A stretch of 45,810 bases of DNA, taken from assembly GCA_026394015.1 (NCBI GenBank), contig JAPKZA010000256.1:1-45810 (forward strand), written 5' to 3'. The stretch's first letter is position 1, and each line of letters starts with the position of its first letter. The translations under genes and the position numbers were made by a program. The notes under the pieces are model-generated. The model was not told the origin of the DNA. It worked only from the letters and a program-made list of their open reading frames with translations, and did not search any database. The stretch is from Acidobacteriota bacterium (GTDB lineage Bacteria > Acidobacteriota > Terriglobia > Bryobacterales > Bryobacteraceae). Positions 1 through 45,810 of this stretch are shown piece after piece.

Positions 1-1
1 C

Positions 2-280
2 CTGCGGAACGACGGGAAAGTGTTGGCGATCGTGCGTGCGTTTTCAGAATCGGGCAAGTGGGTGTTCGCGATTTGCCACGGGATTCAGGTGCTGATTGCG
101 GCGGGTCTTGTGAAGGGTCGGCGGGTGACCTGCTATGAGCATGTGAAGTTTGAAGTGACGCAGGCGGGTGGGAAGTGGGAGCATTGGCAGGCGGTACGGG
201 ACGGGCGTCTGGTGACGGCGCAGACGTGGGAATCCCATCCGGAGTTTTACCGGGAGGTGATGGAGTGCCTAGCGATTTAG
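2..280 (+). CDS. DJ-1/PfpI family protein, C-terminal part (cut by window start)
   Basis: Only the last 92 residues are present; the reading frame runs in from the left edge. The segment AICHGIQVLIAAGL is the nucleophile elbow of the DJ-1/PfpI (class I glutamine amidotransferase-like) fold, with the reactive Cys in ICHG. It is followed by the KGRRVTCYEHVK strand and a typical DGRLVTAQ...HPEFYREVME tail. Members include protein deglycase/chaperone-like and cysteine-protease-like enzymes, so the exact substrate cannot be told. Its stop codon (278-280) lies inside the next gene, which starts at 265, so the two are probably translationally coupled. Confidence 0.85.
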   Translation: MRNDGKVLAIVRAFSESGKWVFAICHGIQVLIAAGLVKGRRVTCYEHVKFEVTQAGGKWEHWQAVRDGRLVTAQTWESHPEFYREVMECLAI

Positions 281-1113
281 ATCGCTATATAGCACTTTGC
301 GCGGGAGCGAAGCCCAGGGCGGAGATGACGATCGCCGAGACGCGGGCCGCAATGCGGGGGGCGCGGCGGTTGCAGCGGGTGGTGGCGCAGGAGTTGATGG
401 TGGAAAATGGTGCGGCGAACGGGGTGCCGGTGCGGCTCTACGGCGCGTGGTCGGCGGGTGCTCTGTTGTACTTCCATGGGGGGCGCTTTCTGAGCGGCGA
501 CCTGGAGACGCACGATTTGTTTTGCCGGGAACTGGCGTTGCTTTCTGGATGCGGCGTTTGCGCGGTGGACTATCGGCTGGCGCCGGAACATCCGTTTCCG
601 GCGGCGTTGGACGACGGGTTGGCGGTGGCCGGTTGGCTGGCGGAGCGGGTTCCTTGGTTGGCGGTGGGAGGCGACAGCGCGGGCGGGGCGTTGGCGGCGA
701 GCGTGGCGGCCGCGGTGCCGGGGTGGCGATGGCAGATGCTGTTCTACCCGATGTTGGACGCGAGGAGTCATCAGGCGGTGCCGCCGGGGCCGTGGCCGAA
801 CGCGGACGACATGCAGCGGGGTTGGGCGGCGTACGCGGAGGGGCAGCGAAGTGACCCGCGGGTGTCGCCGCTGCTGACTGAGGACTTTGGCTTGTTTCCG
901 CCGACGTATTTAGTGACGGCGGAGGTGGATCCGTTGCGGGAGGAGGACCTGGCTTTTGCGGCGAAACTACGGGGGGCCGGCGTGGCCGTGGAGCATCATG
1001 ACTACAAAGACATGGTGCATGGATTTGCGTTAATGACGGCCGAGTTCGCCCAGGCCCGGGAGGCGGTGGCGACCGCCGCGGCGGCTTTACGCGTCGCCTT
1101 CGCCGGGCGCTAG
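265..1113 (+). CDS. alpha/beta hydrolase, hormone-sensitive-lipase (HSL) type esterase
   Basis: Predicted 282-residue cytoplasmic esterase. The oxyanion-hole motif is at residues 71-74 (HGGR, where the family usually has HGGG). The nucleophile elbow GDSAGG has Ser138, and the other triad members are Asp222 (EVDPL) and His252 (MVHGF). DYRLAPEHPFPAAL is the classic HSL-family block. The GTG at 265 is chosen as start because GGGAGG lies just upstream (252-257) and the gene then overlaps the previous stop by 16 bases. A longer reading from 175 would run deep through the preceding gene. The 3' end overlaps the convergent ABC transporter gene by 27 bases. Substrate unknown; short-chain esters are the usual guess. 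Confidence 0.88.
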   Translation: MPSDLDRYIALCAGAKPRAEMTIAETRAAMRGARRLQRVVAQELMVENGAANGVPVRLYGAWSAGALLYFHGGRFLSGDLETHDLFCRELALLSGCGVCAVDYRLAPEHPFPAALDDGLAVAGWLAERVPWLAVGGDSAGGALAASVAAAVPGWRWQMLFYPMLDARSHQAVPPGPWPNADDMQRGWAAYAEGQRSDPRVSPLLTEDFGLFPPTYLVTAEVDPLREEDLAFAAKLRGAGVAVEHHDYKDMVHGFALMTAEFAQAREAVATAAAALRVAFAGR

Positions 1114-2886
1114 GAACAGGTTCTTCTCGAGGCCGTGCTGCTTTTCATAAAGCTCGCGATAGCGGCCTTCGATCGCTAATAGCTCGGGGTGGGTGCCGCG
1201 TTCGACGATCTCGCCGGCTTCGACGACCAGGATTTGATCGGCCTTGCGAATCGTGGATAGGCGATGGGCGATGACGAAGGTGGTCCGGCCCTTCATGAGA
1301 AAGTTGAGCCCTTCCTGAATCAGGGCCTCGCTTTCGCTATCGAGCGAACTGGTGGCTTCGTCGAGGATGAGAATACGCGGGTCGGCCAGGATGGCGCGGG
1401 CGATGGAGACGCGCTGGCGTTGGCCGCCGGAGAGTTTCACACCGCGTTCGCCGACGATGGTTTCGTACTTTTCAGGGAATTTTTCGCAGAACTCGTCGAC
1501 GCGGGCCATCTTGACGGCGCGCATGACGTCTTCGTCGGAGGCATCGGGTTTCGAGAAGGCGATGTTCTCGCGGACGGTACCGTCGAACAGGAAGGTCTCC
1601 TGGAGCACGACGCCGATTTGGGTTCGGAAGCTGGCGAGGATGGCGGTGGAGAGGTCGACGTTGTCGATGGTGACGCGCCCGGAGTTAGGCACATAGAAGG
1701 CGGCAATCAGGCCGATGGTGGTTGACTTACCGGAACCGGAGGAGCCGACCAGGGCGGTCATGGTGCCGGGGGAAGAGACGAAGCTGACGTGCTGGAGGAC
1801 GGGCTTATTCTCTTCGTATTGGAAGCTGACGTCCTCGAAGCGGACTTCACCTTCGATGGGCCCGAGGGCGACAGTGCGGCGGGGGTCATCCTCTTCGCGG
1901 GGTTCGTTCAGAATCTCACGGGTTCGTTCGAGGCCGGCCATGGCTTCCGTTAGTTGCGTGCCGATGTTCACGATTTGGAAGACGGGGGCGACTAGAAACG
2001 CGAGGAACGCGGTGAAGGTGACGAAGCCACCGAGGGTGATGGTGCCGGCGATGATTTGACCGGCGCCCATCCACATCACGAGGGCACCGACAATGCCCAG
2101 GAGCAAAGTGGCCGAAAGCGAGAGGACCGAGACGCCGCTGAGCGACTGCAGAATGTTGTTGAGCAGGCGGTTGGCATTCTTGCGGAAGACCTGTTCTTCG
2201 CGGGCTTCGGCGTGGTAGCCCTTAATGACGCGGGCGCCGCCGAGGGATTCGGTGAGGCGGCCGGTGACCTCGCTCTGGATGACGCCGCGTTCCTTGAAGC
2301 CGGGGCGGAGCTTCTTGAACGCCTGTTGCAGGACGCCGGTGAAGACGAGGACGACGGCGAGCGCGACGCCGGTCATTTTCGGGCTGATCGACAAGAGGAC
2401 GAAGAGCGACAGGCAGGCGGTGAGGAGCCCGCCGACGAGTTCGACGAGTCCGGTGCCGACAAGATTGCGCACGCCTTCGACGTCGTTCATGATGCGGGAG
2501 ACGAGGGCTCCGGATTTATGGGCGTCGAAGTAGCTGATGGGGAGTCGGCCGACGTGGGCTTGGACTTTACTCCGCATCTCGGCGATGAGCCGTTGGGCGG
2601 CTTTCGACAGGAGCTGGGTGAGTGAATAGGAGGTAGCGGCTTGAATGGCGGTGGCGAGGAAGACGGCCGCGATGAGCGGTTCGAGTAGTTCGTATCGCTT
2701 CTTGCCGAGGATGTCGTCGATCAGAAAGCGAGTGGACGCGGGCAGAACAAGCCCGGCGGTACGGCTGATCACGATGAGCACCAAGCCGAGGGCCAGCGCG
2801 GCGCGACGGGGCTTGATGAGGGCCCAGACGTCGGGCCAGAGAACGCGGAGGCGGGCCGGGGTTGGCTTCTTCGGAGCGGGTTGCAT
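1087..2886 (-). CDS. ABC transporter, fused permease and ATPase (MsbA/exporter type)
   Basis: 599-residue half transporter that should work as a homodimer in the inner membrane and export a lipid, drug or peptide. The N-terminal half (to about residue 330) is a six-helix type-1 exporter domain. The C-terminal ATPase carries Walker A GSSGSGKSTT (about residue 380), the Q-loop VLQETFLFDGTVREN, signature LSGGQRQR (about 487), Walker B ILILDEATSSLD and the H-loop IAHRLST. All catalytic residues are present. The start ATG at 2886 follows GAGGATC at good spacing. Its nearest relatives are probably MsbA-like lipid flippases, but the sequence alone does not fix the substrate. It is monocistronic and divergent from the parvulin gene. 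Confidence 0.93.
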   Translation of the reverse strand: MQPAPKKPTPARLRVLWPDVWALIKPRRAALALGLVLIVISRTAGLVLPASTRFLIDDILGKKRYELLEPLIAAVFLATAIQAATSYSLTQLLSKAAQRLIAEMRSKVQAHVGRLPISYFDAHKSGALVSRIMNDVEGVRNLVGTGLVELVGGLLTACLSLFVLLSISPKMTGVALAVVLVFTGVLQQAFKKLRPGFKERGVIQSEVTGRLTESLGGARVIKGYHAEAREEQVFRKNANRLLNNILQSLSGVSVLSLSATLLLGIVGALVMWMGAGQIIAGTITLGGFVTFTAFLAFLVAPVFQIVNIGTQLTEAMAGLERTREILNEPREEDDPRRTVALGPIEGEVRFEDVSFQYEENKPVLQHVSFVSSPGTMTALVGSSGSGKSTTIGLIAAFYVPNSGRVTIDNVDLSTAILASFRTQIGVVLQETFLFDGTVRENIAFSKPDASDEDVMRAVKMARVDEFCEKFPEKYETIVGERGVKLSGGQRQRVSIARAILADPRILILDEATSSLDSESEALIQEGLNFLMKGRTTFVIAHRLSTIRKADQILVVEAGEIVERGTHPELLAIEGRYRELYEKQHGLEKNLFLAPGEGDA

Positions 2887-2973
2887 TAGCGATTTGATCC
2901 TCTACCCGAGAGTCTAACGGACGGGTGCAAGTATTTTCGTCCTTTTCGGGATATTCTAAATGAAGGTACCTAG

Positions 2974-3993
2974 ATGAAAGCTTTTCAGTTTGTTGGACTT
3001 AGCACTGCCGCACTTTTTTCTGCATTGCTTGTGAACGGCCAAACGCCGACCCCGAAAAAGGCAGCTCCCGCGCCGGCCAAGCCGGCCGTGACTGCCGAGA
3101 AGCCTGCCGCTGCCGCCGCGCCGAAACCGGCCGCCGCCGCAGTGAAGCCGGCCGCTGCTGCTGCGAAGCCGGCCGCTGCTGCCAAGCCCGCCGTCGCGGC
3201 AACCGCCAGCGACCCGGTCGTGATCCAGATTGGTTCGGCCAAAGTGACCAAGAGCGAGTATGAAGGATTTCTCGCGGGATTGCCGGAGCAGATCAAATCC
3301 CAGGCTTCCGGCCCGAACAAGCGACGGGTGGCCGAGCAGTACGCCGAACTCAAAATGATGGCGATGGAAGCGCGGAAGCGGAAGATGGACCAGGATCCGA
3401 AGACCAAGTCCCAGATCGCGTTCCAGATCGACCAGATGCTCGCCTCGAACTTGTTCAAAGAGATTTCGGATAAGATCACGATCGACGAAGCGGCGGTTAA
3501 AGCTGCGTACGAACAGACCAAGGGCGAGGCCGAGGAAGTGAAGGCCAAGCATATTCTGATTCGGTTCGAAGGTTCGCGCGTTCCGCTGAAGGAAGGCCAG
3601 AAGGACCTGAAGAAAGAAGAGTCGCTGGCGAAGGCGAAAGCGTTGAAGGCGAAGATTGACGGCGGCGGCGACTTTGCGGCGCTGGCCAAGGCCGAGAGCG
3701 ACGATGCTGGTTCCGGCGCGGCCGGGGGCGATTTGGGTTTCTTTGCCAAGGGCCAGATGGTTCCGCAGTTTGAACAGGCGGCGTTTTCGCAGCCGATCGG
3801 GAAGGTGGGTGAGCCGGTGGAGAGCCCCTTCGGCTACCACCTGATTCTGGTGGAAGAGCGGCGATCGAAGGGGCTCGAAGATGTTCGCAAGAGCATTGAA
3901 GAGAAGCTGCGACCGGAGATGGCGAAGAAGCAGGTGGATGCGATCAAGCTGCTTACTCCGATCGTGATTGACGACACTTATTTCGGCAAATAG
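2974..3993 (+). CDS. periplasmic peptidyl-prolyl isomerase, parvulin (PpiC/SurA-like)
   Basis: 339 residues. A signal peptide (MKAFQFVGLSTAALFSALLV) is followed by an unusual Ala/Pro/Lys-rich stretch at about residues 26-77, built on repeats of the KPAAAA kind. A SurA_N-like helical segment follows, then a rotamase domain at about residues 190-310 beginning AKHILI. Typical parvulin blocks are FAALAKAESDD, GGDLGFFAKGQMVPQFEQAAF and SPFGYHLI. It should assist folding of outer-membrane or secreted proteins. The ATG at 2974 has AAGG at 2964-2967. The gene runs 16 bases into the convergent ene-reductase gene. The low-complexity linker may be a flexible or envelope-binding spacer. Confidence 0.9.
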   Translation: MKAFQFVGLSTAALFSALLVNGQTPTPKKAAPAPAKPAVTAEKPAAAAAPKPAAAAVKPAAAAAKPAAAAKPAVAATASDPVVIQIGSAKVTKSEYEGFLAGLPEQIKSQASGPNKRRVAEQYAELKMMAMEARKRKMDQDPKTKSQIAFQIDQMLASNLFKEISDKITIDEAAVKAAYEQTKGEAEEVKAKHILIRFEGSRVPLKEGQKDLKKEESLAKAKALKAKIDGGGDFAALAKAESDDAGSGAAGGDLGFFAKGQMVPQFEQAAFSQPIGKVGEPVESPFGYHLILVEERRSKGLEDVRKSIEEKLRPEMAKKQVDAIKLLTPIVIDDTYFGK

Positions 3994-5033
3994 TCCGTGT
4001 AACCCTGGGCTCCCGGCGTGTAGAAAGTTGACGCGTCGGGGGCGGCCAAGGGGGCGTCGGAGGCGAAGCGGGCGGGGAGGTCCGGGTTCGCGATGAAGGC
4101 GACGCCGAATACGGCCGCGTCGGCTTGGCCAGAGGCGAGCAGGGTGGTGGCGGATTCTTTGGTGAGCCCGGCGCCGGCGAGATAGGGGCCGGTGAAGAGG
4201 GGCCGGAGAATGGCGTGGAAGTCCGGCGTCGGGACCGTCTGGGCGACGTGGAGATAGGCCAGCCCGAGGCCGCTAATGGCGCTTACGAGCGTCGAATACG
4301 TTTCTGCGGGGTTCTCGTCGGTCAGGTCGTTAAACGGCATGGCGGGGCTGATTTTGATGCCTACCTTGTCGGCACCCGCGACTGAGACCATGGCGGTGAG
4401 CGCTTCGAGGACGAAGCGGCAGCGGTTGAGGGCGGAGCCGCCGTACTGGTCGGTGCGGTGGTTGGTGCTGGACGATAGGAACTGCATGGGGAGGTAGCCC
4501 GAGGCGGCGTGGAGTTCGACGCCGTCGAAGCCGGCGGCAAGGGCGTTGACGGTGGCTTGGCGGAACTCTTCGATGATGCCGGGGATCTCGCTGGTTTCGA
4601 GGGCCCGAGGGGTTTCGAGGGGGACCATGCCGACGCCGTCGATCCAGGTTTTGACGTTCGGGAGAATGGCGGAAGGGGCGACGGCTTGGGCCCCGCCGGG
4701 GAGGAGTTGGGGGTGGGCGATGCGGCCGCAGTGCATGATCTGCAGGAAGATGCGTCCGCCGGCGGAGTGGACGGCTTCGGTGACCACCTTCCAGCCGGCG
4801 ATCTGTTCCGGCGAATAGATGCCGGGGATGCGGACGTAGCCTTTGCCCATGGCCGAGGGGATGGTGCCTTCAGAGATTAGAAGCCCGGCGGAGGCGCGCT
4901 GGGCGTAATAGGTGGCGGTGAGTTCGCCGATCACGCCATCGGTGTTGGCCCGGCTACGGGTCATCGGTGCCATGACGATGCGATTGGGGAGTGTGAGCGT
5001 CCCGAGAGCGAGCGGATCAAAAAGAGTCGGCAT
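3978..5033 (-). CDS. Old Yellow Enzyme family alkene reductase (NemA-like)
   Basis: 351-residue FMN-dependent TIM-barrel ene-reductase, expected to reduce activated C=C bonds or nitro compounds with NAD(P)H. Recognisable blocks are the N-terminus LPNRIVMAPMTRSRA, the FMN-binding QIMHCGRIAHP, FDGVELHAASGYL and the downstream NHRTDQYGGS. In the substrate-anion site the usual H-x-x-N (or H-x-x-H) reads His175-Ala-Ala-Ser178, so the second ligand is Ser; Tyr180 is kept. It is the last gene of the eight-gene minus-strand run starting at glnA, 45 bases after its neighbour. Confidence 0.92.
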   Translation of the reverse strand: MPTLFDPLALGTLTLPNRIVMAPMTRSRANTDGVIGELTATYYAQRASAGLLISEGTIPSAMGKGYVRIPGIYSPEQIAGWKVVTEAVHSAGGRIFLQIMHCGRIAHPQLLPGGAQAVAPSAILPNVKTWIDGVGMVPLETPRALETSEIPGIIEEFRQATVNALAAGFDGVELHAASGYLPMQFLSSSTNHRTDQYGGSALNRCRFVLEALTAMVSVAGADKVGIKISPAMPFNDLTDENPAETYSTLVSAISGLGLAYLHVAQTVPTPDFHAILRPLFTGPYLAGAGLTKESATTLLASGQADAAVFGVAFIANPDLPARFASDAPLAAPDASTFYTPGAQGYTDYLPK

Positions 5034-5078
5034 AAGGTTTCAGGCCTTAGGATGCGGCGGAAGTGCCAGAGGGTGCAG

Positions 5079-5708
5079 CTACCGTTCTTTCAGAGCGGGC
5101 GGGAGGCTGGCGGTGAACTCGAAGAGTTGGTTGCCGCACAGGACCCGAAGCAGGCCGGACGGGAGATGCTTGCCCGCCGTGTTGAAGAAGAGGGCCCCGT
5201 CGGTGGTCTCGCCGGCGACGAGTTTAATTTGGACGAAGGCGATGGCGGAAGCGGCGGCGGCGGCCTTTAGCTTGGCGGACTCGACTTCGGCGAGGGCGGC
5301 GCGGCGGCGGGATTCATAGCCGGTGGAGGAGCGGAGTTGGGAGAGGCCGTAGAGGCTAGTCTCGTAGGCCCCGACGAGGCCGACGACGTCGTCGCGGCGG
5401 GCCTTCGTGAGGAGTTCCTTCACGACGAAGCGGGGAGCGACAGGAGTGATGGCGGGCCCGGTTTCGGGGGTCCAGGTGAAGTCTTCGGGGCGGATGATGA
5501 TGGGCTGTTTGGTGCCGTTGGAGACCGCGACCTGGATGGTCGCATACTCTCGAACGATAGCGGGCAGATGGGCGTACATGATGGTGACGCCGTTCTTCGT
5601 TAAAGTTTGGTAACGGAGGCCGCCGGATTCGAACTCGATCACCTGCGCGGATAGGCACCGGGTGGCGAGAAAAAAAACCGAGATAACGGCGAGGCGCATT
5701 CCTACCAT
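5079..5708 (-). CDS. secreted protein of unknown function
   Basis: I do not recognise a characterised family. The product has an N-terminal signal peptide (MRLAVISVFFLATRCLSAQ) and about 185 mature residues. The first half looks beta-rich, with alternating hydrophobic residues and blocks such as LTKNGVTIMYAHLP and QPIIIRPEDFTW. The middle (RRRAALAEVESAKLKAAAAASA) is helical and alanine-rich, and the C-terminus is again beta-like. The start may be the ATG at 5708 or the ATG at 5699, three codons on; the latter begins the signal peptide more naturally. It sits in the glnA-to-ene-reductase gene run. Confidence 0.7.
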   Translation of the reverse strand: MVGMRLAVISVFFLATRCLSAQVIEFESGGLRYQTLTKNGVTIMYAHLPAIVREYATIQVAVSNGTKQPIIIRPEDFTWTPETGPAITPVAPRFVVKELLTKARRDDVVGLVGAYETSLYGLSQLRSSTGYESRRRAALAEVESAKLKAAAAASAIAFVQIKLVAGETTDGALFFNTAGKHLPSGLLRVLCGNQLFEFTASLPPALKER

Positions 5709-5716
5709 TATGCGCC
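5693..5716. repeat. inverted repeat over a translation start
   Basis: GGCGCAT (5693-5699) and ATGCGCC (5710-5716) are perfect inverse complements separated by 10 bases. They bracket both candidate start codons of the secreted-protein gene. The element could be an RNA hairpin masking the start, or chance in GC-rich DNA. Confidence 0.3.
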
Positions 5717-5739
5717 CGTCGGGATAAGGGCGAGGAGGA

Positions 5740-5985
5740 TTAGGCTTCGAGCGGCGGAAGCTCGAAATAAAGCTCCGGTTGGGCGAGGACTTCGCCTTGC
5801 TCGATGTCGGATTCGATCAGTCGCAGGACGGCTTTGGTGCCATCGAGAAAAACGTAGGGCTCACCCGGCAGGGCGGAGGTGAATTGGAGAGGGTCTCCCG
5901 GCATCCAGATCTCGCCGTCGAAATCGACGAAGGGACGTCGGCATTTCAGCAAACCGCGTTGGGCGTAATCACTCAGGCCGGGCAT
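5740..5985 (-). CDS. small uncharacterised protein, one-module paralogue of its neighbour
   Basis: 81 residues with no signal peptide. Its core (PFVDFDG ... PGDPLQF ... KAVLRLIE ... PELYFELP) is a single copy of a module of about 62 residues found twice in the upstream gene. The ATG at 5985 is chosen over a TTG at 6000 because its first 24 residues then align without gaps to the N-terminus of that gene: MPGLSDYAQRG against MSQLTDYEGCG, then FVDFDG against FHDYDG. The gene overlaps the preceding stop by 17 bases. The module is reminiscent of DUF3601-type proteins (F-x-DYDG ... G); that is recollection, not a search result. Confidence 0.75.
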   Translation of the reverse strand: MPGLSDYAQRGLLKCRRPFVDFDGEIWMPGDPLQFTSALPGEPYVFLDGTKAVLRLIESDIEQGEVLAQPELYFELPPLEA

Positions 5986-6469
5986 CGAAGGGGAGCTCAA
6001 AATAACGTTCGGGGTAGAGGAGGACGGCGGCGTGAGCCGGGTTCTGTTCGTCGAGGTGGAGGACCGGGCCGGAGTGGCCCTGAAACAGATGGATCATCTG
6101 GGTCTGGTCGCGTTCGTGCACCGCCCAGAGAATCTGATCGCCGGCGCGATAGGTGCGGCCATCGAGATCGGCGAATTCCGCCGTCACCGGTAGCGCCGGG
6201 CCGTTGGTGTACCAGGCGAGGCGGGGGAGGGGAAGGGCGAAATAGCGTTCCGGATAGGAGACGACGTCTCGATCGGTGGGGACGTCCCCGGAGAGACGAA
6301 GTACCGTCTGCCCATTGGAAGAAAAAGTATAACCGGCCTCGTACGGCACGTAGTTATAGAAGTCGAACTCAATGCATTGGCCAGGGCTCAGGCATTGCCC
6401 GTCGTAGTCGTGAAACTCACGAACCACTCGTAAAGGGCCGCAGCCTTCGTAGTCAGTTAGCTGGCTCAA
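5969..6469 (-). CDS. uncharacterised protein with two tandem F-x-D-x-DG ... YF-x-LP modules
   Basis: 166 residues, probably cytoplasmic. Module 1 (about residues 19-80) runs from FHDYDG through PGQCIEF and TVLRL to YPERYFALP. Module 2 (about 100-163) runs from FADLDG through AGDQILW and PVLHL to YPERYFELP. Spacing is nearly constant, pointing to an internal duplication, and the next gene holds a third copy. The start is a TTG (6469-6467) overlapping the upstream TGA in TTGA. It is supported by this coupling, by GAGAAG just upstream, and by the ungapped match of its first 24 residues to the paralogue. Function unknown; a small beta-barrel carbohydrate- or immunity-type fold is conceivable but unsupported. 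Confidence 0.8.
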   Translation of the reverse strand: MSQLTDYEGCGPLRVVREFHDYDGQCLSPGQCIEFDFYNYVPYEAGYTFSSNGQTVLRLSGDVPTDRDVVSYPERYFALPLPRLAWYTNGPALPVTAEFADLDGRTYRAGDQILWAVHERDQTQMIHLFQGHSGPVLHLDEQNPAHAAVLLYPERYFELPFDARPE

Positions 6470-7269
6470 CGGAGCTTCTCCAATTCATGTCGCAAAAGAG
6501 GGTTCTCCGGATAGTCTCGCACGAGTCCGGCCAGCCAGTCTTTGGCCAGTGGTTTCTGCTTGTCGCGCAAAGCGGCGACCGCGAGTAGAATTCTGGCAAA
6601 CGGACCAAGATATCGGCCATTTTTGGCCGCGAACTGGAGTTGTTCGACCGCGATTTGCTTCGAGCCCTTCGTGTCTTCAAACTTGACGAACCACTTGACG
6701 AAGAAGGGGAGGCTGTCGAGCAGGTACTCGCTGAGGCCGGTCGTGAGGTAGGCATCGCCGTAGTTTTTGTCGGCGGCGATGAGGCGCTTGGCGAAGCTGT
6801 GGGACGTCTTGGCGTAGGTGAGCGATCCGAGTTGGCGTTTTTCGACGAAGGCGGCGTAGTCGGTGGTGAGGCCCCAGGAGAGCGAGAGCGAGAACAGAGC
6901 GGCGGTGTCGTTCGGATTCTTCAAGAGGGCGGCGTCAGCGCGTTCGCGGGCCTGCTGGGCGGCCCAGTAGAAGGCGGCGCGGGTTTGCGGATCGGCCTTG
7001 AGCTTCTTCTTTGCGGCGATGCGGTCGTCGTCGAGAAAGAAATCTGTTTGCAGGATGCTGAGGCGGTCAAGCTCCTGAAAGACTAAGGCGGCGGCCCGGG
7101 TGGTGTAGCCCAGGGGGTCTTGCGGCTGTTGCCCAATGTGCTGATCGATGAGGCCTTGGGCGCTCTTGAAGTCGAAGTTGTACATGCGCTGATAAGCGCG
7201 GTCGAGCAGCGGCGGGTCAGCAGCAGGGAGCAGGACGGGCAGGGAAACGAGGAAAAAAATAAAGCGCAT
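6466..7269 (-). CDS. exported TPR-like protein
   Basis: 267 residues with a short signal peptide (MRFIFFLVSLPVLLPAA). The mature part is almost wholly helical, with tetratricopeptide-like spacing: AYQRMYNFDFKSAQGLIDQH, RERADAALLKNPNDTAALFS, KRLIAADKNYGDAYLTTGLS and KDWLAGLVRDYPENPLLRHE. It is probably a periplasmic or lipid-facing scaffold; no enzymatic motif is visible. The ATG (7269) shares its A with the glnE stop (TAATG), and its own TGA overlaps the next start, so it is translated as part of the glnA-glnE run. Confidence 0.78.
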   Translation of the reverse strand: MRFIFFLVSLPVLLPAADPPLLDRAYQRMYNFDFKSAQGLIDQHIGQQPQDPLGYTTRAAALVFQELDRLSILQTDFFLDDDRIAAKKKLKADPQTRAAFYWAAQQARERADAALLKNPNDTAALFSLSLSWGLTTDYAAFVEKRQLGSLTYAKTSHSFAKRLIAADKNYGDAYLTTGLSEYLLDSLPFFVKWFVKFEDTKGSKQIAVEQLQFAAKNGRYLGPFARILLAVAALRDKQKPLAKDWLAGLVRDYPENPLLRHELEKLR

Positions 7270-9902
7270 TAGACAGCAAAGAGGCGGTCGAAGATTTCGC
7301 GGGTGCGGCTGCGGATCTGTTCCACTTTATCGGGAAGCGGCTGGTCGTGCAAATGGACCGGCGTCCAGCGGCTGATGATGTCGGTGAGCATGTCGAGATG
7401 GAGTTGCGATTTGGGGAGGGTGGGTTCCGCGTGGCCGAAGATCACGCGGAGACCATGGTCGAGCGCGCGATAGAACGTGGCGGCATCGCGTAGGAAGTTG
7501 GCGTCTCCGGGGTCAAGATGGCCCATCTCCTCGATGACTTGGATCCGGCGCGGGGTGGACAATTGTTTGAAGAAAAACCCCGCGCTCTTCAGTCGGAGGT
7601 ACATCAGGATAAAGTCGATATCGTAGTACCCGCCCGAGCCGGCCTTCAGGGGCTGGGCGGTGCCGAGTTCCCGTTCCAGGCGCAGGCGCATGCGGCGGAG
7701 TTCCGCGCGCGAGCGCCCGGATTGGCCGTAGCGGCGCCAGTCGATCCGCTGGAGTTCGTGCAGGAAGGCCGTCGAAGCTTCAATGTCGCCCGCCACGGCA
7801 TGGGACTTCATGTACGCCATGCCTTCCCACGCTTCGGCGCGGTGTTCGAAATACTCGAGGAAGGCGGACTCGGTTTGCACCAGGGCACCGGCGCGGCCGT
7901 TGGGGCGAAGGCGGGAATCGACGGCGAACATCACGCCCTCGCCGGTGTAGGCGCTGAGGATCTCGATGAGCCGTTCGGCGACTCGGGACCACTGCGGAAG
8001 CTCTTCTGCGGCGGCGTTGGGAAGGGCGAAGACGAGGTCGGCGTCCGAACCGAGATCGAACTCACGCATGCCGAGCCGACCGAGCGCGATGACGGTGAGA
8101 TGCGGCGGCAGGTCCGGCCCGGCGGCGATGCGATAGGCCGAGGCGATGATCCATTCCCCGAGTTGGGAAGCCCGATCGAGGGTCGTAAAAACGGGCAGGC
8201 GAAGGCAGATGGATTCGGCCTGAATCCGGAACATTTCGCGGCGGAAGTAGCGCCGGAGTTCGGCGGCGTCGGCGTCGGGGGGCGGAGGGTTGAGCGGCGC
8301 GTTGAACAGCGCGAACTCGGCGAGCAGATCGGGGGTGCGGACGAGTTGCTCAGTGAGAAACGGACTGGTTTCGAAGATATCCAGGACGTGGGCGGCCAGG
8401 ACGGGGTCGCGGTCGAGCAGCGCGAGCCAGTCGGGCGCGTCCAACATTTTTTCGAGGAAATGCTCGAAGGCAAGGGCGGATCGATGAAGGGGCCGGGCGG
8501 CGAGAACGGCGGCCAGACGCGGCGCTTTCTGGTCAAGAAAGCGGACGAGGTTCGAAGGCGGAAGGCTCGGCTCGGGGTTGATGGTGCTGGGGCGCTGGGC
8601 GTGGATGACGCGCTCGTAGATTTCGTGAACCTCGGCCAGGTGGAGGTGGAGATGCTGCAGCAAACGCTCCGCCGAAACGTCCCCGCCGACTTCGGCGGGC
8701 GGCATGCGGCGGGCGGTGTCGACGGGCTCGGGAGGAAGCGAGTGCGTTTGGCGATCGTCTTCGAATTGCAGGCGATGCTCCAAATGGCGGAGGAACTGGT
8801 AGGCGCTCGTCAGGCGGCTGTACTCAATGGCCGACAGAAGCTCCTTATCGCGGAGCCGGGAGAGGGCCAGCATCGTGCCACCGTGGCGGACCCACGGTTC
8901 GCGTCCACCATGCAAACGCTGGAGACACTGGACGAGAAACTCAATATCGCGGATGCCGCCGGGCGAGAGTTTGACGTCGATGTCGGCGGAGTTAAATTTG
9001 CGCGACGCGAGTTGTTCGTGGATGCGCAGGCGCGTTTGAGAGACCGCCTCAATGGCCGTGAAGTCGAGGGAGGTGGAGTAGATGAGTGGTTCGACGAATT
9101 CCAGCAGGGCCCGGCCGGGGAAGGGCTCTCCGGCGGCGACGCGGGCTTTGATCAGCATCTGAAGCTCCCAGTCGCGGCCGCGGGTTTGGTAGTAGGCCTT
9201 GGCGGCGTCCAGCGACATGACGACCTCGCCGTGCTTGCCTTCCGGGCGCAGACGGAGATCGACGCGGTAGCAGATGCCTTCGGGCGTGTAGCGGCACAGC
9301 AGGTCCGTGATCTGGTTGGCGACCTTCTTGAAGAATTCCTTGTAGGTGATCGGCTCGGGGCCACGGGTCTCGCCGTTGGCGCCATAGAGGAAAATGAGAT
9401 CGATATCCGAGCTGTAGTTCAGTTCCTGGCCGCCGAGCTTGCCGACGGCGAGGATGGAGAACCCCGTAGCGGGCAGCCCGTGCCGGAGGGCGTAATGGGC
9501 GGCGACGCGGCGATAAGTAAGATCGACAATCGCGTCGGCGAGGCTGGAGAGTTCGGCAGTGGTCTCCGACAGATCGGCGAAGCAGCGGACGTCCCGGAGG
9601 AGGATCCGCAGCATCTCCCGACGGCGGAAGTATGCCAGGTCGACGGCGGCGGGGACGCCGGGGGGCAGGAAGGCTTCGAGCCGATCGGCGAACTGGTCGG
9701 TGGAGTACGACTGATGCAGCGCGTTGCGGGCGCAAAGGTCTTCGAGCCAGTCGGGGTGTTGGATGACTTCTTCTGAAAGGAATCGGGAGTGGGCGAAAAG
9801 AGCGAGCGCCGACTGATAGGCCGAGGGGCTCCGTTGGATGCGCGCAAAGGCGTCCGCGTCGCGGTGCTCTAACCGCTGCAGGTAATCGTTGGCGATCAAC
9901 AT
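7269..9902 (-). CDS. glnE: bifunctional glutamine synthetase adenylyltransferase/deadenylase
   Basis: 877 residues, slightly shorter than the E. coli protein (about 946). It has two nucleotidyltransferase domains. The N-terminal (deadenylylating) domain has GKLGGQELNYSSDIDLIFLY at residues 154-173. The C-terminal (adenylylating) domain has LGRLGMREFDLGSDADLVF near residue 615. Both keep the G-x-D-x-D metal-binding pattern. It should attach and remove AMP on GlnA in response to PII and glutamine. Its expected target, the Tyr397 site of GlnA, is encoded two genes upstream. The start overlaps the MOSC gene by 7 bases, which suggests coupled translation. Confidence 0.95.
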   Translation of the reverse strand: MLIANDYLQRLEHRDADAFARIQRSPSAYQSALALFAHSRFLSEEVIQHPDWLEDLCARNALHQSYSTDQFADRLEAFLPPGVPAAVDLAYFRRREMLRILLRDVRCFADLSETTAELSSLADAIVDLTYRRVAAHYALRHGLPATGFSILAVGKLGGQELNYSSDIDLIFLYGANGETRGPEPITYKEFFKKVANQITDLLCRYTPEGICYRVDLRLRPEGKHGEVVMSLDAAKAYYQTRGRDWELQMLIKARVAAGEPFPGRALLEFVEPLIYSTSLDFTAIEAVSQTRLRIHEQLASRKFNSADIDVKLSPGGIRDIEFLVQCLQRLHGGREPWVRHGGTMLALSRLRDKELLSAIEYSRLTSAYQFLRHLEHRLQFEDDRQTHSLPPEPVDTARRMPPAEVGGDVSAERLLQHLHLHLAEVHEIYERVIHAQRPSTINPEPSLPPSNLVRFLDQKAPRLAAVLAARPLHRSALAFEHFLEKMLDAPDWLALLDRDPVLAAHVLDIFETSPFLTEQLVRTPDLLAEFALFNAPLNPPPPDADAAELRRYFRREMFRIQAESICLRLPVFTTLDRASQLGEWIIASAYRIAAGPDLPPHLTVIALGRLGMREFDLGSDADLVFALPNAAAEELPQWSRVAERLIEILSAYTGEGVMFAVDSRLRPNGRAGALVQTESAFLEYFEHRAEAWEGMAYMKSHAVAGDIEASTAFLHELQRIDWRRYGQSGRSRAELRRMRLRLERELGTAQPLKAGSGGYYDIDFILMYLRLKSAGFFFKQLSTPRRIQVIEEMGHLDPGDANFLRDAATFYRALDHGLRVIFGHAEPTLPKSQLHLDMLTDIISRWTPVHLHDQPLPDKVEQIRSRTREIFDRLFAV

Positions 9903-10387
9903 GGATCCGAAAGCAGGGTGATGGGGTCACCGGGCCGGATCACGCCGGTCCGAATAATTTTGACGTAGAAGCCAGCGAGGCCCCAACGGGGGGATAGAGG
10001 TCGGCCGGCCTTAACGTCGGCGTCGTAGACGGCTTTGCCGATGGCGAGGCCGTATGGATGAAGAGCGCGGCAGGGCTCCCTCATTTTGGTCAATTCGATT
10101 TCGACTTCTCCAAGGCGGTACCGTTGGCCCAACCGGAGGGCGCCGCGGTCGAGGCCGACCGTGGTCACGTTCTCCCCCAGCGCGCCAGGGTAGACAGGGA
10201 ACCCGAGGGCCTTGAGTTCCTCGAGGCCTTCGGCCGTGAGCAGCAGCAACGCCTGGTTCGGACCGCCGTGGTACTTGCGGTTTTTCTGGACGTCACCGGC
10301 GATACCGAGCGGCGTCACGTGGGCTTCCAGAATCGGAAGCTTCGGGACGCCGCCCCGGGAAATAGCGAGTTGGAGAACGGTAGGCAC
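9896..10387 (-). CDS. MOSC domain protein (YiiM-like)
   Basis: 163-residue stand-alone MOSC (molybdenum cofactor sulfurase C-terminal) domain. Visible motifs are KYHGGPNQALLLLT, the GALGENVTT turn, and LTKMREPCRAL with the conserved Cys thought to carry sulfur or bind cofactor. YiiM-type relatives take part in reduction of N-hydroxylated compounds or in sulfur transfer to molybdopterin. The GTG at 10387 is preferred to a TTG one codon earlier because AGGA lies at better distance. It starts 11 bases after the glnA stop and overlaps glnE. A MOSC gene between glnA and glnE is not a standard arrangement and its link to nitrogen control is unclear. Confidence 0.87.
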   Translation of the reverse strand: MPTVLQLAISRGGVPKLPILEAHVTPLGIAGDVQKNRKYHGGPNQALLLLTAEGLEELKALGFPVYPGALGENVTTVGLDRGALRLGQRYRLGEVEIELTKMREPCRALHPYGLAIGKAVYDADVKAGRPLSPRWGLAGFYVKIIRTGVIRPGDPITLLSDPC

Positions 10388-10398
10388 CAAATCCTAGT

Positions 10399-11808
10399 TT
10401 AGATGTCGTAGTAGAGCGCGAATTCGTAGGGGTGGGGCCGAAGGCGAACCGCGTCGGCTTCGTGGTGCCGTTTATACGAAATATACGTCTCGATCAACTC
10501 TTCGGTAAACACGTCGCCTTTCAGCAAAAAGTTGTGATCGTCCTCCAGACAATTCAGCGCTTCTTCGAGCGAAGCGGGCATGGAGGCGACCGACTTCATC
10601 TCTTCCGGTGACAGGTCGTAGATGTCCTTGTCGAGCGGTTCGCCGGGGGAGATTTTGTGCAGAATTCCATCGAGGCCGGCCATCATCATGGCGGCGAAAG
10701 CCAGGTACGGATTGCAGGCGGGATCCGGGGGGCGGAATTCGACGCGCTTCGATTTCGGGCTGGCCGAATACATCGGGATGCGGCAGGCGGCCGAGCGGTT
10801 GCGGCGGCTGTAAGCGAGGTTAACGGGGGCTTCGTAGCCGGGGACGAGACGCTTATAGGAGTTCGTCGTCGGGGCGATGATGGCGGACAGGGCACGGGCG
10901 TGTTTGAGCAAACCACCGGTATACCAAAGCGCCATCTGGCTCAGGCCCGCGTAGCCGTCGCCGGCAAACAGGGGCTTGCCATCCTTCCACAACGACTGGT
11001 GGCAGTGCATGCCGGAGCCGGCATCGCCATAGATCGGCTTCGGCATGAACGTGACGGTTTTGCCGTACTGATGCGCCACGTTCCGGACGACGTACTTGTA
11101 CGTCATCATGTTATCGGCGGACTTGATGAGGGTGTCGTAGCGCTGATCGATTTCGCACTGGCCGCCCGAGGCGACTTCGTGATGATGGCATTCGATGACG
11201 AGGCCGCAGGACTCCATCACCTCGACCATCTCGGCCCGGAGATCCTGATAATGGTCGGTCGGCGGGACGGGGAAGTAGCCCTCTTTGTAGCGCGGGCGGT
11301 AGCCGTGATTGTTCGACTCCCGACCGGTGTTCCAGCGGCCCTCTTCGGCGTCGATGTAGTAGTAGCCGGAGTTCGGGGTGCAGTCGAAGCGAATGTTATC
11401 GAAAACGAAGAACTCGGCTTCGGCGCCGACGAAGCAGGTGTCGGCGATGCCGGTGGAGCGGAGATAGGCCTCGGCCTTCTGGGCGATGTGGCGGGGGTCG
11501 CGTTCGTAGGACTGGCGGGTGATGGGGTCCTTGACCATGCCGGTCATGACGAGGGTGGGGGTCTCGTAGAAGGGGTCCATCATGACGGTGGAGGGATCCG
11601 GAATGAGGATCATATCCGATTCGTTGATGGCGGCCCAGCCGCGGATGGAGGAGCCGTCGATGCCGAAGCCGTCTTCGAAAGCGTCCTCGGTGAGCATGGC
11701 GATGGGGTAGGAAATGTGATGCTGAAGGCCTGGAATATCGGTGAAGCGCATGTCGAGCTGCTTGGCACCGCTTTCCTGGGCGAACGCGAGAACGTCTTTG
11801 GGACTCAT
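10399..11808 (-). CDS. glnA: type I glutamine synthetase
   Basis: 469 residues, the usual length for GSI-beta, forming a cytoplasmic dodecamer that makes glutamine from glutamate, ammonia and ATP. Family blocks include FTDIPG near the N-terminus, [28 protein letters not shown] (ATP/metal site), [13 protein letters not shown] and [10 protein letters not shown]. The adenylylation loop [12 protein letters not shown] has its Tyr at residue 397, the same number as in E. coli, which supports both regulation by GlnE and the start at 11808. GGAG lies upstream at good spacing. The frame stays open 51 more codons upstream but would overlap xseA. First gene of an eight-gene run. Confidence 0.96.
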
Positions 11809-11836
11809 GGAAGCTCCGGAGTGAGAGAATCGGGGG

Positions 11837-13168
11837 ATGGAATTAGCGCCGCGGCGACAGTACACGGTGAGCGAACTGACGGGTGAGATTGCGGGGATCC
11901 TGTCCACCGAGTTTACAAACATTTGGGTGAGCGGGGAAGTTTCCGGATTGAAGGTGGCCACGAGCGGTCACGCTTACTTCACCTTGAAAGACGGCGGGGC
12001 GCAAATTAAGTGCGCTTGCTGGAAGGGAAGTTATCGGCTTTTGCGGTTCAAACCGAACGATGGCCTCGCCGTTTTGGCGCGGGGTCGGGTGGAAGTCTAT
12101 GAGCCGCGCGGCGAGTATCAACTGATCGTCGAAACCATTGAGCCGGTGGGGCAGGGGGCGCTGCAACTGGCCTTTGAGCAGTTGAAGAAGCGTCTGGAAG
12201 CCGAGGGCTTGTTTGCGACGGCGCGGAAGCGGGCGCTGCCGAAACTGCCGCAACGGATTGGAATTGTGACGTCGGCGACGGGGGCGGTGATCCGCGACTT
12301 CCTGACGGTGATCGAGCGGCGATGCCCAGGGCTGCACGTGCGGCTTTGGCCGGCGCAGGTGCAGGGGGCGGGGTCGGCGGAGCAGGTGGTGGAAGGGGTG
12401 CGCTACTTTTCGGCCGGCGGTTGGGCCGACGTGGTCGTCGTGGCGCGGGGCGGGGGATCGCTGGAGGACTTGTGGACGTTCAACGAAGAATCCGTCGCCC
12501 GGGCGATTTTCGAATGTTCGGTGCCGGTGATCTCCGCCATCGGGCACGAGACCGATTTTACGATTGCGGACTTCGTCGCGGACTTGCGGGCACCAACTCC
12601 GTCGGCCGCGGCCGAGATTCTGACGGCGACCCGGGAAGCGATGATGGACCAGATCGACAACGCGCAGTGGAAGATGACGCAGGCGCTGCGCTATCTTATT
12701 TCGGTGGCGGCGCGGCGGTGGAGCGCGGTGGGGGTGGAAGGCGTTCAGGCGTCGATCGCGCGGAAGATCAACCGGGCGCAGCAGCGGGTGGACGATGCCG
12801 ATTTTGAACTGCGGGGGCTGGGTCGAGGGTTGGTGGGGCAGGCGCGGGAGGATTGGACGGAGTTGGACGTTCGTCTGCGGAGGTTGGATTTACGGCTGCG
12901 CATGGCGGCGGTCCGAGGGCGACTCGAGCGAGCGGAGCGGCGCGGAGCCGAGTTGATGGAACGGCGTTTTGCCGGGGCGGAGCGGCGGTTGGAGGTGGGC
13001 CGGGCTACGCTGGAGCAATTGAGCCCGTTGAAGATTCTCGAGCGTGGGTATGCCGTCGTGATGCGCTACAACGGGCAGGTGGTGCGGGAAGCGGCCGACG
13101 CGATGCCGGGCGAAGGGTTGATCGTACGCTTGGGCAAAGGGGAACTGGAGATTAAGGTGATGGGCTAG
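11837..13168 (+). CDS. xseA: exodeoxyribonuclease VII large subunit
   Basis: 443 residues. The N-terminal OB-fold (about 9-105, with [11 protein letters not shown] and [20 protein letters not shown]) binds single-stranded DNA. The catalytic domain follows with [16 protein letters not shown], the [16 protein letters not shown] block and [30 protein letters not shown] long helical coiled-coil segment (about 270-400) ends in LERGYAVV. It degrades single-stranded DNA to oligonucleotides together with XseB, which is not seen next to it. Only 28 bases separate its start from that of glnA, so the promoters of the divergent pair must overlap each other or the coding regions. Confidence 0.95.
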
Positions 13169-13179
13169 CAACGGCGTCA

Positions 13180-13200
13180 GGCCCGATGGGGCTACTTTTT
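13180..13200 (+). terminator. weak intrinsic terminator after xseA
   Basis: A short stem GCCC/GGGC (13181-13184 with 13189-13192, plus a G-T pair outside) and a GATG loop are followed after TAC by five T residues. It begins 12 bases after the xseA stop and reaches into the 3' end of the convergent PEP-CTERM gene. The stem is only four to five pairs, so strength is doubtful. Confidence 0.35.
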
Positions 13201-14415
13201 GGCGAAGTAGCGAGAGGCCCCGTAGACGGCCAAAGCGCTGGCAACCATCAGGAATGTGCTCGGTTCCGGGATGGACGAATCTGGCGGTGGTGGTGGATCC
13301 AGCGCCGGAGGGGGACTGAAGGTGGGCGGCGTCTCGAAACTCGGCGGAACGGTAGGGGGCGTGCCAGGAGGTTGGTTGGGCGGCGTGATCGGCGGAATGG
13401 AGCCAGAGGGCGGCAGGATGCTGATGGGGGGGCGGCTCGGCGGGGGCCCGGATGTAGGCGGAACCGTCACGTTGGGAGTTGGCGGCACGTAAGGTTGGGG
13501 TGGTCCATAGGGGCCGGGCGGTGGCAGACCGGGAGTCAGCGCCGGGGGGACGTAAGTAATCAGCGCTGGATTCAACAGTGCCGGAGGGAACGGTCCTGCC
13601 GGATTCAGAGGGCCCAGGCCTGCCGAAGGCGGAAGGGAGCCGTTGCCACCTCCACCTCCTGCGAAACCACCGCCGCCGCCGCCTCCAAAACCACCGCCGC
13701 CGCCAAAGGGGATATACCGGGGGCTGGATCCGCCGACCCCGGCAGGTTCTAAAGACAGCCCATACAATGAACCCGGCGAAATGAGTAGCGAGTCGGCACC
13801 CGAAACCTCTGGATAGCGTGTTAAGACCAAAGCGCCGCCGATTGGGCTCGCTTCGGGTACCGGCGGAATCCCAGCAAGGAGCCGCTCGTCTTGAAACGAA
13901 TCGAAGACGACCTCCTCCGGTTCGTCTCCTTTTGCCGCCACCGGTTCCATCGGGATCGACGAAACGCGGTTGCCACAGCGGCCGCGCAGCATCGTTGCTC
14001 CGTCAGTCAGCGCTCCGTCAGTCAGCGCTCCGTCGGTCAGTACGACTTCCCCTTTCTTCAGCGTCATCATGCGCTTCGTCCAGAAGACCTTGTCTCGAAT
14101 GCGGTAGGAAACGTAGCCCTGGCGGTCTTCCTGGAGCTTTTCGACCTTAAAACTCGCCGGAACCAACCCCGCGTAGTGCTCGCGAACCACGGTATCGTTC
14201 TCGACGGCGGTAGCCATCTCCTGAGGCGTAGAGAGGCCGCCCGAAACGACGGAGTAGGGGTGAACGGGCCGACGGCCAGAGGCCGGGCGGGCTCTGTCCG
14301 CCAGCGCGGACTGAACCGGAGGATTCTCCACCGTCCCGCTCTGGACCGCCTTCCGCTGACACGAAGAGCCCAGCAAGACTACAAGCAGAGTGAGAATAAG
14401 AAGTCGCGCACGCAT
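13192..14415 (-). CDS. PEP-CTERM protein with Gly- and Pro-rich regions
   Basis: 407 residues. The N-terminus MRARLLILTLLVVLLGSSC is a secretory signal with a lipobox-like cysteine. The region to about residue 190 is a folded domain (VENDTVVREHYAGLVPASFKVEKL is one block, split here by length: VENDTVVREH, then YAGLVPASFKVEKL). A poly-Gly stretch and a long Pro-rich stretch with PPxxPP repeats follow. The C-terminus is a clear PEP-CTERM sorting tail: PEPSTF, a hydrophobic helix, then RYFAKK. Exosortase would normally process this tail during surface export; no exosortase gene lies in the window. The ATG at 14415 starts the signal peptide; the longer open frame upstream overlaps msrQ and is rejected. 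An internal LTDGA triplication is encoded by a DNA repeat. Confidence 0.85.
   Translation of the reverse strand: MRARLLILTLLVVLLGSSCQRKAVQSGTVENPPVQSALADRARPASGRRPVHPYSVVSGGLSTPQEMATAVENDTVVREHYAGLVPASFKVEKLQEDRQGYVSYRIRDKVFWTKRMMTLKKGEVVLTDGALTDGALTDGATMLRGRCGNRVSSIPMEPVAAKGDEPEEVVFDSFQDERLLAGIPPVPEASPIGGALVLTRYPEVSGADSLLISPGSLYGLSLEPAGVGGSSPRYIPFGGGGGFGGGGGGGFAGGGGGNGSLPPSAGLGPLNPAGPFPPALLNPALITYVPPALTPGLPPPGPYGPPQPYVPPTPNVTVPPTSGPPPSRPPISILPPSGSIPPITPPNQPPGTPPTVPPSFETPPTFSPPPALDPPPPPDSSIPEPSTFLMVASALAVYGASRYFAKK
13997..14041. repeat. three tandem 15-bp repeats in the PEP-CTERM gene
   Basis: Three consecutive copies of GCTCCGTCAGTCAGC, the third with two changes. They encode LTDGA three times on the minus strand without shifting frame. 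Such an in-frame minisatellite can vary in copy number by slippage. Confidence 0.9.
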
Positions 14416-14463
14416 TGTGAAAAACAGAGCTCGAATGTTCTTGTCGGCTGAGAGGAGCGAAGT

Positions 14464-15105
14464 GTGAATCAGATATGGAATCATCGATGGGCCAAAAGGG
14501 CGTTGTTCGTGCTCTGCCTTTTGCCGCTGTTGGGGTTGGCCTGGCGTTGGGAGCACAATCAACTGGGAATCAACCGAATCGAAACGGTGGCCCGCTTCAC
14601 TGGCGATTGGACTCTGCGGTTTCTGGTTGGCGTCCTGTGCATTACTCCGTTGCGGCGTCTGCCCGGCCAAAGCGGACTGATTCGTTTTCGAAGGATAGTC
14701 GGACTCTTTGCGTTTTTCTACGGTTGCCTGCACGCTTTGCATTACTACTCGATCGATGCGCAGTGGAACCAGGAGATCATCTGGGAGGATGTTACAACGC
14801 GCCGTTTTTTTATAGCAGGGCTAATCGGTTTAGGACTTATGGTACCCCTCGCCGCGACGTCTTCCCAGGCGGCGATCAAGAAGCTCGGCGGCCGGCGATG
14901 GCAACAACTGCATCGGTTGGTCTATCTTGCAGCAATTGCGGGAGTAGTCCATTTCTTTTGGCAGGGGAAGGCGGCGTTATGGGAGCCGATCTACTGGGGA
15001 ATCGGGGTGGGCGTACTCCTTACGTACCGCCTGGGGTACTGGGGGTTCGACACCTGGCGCCGACGAAAAAAACTTTCTTCGGCTTCCCTCGCGCGGCCTC
15101 GCTAA
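14464..15105 (+). CDS. msrQ: heme-binding membrane subunit MsrQ (YedZ family)
   Basis: 213-residue inner-membrane protein of the ferric-reductase-like transmembrane family with about six helices. Likely heme b ligands lie in GCLHALHYYS and in QQLHRLVYLAAIAGVVHFFW, matching the His spacing of MsrQ. MsrQ passes quinol electrons to periplasmic MsrP, which repairs methionine sulfoxide in secreted proteins. No msrP lies next to it here, which is unusual because the two are often adjacent. The GTG start (14464) follows GAGAGGAG at six bases. The 48-base gap to the divergent PEP-CTERM gene must hold both promoters. Confidence 0.88.
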   Translation: MNQIWNHRWAKRALFVLCLLPLLGLAWRWEHNQLGINRIETVARFTGDWTLRFLVGVLCITPLRRLPGQSGLIRFRRIVGLFAFFYGCLHALHYYSIDAQWNQEIIWEDVTTRRFFIAGLIGLGLMVPLAATSSQAAIKKLGGRRWQQLHRLVYLAAIAGVVHFFWQGKAALWEPIYWGIGVGVLLTYRLGYWGFDTWRRRKKLSSASLARPR

Positions 15106-15114
15106 GCTAGTAGG

Positions 15115-16260
15115 TTGCCGCCTACTGTATCGATCAATCGCCGCGCCGCCGAACGCTTAGCCGCCGGACACGTCTGGGTCTATTCGAGCGACGTCTCGAA
15201 TCGGGGCCACGCCGCCCCGGGGGACGTGGTGAATGTGCTGGATCCGCGCGGACGCTCCTGCGGCCAGGCCCACTATTCGAGTACATCCCAGATCACGCTG
15301 CGCCTGCTGGGCAAAGAGTTTTCAATTCCCGATCGCATTGCAGCGGCGCAGCGGTTCCGGGATCGCGTGGTCGACGGGAGTAACGCCTACCGCCTCATCT
15401 CGAGCGAAGCCGACCAGATGCCCGCGCTAATCGTCGACCGCTACGCCGACGTGTTCGTGATCCAAAGCCTGAATCAGGGCATGGATCGGATCCAATCCGA
15501 GGTGGTCGCGGCCCTGGTCGATCGGTATGCGCCACGGGCGATCGTCGAGCGCAACGATGCTTCGGTTCGACAGAAGGAAGAGTTGCCGCTGCGGAGCGGG
15601 GTCATCTACGGAGAGTTGGCAGGACCGGTCGAAGTGACCATGAACGGGCTGATATTTGAAGCGAATTTGCTGGGCGGGCAGAAGACCGGGGTGTATCTGG
15701 ACCAACGAGAGAACTATCTGGCCGCGGCGCGGTGGGGCCATGGCAATGCTCTCGATTGTTTTACCTCTTCGGGCGGGTTTGCGCTGCACCTGGCGCGGAG
15801 TTGTGCGCAGGTGGAAGGGGTGGACAGCGGGGCCGGGGTGTTGGCCACGGCGGAAGCGAACCGGCAGCGGAATGGTTGTGACAACGTTCGATTCCGGGAG
15901 GCTGACGTTTTCGACCTGCTCGCCGGCTATCGCACCGGAGGCCGACAATTCGACACGATCATCCTCGATCCGCCGGCGTTCGCTAAATCAAAAGCACAGA
16001 TCGATGGCGCGGTTCGCGGTTACAAAGAGCTGAACCTGCGGGGGCTTCAGCTTCTGGCTCCGGGGGGCACTTTGGTGACGTGTTCCTGCTCCCATCATGT
16101 CAGTGAGGCGATGCTGTTTGAGGCCGTGGCCGAGGCGGCCCGGGACGCCCGCCGATCGCTGCGGGTGCTGGAGCGGCGGGTGCAGGCCCAGGACCATCCG
16201 GTGCTGTTGACGGTGCCCGAGACACTCTATTTGAAGTGTCTGTTCTTCGAGATGTTGTAG
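15115..16260 (+). CDS. rlmI: 23S rRNA (cytosine-5) methyltransferase, RlmI-like
   Basis: 381 residues. An N-terminal PUA RNA-binding domain (RLAAGHVWVYSSDVSN) is followed by a central domain with LISSEADQMPALIVDRYADV and a class I SAM-methyltransferase domain. That domain has LDCFTSSGGFALHLAR (motif I), VDSGAGVLATAEAN, the catalytic-motif region FDTIILDPPAFAKSK and LVTCSCSHHVS. In E. coli RlmI methylates C1962 of 23S rRNA; the assignment rests on the whole domain order. The start is a TTG at 15115, needed because the conserved PUA start lies within the first ten residues and no ATG or GTG precedes it. It is nine bases after msrQ and may be co-transcribed. Confidence 0.9.
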   Translation: MPPTVSINRRAAERLAAGHVWVYSSDVSNRGHAAPGDVVNVLDPRGRSCGQAHYSSTSQITLRLLGKEFSIPDRIAAAQRFRDRVVDGSNAYRLISSEADQMPALIVDRYADVFVIQSLNQGMDRIQSEVVAALVDRYAPRAIVERNDASVRQKEELPLRSGVIYGELAGPVEVTMNGLIFEANLLGGQKTGVYLDQRENYLAAARWGHGNALDCFTSSGGFALHLARSCAQVEGVDSGAGVLATAEANRQRNGCDNVRFREADVFDLLAGYRTGGRQFDTIILDPPAFAKSKAQIDGAVRGYKELNLRGLQLLAPGGTLVTCSCSHHVSEAMLFEAVAEAARDARRSLRVLERRVQAQDHPVLLTVPETLYLKCLFFEML

Positions 16261-16359
16261 CCGCTCTGTAACGGGACCTTTGCGCTCGGTCGCGCAAGTT
16301 GGTATCGTGTCGGGCGGCCCATCTGACGGGCCATGTCTTCGACCGGAGGGAATATCTGA

Positions 16360-18783
16360 ATGCTCTTGCGTTCCAAGTTACGACTATTCGTATCGTTTGC
16401 CTTCTCTACATTGCTCGCAAGCGCCCAGCAACCCGCGCATCGCGGCGGCGGAGAGGCCAATCTCGTCCTACCTGATTTCAACCAGGCGACATTTCTGGGT
16501 GGCATCACAGGATTCAACCTTTTGCTCGGCGGCATGTTCGTCGCGGCGCTCGGGCTTGTGTTCGGGCTCCTGATTTACCGCGAGTTGCAGAACATGCCCG
16601 TGCACCAATCGATGCGCGACATCTCCGAGCTGATCTACCAGACCTGCCAGACCTATCTGGTCACGCAGGGCCGCTTCCTCATGATCCTCGAACTTTTCAT
16701 CGGCGCGATCATCGTCTTCTACTTCGGTTATCTTCAGCATTTTGAGTTTCTAAAGGTCGCAGTAATTCTTCTTTTCAGTGTGATTGGCATTGCCGGTAGT
16801 TATGGTGTCGCCTGGTTCGGGATTCGCGTCAACACGTTCGCGAACTCGCGGTGTGCTTTCGCGGCGTTACGCGGGAAGCCGTTCCCCTGTTACGCGATTC
16901 CGCTCAAGGCCGGCATGAGCATCGGCATGCTGCTGATCTCGGTGGAACTGCTGTTGATGCTGTTCATTCTGCTCTTCGTGCCCCGGGACTACGCCGGGGC
17001 CTGCTTCATCGGCTTCGCCATCGGGGAATCGCTGGGTGCGGCGGCGCTCCGCGTGGCGGGCGGCATCTTTACGAAGATTGCCGACATCGGTGCCGACTTG
17101 ATGAAGATCGTCTTCAAAATCAAAGAGGACGACGCGCGGAACCCGGGAGTGATTGCCGATTGCGTGGGTGACAACGCCGGCGATTCGGTGGGTCCTTCGG
17201 CCGACGGCTTTGAAACCTACGGCGTCACCGGCGTCGCGCTGATCAGCTTCATTCTGCTGGCGGTGACGAAGGAAGAAGTTCGGCTGCAGTTGCTCGTTTG
17301 GATCTTCGTCATGCGCGTCGTGATGGTTGTCGCCAGCGCGCTCAGCTACTTCATCAACGAAGCGTGGGCGAAATCGAAGTATGCAAACGTGGACAAGATG
17401 AACTTCGAAACGCCTTTGACGACGCTCGTTTGGCTGACTTCGTTTATTTCGGTGGGCCTGACGTACCTTGTCTCCAGCATGCTGATACCAACCCTCGGCG
17501 GCGATATGTCGCTCTGGTGGAAGCTTTCGAGCGTCATCACCTGCGGAACGCTGGCCGGAGCGATTATTCCGGAGCTCGTGAAGGTGTTTACCTCCACCGA
17601 TTCCGCCCACGTTCGGGAGGTGGTAACCAGTTCCCGTGAAGGCGGCGCTTCGCTGAATATCCTATCCGGCTTAGTCGCGGGTAACTTCAGTGCCTTCTGG
17701 CTGGGCATGGCGATGCTGCTGCTGATGGGGGCCTCTTACTACATCAGCATGATGGGCCTGGCGTCGTTGATGATGGCTCCGGCCGTGTTCGCGTTTGGTC
17801 TCGTGGCGTTCGGGTTCCTGGGGATGGGCCCGGTGACGATCGCCGTCGATAGCTATGGCCCGGTGACTGACAATGCGCAGAGCGTCTACGAACTCTCGCA
17901 GATCGAAGAGATCAAGGGCATCGAGAAGGAAATGGAAGCCACCTTCGGCTTCCGGCCGCAGTTTGAAAAGGCGAAACACTTCCTCGAAGAGAACGACGGC
18001 GCGGGCAACACGTTCAAGGCAACCGCTAAGCCGGTGCTGATCGGAACGGCCGTCGTGGGTGCGACGACGATGATTTTTTCGATCATCGTTTCGTTAACCA
18101 ATGGACTCCAGCCGGATAAGCTGATCTTTCTGTCGATTCTCCATCCGCCGTTTCTGCTGGGCTTGATGACGGGCGGGGCGGTGATCTACTGGTTCACCGG
18201 GGCATCCATGCAAGCGGTGACGACGGGCGCCTATCGGGCGGTTGAATTCATCAAAGCCAATATGAAGCTCGACGGCACGAACAAGGCGTCGACGGAAGAC
18301 TCGAAGAAGGTGGTTGAAATCTGCACGAAATATGCGCAAAAGGGCATGTTCAACATCTTCCTGGTGGTGTTCTTCCTGACGCTTGCCTTCGCCTTCTATG
18401 AGTCGTACTTCTTCATTGGCTACCTGGTTTCCATCGCGCTGTTCGGGTTGTACCAGGCGATCTTTATGGCCAACGCCGGCGGCGCGTGGGATAACGCCAA
18501 GAAAATCGTCGAAGTGGAACTGAAGGCGAAAGGAACCCCTCTGCATGATGCGACCGTGGTCGGCGATACCGTCGGCGATCCGTTCAAAGATACGAGTTCG
18601 GTCGCGATGAATCCCATCATCAAGTTCACGACCCTGTTCGGACTTCTGGCGGTGGAACTGGCCGAAAGCTTCAAGGCGCAGGGCTCCGAAGCGACTTGGA
18701 TGTTGACGCTAGGGTTCTTTTTGGCCGGCCTGTATTTTGTGTGGCGCAGCTTCTACGGCATGCGGATTCAAAGCGGGAATTAG
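16360..18783 (+). CDS. hppA: membrane-bound proton/sodium-translocating pyrophosphatase
   Basis: 807 residues with about 16 membrane helices. It hydrolyses pyrophosphate and pumps H+ or Na+ out of the cytoplasm. Signature segments are GGIFTKIADIGADL, KEDDARNPGVIAD, GDNAGDSVGPSADGFETY and the C-terminal GDTVGDPFKDTSS. The central motif departs from the usual GDNVGDCAGMAADLFE. At the potassium-determining site it reads GNTFKATAK (residues 549-557). Lys553 matches the Lys of K+-independent enzymes, but the position three residues on is Ala, as in K+-dependent ones. There is an extra signal-like N-terminus and RGGGE loop before the first core helix. GGAGGG precedes the ATG by nine bases. The 3' end overlaps shc by four bases. 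Confidence 0.94.
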   Translation: MLLRSKLRLFVSFAFSTLLASAQQPAHRGGGEANLVLPDFNQATFLGGITGFNLLLGGMFVAALGLVFGLLIYRELQNMPVHQSMRDISELIYQTCQTYLVTQGRFLMILELFIGAIIVFYFGYLQHFEFLKVAVILLFSVIGIAGSYGVAWFGIRVNTFANSRCAFAALRGKPFPCYAIPLKAGMSIGMLLISVELLLMLFILLFVPRDYAGACFIGFAIGESLGAAALRVAGGIFTKIADIGADLMKIVFKIKEDDARNPGVIADCVGDNAGDSVGPSADGFETYGVTGVALISFILLAVTKEEVRLQLLVWIFVMRVVMVVASALSYFINEAWAKSKYANVDKMNFETPLTTLVWLTSFISVGLTYLVSSMLIPTLGGDMSLWWKLSSVITCGTLAGAIIPELVKVFTSTDSAHVREVVTSSREGGASLNILSGLVAGNFSAFWLGMAMLLLMGASYYISMMGLASLMMAPAVFAFGLVAFGFLGMGPVTIAVDSYGPVTDNAQSVYELSQIEEIKGIEKEMEATFGFRPQFEKAKHFLEENDGAGNTFKATAKPVLIGTAVVGATTMIFSIIVSLTNGLQPDKLIFLSILHPPFLLGLMTGGAVIYWFTGASMQAVTTGAYRAVEFIKANMKLDGTNKASTEDSKKVVEICTKYAQKGMFNIFLVVFFLTLAFAFYESYFFIGYLVSIALFGLYQAIFMANAGGAWDNAKKIVEVELKAKGTPLHDATVVGDTVGDPFKDTSSVAMNPIIKFTTLFGLLAVELAESFKAQGSEATWMLTLGFFLAGLYFVWRSFYGMRIQSGN

Positions 18784-20756
18784 AATCCGGCCATCCGGCC
18801 GTACAGCCCGGTGACCAACAACGGGAAGTAGTGCCGGTAGAGCGTGTAGCGGAGGTAGAAAACGTTGGGGAAGCCGGTGCCGGTAGCGAGCGATTCGCTC
18901 CAGGCACCGTCTTCTTCCTGCGTGTCTACCAGATAGCGCAAGCCTCGTTCGGCGGAGGCGGAATCGTGGCGACCGGCCGAGAGCAGACTCAACAGCGCCC
19001 AAGCTGTTTGGGAGGGCGTCGAGGGGGCGGCGACGAAGCGATTGGCTTCGTAACTGATGCAGCTTTCGCCCCAGCCACCGTCGGAGTTTTGCGTCGACTG
19101 GACGAAGTCAGCCGCTTTGCGAAAGACGTTCAGATCGGGCGAGTCGGCCGCGCGAAGGCCCCGCAGAGCCAAGAACGTGCCGTAGAGATAGTTCACGCCC
19201 CAGCGGCCGTACCAACTGCCGTTTTGCTCCTGCGTCTTGAGCAGAAAGTTAACGGCGTTGTGGACGACGGGATCAGAAGGCGGCAAACCGCGGCGGCACA
19301 GCGCTTCCAGCACCCGGCCCGTGATGTCGGGGCAGGTGGGGTCGAGCATCGCATTGTGATCAGAGAAAGGAATGCTGTTTAACACGCCCCAATCGTTGTC
19401 CGCATCGAAGGCCGCGAAGCCACCGTCCTGGGACTGCATCCCCTTGAGCCAAGCCATCGCGCGGGCTTCCACGGCGGCTTGCTGCTCAGGCTGCGAAGCC
19501 CGGCAGTGTTCCAAGGCGAGCAGCACCATGGCCGTGTCGTCGATATCGGGATAATGCTCGTTGGAATACTCAAACGCCCAACCGCCAGGGTGCAGATGCG
19601 GCCGCTTCACGGACCAGTCGCCTCGTCGCCGCACCTCGCGCGCCATCAGCCAATCGGCGGCTTGCTGCTGCGCGGATGGATCGAGATGGTTCGTCTCACC
19701 CAAGGCGAACGCCGCATAGGCGGTGTCCCACACCGGCGAGAAGCACGGCTGGAAATAGAGAGAATCGCTCGTCTCCGTGAATAGCCGGTCGAACTTCGCG
19801 ATCGCTTCGACGAGGTCCGGATGATCGCGCGGATAGTCCAGCGCTTCCAGCGCCATGATCGAATACATCATGGACGGATAAATCGCCCCGAGGCCATCAG
19901 CGTCGCGGCAGCGTTCGAGCATCCAACGCTCCGCCAAGCGGATCGCGGCGATGCGGGAATCCCGGTGGCCGCGCCGCTCCCATAGTTTCAGCAACCGGTC
20001 GACCTGATGAAAAATCGGCGAGATGATGCGGTCCCGCTTGGGCATGCTGAGATTGTTGCCCGAGTGCAGTAGTTCGTTCAGGTCGATTCCGGCCGGCGCA
20101 GGCCGAATGCCGCCGACCGCCTGCACAATGGACAGAGGAACGACGATGGCGCGCGTCCAGGATGCCATTTCATACAGGACGCCGCCCGGGTAAAGAGTGC
20201 CCCCCGGCAGCAACATCAACTCCGGCGGAATCGTCGGAACATACTTGCGCGGATACAAGCCGAAGAACGAAAGATTGATCTTGGTATAGCTGTTGCAGGC
20301 TTGCAGACCACCCAGGTCGAGCACCCGGTTCCGGGCGCGGCGTAACGGTTCAAAATCGGGGCTATAGCCGCACAGACGAAGGGCCGTATAGGCCTTCACG
20401 GTCGCATTGATATCGGCGGGACCGTCCGGGAAAATGTGCCACCCTCCGTCGGGCATCTGCTGCGATAGGATACGCCGACACACTTTTTCCAAACGGGGCA
20501 GGGAAGGTGGGTTCCACACCCCGTCCGCCGGCGGATACAGCCACAACTGCAGCAGAACATAGTCCGCTTCCAGAGAGACATCGGCGAGCAGTTCCCCGCA
20601 CCAATGTCCGTCCGGCTTCTGCAGCGAGATCAGCGAACTGGCGCTGCGACGGCTCGCATCGCGGGCGGCCGCGAACAACGCGCGCCGCTCACCAACAACT
20701 TGGCCGGGTTGGGGAAAGCGTCGACTAAACGCGGAATTGGTCCAATTCGTGCCCAT
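18780..20756 (-). CDS. shc: squalene-hopene cyclase
   Basis: 658 residues, typical for the family, acting as a monotopic membrane enzyme that cyclises squalene to hopene and diplopterol. The catalytic DXDD motif is DIDD at residues 404-407 (YPDIDDTA). Several QW repeats (DGGW, QEQNGSWYGRW, QNSDGGWGE, EDGAWSE) mark the alpha-alpha barrel. FQPCFSPVWDTAYA is the conserved segment before the acid motif. No other hopanoid (hpn) or squalene-synthesis gene is visible here. It is convergent with hppA and divergent from the transglycosylase gene. Confidence 0.95.
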   Translation of the reverse strand: MGTNWTNSAFSRRFPQPGQVVGERRALFAAARDASRRSASSLISLQKPDGHWCGELLADVSLEADYVLLQLWLYPPADGVWNPPSLPRLEKVCRRILSQQMPDGGWHIFPDGPADINATVKAYTALRLCGYSPDFEPLRRARNRVLDLGGLQACNSYTKINLSFFGLYPRKYVPTIPPELMLLPGGTLYPGGVLYEMASWTRAIVVPLSIVQAVGGIRPAPAGIDLNELLHSGNNLSMPKRDRIISPIFHQVDRLLKLWERRGHRDSRIAAIRLAERWMLERCRDADGLGAIYPSMMYSIMALEALDYPRDHPDLVEAIAKFDRLFTETSDSLYFQPCFSPVWDTAYAAFALGETNHLDPSAQQQAADWLMAREVRRRGDWSVKRPHLHPGGWAFEYSNEHYPDIDDTAMVLLALEHCRASQPEQQAAVEARAMAWLKGMQSQDGGFAAFDADNDWGVLNSIPFSDHNAMLDPTCPDITGRVLEALCRRGLPPSDPVVHNAVNFLLKTQEQNGSWYGRWGVNYLYGTFLALRGLRAADSPDLNVFRKAADFVQSTQNSDGGWGESCISYEANRFVAAPSTPSQTAWALLSLLSAGRHDSASAERGLRYLVDTQEEDGAWSESLATGTGFPNVFYLRYTLYRHYFPLLVTGLYGRMAGF

Positions 20757-20789
20757 GGAGAAGGTTGTTCAGGAAAAGATCGACTATTG

Positions 20790-20796
20790 TATTATA
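20790..20796. promoter_or_regulatory. overlapping divergent -10 elements between shc and the transglycosylase gene
   Basis: In the 128-base intergenic region, TATAAT on the minus strand (20796-20791) and TATTAT on the plus strand (20790-20795) share the same bases. A plus-strand TTGTTC lies 19 bases upstream at 20765-20770. No clear minus-strand -35 box was found. This is a visual call only. Confidence 0.35.
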
Positions 20797-20884
20797 CGAG
20801 CCAGCGGCAATACAGGATTCATTTAATGGACTACGGAATGATCTTGGATACTGGGATTCCGCCCCAGCGCCGATGTACCAATTG

Positions 20885-21622
20885 ATGCGCAAGTTTGTCT
20901 TTCTTCTCCTTTTCGTCAGCTTGTGCTCTGGCCAGCAGAGCCCTGGGAAACGCACGGTTCCGATGGAACCATTGCCAGAGGAACCCGTCAGCAGGGCTCC
21001 GTTGCCTACCCCAAAGCCGGTCGAACGAGCCACTGCTCCCAAAGTAGTGGAGAAGCCAATGGCAACGTTTGAAGATTCCTTGCGTCGCCAGGCGGAAAGT
21101 GTGGCTCGTCAGGTGCAGGCGCTGCAGGAACAAAATCCGAATTTCTGGAGGAGTGCCCCCTTGGCTCCCGCTCCGGACAATTTGCCGGCGGAGCCATTCG
21201 AAGCGGCCAACTGCCCACCCGTGCCGACCGGAGACCTCCGCGCTCTCGTGGATCGAGAGGCAAAGAAACAGGAAATCAGTTCCACCCTGCTTCATGCGGT
21301 GATTGAACAGGAGTCCGGCAATCTCCCCTGCGCGGTGTCGAGTAAGGGTGCGATGGGGCTGATGCAACTCATGCCGGCCACGGCGCAAACCTTACAAGTT
21401 AAAGATCCTTTTGACCCCGGTCAGAATATCGCCGCCGGAAGCCGGTTCCTGAAATCCCTCCTCGATCGATACAAAGGCGATCTCCCGAAGGCCCTCGCCG
21501 CCTACAATGCGGGTCCTGGTCGCGTCGATCAGGCCGGAGAAGTGCCGAACATCCCAGAAACCCAAAACTATGTCGAGCGTATCCTTGCTCGCATCGCCGC
21601 CAAGGAGCAAGCGATTCAATAA
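20885..21622 (+). CDS. lytic transglycosylase, SLT (Slt70-type) domain
   Basis: 245 residues: signal peptide (MRKFVFLLLFVSLCSG), a Pro-rich spacer to about residue 110, then an SLT domain. The catalytic Glu143 lies in IEQESGNLPCAVSSKGAMGL, followed by MQLMPATAQ and the late AYNAGPGRVDQ motif. It cleaves peptidoglycan glycan strands in the periplasm, leaving anhydro-muramyl ends. The ATG at 20885 is used because it begins the signal peptide; an ATG four codons earlier (20873) is also possible. Only two bases separate its stop from that of the convergent acylase gene. Confidence 0.9.
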   Translation: MRKFVFLLLFVSLCSGQQSPGKRTVPMEPLPEEPVSRAPLPTPKPVERATAPKVVEKPMATFEDSLRRQAESVARQVQALQEQNPNFWRSAPLAPAPDNLPAEPFEAANCPPVPTGDLRALVDREAKKQEISSTLLHAVIEQESGNLPCAVSSKGAMGLMQLMPATAQTLQVKDPFDPGQNIAAGSRFLKSLLDRYKGDLPKALAAYNAGPGRVDQAGEVPNIPETQNYVERILARIAAKEQAIQ

Positions 21623-21624
21623 CC

Positions 21625-23835
21625 CTATTTCGGCTGTAGTTGAATGCGCTCGATCGTGTTGGCCTCAATGGCGGGCCGGGTGAAAAGCAGCGAATGGTAT
21701 TTGCCGATGGACCAATCCGAAAGCAAGTCGCTGTAGTGAGGAGAGTCGGGGTCGCCGGACTCGCCGGGAGCGTTCGTCATGCGGCTACGGTCCCAGTTGG
21801 CGGTATCGAGCAGCATGCGAAAGCTGGCTCCGGAAGCGGCTCGAAAGTTCGCTCCGCCGGCGGCGTTGATTGTATTGGCATCACCGGGTAGGGCGACGGG
21901 TCCGCGGTCAAACAGGCGAATCTTGCTTGGGTGGGCGAGATACAGCATGTGGATATGGCCCCATTTCCAGTTGGCCTGATTCGGGCCAAACGAGCGAGTC
22001 AACTCTCCCAGCGTCGCGGCGAGCGTGCGCTCCAGGGCCGATGGGTCGGACTTCGCTTCGAGGGCCTTCAGCACGGTCCCGATGTTGGCGCGCGCGCCCA
22101 GGTTCGCTGGTTGAAAAATCGCCGGACCCAGCTTCCCCATCCAAACGGCCATCACGGCCGCGGGCATTGAATCGGTCGCCATCTTGGCGTCCCATGCCAG
22201 CAACGCCGGCAAGATCTCCCGTCCGGAACTGGCCGGACCGGGGTTCCACTTGCGGAGGATCGCCTGGAATCGCTTCGCTGGTTCCGAGACCACATCGAAC
22301 TGCAGTCGTTCGAAATCGTCGAGTGACCATTTCGGCCGGGTTGCCAACTGCGCTCGAATCCGGTCGGCCCGGAAGGACTGCGCCCACTCGTAGTTCAAAA
22401 TGTGGGGGAACCCGGCGGGCAAGATATTGTTGTTCGCCGTCGCCAGCATTCCGTCCGGCGGATTCAAGGAACGCGGAAGTTGGTTCGGATCGAGGAACCC
22501 CGCCCACTCGTAGGTCCCCGTCTGCCCAGGTACCGGCAAGAGTCCGTTCCACGCTTTTCGAATCGGAGCCAGTCCGGCCACCGCGAATCCGATGTTCCCT
22601 TTGGTGTCTGCGTAGAGCAGGTTCTCGGCCGGAGCTTTGAATCGTCCCACCGCCTCAAGGAACTGGGGCCACGTCTGCGCCTGGGCCAGCGACAGTCCCG
22701 CCAGATAGCCGGCCGTGCCTGGTTCGGAACCAACCCAGCGCATCACATAAGCCCGACGACGGGTACGGTCCAGCCCAATCACCGGCCCATGCAGCGTATG
22801 CCGACACTCCACCACTTCTGGCTTCTTGCCCTTCACCGCCACCGAATAGCGCTCCACCGTCATCTTCTTCCAAACCCCGGCATACAAATACTCGTCCAGG
22901 TTGTTCGGGTTCAACTGCTCCACGTAAAGGTCCTGTTGGTCGGTCCCCGTGATCGTAAAGCCGAAGCCAATCGACTCATTGTGCCCCAACGCGATACCCG
23001 GCAGCGCGGGTTCTCCCGCCCCGATTTGGTTGATCCCGGGGGCCACTAAATGCACTGTTCTCCGCAGACTCGGAATCAGCAACGCGCGATGCGGGTCGCT
23101 CGCCAACAGCGGCTTGCCGGTTACGGACCGCTTGCCGGAGACAACCCAGTTGTTCGACCCCTGCATCTCCAGCGTCACCGGATCGGTCGCGTCATCGAAA
23201 TCGGCAATCGCTCCGGTCGTAATGTCCTTCAAACTCAGTTCGGCCGGGGCGCGCATCGTCGTCGGCGGGTCCGTCGGTCGAACTTGTTCCAGCAGCGTAG
23301 CTCCAAACGTATCGAGCTCTCGGGCGCGTGCCACCTCGCGCAGCACGTTCGACATCATCGAAAAAACGGCCACCCGCGATACGACGTCCTCCGGCTGCCA
23401 CAGGCCGGGCGCATAGCCCAACTGCTGAAACTCCCGCGTCAGCTTGCCGCCCTGCTGGATATAGGCATTGATGCCATTCGTAAAGGCGCGCGCAATGTTG
23501 TAAGTGTCCGGGGCATAGGAAGCCCACTCCGCGTTCCAGTCCCCGCGAAACCGCAGCAGCAACGCCGTCCGGTCCCGTTCGACATACGCGGGACCTAGTA
23601 CCTCGGCCAGCTTGCCAGAGCCAGTCCGCCGCCAAAGGTCAATCTGCCAAAGCCGATCTCGGGCCGCCATGTAGCCTTGGGCAAAGTACACGTCCGTCTG
23701 GTTTTGCGCGTAAATATGAGGGATTCCCCACTTATCGCGCAAAACTTCGACCGGCGCTTTCAGCCCAGTCAGCCGCAACTCCTCCGCCGCCAACGGCAGG
23801 GCAAGCAGGGCGAACGCTAACTTAACGAAGGCCAT
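21625..23835 (-). CDS. penicillin acylase family amidohydrolase
   Basis: 736 residues with a signal peptide (MAFVKLAFALLALPLAA). This is an N-terminal-nucleophile hydrolase made as a precursor. Autocleavage before Ser227 in MQGSNNWVVSG would free the catalytic serine of the beta chain. Other family blocks are VLRDKWGIPHIYA, YFAQGYMAARDRLWQ (alpha chain), PLLASDPHR, and ALGHNESIGFGFT. Substrates in the family include beta-lactams, N-acyl homoserine lactones and acyl amino acids, so a quorum-quenching role is possible but unproven. Its ATG lies 19 bases inside the upstream enoyl-CoA hydratase-like gene, so the two are coupled. Confidence 0.92.
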   Translation of the reverse strand: MAFVKLAFALLALPLAAEELRLTGLKAPVEVLRDKWGIPHIYAQNQTDVYFAQGYMAARDRLWQIDLWRRTGSGKLAEVLGPAYVERDRTALLLRFRGDWNAEWASYAPDTYNIARAFTNGINAYIQQGGKLTREFQQLGYAPGLWQPEDVVSRVAVFSMMSNVLREVARARELDTFGATLLEQVRPTDPPTTMRAPAELSLKDITTGAIADFDDATDPVTLEMQGSNNWVVSGKRSVTGKPLLASDPHRALLIPSLRRTVHLVAPGINQIGAGEPALPGIALGHNESIGFGFTITGTDQQDLYVEQLNPNNLDEYLYAGVWKKMTVERYSVAVKGKKPEVVECRHTLHGPVIGLDRTRRRAYVMRWVGSEPGTAGYLAGLSLAQAQTWPQFLEAVGRFKAPAENLLYADTKGNIGFAVAGLAPIRKAWNGLLPVPGQTGTYEWAGFLDPNQLPRSLNPPDGMLATANNNILPAGFPHILNYEWAQSFRADRIRAQLATRPKWSLDDFERLQFDVVSEPAKRFQAILRKWNPGPASSGREILPALLAWDAKMATDSMPAAVMAVWMGKLGPAIFQPANLGARANIGTVLKALEAKSDPSALERTLAATLGELTRSFGPNQANWKWGHIHMLYLAHPSKIRLFDRGPVALPGDANTINAAGGANFRAASGASFRMLLDTANWDRSRMTNAPGESGDPDSPHYSDLLSDWSIGKYHSLLFTRPAIEANTIERIQLQPK

Positions 23836-24569
23836 ACCGGTCTCCTCTTTTCCTTCAGCGCGGCCACGCCTTCGGCGTAGTCCGGCGACTCCAGCAACTC
23901 GGCCCGCAACTGCATCGCCACTTGGCCCGCCGCCGAGTCGTCCAATGTTCTCTGTTGATGCGCGAAAATCATCCCGGAGCGAATCGCCTGCGGCGGGAAA
24001 CCAGCGATCTGTTCGGCGATCGCGCTCGCCCGATCGTCGAGTTCCATCTCCGGTGCCACGGCGTGGATCAAGCCCAATCGCAGCGCCTCGTCGGTCTGAA
24101 AAATCCGTCCGGTGAGTGCGATCTCGAGCGCCCGCCGCTCGCCGATCGCCTGCGCCACGGCGCGGAACAGGATCAGCGGGAACATGCCGATGCGCATCTC
24201 CGTCAGTCCAAAGCTCGACCCCATCGCCGCCACGACGCAGTGGCAGTTCGCGATCAGTCCGATCCCGCCCGCCAGCACCGGTCCCTTTACCGCCGCCACA
24301 ATCGGCTTTGACATCCGCGCTCCGACGGAAAACAAGCGCTCGTGCGCCGGGTCCATCCCAGCGCCCTCCTCAAGATCCAGCCCCGAACAAAAAATCTTCC
24401 CTTCGGCATCGAGCAAAAGGCACGACGTCCCCGCGTCCTCATCGGCTTCGTGGAACACGCGGAGGAGCGTATGGCAGAGTTCCCGGTTCAAGGCATTCGC
24501 CCGTTCCGGTCGAGCGAGCGTCACCCGGCGAACCCGGCCTTCTTGCGAAACTTTGAGGAATGGACTCAT
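23817..24569 (-). CDS. enoyl-CoA hydratase/isomerase family protein
   Basis: 250-residue crotonase-fold protein. The CoA-binding and oxyanion segments are present: RPERANALNRELCHTL, GKIFCSGLDLEEG and AAVKGPVLAGGIGLIANCH. The helix FGLTEMRIGMFPLI carries the position where hydratases have catalytic Glu, and the C-terminal region contains the usual GLIHAVAPE. It could be a hydratase, isomerase or another crotonase activity. It overlaps the downstream acylase gene and starts 20 bases from the divergent permease gene. A metabolic tie between an acyl-CoA enzyme and an acyl-amide hydrolase is plausible but is only inference. Confidence 0.88.
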   Translation of the reverse strand: MSPFLKVSQEGRVRRVTLARPERANALNRELCHTLLRVFHEADEDAGTSCLLLDAEGKIFCSGLDLEEGAGMDPAHERLFSVGARMSKPIVAAVKGPVLAGGIGLIANCHCVVAAMGSSFGLTEMRIGMFPLILFRAVAQAIGERRALEIALTGRIFQTDEALRLGLIHAVAPEMELDDRASAIAEQIAGFPPQAIRSGMIFAHQQRTLDDSAAGQVAMQLRAELLESPDYAEGVAALKEKRRPVWPSLS

Positions 24570-24589
24570 AAAGGTTAGGATAACGATTC

Positions 24590-25603
24590 ATGCTGGGATT
24601 CGATACTCGGGTAGCGCGCGCGACCTGGACGGTGCTCTTGATCCTGCTGGCCGTGGCAATCACATGGTTGGCGCGCGGGGCCGTGCTCGTCTTCGTCCTG
24701 GCCTTACTGCTGGCCTATCTCATCGCTCCCGCCGTCGGCCTAGCCCACCGCTGGTTGCCGATCCGCTGGTCCTACGGCGTCAAACTCGGCGTCGTTTACC
24801 TTCTGCTCTTCGGCGGCGCCGGCACCGTGTTGTTCCTCGTCGTCTCCCACATTGGGCGTGAAGCGGCGGACTTGGCCGCCAAGCTACCCGGCCTCGTCAA
24901 GTCCGGCGGTGCGCTTCTTGACCAACCTCTCCCCGCGCCCCTGGAACCCTACCGCGAGCAGATCCGCACTTTCATCGAAGAGCATATCCAGGAGATCATC
25001 CCCTTCCTCGGTTCGTTCGGACGCGACGTTCTCTCCGGAGCCACCAACCTCCTCTACTTCGTTCTCATTCCCATCCTTAGCTTTCTCTACCTCCTCGAAG
25101 CCCCCACCGTGCGCGAAAAAGTCGGCGAGTTCTTCGGCAACGAGATGCGCCGCGCCAAAGTCGATGCCGTTCTTGCCGACGTCAACCTGTGCCTGGGTGC
25201 CTACATGCGCGCCGTGCTCTCGCTCGTCACCGCCACCTTCGTTGCCTACGGCCTCTACTTCGAAGCCACCTTCGTCCCGTACGCCCTCCTTCTTGCCGCC
25301 GTCTCCGCAGTTTTCGAATTCGTGCCCGTCGTCGGCCCCCTCACCGGCATGGTGCTCAGCGTCGCCGTCGCCACCTTCAGCGGCTACTCCTACTGGGGCT
25401 GGATGATCGTCTTCCTCATCGTCTATCGTCTCTTCCAGGACTACGTTCTTTCTCCCTGGCTCCTCAGCTCCGGCGTCGAACTGCATCCTATCCTCGTCCT
25501 CTTCGGCGTTCTCGTCGGCGAGACCGTCGCCGGCATCCCCGGCCTCTTCCTCTCGGTCCCCGTCATGGCGACCATTCGCATCATCTACCGGCACCTGCGA
25601 TGA
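24590..25603 (+). CDS. AI-2E family transporter (PerM/YdiK-like permease)
   Basis: 337 residues with about eight membrane helices and a soluble segment in the middle (about residues 90-135, HIGREAADLAAKLPGLVK onward). The C-terminal block has FEFVPVVGPLTGM, the YRLFQDYVLSPWLLSSGVELHP region (read here in two halves, YRLFQDYVLSPW and LLSSGVELHP) and GLFLSVPVMATIRI, which are hallmarks of the family. Members include putative autoinducer-2 exporters and Na+/H+ antiporters, so the cargo is open. AGGAT lies nine bases upstream of the ATG. The stop overlaps the next start in ATGA. Confidence 0.9.
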   Translation: MLGFDTRVARATWTVLLILLAVAITWLARGAVLVFVLALLLAYLIAPAVGLAHRWLPIRWSYGVKLGVVYLLLFGGAGTVLFLVVSHIGREAADLAAKLPGLVKSGGALLDQPLPAPLEPYREQIRTFIEEHIQEIIPFLGSFGRDVLSGATNLLYFVLIPILSFLYLLEAPTVREKVGEFFGNEMRRAKVDAVLADVNLCLGAYMRAVLSLVTATFVAYGLYFEATFVPYALLLAAVSAVFEFVPVVGPLTGMVLSVAVATFSGYSYWGWMIVFLIVYRLFQDYVLSPWLLSSGVELHPILVLFGVLVGETVAGIPGLFLSVPVMATIRIIYRHLR

Positions 25604-26481
25604 GGCCATGGCTATGGCTCCTGGCGGTGCCCCTATTCGCTCACATGGTCAGCCTCAGCAGCGGGCAGATGGACATCAACGGCACCGAGGCGCAGTTGGT
25701 CCTCCGCGTCCCCGCCTACGAACTGACCGCCGGCGAACAGTCCCTCGACAACGCGTACCAAATCCAGGGCGCTACCCTCGCTAGCCGAGCCTGCGTCCCC
25801 GACGGCCAGGAACTCGTCTGCACCTACAAGTTCACCGCCGTCCCCGCCTCTCCGCGGATCATCTGCCGTCTCGCGCAGGCCCTCGTCGCCAACCACGTCC
25901 ACGTGCTCACCGCTCGCCGCAACGGTGAAATTGCCCGTCAGGTCTTCTCCGGTGCCGTCTTCGACGCCGACCTCCGCTTCGGTGGTGGCCAGGACCCCAT
26001 CCCCGCGGCCCTCGATGGCGTTGGGCAAGCCTTCTCCGGCTGGGCCCGGCTGCTCTTGCTGTTCACGATCGGCTTCGCCGCCCGCCGCCGACGCGAAGCT
26101 TTGGCCTTTGCCCTGGCCCTCGCCGTCAGCCAGGCGGCGTCCTTATTCTTGGCCCTCCCCGCCTCCCCGCGCTTCGTCGAGGCTGCGGCCGCCATCGGTG
26201 TCGGGTACCTCGCCTTCGAAGTCCTGATGCTTCCGCAGGCCGGCCACCGTTGGCTCGCTGTCGCCGGCGTGGGCGTGCTCCTCGGCCTAGGGGTCCCCTC
26301 CGGCGGATCATTCATCTTTTACTCCGCCTTCGTGCTCTCCGCCGTCGCGACGGTCACCGCCATCGGACTTTGGTCTCTAGCCCGCCGCCCCGCCGCTCGA
26401 ACCGTCTCCGCCGCTCTCCTTCTCCTCGCCGTCCTTTGGTTTTCGCTGCAAGTCCTTGGCAAAGTCCCTTCATCGTTCTGA
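25600..26481 (+). CDS. HupE/UreJ-like membrane protein lacking the usual His/Asp motif
   Basis: 293 residues: signal peptide, an extracytoplasmic beta domain to about residue 140, then about six short helices. The plan matches HupE/UreJ_2 proteins, whose first helix normally contains H-x-x-x-G-x-DH-x-x-F. Here the equivalent reads QAFSGWARLLLLFTIGFAAR, and the usual FT-x-x-HS-x-TL region reads LALAVSQAASLFLAL; the metal-binding residues are gone. The later VEAAAAIGVGYLAFEVLML still looks like the VEA-IA-S-x-x-x-A-E helix. The ATG overlaps the permease stop (ATGA), indicating coupling. Its last 17 or so codons reappear 1.95 kb downstream. Family assignment is by pattern only. Confidence 0.6.
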   Translation: MRPWLWLLAVPLFAHMVSLSSGQMDINGTEAQLVLRVPAYELTAGEQSLDNAYQIQGATLASRACVPDGQELVCTYKFTAVPASPRIICRLAQALVANHVHVLTARRNGEIARQVFSGAVFDADLRFGGGQDPIPAALDGVGQAFSGWARLLLLFTIGFAARRRREALAFALALAVSQAASLFLALPASPRFVEAAAAIGVGYLAFEVLMLPQAGHRWLAVAGVGVLLGLGVPSGGSFIFYSAFVLSAVATVTAIGLWSLARRPAARTVSAALLLLAVLWFSLQVLGKVPSSF

Positions 26482-26499
26482 AACATCTCTCCGGTGGCC
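26431..26499 (+). repeat. left copy of a 69-bp direct repeat flanking the island
   Basis: 59 of 69 bases match 28382-28450 without gaps. The block covers the last 17 codons of the HupE-like gene, including the stop, and 18 bases beyond. The longest identical run is 21 bases or more across the CATCGTTCTGAAACATCTCT segment. Confidence 0.88.
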
Positions 26500-26527
26500 C
26501 GATTGCACGACATCTTCTTGGCCCTGT

Positions 26528-26606
26528 CCCAATGCCATCGTCAAGATCAAGAACTCGCAACAGCCTGGATGAACACCACGCTCCCCGTCTCGATTCCCGC
26601 ACCAAT
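26528..26606 (+). pseudogene. remnant of a TonB-dependent receptor 5' end
   Basis: 26531-26557 matches 28611-28637 at 25 of 27 bases. It translates as PNAIVKIKNS, the same words as in the regulatory domain of the receptor at 28485. It is then joined directly to a stretch (26558-26606) matching 28667-28715 at about 35 of 49 bases, with the intervening 29 bases deleted. A stop codon follows PNAIVKIKNSQQPG. Together with the adjacent left repeat it shows that a second receptor gene once began here. The rest of 26482-26663 has no recognisable gene. Confidence 0.75.
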
Positions 26607-26663
26607 CCACTGGAAGACGACAGAGCCTTCGCAGTTGGTACAGGCTTGGTCTGCCCTGTACGA

Positions 26664-27311
26664 CTAGGTGGGACTGTCGTTAATTTCGGGAAGCGCGGCG
26701 AATCTTCTCGCCGAAATGTTGATATCGCCGCATTCGTTCAGGGGGATCGGGCACCGCGGCTCGAGGGCATCAATAACCGCCCACCCCGCGGGTCTGAACT
26801 CAAGCGCGATCGGATGGATGGTTCTCGGGGAGGCTGACTTCGCATGGATGCGCGTGATCGCCGAATCTCGGATCGCGGCAGCCAGCGCCGACACCCGCAA
26901 ATCTGGTGGATCCCCAAGTTCAGCCGAGAACCGAAATCGCCGTTGAGCTTGCCGAATTCGAAGACGGACGATTCCGGGCATCGATTCCACAAGCTTGTCG
27001 CAGGCCAGGCGACCCGCTGATTCGATCCCCAGCGCGGCCAGCAGCGATTTCGGCAGAGCCAAAATCACGCCGAGCGCCTCGGCCTCGTCCTCGGCTAGGC
27101 CGATCAGCCGTGACTGGTAGTTGAATCCGAGTTCGACGCCACCCGCGTTCCCCCGGTGCACGACGATGGGCAGACCCGCCTCGGTTAAGGCATCAATATC
27201 CCGCATCACCGTGCGCCTGGCCACTTCGAGCTCCGTGGCAAGTTGGAGCGTCGTAACCCGTCCGCGGTTCTGTAGCACCAGTAGGATTCGAAGGAGTCTC
27301 GATGCGCGCAT
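26664..27311 (-). CDS. WYL-domain transcriptional regulator (YafY/DeoR-like HTH)
   Basis: 215 residues. The N-terminal winged helix (about 1-60) has LLRILLVLQNRGRVTTLQLA, VARRTVMRDIDALTEAGLPI and the wing VVHRGNAGGVEL. The C-terminal region (about 140-210) with TIHPIALEFRPAGWAVIDAL and DINISARRF resembles a short WYL-type sensor. It is shorter than most family members. Such proteins usually repress or activate a divergent operon in response to a small ligand. Here the divergent operon is the two genes at 27371 and 27800. A palindrome in the shared promoter region is the likely operator. Confidence 0.82.
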   Translation of the reverse strand: MRASRLLRILLVLQNRGRVTTLQLATELEVARRTVMRDIDALTEAGLPIVVHRGNAGGVELGFNYQSRLIGLAEDEAEALGVILALPKSLLAALGIESAGRLACDKLVESMPGIVRLRIRQAQRRFRFSAELGDPPDLRVSALAAAIRDSAITRIHAKSASPRTIHPIALEFRPAGWAVIDALEPRCPIPLNECGDINISARRFAALPEINDSPT

Positions 27312-27325
27312 AAATATTTTCCAAA

Positions 27326-27344
27326 TATGACAGTAGGTGTCGTA
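27326..27344. promoter_or_regulatory. palindromic operator candidate for the WYL regulator
   Basis: TATGACA (27326-27332) and TGTCGTA (27338-27344) form an inverted repeat with one mismatch and a five-base centre (GTAGG). It lies between the divergent regulator and its neighbour, just upstream of the TATAAT box, where a bound protein could block or recruit polymerase. The region is AT-rich compared with its surroundings. Confidence 0.55.
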
Positions 27345-27355
27345 TTACCCGATCC

Positions 27356-27361
27356 TATAAT
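27356..27361 (+). promoter_or_regulatory. -10 box TATAAT, start of a probably leaderless mRNA
   Basis: A perfect TATAAT ends nine bases before the ATG at 27371, and no Shine-Dalgarno sequence lies between them. Transcription would start at or a few bases before the ATG, giving a leaderless message. No good -35 box is seen, which fits an activator- or operator-dependent promoter. Confidence 0.5.
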
Positions 27362-27370
27362 AGACACAAC

Positions 27371-27793
27371 ATGAGCACCGTAACCTACGGATCGGGCACC
27401 CCCGACGACCCTTGGAAGCTAAAGACGCCTCCGATGACCTCGGAATTTCTCGCTTGGCGTGAGGAGACCGAAAAGCCTCCCAAGTTGGTGGTGCAGGTCG
27501 GGAGTACGAAACTCTCCTACCAACTGCGCTGCATCGAAGATCTATCCGCCATGCTCGGGAAGTGCAACGATTGGATGCCGCTGGGCAATGCGGATGAAGG
27601 CAAGCCAGTCACGCCCGGAACCGTGGAAGCCTGGGCGCGTGACGAATCGAACCCGGTGGGCGGCTATTACGGACTCCGAAAAGGCTATCGTGGCCGCTTC
27701 GCCAACTACGTTCCTCCTGTTCTGGAGTTACTCGGCATGGTGGAACTAGAGCACGGGGCCCGCAACAATCGCGTGCGCGCGATCAGGAAGTAG
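27371..27793 (+). CDS. small conserved protein of unknown function
   Basis: 140 residues, soluble, no signal peptide. It carries a set of strongly patterned blocks: GTPDDPWKLKTPP, VVQVGSTKLSYQLRCIEDL, DWMPLGNADEGKP, TVEAWARDESNPVGGYYGLR and KGYRGRFANYVPPVLELLGM. I recall similar short proteins in many bacteria, often beside WYL-type regulators, but know of no assigned function. It is the first gene of the pair divergent from the regulator and probably lacks a leader. The downstream gene follows after six bases. Confidence 0.8.
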   Translation: MSTVTYGSGTPDDPWKLKTPPMTSEFLAWREETEKPPKLVVQVGSTKLSYQLRCIEDLSAMLGKCNDWMPLGNADEGKPVTPGTVEAWARDESNPVGGYYGLRKGYRGRFANYVPPVLELLGMVELEHGARNNRVRAIRK

Positions 27794-27799
27794 CATCGG

Positions 27800-28222
27800 A
27801 TGAAATCGTTCGCTACTCGAATCGAGATTCAGTCGCCCGCGGAAACGGTATGGAGTGTGCTTACGGAGTTGCCGAAATGGACGGAATGGAATTCCACAAT
27901 CGAGCGCACCATTGGCAAGGTTGCGCTGGGCGCAAAGGTGACGGTCTTCGCGAAACAGAGCCCAGGACGAGCATTTCCGCTCCGGGTCACAGCGCTCGAT
28001 GTGCCACGCAGGATGGTCTGGGTCGGTGGTATGCCCTTTGGGTTGTTCCGTGGCACTCGAGTCTATGAACTCCACGCACCCTCTCTCGCGGAAACCGTAT
28101 TCACGATGCGTGAGGATTACACCGGCCCGCTGGCTTCCCTAATTAGCCGGTCGATTCCGGATCTGCAACCGGCATTCGACGAGTTTGCTCAGTGCCTAAA
28201 GCGGGAGGCGGAGCGACGGTGA
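27800..28222 (+). CDS. SRPBCC (START-like) ligand-binding protein
   Basis: 140 residues of the SRPBCC/polyketide-cyclase helix-grip fold. It begins with the typical IEIQSPAETVWSVLTELPKW-x-EWN strand and helix, has LRVTALDVPRRMVWVGGMPF in the middle, and ends with a long C-terminal helix (LQPAFDEFAQCLKREAE). Such proteins bind small hydrophobic ligands or act on them. It is six bases after the preceding gene, so the two form one operon under the WYL-type regulator; a shared role in sensing or handling one compound is an inference. Confidence 0.83.
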   Translation: MKSFATRIEIQSPAETVWSVLTELPKWTEWNSTIERTIGKVALGAKVTVFAKQSPGRAFPLRVTALDVPRRMVWVGGMPFGLFRGTRVYELHAPSLAETVFTMREDYTGPLASLISRSIPDLQPAFDEFAQCLKREAERR

Positions 28223-28340
28223 AGCCTGAATCGCAAAGAACGCGTATCTTTGTGCACCATCCACCCATCCTTGTCGAAATGGACCATGAAGGGCCTCTGT
28301 TCGCCGCTTTGAAACGGACAAGCGGCGCACCGTAGCGTAG

Positions 28341-28358
28341 GCTAGGCGCCATCCTAGC
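28341..28358. repeat. perfect hairpin downstream of the SRPBCC gene
   Basis: GCTAGG (28341-28346) and CCTAGC (28353-28358) pair perfectly around a six-base loop; a bulged outer stem (GCG with CGC) can extend it. There is no T-run. It could end transcription with Rho, stabilise the message or be a dispersed palindromic element. The 262-base stretch 28223-28484 otherwise holds the right direct repeat and the receptor promoter region. Confidence 0.5.
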
Positions 28359-28381
28359 GAAGCGCGAGCCCACGAGTTCCC

Positions 28382-28450
28382 GTCCTCCGGTCTTCTCTCG
28401 AAATCCTTGGCAAAATCCCTTCATCGTTCTGAAACATCTCTTCGGTAGCC
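28382..28450 (+). repeat. right copy of the 69-bp repeat: tail of a second HupE-like gene
   Basis: Ungapped 59/69 match to 26431-26499. In the same frame it encodes VLRSSLEILGKIPSSF and TGA (28430-28432), against VLWFSLQVLGKVPSSF and TGA at the left copy; most differences are silent or conservative. It is therefore a diverged remnant of a second gene copy, not just repeated noncoding DNA. Upstream of 28382 the similarity stops abruptly. Confidence 0.82.
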
Positions 28451-28484
28451 TGAAGGAAGTTCAACTTTCGGGAGAATACCGCTC

Positions 28485-31400
28485 ATGGCTCGCTTCCTTC
28501 GCGCAACATTGTCCCTTCTGTTCGTTCTAGCCCCCCTGGTCGCCCAAACCGACGCTAATAAGGCGCAGGTTAACGGTACCGTCACCGATCCTAACGGTGC
28601 CGTAGTCCCCAACGCCATCGTCAAGATCAAGAATTCGAACACCGGCCTGCTTCGCGAACTCAAGTCCAACAGCGAGGGCGAATACCGCGCCCCCCTCCTC
28701 GATCCCGGCGTCTATGAAATCGCCGTCTCCAGCCCCGCCTTCGCGGAAACCAAACTGACCGACGTCACCCTGACGGTCGGCTCCAGCGCCCGAATCAACG
28801 TTCGTCTCGCCCTCCAGGCGGTCTCTACTGTTGTTGAAGTCGGGGCCACCATGATCGACGTGCAGACCTCCGCCCAAAGCGCCACGGTCAACAGCAACGC
28901 GATTACGAACCTCCCGATTAACGGCCGCCGCTTCCAGGATTTCGCGGTCCTCACCCCCACCGTTCAAGTGGACAACAACACCCGCGGCCAAATCTCCTTC
29001 GCCGGCCAGCGCGCCATCTATTCGAAAATCATGCTCGACGGCGCCGACTACAACCAACCCTTCTTCGGCGGCATCCGCGGCGGAGAGCGCTCCGGTTCCA
29101 TCATCACCGTCCCCCAAGCCGCCATCCAGGAGCTTCAAGTCGTCCCCACTGGTTACACCGCCGAGTACGGCCGCTCCACGGGCGGCGTGATGAACACCAT
29201 CACCAAGTCCGGCGGCAACGATGTCCATGGTGAGGCGTTCTACCAGATCCGCGACCGCGAACTCAGCTCCAACAGCCCCATCTTCCTCGTCAAGCCCTCG
29301 GAAACCCTGCAGCAGTTCGGCGGCGGCGTCGGCGGACCCATCGTCAAAAACAAGCTCTTCTACTTCGGTGCCATCGAAACCCAGCGCTCGGAAATCCCCC
29401 GCCAAACCCTCTTCCCGCAGCTCACCACCTTCACCCCCACCCCGGAAACCCGCGCCGCCTTCGACTATTACAAGAGCCTCGAAAAGCCCTTTAACCAAAC
29501 CAGTCGCGCCACCGCCCTCACCTCAAAAGCCGACTACCAAATGGCCAACGGCGACCGCCTCACCTTCCGTTATAACTTCTCCCGCTCCAGTGAAGACAAC
29601 GCCGTCACCACCGGTGCCGCCGTCAATCCGTTTGCGAATGCGGCCGTCTCCAACGAAGGCACCGAAAAAGATCAAATCAACAACGGCAACGCGTAGTATA
29701 CGAAGCTCTTTTCCGCCAACGTCGTCAACGATTTCCGCTTCACCGGCTCAGCCGAATTGCGCCCCCGCCTTGCCAACTCCTCCCTACCGCTCGTTACCAA
29801 CACCATCGGCAATTACGGCACCCGCAACTTCCTTCCCACCACTCAAAGCGATAAACGCTGGCAGATCACCGACGCGCTCTCGCTCACCCGCGGTCGCCAC
29901 ACCATCAAGCTCGGAGTCGACCTCAACTTCCTCAGCGCCAGCCAAACCTTCGCCTTCAATCAGTTCGGCACCTTTGGCTTCGCCACCACCGACCTCAATG
30001 CCATTCTCCGCACCATGAGCGCCAACGGCACCGGCGGCGTCAATCGTTTCGATATCCCCGCCGCCACCTACGCCCGCGCCATCGGCAACGGGGCCGCGTC
30101 ATTCGATACCAAACAGATTGCCTTCTTCGCCCAGGACAGTTGGAACGTAACTCGCCAACTCAAAATCGACCTCGGCCTCCGTTGGGAAGGCCAGTACAAC
30201 CCCAAGGTTGAGGCGAACAATACCCAGTTGATCAGCCTTCTGAACAACGTCCGCGCCCCCCTCGGCTCGGTCACCAACGTCACCTCCATCCCGAACTCCA
30301 CCGCTCAGGTGATGCCCCGGTTCGGCTTCGCTTACAGCCCGCTCAGCCAACCCACCAAGCTCGTCCTCCGCGGCTTCACCTGCCTCTTCTACGGCGCTAC
30401 GCCGATGCTCAGCTTCGCCGGCGCGGTGAATAACTTCCGCATTCCTCCCGGTGACGTCTCGCTTCAATTCGGTAACCTCCCCGGCCAACTTACGATCTAC
30501 CAAGCCTTCCTCCGTGCCGGGGTCGACCTCAACCGCACCGCCGTCGATGCCCTCCCCGTTCTCAGCATTCAGCAACTGCAGTCCGCCGCCACCTTCGCCG
30601 CCGGTGGCACCACCCGCGACCCGTTCGCCAACGCCAACGTGCTCGCCATGGGCGCTGACTTCAAAAATCCGCGCGCCTTCCAGATGGGCCTCGGCGCTGA
30701 ATCCGAGATTATGAAAGGCTTCACCGTCGGCGCCCAGTTGCACTACGTCAACACCGCCAACCTCCTCCGGAATCGCAACTACAACCTCCCGATCCCGACC
30801 CTCCGCCCCACGGACCAATCTCAGCGTCCCTTCTTTGGCGTCCGCCCCTTTCCCACCGTCAACCAGTTCACGGTTCGCGAAAGCTCCTCCCGCGGCATGT
30901 ACCGCGCTGCTACGATTTCGGCTCAATACCGGAACAAGCGGGTTCAGTTCCAATCGTTTTATACCGTCTCGGAGAACTTCTCCGACGACGACAACGAGCG
31001 CGACGCCGGTGGCTTCGTCTACGAAAACTCCCTCAATCTGAAGCCCGAATACAATTACGCCAACATGGATACCCGCCACCAGTTCACCTCGAACGGCACT
31101 TACAGCCTGCCCCTCGGCATCGACATCGGCGGCATCTTCCGCGTCCGTTCCGGCCTGCCCTTCAACGCCGTGGCCGGCAGCGATCTCAATGGCGATGGCA
31201 ACAACAACGACCGCCCCTACCTTGCCGCTGGCCGGCCGCTGCCCCGCAACAACTTCCGCAATCGCGGCACCAGCACTTTTGATCTCCGTTTGATGAAGAC
31301 CTTCAAGCTGATGGCTGAACGCGCCAAGCTCCAGTTCTCGGTTGAGTTCTTCAACCTGTTCAATGTGGACAACGTCGTCTTTTCCGGCGGCGCGAACATC

Positions 31401-31553
31401 TACGGCGCGGGCATTCTGGCCGCCACCGGTCAACCCGCCGCCATCGATGCCCGCTTCATGCGTCTGCGGTTAGCCGACGGCAACTACGACCGCAACAACC
31501 AACAGGTGGGCAACCCCCGTCAGATCCAGTTCGCCCTGCGTTTCTTCTTCTAG
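28485..31553 (+). pseudogene. Oar-like TonB-dependent receptor, interrupted by one in-frame TAG
   Basis: The frame from 28485 to 31553 would give 1022 residues: signal peptide, carboxypeptidase-regulatory-like domain (NGTVTDPNGAVVPNAIVKIK, about 25-110), plug domain (LPINGRRFQDFAVLTP to YTAEYGRSTGGVMNTITKSG) and a beta-barrel ending in FALRFFF. Codon 404 (29694-29696) is TAG where NNGNAxYTKLFS would normally have Gln, i.e. one CAG-to-TAG change; the frame is otherwise clean. A truncated product would lack the whole barrel. A barrel segment RGFTCLFYGATP also deviates slightly from the usual R-x-G-x-G-x-FY. It may be a recent pseudogene, a read-through or phase-off allele, or a sequencing error. 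Confidence 0.85.
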
Positions 31554-32097
31554 CTAAGCGACTTGAGCCAGAGCTTTGACGGCCGCAGCCTTGCGCCAAT
31601 TTGGCGCAAAGCCGGCCGAATCTCTGAGAATTCGTATCGCTGCGGTGTAGCCAGGAAACGCCGCCTAGTGAAGCGACGTCTGCCCGGTGGAATCGCGCGA
31701 ATTCACCTTCCATCCCGCTTGCACGAGGTATTGCAGCGCTGAAACAAGGTGTTCGAAGTGCCACTCGCAACTGGCGTGCAGAATGGACGTTCCGGCATTG
31801 GGGTCAGCGCCCGCCTTCAACAGCTCATCCCCAAAGCGAAAGTGAGCCGCGTGTCCAACCGCAATCATGAACGGCGTGGCCTTGCGCGTTTGGCGGCCTC
31901 GGAAAGGCGCGCGGCCGACAGGAGCCAAAGGTTGGTCATGCCCGTCGGATGAGGCGTAGCGGGCTTAAAACAGTGAAGCAGATCTGCCGCTAATTTGTTG
32001 GGGCAACTTGGTTCGGGTTCGCCCCGCGATCCAGTAGTCGCGTCACTTCTTCGCCGTCGCCCGCCCAGCAAGCGTTGTGCAGAAGCTGCCACTTCAT
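31554..32097 (-). pseudogene. broken ankyrin-repeat protein gene
   Basis: Starting at ATG 32097 the reading is MKWQLLHNACWAGDGEEVTR then LLDRGANPN, a clear ankyrin repeat, ending at TAG (31992-31990). After a frame change, 31928-31665 continues with KATPFMIAVGHAAHFRFGDE, LLKAGADPNAGTSILHASCE and NSRDSTGQTSLH. The last His is followed by TAG where repeats have Trp (LHWAA). The same frame then goes on with AAFPGYTAAIRILRDSAG to the TAG at 31556-31554. At least one frame shift and two stops make it non-functional. It ends directly at the stop of the receptor gene. Confidence 0.78.
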
Positions 32098-32192
32098 CGA
32101 AGTCAGAGTATCTCTTGAAGTCCGACCCACGCAAGCACCCTCGCTAACGCCGACATTTACGCGAAGCACGTACCTGTGGAGGCGGCCGCTGC

Positions 32193-32450
32193 TTAGTAGT
32201 GATAACGACAGGCTAAGATCCGAATCTTGTCTGGAAGGACCTGATAAACCAAGCGGTGTTCCTGGTCAATGCGCCGCGACCAACAGCCCACCAACTCGTG
32301 TTTGAGGGGTTCGGGCTTTCCAATGCCGGAAAACGGATCACGCTGAGTATCTCCCACCAGCCGAATGATCCGGATTGCCTGGCTTCGATCGTGTTGAGCC
32401 CACCAAGTGAGGTCGTCGAATGCGGAGGGGTCGAACTCGATGCCTCTCAC
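32193..32450 (-). CDS. yoeB: toxin of a type II toxin-antitoxin pair, YoeB family
   Basis: 85 residues, the normal length for this ribosome-dependent mRNA interferase. The active-site residues known from E. coli YoeB are present: Glu47 in GKPEPLKH, Arg66 in EEHRLVY-like DQEHRLVYQV, and the C-terminal His84-Tyr85 in ACRYHY. The toxin therefore looks intact. Its start overlaps the antitoxin stop by four bases (ATGA), the standard arrangement in which antitoxin is made first. The 95 bases between it and the ankyrin remnant show nothing recognisable. Confidence 0.92.
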   Translation of the reverse strand: MRGIEFDPSAFDDLTWWAQHDRSQAIRIIRLVGDTQRDPFSGIGKPEPLKHELVGCWSRRIDQEHRLVYQVLPDKIRILACRYHY

Positions 32451-32656
32451 AGGCCCAGTTTCGTCACTACGTCCTCTAGCGACACGCCGTTTCGTCGCTC
32501 AAGAGCGTCCTGCAGTCGCTGGCGCATCGCGTCAGATTTCAAGAGATAAGCAGTTTCACGCTCTGAGGCAATCTCCCTCCAAAGAGTGATCGGCACAATC
32601 ACGGCAGTGGCTTCGCCAGCTTCGTTCGACACAATTTGGATGTCAATCTCAGGCAC
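32447..32656 (-). CDS. yefM: antitoxin, YefM/Phd family (short form)
   Basis: 69 residues, somewhat shorter than typical YefM (about 80-90). The N-terminal DNA-binding part is reduced (IQIVSNEAGEATAVIVPITLW), followed by the helix with AYLLKSDAMRQRLQDALER and a C-terminal tail NGVSLEDVVTKLG that should wrap the toxin. The start is a GTG at 32656. The product should neutralise YoeB and repress its own operon through the palindrome just upstream. The pair may be a maintenance element of the accessory region. Confidence 0.82.
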   Translation of the reverse strand: MPEIDIQIVSNEAGEATAVIVPITLWREIASERETAYLLKSDAMRQRLQDALERRNGVSLEDVVTKLGL

Positions 32657-32659
32657 AGA

Positions 32660-32678
32660 CCCAGTTTAACTCGCTGGG
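32660..32678. promoter_or_regulatory. possible operator upstream of yefM-yoeB
   Basis: CCCAG (32660-32664) and CTGGG (32674-32678) form an inverted repeat with an AT-rich nine-base centre (TTTAACTCG), four bases upstream of the antitoxin GTG. The position suits autorepression by the antitoxin-toxin complex, but the arms are short. Confidence 0.35.
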
Positions 32679-32746
32679 GACGGCAAAGTGTCGTTCCAAT
32701 CCGCCCTCCTGCGAGAACGGACGATTTTTGAATCGGAAGCCAGAAC

Positions 32747-34405
32747 CTACCGCGGCGTCACCTTCGGCCAAGCCAACTCAATCCCCTGCGCCGTCATCTT
32801 CGCCTGCATCGCCGCCAGCAGCTTCTTTTCCTTCCGAATCTTACGCGGCGGCTGACCTGTAATCACCGCCTCCGCCGCAATCTGCCCCGCCGCCTCGCCA
32901 ATCCCCCATTCCACCGGATGCAACCGATAGCACCCGTTCGTAATATGCGTCACCCCGAGGTTCTTACACCCCGCCAGCAGGTTCTCCACCCGCCGCGGGA
33001 TCAACGCCCCCATCGGAATCTGAAACGGCAACGAACTCACGTCGACGTAGTTGTCGCCCCCCGATGAAGGGTGCAAATCGATCCGGTAGCTCCCAATCCC
33101 CACCGTATCCGCAAACTCCTCCGCCTCGGCATTCGGCCCCGCCACCTGCCGCCGGGCGTCCGTCCCCACGTGCTGCTCCACCACCGTAAACTCCGCCAAT
33201 ATCCGCCGCGACTCCCGTATGTACGGGTACTTCGCCAACCCATCCTCCGTCCCCGCCAAGTCATGCCGCAGCCGCAGTCCCTTCCATCCCTGCTTGCCAT
33301 CCTCCCGCGGGCACTCCGTCTGCATCCAATACAGCAAACTCAGCGAAAGTTGCTTCCCCCCGGCCAAACTCTTTGCCGCCTCCGCCTCCGGAACATCGTG
33401 CAAATTCCCCAGCCAGTAGTCGTTCTGCGGCCAGTTGATCAGCGAGATATCGTTGTACGCCCCCGCGAAATTCGCCTTATTCGCAATCCGCCGATACAGC
33501 CACAAGTTCAACGGGCCCGGGCTTCCCATCCGCGCCCGCGGATCAAACGTCACCGCTCGCGGCGTCAGCTTAATCGGGTCCGACATCGCCCAACTCAACA
33601 ACTTCCCCGACCACGCCGGCTTCATCGCCGGCACATAATCCCGCCAAAACGCATACTCCTTTGGCCGGTCAATTGTATGGTCTTCCCCGTCGCGATAGTC
33701 GATCGCGTAGCAGACCGTGAACGACTGATGATTCTGCGGCTGGGCCACCTCCGGCGCGTGAGGCTCCCCTGTCTGCTTCCGCGACTCAAACCCTGTCACG
33801 TACTCGGCCTTCGCCAACGGCAACACGTCGCCGAGCTCGGTCGCGTCAATGAAGTACGGTGCCGTAACGGTCAACTCTTTCCCCGTCACTAAACTCTTCA
33901 CCGTCACCGCCCGCACCTGGTCGCCGTTCATATCGGCCTTTACTGGCCGATGCTGCAGCAGAACCGTCAACTGCCCGGCGCTCGCCCACGGCGCGAGCAT
34001 CGCCTCCAGCACATGCAGCGACACCGGCGGCTCATGCGTAATCTTCGAAACGGACCCGTCCCCCGGGTTCAAGTACGCCTTCGCCCGCGCCTCCGCCGTC
34101 AACGGATAATGGTCGCGATAGTACTGCCGGACTTTGCTCCGGTAGCTCCGGTAGAGCTGGGTGCCGCCAAAGTTCTCCACCCACGGGTGCTCATCCGGCG
34201 GCACCAACTGCGAAGTCAACTGCCCGCCCACCCAGTCGGTCTCCTCGGTCAAGATCACCCGCATCCCATTCCGCAGCGCGGCCAGCGCCGCTGCCACCCC
34301 GCCGGTGCTCGCGCCAATGATGGCGACATCCGCGCGCAGGTCACGGCCAGCCGCGGCCAACGGAGCCGCAATGATTGTTTGCAATAGGGTTCGCCGAGTG
34401 AGCAT
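32747..34405 (-). CDS. Tat-exported FAD-dependent oxidoreductase
   Basis: 552 residues. The N-terminus MLTRRTLLQTIIAAPLAAAG is a twin-arginine signal, so the enzyme should be folded with FAD before export. The Rossmann FAD-binding segment is VAIIGASTGGVAAALAALR, followed by the acidic strand end ILTEETDWVGGQLTSQ. A second FAD-contacting region lies in APYFIDATELGDVLPLA, and NLLAGCKNLGVTHITNGCYR then GIGEAAGQIAAEAV form the C-terminal FAD block. It matches the broad FAD_oxidored family often found beside polysaccharide or organic-acid genes in acidobacteria; the substrate is unknown. It is divergent from the dipeptidase gene. Confidence 0.87.
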   Translation of the reverse strand: MLTRRTLLQTIIAAPLAAAGRDLRADVAIIGASTGGVAAALAALRNGMRVILTEETDWVGGQLTSQLVPPDEHPWVENFGGTQLYRSYRSKVRQYYRDHYPLTAEARAKAYLNPGDGSVSKITHEPPVSLHVLEAMLAPWASAGQLTVLLQHRPVKADMNGDQVRAVTVKSLVTGKELTVTAPYFIDATELGDVLPLAKAEYVTGFESRKQTGEPHAPEVAQPQNHQSFTVCYAIDYRDGEDHTIDRPKEYAFWRDYVPAMKPAWSGKLLSWAMSDPIKLTPRAVTFDPRARMGSPGPLNLWLYRRIANKANFAGAYNDISLINWPQNDYWLGNLHDVPEAEAAKSLAGGKQLSLSLLYWMQTECPREDGKQGWKGLRLRHDLAGTEDGLAKYPYIRESRRILAEFTVVEQHVGTDARRQVAGPNAEAEEFADTVGIGSYRIDLHPSSGGDNYVDVSSLPFQIPMGALIPRRVENLLAGCKNLGVTHITNGCYRLHPVEWGIGEAAGQIAAEAVITGQPPRKIRKEKKLLAAMQAKMTAQGIELAWPKVTPR

Positions 34406-34435
34406 CTCTTACATCGTAGAATGGAGAAACTACCC

Positions 34436-35809
34436 ATGGTTGGTTACGACGCAATTTCCGGATATGTATCCGCTCACCAAGCGCGGCTTCTGAACGAGCT
34501 GCTGGACTTCCTTCGCATCCCCAGCGTCAGCACGCTGCCGGAGCACAAAGCCGACGTCGAACGCGCCGCCGAGTTCACCGCCGCCGCCCTCCGCGCCGCC
34601 GGCCTGCCCCACGTGGAGATCATCCAAACCGCTGGGCACCCCCTCGTCTACGCTGAAAGCCTCGCCGCCCCCGGCAAGCCCACTGTCCTCTGCTACGGCC
34701 ACTACGACGTTCAACCTCCCGACCCCCTCGAACTCTGGAACTCGCCGCCCTTTGAGCCGGTCATCGCCAACGGCAACATCTACGCCCGCGGCTCGGCCGA
34801 CGACAAAGGCCAGTTCTACACCCACATCAAGGCCATCGAAGCCCTCCGCGAACTCGGCGGCGCCCTCCCCCTCAACGTCAAATTCCTGATCGAAGGCGAA
34901 GAAGAGATCGGCGGCAAATCGGTCGCCAAGTTCGTCGCCGAAAATCCGGAGAAGCTCAAGGCCGACGTCGCCCTCGTCTCTGACACCGCCCTCTACGCCC
35001 CCGGCCTGCCGACCCTCACCGTCGGTCTCCGCGGCCTCGTCTACATGGAAGTCGAAGCCACCGGCCCCAGCCGCGACCTCCACTCCGGCCTCTACGGCGG
35101 AGCCGCGCCCAACGCCGTCTATGGCCTCGTCGAACTCCTCGCCAAAGCCAAGGACGACCACGGCACCATCCAAATCCCCGGCATCTACGACAGCGTTGCA
35201 GCCCCCTCCCCCGCCGAACTCGAAAGCTGGGCCAGCCTGCCTTACGACGAAGCCGAGTATCTCCAGGAAGTCGGCTCCTCCGCCCTCACCGGCGAACCCG
35301 GCCGTTCCACCTTCGAGAAAACCTGGGCCCGTCCCACCTTCGAAGTCCACGGCATCGCCGGCGGCTTCACCGGCGCCGGAGCCAAAACCGTCATCCCCGC
35401 CAAGGCCGTCGCCAAAGTTTCCATGCGCTTGGTGCCTGACCAGGACCCCGACTCGATCGTGGCTTCGTTCCGCAAATGGGCCGTCGCCCATGCGCCCGAA
35501 GGCGTCTCGATCGAGGTCCGCGTCCTCAGCGGCGGCCCCGGCCTCCTCGTCAATCCGGACCATCCCGCGATGGCCGTCGCCGCCCGGTGCTTCGCCGATT
35601 CCCTCGGCCGCAAGACCGTTTTCGTCCGTGGTGGCGGCTCCATCCCCATCGTCGGCGACTTCGCCCAATACCTCGGCATCCCTACTATCCTCATGGGCTT
35701 CGGCCTGCCCGATGATGGTCTCCATTCCCCCAACGAGAAATTTGCCGTCGACAATTACTACAAAGCCATCGTCACGGTCGCCCATTTCCTCGAACAGTAC
35801 GGAGCGTAA
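34436..35809 (+). CDS. M20 family metallopeptidase (dipeptidase, CPG2/ArgE type)
   Basis: 457 residues, cytoplasmic di-zinc hydrolase of dipeptides or acylated amino acids. Metal-binding and catalytic blocks: CYGHYDVQPPDPLELW, GSADDKGQFYTHIKAIEAL, FLIEGEEEIGGKS (catalytic Glu pair), VSDT and the late GLPDDGLHSPNEKF with a metal-ligand His. The lid or dimerisation domain lies in between (about 190-320). The ATG at 34436 is preferred because GGAG lies nine bases upstream; the ATG at 34421 has no ribosome site. The stop is directly followed by the murJ start. Confidence 0.92.
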   Translation: MVGYDAISGYVSAHQARLLNELLDFLRIPSVSTLPEHKADVERAAEFTAAALRAAGLPHVEIIQTAGHPLVYAESLAAPGKPTVLCYGHYDVQPPDPLELWNSPPFEPVIANGNIYARGSADDKGQFYTHIKAIEALRELGGALPLNVKFLIEGEEEIGGKSVAKFVAENPEKLKADVALVSDTALYAPGLPTLTVGLRGLVYMEVEATGPSRDLHSGLYGGAAPNAVYGLVELLAKAKDDHGTIQIPGIYDSVAAPSPAELESWASLPYDEAEYLQEVGSSALTGEPGRSTFEKTWARPTFEVHGIAGGFTGAGAKTVIPAKAVAKVSMRLVPDQDPDSIVASFRKWAVAHAPEGVSIEVRVLSGGPGLLVNPDHPAMAVAARCFADSLGRKTVFVRGGGSIPIVGDFAQYLGIPTILMGFGLPDDGLHSPNEKFAVDNYYKAIVTVAHFLEQYGA

Positions 35810-37444
35810 GTGAGCAGTCATGCCACCGAGATTCCCGGCCCAATATCGTCTAGCCAGTCGGTAGCGCGTTCGGCCGGGGTCACCAGTATCGCCGTCCTCG
35901 CCAGCCGCATCACCGGGCTGGTCCGAGAAATCGCGCTCGCTCATTACTTCGGGGCCACCGCCGCCTACGACGCCTACATCCTCGGCTTCCGCATCCCCAA
36001 CCTCACCCGGGACCTCTTCGCTGAAGGGGCGCTCAGCTCCGCCTTCGTCCCCACCTTCGTCGACGCGCTGCACAAAAAGTCGAAGGAAGAAGCCGCCCAT
36101 CTGGCCAACCTCGTCGCCACGGCCATCATCATCGTCGTCGGCCTACTCTGCCTCGTCGGCATGATCTTCGCCCCGCAAATGGTGGACCTCCTCGCCCCCG
36201 GCTTCCGTCAGCTCGAAGGCAAGCACGAACTCGCCGTCCGCCTCACGCGAATCATGTGCCCGTTCCTGCTTCTGGTCGCCCTGGCCGCGCAGTCCATGGG
36301 CATCCTCAACGCCTGCAACCAATTTGCCCTCCCCGCTCTCTCTTCCTCGCTGTTTAACGTCGGCTCCCTCGCCGTCGGCCTCTCGCTCGGCCTCCTCGCC
36401 GGCCCTTACCTCGGCATTCCGCCCATCGAAGGCATGGCCTGGGGCGTCCTCACCGGCGGCTTCATCCAACTCGGCTCCCAAATCCCCTCGCTGGTCCGCA
36501 GCGGCTTCGTCTATCGCCCGGCCATCGATTGGTCCCACCCCGGCCTCCGCCAGATCCTTCGCTTAATGGGCCCCGCCATCCTCGGCAGCGCTGCCGTGCA
36601 GATCAACGTCATGGTGAACACAAGCTTCGCTTCGGAAATCAACGGCGGCATGAGCTGGCTCGGCTACGCCTTCCGCCTCATGCAACTGCCCCTCGGCCTG
36701 TTCGGCGTCGCCATCGGCGGAGCCACGTTACCGGCCATCTCCCGTAGCGCCGCCCGCGGCGACATGGACGATTTCCGCCGCACCCTCTCCCGCTCGCTCG
36801 GCCTGGTTTTCCTGCTCACCATCCCTTCCTCCGTTGGCCTCTTCGTCCTCGGCCCGTCCATCATCGGGGCCCTTTTTGAGCGCGGCGAATTCAACGCAAA
36901 CGACACCCATCAAACCGCCCTCGCTCTCGGCTGGTTCGCCATCGGCCTCGCTGGCTACAGCGCCCTCAAAGTCCTCGTCCCGGCCTTCTATGCCCTCAAG
37001 GACGCGCGTACGCCGATGTTCGTTAGCCTCGGCTCCATCGGCATCAACTACGCCGTGGTCTCGACGATGACCACCCAAACCGGCTTCGGCCTCGCCGGCC
37101 TGGCGCTCTCCACTTCGGCCGTAGCCATCACCGGCAGCCTCATCCTGCTGACCCTCCTGAAGACTCGCATCACCGGCATCTACGGCCGCGCGCTCCTCTC
37201 GAGCGTAGGCAAAATCGTCGCCGCCGCCGCCGTCCTGTTCGCCGCCGTTTCCGCCACCACCTGGGCTGTCGGCCAGCAACTCCCGGCCGGTCAACCGCGC
37301 TATCTCGTCGACCTCGCCGTCTCCATTCCCGTTGGCCTCGCGGTCTATTACTTTGCCTGCCGCCTCCTCAACGTGGAGGAGATGGAACTCGCTGCTGAAG
37401 CCCTCGAACGTCCCTTGGCTCGCCTGCGTGCTAGACTCCGCTAA
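35810..37444 (+). CDS. murJ: lipid II flippase MurJ (MviN)
   Basis: 544 residues with about 14 membrane helices, moving lipid II across the inner membrane for peptidoglycan synthesis. The N-terminal block VLASRITGLVREIALAHYFG and the following FRIPNLTRDLFAEGALSSAF are diagnostic. LPLGLFGVAIGGATLPAISR and LFERGEFNANDT are further family landmarks. The GTG at 35810 follows the dipeptidase stop without a gap; GGAG at 35801-35804 lies in the end of that gene. It is probably co-transcribed with the dipeptidase and the zinc-ribbon gene. Confidence 0.95.
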   Translation: MSSHATEIPGPISSSQSVARSAGVTSIAVLASRITGLVREIALAHYFGATAAYDAYILGFRIPNLTRDLFAEGALSSAFVPTFVDALHKKSKEEAAHLANLVATAIIIVVGLLCLVGMIFAPQMVDLLAPGFRQLEGKHELAVRLTRIMCPFLLLVALAAQSMGILNACNQFALPALSSSLFNVGSLAVGLSLGLLAGPYLGIPPIEGMAWGVLTGGFIQLGSQIPSLVRSGFVYRPAIDWSHPGLRQILRLMGPAILGSAAVQINVMVNTSFASEINGGMSWLGYAFRLMQLPLGLFGVAIGGATLPAISRSAARGDMDDFRRTLSRSLGLVFLLTIPSSVGLFVLGPSIIGALFERGEFNANDTHQTALALGWFAIGLAGYSALKVLVPAFYALKDARTPMFVSLGSIGINYAVVSTMTTQTGFGLAGLALSTSAVAITGSLILLTLLKTRITGIYGRALLSSVGKIVAAAAVLFAAVSATTWAVGQQLPAGQPRYLVDLAVSIPVGLAVYYFACRLLNVEEMELAAEALERPLARLRARLR

Positions 37445-37449
37445 AGAAT

Positions 37450-38199
37450 ATGCAACCTGAAGTCCAAGCGCTAATCCGGCTGCAGGATTTCGACCAGTCT
37501 CTCGCCCGCCTCACGGCGGAACTGCTCGAACTCCCTAAGCGCCTCGACGCCCTCACAAAGGACGGTGCCGCCCACGGCAAACATCTCGAATCGCTCCAGG
37601 CCAGCCTGAAGGCCGACGAGACCGAGCGTCGCAAGCTCGAAGGCAGCGTCGAACTGCACAAGTCCAAAATCATCAAGCTCAAGAAGCAGTTGAACGAGGC
37701 GCAGACCCAGACTCAGTCGCAAGCCTTCGAACATGAAATCACCTGGGCCGAGTCCGAAATCGTCAAGGCCGAAGAGCGCGAACTCGAGCTGCTGATGGAA
37801 GAAGAGCAACTCCGCGGCGATGTCCAAGCGGCCAAGGTCCGGCTCCTCGAAATGCAAAAGACGTTCGAACTCGAACGCACCCAAGCGCTCACGCGCCACA
37901 AGGCCGGCAAGGCCGAAATGGCTGCTCTCGAAGAGCAACGCCAAGCGACACTGAAGACCCTGGAGCCGACCGTCGCCTCCCTCTACGAACGGCTCCGCCG
38001 CAAGCACAAGAACGGCATCGTCGCCGCCGAAGCCGTCAACTCCCAGTGCCAGTCCTGCTACATGGAAATCCGTCTCCAGCTGTGGCAGGAATTGCGAGCT
38101 TCGCAACCGTTCATGACCTGCGAGAACTGCGGCCGAGTGCTCTATATCACTACAGTCACTGGCTTCGATCCGCAATTCGGCCCCGCTCTCACCCGGTAA
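37450..38199 (+). CDS. coiled-coil protein with C-terminal C4 zinc ribbon
   Basis: 249 residues. Residues 1-185 are a long heptad-rich coiled coil (for example LESLQASLKADETERRKLEG and SEIVKAEERELELLMEEEQL). The C-terminus has two CxxC pairs, CQSC and CENC about 30 residues apart with YMEIRLQLWQEL between them, a C4-type zinc ribbon. The family (zf-RING_7/PF02591 type, as I recall it) is widespread and poorly understood; the chlamydial member CdsZ is linked to type III secretion. It follows murJ by five bases. Confidence 0.88.
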   Translation: MQPEVQALIRLQDFDQSLARLTAELLELPKRLDALTKDGAAHGKHLESLQASLKADETERRKLEGSVELHKSKIIKLKKQLNEAQTQTQSQAFEHEITWAESEIVKAEERELELLMEEEQLRGDVQAAKVRLLEMQKTFELERTQALTRHKAGKAEMAALEEQRQATLKTLEPTVASLYERLRRKHKNGIVAAEAVNSQCQSCYMEIRLQLWQELRASQPFMTCENCGRVLYITTVTGFDPQFGPALTR

Positions 38200-38209
38200 G
38201 CTGAAGTGC

Positions 38210-38953
38210 ATGATCCTTCACAGCAACGAAGTCGCCGAAATTGCTACCCCTACCGGGCCCATGCGAACCTACCTCTTCCGTCCTGTGGCGGAAGGGCGGT
38301 ATCCCGGTATCGTCCTTTACTCTGAGATTTTCCAGCTTACCGGCCCCATCCGCCGCACTGCTTCGTTCCTCGCTGGCCACGGATACATCGTGGCGGTGCC
38401 AGAAATCTACCACGAGTTGGAGCCGGCCGGCACCGTGCTCGCCTATGACCAGGCCGGTGCCGACCAAGGCAATCACGACAAGTACGCGAAGGAGCTGAGC
38501 TCGTACGACGCCGACGCCCGTGCGGTGCTCGATCACTTGAAGTCGCTGCCCGCCTGCTCGGGCAAACTCGGCGTCCTCGGCATCTGCCTCGGCGGCCATC
38601 TGGCCTTCCGGGCGGCGATGCAACCGGATGTTGCGGCCACCGTCTGTTTCTATGCCACCGACATCCACACCGGCACCCTTGGCAAGGGCAAGAACGATGA
38701 CACCCTGGCCCGCGCTGCCGAGATAACGGGCGAACTCCTGCTCTTCTGGGGCCGACAGGATCCCCATGTTCCCTTGGAGGGCCGCACCAGAATTCGGGCT
38801 CGCCTCGACGAGGCTGGCCTGAACTTCACTTGGCACGAAGTGAATGGGGCCCACGCTTTCCTGCGCGATGAAGGCCCGCGTTACGATCCGGCATTGGCCG
38901 CGCAGTGCTTGACCCAGGCGCTCGAACTGTTCCATCGCCGACTCTGCTCGTGA
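38210..38953 (+). CDS. dienelactone hydrolase family protein
   Basis: 247-residue alpha/beta hydrolase with a Cys nucleophile. The triad is Cys126 (GICLGGH), Asp184 (WGRQDPHVP) and His215 (NGAHAFLRD). The N-terminal RYPGIVLYSEIFQLTGPIRR fits the family's PGVVVIHEIFGL-like segment, with Ser-Glu in place of His-Glu. Family members hydrolyse dienelactone in aromatic breakdown, but many have other ester substrates; no other aromatic-pathway gene is close. The ATG at 38210 is ten bases after the zinc-ribbon stop. Base usage here is less C-biased than in flanking genes. Confidence 0.88.
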   Translation: MILHSNEVAEIATPTGPMRTYLFRPVAEGRYPGIVLYSEIFQLTGPIRRTASFLAGHGYIVAVPEIYHELEPAGTVLAYDQAGADQGNHDKYAKELSSYDADARAVLDHLKSLPACSGKLGVLGICLGGHLAFRAAMQPDVAATVCFYATDIHTGTLGKGKNDDTLARAAEITGELLLFWGRQDPHVPLEGRTRIRARLDEAGLNFTWHEVNGAHAFLRDEGPRYDPALAAQCLTQALELFHRRLCS

Positions 38954-38975
38954 TGGATAATGAGTTTCCGACCCC

Positions 38976-41033
38976 ATGGCCCGCATCTTATTCGCCTTCC
39001 TTTGCCTACTGCCGCTCTTTAGCGCGGATACCGACTGGCCGATCAACGGTGGACCCTACAACATCCGGTACTCGGAGTTGACCCAGATCACCCCGGCCAA
39101 CGTCGGCCAATTGCGGGTGGCCTGGACCTGGGACGCCCAGGAGGCCTTCAAGGATTCCGAGATGCAGAGCAACCCGATCATCGTCGATGGGATGCTCTTT
39201 GCGACGACGCCGAAGATGCATGTGGTGGCGCTCGATGCGCGCACCGGAAAGGAGATCTGGAACTTCGACGCCAGCGGCGGTGAGCCGATCCAACGGCGAT
39301 TCCGGCACCGCGGAGTGACGGTGCACGAGGACCGCGTGTTTGCCACGTATCGAAATCTGCTCTGGGCCATTGATCGCAAAACCGGCCAGCCGATTCGATC
39401 GTTCGGCGAAGATGGCCATATCGACCTGCGCAAGGGGTTGGGTCGGCCGTACGAGAAGCTGAGCGTGAGCGCCTCAACACCCGGGGTGATTTATGGGGAC
39501 CTCATCATTTTCGGTTCTTCCGTTCCTGAGACGCTGCCCGGTGCGCCAGGCGATCTGCGTGCTTACGACGTCCGCACCGGCGCCTTGCGCTGGACGTTTC
39601 ATACCATCCCGCACCCGGGCGAGTTTGGTTACAACACGTGGCCCAAGGATGCCTGGAAAGTGAGTGGTGGCGCGAACGCTTGGGCCGGACTCAGTGTCGA
39701 CCCCAAGCTGGGAATGGTGTTTGCGGCCACGGGGTCGGCGTCGTTTGACTTCTACGGTGCCAATCGTCACGGCGACAACCTGTTCGCCAACTGCGTCATT
39801 GCTCTTGACGCCAAGACCGGCAAGCGCATCTGGCATTTTCAGGGGGTGAAACACGATCTCTGGGACCTCGACTTTCCCGCCGCGCCCAGCCTGGTCACCG
39901 TAACCCGCAAGGGCAAGAAGGTCGACGCCGTGGCGCAAGTCACGAAGCAGGGCTTTGTCTTCTTGCTGGACCGGCGCACCGGGTCGCCGCTCTTTCCGAT
40001 CGAGTACCGCAAGGTACCCGCGTCGAAGTTGGATGGTGAGAAGGCCGCTTCCACACAGCCTTTCCCGGTCAAGCCCCCGCCGTTCGCCCGGCAGGTTTTC
40101 ACGGAGGATATGGTGACCACGCGGACGCCGGAAGCGCACCAGGCGGTGTTGGAGCAATTGCGCAAGCTGGATCCAGCGGCGATGTACACGCCTCCAAGCA
40201 CGCGGGGAACCGTGCTGATGCCGGGCACCGACGGCGGCGCCGAGTGGGGCGGCGCGGCGTACGACCCGGAGACCGGGCTGCTCTATGTGAACAGCAATGA
40301 GCAGCCATGGATCATCCGCATGGTCACGCAAGATACAACCTCGCTCTATAACAACAACTGCGCCGGCTGCCACAAAGCCGACCGCACCGGCACTCCGCCG
40401 ACCTTCCCGTCGCTCGTCGGCATCGGCGAGCGGCGCACCCGCGCCGAACTCGTCAAGTACATCAACGAAGGCACGGGCCGGATGCCCGGTTTCAGCCACC
40501 TGCGCAACGGCGTCGATGAGATTGTGACGTTTCTGCTGACCGGCAAGGATATGGCGGCGGTCGACTTGACGGCGGCGGCCAAGGAGCCTGGGTACCAGAA
40601 GTATCGCAATGAAGGCTATATTCTCATGCGCGATCCGGATGGCTATCCGCCGCTGAAGCCGCCGTGGGGCACGCTGAACGCGATCGACCTGAACAAAGGC
40701 GAGATCCGTTGGCGCATCCCGTTCGGCGAATATCCGGAACTCGCCGCCAAGGGCATGAAGGATACGGGCAGCGACAACTACGGCGGACCGGTCGTCACCA
40801 AGAGCGGCCTCCTCTTCATTGGCGCGACGAGTTTTGACAAAAAGTTCAGGGCTTACGATAAGCTCACCGGCAAGCTGCTTTGGGAGACGGTACTCCCGGC
40901 GGCCGGGAATGCGACCCCCTCGATGTATGAGATTGGTGGTCGACAATACATTGTGATCGTCTGCGGGGGCGGCAAGAACGACGCTCCCTCGGGCAGCAGC
41001 ATCGTGGCGTTTGCCCTGGCGGAAACCAGATAG
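38976..41033 (+). CDS. PQQ-dependent dehydrogenase with an inserted cytochrome c domain
   Basis: 685 residues, exported (MARILFAFLCLLPLFSA). An eight-bladed quinoprotein propeller begins WPINGGPYNIRYSELTQITP and has blade blocks such as LDARTGKEIWNFDASGGEP and GKRIWHFQGVKHDLWDLDFP. A cytochrome c domain is inserted late in the propeller: Cys462-Ala-Gly-Cys465-His466 binds heme and Met503 (GRMPGF) is the likely axial ligand. The propeller then resumes (YGGPVVTKSGLLFIGATSFD). The plan resembles quinoprotein glucose/alcohol dehydrogenases that pass electrons to the internal heme. Substrate unknown. It is 22 bases after the hydrolase gene. Confidence 0.9.
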   Translation: MARILFAFLCLLPLFSADTDWPINGGPYNIRYSELTQITPANVGQLRVAWTWDAQEAFKDSEMQSNPIIVDGMLFATTPKMHVVALDARTGKEIWNFDASGGEPIQRRFRHRGVTVHEDRVFATYRNLLWAIDRKTGQPIRSFGEDGHIDLRKGLGRPYEKLSVSASTPGVIYGDLIIFGSSVPETLPGAPGDLRAYDVRTGALRWTFHTIPHPGEFGYNTWPKDAWKVSGGANAWAGLSVDPKLGMVFAATGSASFDFYGANRHGDNLFANCVIALDAKTGKRIWHFQGVKHDLWDLDFPAAPSLVTVTRKGKKVDAVAQVTKQGFVFLLDRRTGSPLFPIEYRKVPASKLDGEKAASTQPFPVKPPPFARQVFTEDMVTTRTPEAHQAVLEQLRKLDPAAMYTPPSTRGTVLMPGTDGGAEWGGAAYDPETGLLYVNSNEQPWIIRMVTQDTTSLYNNNCAGCHKADRTGTPPTFPSLVGIGERRTRAELVKYINEGTGRMPGFSHLRNGVDEIVTFLLTGKDMAAVDLTAAAKEPGYQKYRNEGYILMRDPDGYPPLKPPWGTLNAIDLNKGEIRWRIPFGEYPELAAKGMKDTGSDNYGGPVVTKSGLLFIGATSFDKKFRAYDKLTGKLLWETVLPAAGNATPSMYEIGGRQYIVIVCGGGKNDAPSGSSIVAFALAETR

Positions 41034-41172
41034 GTTGAGCGATGTAGTGATGCCTTCGAACCCCAAGACCCCCTGCGTTCGAGCGTAACAACTGATATAG
41101 TTGCGCCCGTTGTCTGGTCGTCGCAGGACCAGGCAAAGCTGTATACACAATTCAGGGACTTCAGGAGGTTTC

Positions 41173-44100
41173 ATGTCAAAGCTCACTTTGTTCGCAACAA
41201 TCCTAGCCTCGGCGACCGTCTTTCCAGCGTTCGCCCAGACTTCAAAAGCGCTTATCTCGGGAATCGTCACCGACGCGAGCGGCGCCGCCGTGGTCAACGC
41301 TAAGGTAACTATCACCGACGTATCGCGAAATCAGGACTTTCGCGCCGACACAAATTCCGCAGGTGTATACCGGGTCATCGAGTTAACACCCAGTACCTAC
41401 CGCGTCACCGCCGAAGCCGCCGGCTTTCGCACCTACGTGCTCGATTCGCTTCGCCTCTCCACCCAGCAGAACGCCACCCTCAATATCAAACTCGAGATCG
41501 GAGCCGTTTCCGAACGCGTGCAAGTCACCGCCACCGGCCCCCTCCTCGAAGCCTCGAGCGCCACGCTCAGCTCCGTCGTCGAAAACAAAAAAATCATCGA
41601 CCTACCCCTCAATAACCGCAACATCTATTCGCTGTTGAAGCTCGTACCCGGCATCACGCCCTCCACCCCCAACAACGCCGAAAGCGACTTCTTCACCTCC
41701 ACTATCCGCTTCTCCATCAACGGCGGAAAAGAATCGCTCAACGACATCCAGTTGGACGGCGTCACCGCGCTCGTCCAAAGCGATATCCAAGGCATCTACG
41801 GAGCCTCCGCCATCCCGTCCGTCGAAGGCATCCAGGAGTTCCGCGTGCAAACCAACTCCTACACCGCCGAATACGGCCGTTCCGGCGGCGGTCAAGTCAC
41901 CATGCTCACCAAGTCCGGTACCAACCAGTTTCACGGCTCGGCATTTGAATTCCTTCGCAACTCCGCCCTCGATGCCAAGAGCTTCTTTCTCAACCGCAAC
42001 AACGGCCGCAAAGCGTCCCTTCAGCAGCACCAGTACGGCGTCAGCGTCGGCGGTCCCGTGATCAAAGACAAAACGTTTTTCTTCGCCCTCTACGAAAAGC
42101 GCCTCGTAAAGTCCGGTAGCTTCTCGACCTTTACGGTCCCCACCTCCGCCCAACTCGCCGGCGACTTCTCCAACACGCGCAACGCTAACGGTGCGGTCCG
42201 TTCCATCTTCGATCCCTTCAGCACCCGCGCCAATCCCGACGATCCCGGCAAGTTCATTCGAACCCCTTTCGCCGGCAACGTCATCCCGGCCAACCGAATG
42301 GACCCCATCGCGCTCAACGCCGTCAAGCTCTGGCCCGCCCAGAATCAGCCGGGCTCCTTGAACGCCAATCAAAACAACCTCGCTATCCAGAAAGTACCGC
42401 AGTCGCCCACTGACCGCGCCGACTTCAAAGTCGACCACAACTTCAGCCAAAACCGCCGCACCTTTGTCCGCTACAACCGGTTCAAACAAGCCACCGCCGC
42501 CGCCGATTTCTGGGACAACGGAGCGGCTCCCAGCGACGGCATCATGTACTGGGGCTCCCACAATGCCGCCGTCGACTACACCGAAACGATCGGCTCCGGA
42601 ACCGTGCTCACGGTCCGTGGCGGTCTCAGCCTGTTTGATGCCTGGCGCCCCGCCTTCACCTACGGCTACGACGTCACCAAACTCGGCTTCCCCGCCTCCC
42701 TGCAGGAAGTCACCCTCAAAACCGGTGCCCCCCGCATCCCCCGCTTCGACGTGCAGGATTTCACCTCCATCGGGCCGAACAACGGGTCCACGTACAAAAG
42801 CAACAACGTCTCCTACACCCTGGTCGGAAACTTGACCCGCATCTCCGGCAAGCACAGCATGAAGTTCGGTGCCGAGTGGCGCACCTTCGGCCTCGGCTTC
42901 GCCCAGTTCGGCAGCTCTCCGGCGAACTTCTCCTTCACCCGCGCGATGACCCAGGGGCCCGATCCCCGCGTCGCCGGTAACGGCGACGGCCTCGCTTCGT
43001 TCCTGCTCGGAACCGGCACCAGCGGCGCCGCTACCCATCGCATCAAGCCTGCCAACCTGAGTCGCTACTACGCCATCTACGCCCAGGACGATTACAAAAT
43101 CAATTCCAAACTAACCATCAACGTCGGTCTCCGCCTGGAACTCGAAGGCTCCACCACTGAACGTTACAACCAACAAACCGTCATGGATCCGTTCGCCAAA
43201 AATCCGCTCTCCGCTAAGACCGGTCTCGATCTCCGTGGCGTCTACCTCTTCGCTGGCGAAGACCAAACTCTCGGCCGCCGCGGGATTCGTTCCATCGAAC
43301 ACAAATTCAACCCCCGCATCGGCATCGCCTACCAGCTCAATCCGAAAACGGTCATTCGTACCGGCTTTGGCATCTTCTACGGCGTACCCAAATTCGCCGC
43401 CACCGACCGCTGGACCGGCGCGCCCTACTCCAGCACCACCCCCTGGCTCTCCACCCTCGACGGCATCAACCCCACCAACCTCCTCCGGAATCCGTTCCCC
43501 CAAGGTTTCGTGCTGCCCGTCGGTCGGTCCTTGGGCGAAATGTCCGGCGTCGGCTTTGCCCTCAGCTCCGCCTGGGCCACCGAAATGAAGACGCCCTATA
43601 ACCAGCAGTGGAACCTCACGGTCCAACGCCATCTCACGAACCAAATGATGGTCGAAGTCTCCTACGCCGGCAACAAAGGCACCCACAACGAACTCGCCCA
43701 GGGCGACCTCGGCCAGCTTCGTCCCGAACAGCTCACCCCAGCCAACCGCCTGCTCGATCTGGTTCCCAACCCGTTCTTTGGGTTGATCGACCCGGCCAGC
43801 GTCATGGGTGCGGCCAACGTCCAGCGCGGTCGCCTTCTCCGTGGCCCGTACGCGCAGTTCACAAGCGTCGGCCCGGGCTCTCCCGCCTGGGGCAACTCCA
43901 TCTACCACTCCATGCAGACGCGCTTTGAACAGCGCTTCGGCAACGGCACCAGCCTCGGCGTCGGTTACACCTGGTCGAAGAACATCGCCGACTCTTCTGA
44001 CGGCATCTGGAACGACGGCCAGGGCACCATGCGCAACTGGTTCTGCCGCCAGTGCGAACGTTCGCTCAGCTCCTACGACGTGCCCCACCGCATGGTCGTC

Positions 44101-44625
44101 AACTTTAACTATGAACTGCCCTTCGGCAAAGGCAAAATGTTCGGCTCGAAAATGAACGGCCTGGCCAACAGCATCCTCGGCGGCTGGCAGACCAACGGCG
44201 TCTTCACCATCAACTCTGGTCAGCCGCTCATCTTCAGCCAAACCACCAACAACAGCTTCTCCTTCGGCGGCTATCAACGGCCCGATGCCGTCGGCGGCGA
44301 CGCTCGCATTCCCGTTCGCTCCATTGACCGCTGGTTCGATACGTCGCAGTTCAAGGTCGCCAAGGACTACACCTTCGGCACCCTGAGCCGCACCCACTCG
44401 AACCTCCGGAACGACTTCACGCGCGGTCTGGATTTCTCGCTGTTTAAGAACACCCAGATCACCGAACGCCTCAACCTGCAGTTCCGCGCGGAAGCCTTCA
44501 ACCTGTCCAATACGCCGGTGTTTTCCTCGCCCAACAACAACGTCGAGTCCGGCGCTTTCGGCACCGTTACCGGTCAGAGTAACGGCCCGCGGACCATCCA
44601 GTTAGGCCTTAAACTGCTGTTCTAA
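41173..44625 (+). CDS. Oar-like TonB-dependent receptor (intact)
   Basis: 1150 residues. Signal peptide MSKLTLFATILASATVFPAF, a carboxypeptidase-regulatory domain (SGIVTDASGAAVVNAKVTIT, about 30-110), plug (LPLNNRNIYSLLKLVPGITP; YTAEYGRSGGGQVTMLTKSG) and a barrel ending in the aromatic LGLKLLF. It should import a bulky substrate across the outer membrane with TonB energy. The ATG at 41173 is set by AGGAGG at 41163-41168; an upstream ATG lacks one. The 139 bases before it hold no gene. Unlike the related gene at 28485 it has no internal stop. The last four bases overlap the convergent amidohydrolase gene. Confidence 0.93.
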   Translation: MSKLTLFATILASATVFPAFAQTSKALISGIVTDASGAAVVNAKVTITDVSRNQDFRADTNSAGVYRVIELTPSTYRVTAEAAGFRTYVLDSLRLSTQQNATLNIKLEIGAVSERVQVTATGPLLEASSATLSSVVENKKIIDLPLNNRNIYSLLKLVPGITPSTPNNAESDFFTSTIRFSINGGKESLNDIQLDGVTALVQSDIQGIYGASAIPSVEGIQEFRVQTNSYTAEYGRSGGGQVTMLTKSGTNQFHGSAFEFLRNSALDAKSFFLNRNNGRKASLQQHQYGVSVGGPVIKDKTFFFALYEKRLVKSGSFSTFTVPTSAQLAGDFSNTRNANGAVRSIFDPFSTRANPDDPGKFIRTPFAGNVIPANRMDPIALNAVKLWPAQNQPGSLNANQNNLAIQKVPQSPTDRADFKVDHNFSQNRRTFVRYNRFKQATAAADFWDNGAAPSDGIMYWGSHNAAVDYTETIGSGTVLTVRGGLSLFDAWRPAFTYGYDVTKLGFPASLQEVTLKTGAPRIPRFDVQDFTSIGPNNGSTYKSNNVSYTLVGNLTRISGKHSMKFGAEWRTFGLGFAQFGSSPANFSFTRAMTQGPDPRVAGNGDGLASFLLGTGTSGAATHRIKPANLSRYYAIYAQDDYKINSKLTINVGLRLELEGSTTERYNQQTVMDPFAKNPLSAKTGLDLRGVYLFAGEDQTLGRRGIRSIEHKFNPRIGIAYQLNPKTVIRTGFGIFYGVPKFAATDRWTGAPYSSTTPWLSTLDGINPTNLLRNPFPQGFVLPVGRSLGEMSGVGFALSSAWATEMKTPYNQQWNLTVQRHLTNQMMVEVSYAGNKGTHNELAQGDLGQLRPEQLTPANRLLDLVPNPFFGLIDPASVMGAANVQRGRLLRGPYAQFTSVGPGSPAWGNSIYHSMQTRFEQRFGNGTSLGVGYTWSKNIADSSDGIWNDGQGTMRNWFCRQCERSLSSYDVPHRMVVNFNYELPFGKGKMFGSKMNGLANSILGGWQTNGVFTINSGQPLIFSQTTNNSFSFGGYQRPDAVGGDARIPVRSIDRWFDTSQFKVAKDYTFGTLSRTHSNLRNDFTRGLDFSLFKNTQITERLNLQFRAEAFNLSNTPVFSSPNNNVESGAFGTVTGQSNGPRTIQLGLKLLF

Positions 44626-45551
44626 AGTTGTGGTTGCCACGGATCCCGGCGAATCCACCGAAACGCCGGGATCGAGTTTTTCCAGAAGTACTTCTCCGCC
44701 GCCGCCGGACTCTTCGCCTGAAAGTAGCTCCGTAGGATCTCGATCACCGCCTTGTTCCGCCCCGCGAAGATCAGGTAATCTTCGCCAAAAATGTCCCACA
44801 GAAAATCAGCGACCGGCTTATAGTCGTTCGGGTCCGGAGCGCTCCCCGCCACGGCCGTCTTCGACCGATACAGCCCGGACATTTTCACGTAAACCTTCCG
44901 CTTCCGCAGCTCTTCCAGATCAGCCGTATATTGCTTCCGCACCGCCGCTTCGGCCGGGATCCCCAACGCTTGCTGGTGCCCCATCACAACCCGCAGGTCC
45001 GGAACCTTATCGAGCAACCGAAGCGTGGCCCGGGTCAGGTCGACGCGCGGGTTAGCCACCTCCAGCGTCAGCCCCGTCGCCGCGAAAGCCTTCATGTTTT
45101 CGATCAGTTCCGGGCGATCAATTGCGGCCACCATGTCATGCACCGGCCAGACATTTCCATATCGAATCCCCAGAAACAGCTTGTTCTTCCGGTACCGGTC
45201 AAGATACTCGCGGAACTCCGGCTTCAGCGGGTCGAGGTTCCCGATCATGCCCGTAATCATCGGTTCGCTTTCGATCATCATCAGGACCCAAAGGTTGTCT
45301 TCGACCCAGGGGCTGGCTTCCACTTTGATCCCTCCGACGACGCCGACCGGGATCGCCGATTCGCGAAAGTGCTTCGGCAGAAACGGCGGCGCGTTGGGCG
45401 TGAACGGGAACGGCGACCCCTGCGGCCGGGTCGGATCGTACAGATGAAAGTGGGAGTCGATAATCGGAATCGGCCCCGGCGCGGCAGCGGCGACGGCACC
45501 GACGGCTGACGCGGCGAGCAAAGTACGGCGGGTGGTTGGAGTATCAATCAT
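44622..45551 (-). CDS. Tat-exported amidohydrolase (Amidohydro_2 type)
   Basis: 309 residues. The N-terminus TTRRTLLAASAVGAVAAAAP is a twin-arginine signal. The TIM-barrel metal site starts with IIDSHFHLYDPTRP (H-x-H), and DLRVVMGHQQALG and the late DYLIFAGRNKAV are the positions of further ligands; the last usually has Asp or Ser after the strand. It resembles L-fuconolactonase or 2-pyrone-4,6-dicarboxylate hydrolase relatives, but the substrate is open. The ATG at 45551 is chosen because it gives a normal Tat signal; an ATG at 45563 is also possible. Confidence 0.85.
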   Translation of the reverse strand: MIDTPTTRRTLLAASAVGAVAAAAPGPIPIIDSHFHLYDPTRPQGSPFPFTPNAPPFLPKHFRESAIPVGVVGGIKVEASPWVEDNLWVLMMIESEPMITGMIGNLDPLKPEFREYLDRYRKNKLFLGIRYGNVWPVHDMVAAIDRPELIENMKAFAATGLTLEVANPRVDLTRATLRLLDKVPDLRVVMGHQQALGIPAEAAVRKQYTADLEELRKRKVYVKMSGLYRSKTAVAGSAPDPNDYKPVADFLWDIFGEDYLIFAGRNKAVIEILRSYFQAKSPAAAEKYFWKNSIPAFRWIRRDPWQPQL

Positions 45552-45611
45552 GCAGGCCTGCATTGTATATCGTCTGGTACCCAATCGGATAAACTGTACT
45601 GACTCCCTGCA

Positions 45612-45810
45612 ATGCCACTCTCACCCGGCGAAAAACTCGGTCCCTACGAAGTCCTCTCGCCCCTCGGAGCCGGCGGCATGGGCGAAGTCTACAAAGCCCG
45701 CGACACCCGTCTCGACCGCACGGTCGCCATCAAAGTCCTTCCCGAACACATCGCCCAACGCGACGATTCCCTCGCCCGCTTCGAACGCGAAGCTCGCGCC
45801 GTCGCCGCCG
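45612..45810 (+). CDS. Ser/Thr protein kinase, N-terminus (cut by window end)
   Basis: Only the first 66 residues are present. [20 protein letters not shown] then [20 protein letters not shown] show the glycine loop (residues 19-24) and the ATP-binding Lys41, followed by [10 protein letters not shown], which carries the conserved helix-C Glu. Full proteins of this type usually add a transmembrane segment and WD40 or TPR repeats, but that part lies outside the window. No Shine-Dalgarno sequence is evident before the ATG. Confidence 0.92.

Follow-up and report, generated by a model that had tools for sequence, protein, structure and literature searches.

A duplicated gene junction flanks a three-gene island in a soil acidobacterium

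The locus described here lies in a window of 45,810 nucleotides (the whole stretch of DNA that was analysed) from a soil acidobacterium whose genome is labelled G000 in our comparisons. On the plus strand, an AI-2E transporter family gene (positions 24590 to 25603; PF01594, E 8e-41) shares 4 bases, an ATGA overlap, with the start of a complete HupE-like gene (25600 to 26481) that has orthologues of 64% to 80% identity in 7 genomes of the same genus. The preliminary description of this DNA had introduced the label "HupE-like", and a match to the HupE/UreJ family (PF13795) indeed exists, but it is weak for the window protein itself (E 0.027 and 14.6 bits, below the curated Pfam cut-off of 24.5), and no NCBIfam model matches at E 0.01. 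Six of 12 aligned homologues match the same family at E <= 10, the best of them with 2e-9. The last approximately 60 codons of the G000 gene diverge unusually from those of the relative G011, and among 52 loci we found no source for this divergent tail closer than the genus itself.

Farther downstream on the same strand follows the gene of an Oar-like TonB-dependent receptor (28485 to 31553). Its domain order of CarboxypepD_reg, plug, and OMP_b-brl_4 barrel agrees with that of this receptor type, with PF13620 (72.6 bits) and PF25183 (65.3 and 209.5 bits for two halves) scoring above their cut-offs and the plug PF07715 below (20.6 vs 23.9). The gene differs from its type by an in-frame stop at codon 404 (29694 to 29696); the receptor of the sister genome G012 has no such stop and comprises 1022 amino acids.

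Between these genes sits an island of three others. The first (26664 to 27311, minus strand) encodes a regulator that had been taken for a WYL protein, yet it matches HTH_11 (PF08279, E 6e-12) and other HTH models only, and no WYL model at E 1e-3. The second and third, both on the plus strand, encode a DUF6855 protein (27371 to 27793; PF21619, E 2e-64) and an SRPBCC-fold protein (27800 to 28222; PF10604, E 2e-10) with its nearest homologue (53%) in genome G065. A dyad between the divergent regulator and DUF6855 genes (27325 to 27345; ATATGACW-n5-TGTCRTAT) is conserved in G000 and two other genomes, G013 and G014, and probably serves as the operator of the HTH_11 regulator. Homologues of the regulator also adjoin DUF6855 in G013 and G014 (67% and 73%, respectively), where no SRPBCC gene was found beside the pair. 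The other neighbours differ there and nothing further is shared over the 16 to 17 kb compared, suggesting that the regulator/DUF6855 pair moves as a unit. An apparent homology of G014 reaching to 26612 was a product of permissive scoring, and no clear match is visible there by eye. A scan of 26400 to 28500 gave 2 sites resembling terminators and 0 resembling promoters, which does not exceed the counts in shuffled sequences. In the one literature library searched, DUF6855 had no match, and none of the papers listed in a second search named a bacterial island of comparable kind in its title.

The island is bracketed by a direct repeat whose two copies share the same strand and the same order, HupE tail and then receptor 5' end. 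Copy A (26429 to 26502) comprises the end of the HupE-like gene including its stop codon and 21 bases of intergenic DNA, while copy B (28380 to 28453) consists of a decayed HupE tail and the intergenic DNA up to the receptor. The recurrence of the HupE tail as a 69-base block with 59 identical bases, as first described, was confirmed and extends without gaps to 63 of 74 bases. These copies form the sole direct repeat at E <= 1e-6 in a plus-strand self-comparison of the window (E 9e-17), and their gapped alignment scores 164.8 compared to a maximum of 61.3 among 277 control placements in the window. In the tail, silent or conservative changes do not prevail, contrary to what had been thought: of the 8 coding differences, 3 affect a third codon position, and 5 out of 16 amino acids differ, including W/R and F/S. 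We rejected a dispersed repeat as the origin of this pattern because the next match off the locus in the whole G000 genome has E 0.02; a search of 19 genomes of the genus gave a best match of E 1.3e-4 apart from the locus and the orthologous copy B in G012.

Direct repeats around a foreign-looking gene set could also be the attachment sites of a mobile element that integrated site-specifically, all the more as the repeat takes in the 3' end of a gene, a common type of attachment-site target. We regard this as highly improbable and rejected it since none of the three genes between the copies encodes a recombinase, the copies are only 85% identical, and the homology covers the HupE tail plus receptor codons 42 to 73, far past an att core.

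This wider homology stems from a decayed receptor 5' end, shortened by internal deletions, that follows the HupE-like gene (26528 to 26603, plus strand; receptor codons 42 to 73). This remnant had been proposed before and is real: positions 26528 to 26557 match 28608 to 28637 at 28 of 30 bases, positions 26558 to 26594 match 28667 to 28703 at 28 of 37, and the stretch of the alignment that starts at 26528 reaches a score of 81.5, compared to 50.7 at most in controls. The match is firm to 26594 and weak in the last pieces beyond, and the weakest part (26558 to 26663) exceeds the maximum of 360 controls by a narrow margin (38.8 vs 32.6). The 30-base part agrees at 28 positions with the receptors of both G000 and G012 and at 19 to 23 with those of six relatives, which argues that the duplication arose within the G000 lineage. 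The order given earlier (HupE-like gene, decayed receptor, island, decayed HupE tail, receptor) holds, except that the downstream receptor is itself interrupted.

Comparison with relatives settles the ancestral order at this locus as HupE-like gene and then receptor, with the island absent. A clear HupE orthologue is present in 7 other genomes of the genus, and in six of them a receptor orthologue (81% to 83%) follows directly and the island is lacking, so that one ancestral junction is now present twice in G000; the seventh, G011, retains HupE with no receptor after it. The intergenic DNA of copy B can be aligned with that of the genus relatives, and the position of a GGAGA ribosome-binding site is common to copy B and 5 of the 6 (all except G017). 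The distance from HupE stop to receptor ATG is 52 bases in copy B as well as in G009 and G016, but it varies among relatives (61 bases in G001 and G008, 144 in G015, and 8 in G017), making spacing only a moderate argument for copy B as the native junction. At the same locus, G015 carries a short head-to-tail duplication of the junction with an offset of 304 bases and 282 of 289 identical bases in the ungapped core. Behind the receptor of G016 lies a 112-base repeat at a contig end that may be an assembly artefact and is not used as evidence here.

The preliminary description had read the locus as two tandem HupE-like/receptor pairs, one half of each lost, with the island inserted between. Neither of the two findings that it named as contradicting this reading, a dispersed 69-bp block or a lack of relatives with the two genes adjacent, came to light. 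In such a model, a unit of around 4 kb would have been duplicated, the first receptor and the second HupE would have been lost later, and the island would replace the middle. The flanks are indeed two copies of a junction, and full pairs would explain the same two scars by just a duplication and one replacement, with no coincidence at a seam and from an ancestral adjacency that is real. However, 113 of the 237 genomes of the family have a HupE match, always a single one, and no HupE body in 28223 to 28379 or receptor body in 26604 to 26700 rises above chance beside the island (best E 0.047 for a 20-base match across both inner-edge searches). Both are arguments from absence; duplication of the junction alone suffices and full pairs are unneeded, and we consider them unlikely, albeit worth keeping in view. 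Paralogues in Solibacter are the subject of PMC3174227.

The sister genome G012, which is nearer to G000 than G011 is, shows only the right side of the locus: its contig opens within the SRPBCC gene, and this 58%-complete bin yielded no match to HupE or AI-2E. Identity between G000 and G012 is mosaic, with 98.8% in 28177 to 28740, 91.2% in 28741 to 29376, 98.4% in 29377 to 31026, and 91% to 94% beyond, indicating that recombination has acted on the locus. A single import from a related donor carrying island, HupE tail, and receptor 5' end would yield the exact order in one step, with copy A as the resident and copy B as the donor junction, and would account for the 15% difference between them. 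Homologous recombination would have united the donor's receptor end with the resident receptor, and its other end would have been attached illegitimately within the start of that receptor, either by homology-facilitated illegitimate recombination or through single-crossover integration of a circle. The former is an experimentally known mechanism (PMC3240628) that was proposed as the cause of displaced gene remnants (PMC5361080), and the likeness would lie in foreign DNA with one end fixed by homology and the other joined at random. Yet copies A and B have in common the unusual HupE tail, which is absent from G011, so the donor would have to be very close kin. No such donor was found, and the intergenic DNA of copy B can be aligned with the native junction of the genus, leaving import a rather doubtful explanation.

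The adjacency of HupE-like gene and receptor had further suggested that their products work together, which is weakly supported. A receptor lies directly downstream of HupE on the same strand at 6 of 7 loci in the genus but at only 1 of 38 scorable distant loci, whereas the AI-2E gene precedes HupE at all 7 close loci and at 33 of the 42 distant ones that could be scored, and G011 does without the receptor. Direct adjacency may understate the linkage somewhat, since a receptor homologue of 50% to 60% lies 1.5 to 1.7 kb downstream on the opposite strand at two distant loci (L111 and L138) and a third that is too short to score (L134) shows a 33% match close downstream.

Only junction DNA is seen duplicated at the G000 locus, and on balance it seems reasonably likely that a segment of around 0.32 to 0.36 kb across the HupE/receptor junction was duplicated with the island at the seam. 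From an ancestor with AI-2E transporter gene, HupE-like gene, and receptor in a row, the G000 lineage would have doubled a unit from the last approximately 17 HupE codons into the receptor start (about 0.32 kb for the firm matches, or 0.36 kb with the weak last ones), and the three-gene island would have ended up between the copies. Copy A would supply the end of HupE and copy B the ribosome-binding site and start of the receptor; because the junction is duplicated, both neighbours would be whole at the insertion point. The redundant parts, the receptor start of copy A and the HupE tail of copy B, are decaying through deletions and substitutions. The most probable route would be a short tandem duplication of the junction and, either as a separate step or in the same event, the insertion of foreign DNA at the seam. 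This seam is unreadable because the inner edges have decayed, and the duplicated junction without the island as an intermediate is present in no genome examined. If the insertion happened independently of the duplication, the island came to the seam by coincidence. The two could be one event if integration copied several hundred target bases on both sides and so kept two tightly packed genes whole, with the regulator/DUF6855 pair, at unrelated sites in three genomes of the genus, as a cargo that repeatedly arrived in this manner, but this is a long shot. Duplication of the junction leaves the divergence of the last approximately 60 HupE codons from G011 unexplained.

With the unbroken ancestral state at hand in sister genomes, the locus is a legible case of how a duplicated junction can protect both neighbours from an insertion, and a clear but ordinary example of new genes settling without breaking those next to them. 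The island parts the receptor from the genes formerly ahead of it, and the G000 receptor later gained its stop; in the separate descent of G011, the receptor is gone. We thus see ordinary genome evolution that is fairly well resolved and has little bearing on function.

Among known systems, the duplication across a junction with subsequent decay recalls the tandem duplication-random loss model. Partial tandem duplications of this kind likewise cross a gene boundary; each half survives in one useful copy, and the surplus halves decay. The G000 locus differs in that apparently a junction and not whole genes was duplicated, and in that the copies are separated by a foreign island of three genes.

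The end of the HupE-like gene (copy A, 26429-26502) recurs ahead of the Oar-like TonB-dependent receptor gene (28485-31553) as copy B (28380-28453), with 63 of 74 bases identical, and the preliminary description was correct in placing two repeat blocks here with a 69-base core matching at 59 positions. Copy A is followed by a remnant of the receptor start in two parts, with 26528-26557 matching 28608-28637 at 28 of 30 bases and 26558-26594 matching 28667-28703 at 28 of 37. Aligned with gaps, the whole stretch scores 164.8 versus a maximum of 61.3 among 277 control placements, and its weakest part scores 38.8 versus at most 32.6 in 360 controls. It is the sole direct repeat at E ≤ 1e-6 when the window is compared with itself, and no further prominent copy is found in the 7.9-Mb genome (next best match, E 0.02). 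The differences in the HupE tail are not mostly silent or conservative as had been proposed: third positions account for three of the eight coding differences, and 5 of 16 residues are altered.

Among 61 genomes searched for the HupE-like protein, 30 besides the genome of the window (G000) gave matches. Clear orthologues (64-80%) are present in 7 of the 18 other genomes of the same genus, not counting an eighth match that is only a 32% fragment (G018; E 3.7e-6). The other ten have no match, and because five of them are at least 93% complete, the gene is truly absent from part of the genus. All seven loci share the order ECH gene (minus strand), AI-2E transporter family gene (plus) and HupE (plus). 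The receptor gene lies immediately 3' of HupE, without the three-gene island that separates copies A and B, in six of them (G001, G008, G009, G015, G016, and G017), and wherever the contig extends that far (G001, G008, and G017) the match to an FAD oxidoreductase gene starts 2-15 bases past the receptor match. The seventh, G011, is the nearest genome with a visible locus (88% DNA identity across AI-2E and most of HupE) and has the FAD gene directly after HupE; we read its lack of a receptor as a loss, since G000 and the six relatives carry one. A distant relative (L140:8-2117) likewise has the FAD gene directly after HupE and no receptor, so HupE and FAD may have been close neighbors before the receptor took up its position there.

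The insertion splits the receptor from the AI-2E and HupE genes that formerly preceded it. Intergenic DNA from the relatives aligns with copy B, its distance of 52 bases from HupE stop to receptor ATG recurs in G009 and G016 (elsewhere 61 in G001 and G008, 144 in G015, and 8 in G017), and a GGAGA ribosome-binding site occupies the equivalent position in five of the six relatives. Each gene therefore probably keeps its native border, the receptor on its left side in copy B and HupE on its right side in copy A, so that a single junction most likely now stands twice. The receptor remnant at copy A matches the receptors of G000 and its sister genome G012 at 28 of 30 bases each versus 19-23 of 30 for the six relatives, so the duplication arose within the lineage of G000; as copies A and B differ at 11 of 74 sites and the two B copies at one, it predates the present B alleles of both genomes. 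The original proposal, two full HupE/receptor pairs with one half of each lost, would likewise leave two junctions. We prefer a short junction duplication because a search of the island's inner edges found no additional HupE or receptor sequence, because none of 237 family genomes gave more than one HupE match (113 gave one each), and because G015 offers a precedent: a stretch across the divergent ECH/AI-2E start region (L092:4478-5093) is duplicated head to tail at an offset of 304 bases, with 282 of 289 bases (about 97%) identical in the ungapped core.

The island encodes an HTH_11 regulator, initially taken for a WYL protein (no WYL domain at E 1e-3), a DUF6855 protein, and an SRPBCC-fold protein; it contains no recombinase gene. 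The divergent HTH_11/DUF6855 pair also occurs in G013 (67% and 78%) and G014 (73% and 84%), two genomes that otherwise have nothing in common over the 16-17 kb compared. Between the two genes, a dyad ATATGACW-n5-TGTCRTAT (27325-27345) is conserved in all three genomes and precedes TATAAT (G000, G014) or CATAAT (G013). Judged from sequence, the dyad is a probable operator and the pair probably a self-regulated unit. No SRPBCC gene was found beside the pair in G013 or G014; at E 1e-6 this gene appears in 4 of 101 genomes, G000 included, and its last bases are seen at a contig end in G012.

The 3' end of HupE (26305-26481) is much more diverged from G011 than the remainder of the gene, as though replaced: over the last approximately 60 codons, protein identity is 41% and 56% in the final two 30-column windows versus 77-97% earlier. 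Identity between G000 and G012 across 28177-34626 is a mosaic of 98.8% (28177-28740), 91.2% (28741-29376), 98.4% (29377-31026), and 91-94% beyond. Together, the divergent tail and this patchiness point to recombination at the locus, which leaves import in a single event as a live but less likely alternative. A second insertion of approximately 1.2 kb (31554-32746) lies between the receptor and FAD genes, where three relatives have 2-15 bases between matches; it carries a YoeB-type toxin gene with a YefM-like partner (weak, E 0.003) and is common to G000 and G012 with differing lengths. In G016, a 112-base repeat directly behind the receptor (L094:10004-10206) sits at a contig end and is possibly an assembly artifact.

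Codon 404 of the G000 receptor is an in-frame stop (29694-29696) that the G012 copy lacks, and the gene may be an early pseudogene or the stop an assembly error. Six of the seven loci in the genus place the receptor immediately after HupE on the same strand, as does 1 of 38 distant loci (7 of 45 were unscorable). The suggestion that the two proteins work together in metal or cofactor uptake thus finds little support from gene order outside the genus. This support is not nil: one of the unscorable loci, L134, has a 33% receptor-like match near and downstream of HupE, and L111 (6001-11442) and L138 (23-4320) have a 50-60% receptor homologue on the opposite strand 1.5-1.7 kb downstream. AI-2E, found upstream of HupE in 7 of 7 close and 33 of 42 scorable distant loci (3 of 45 excluded), is its widely conserved neighbor.
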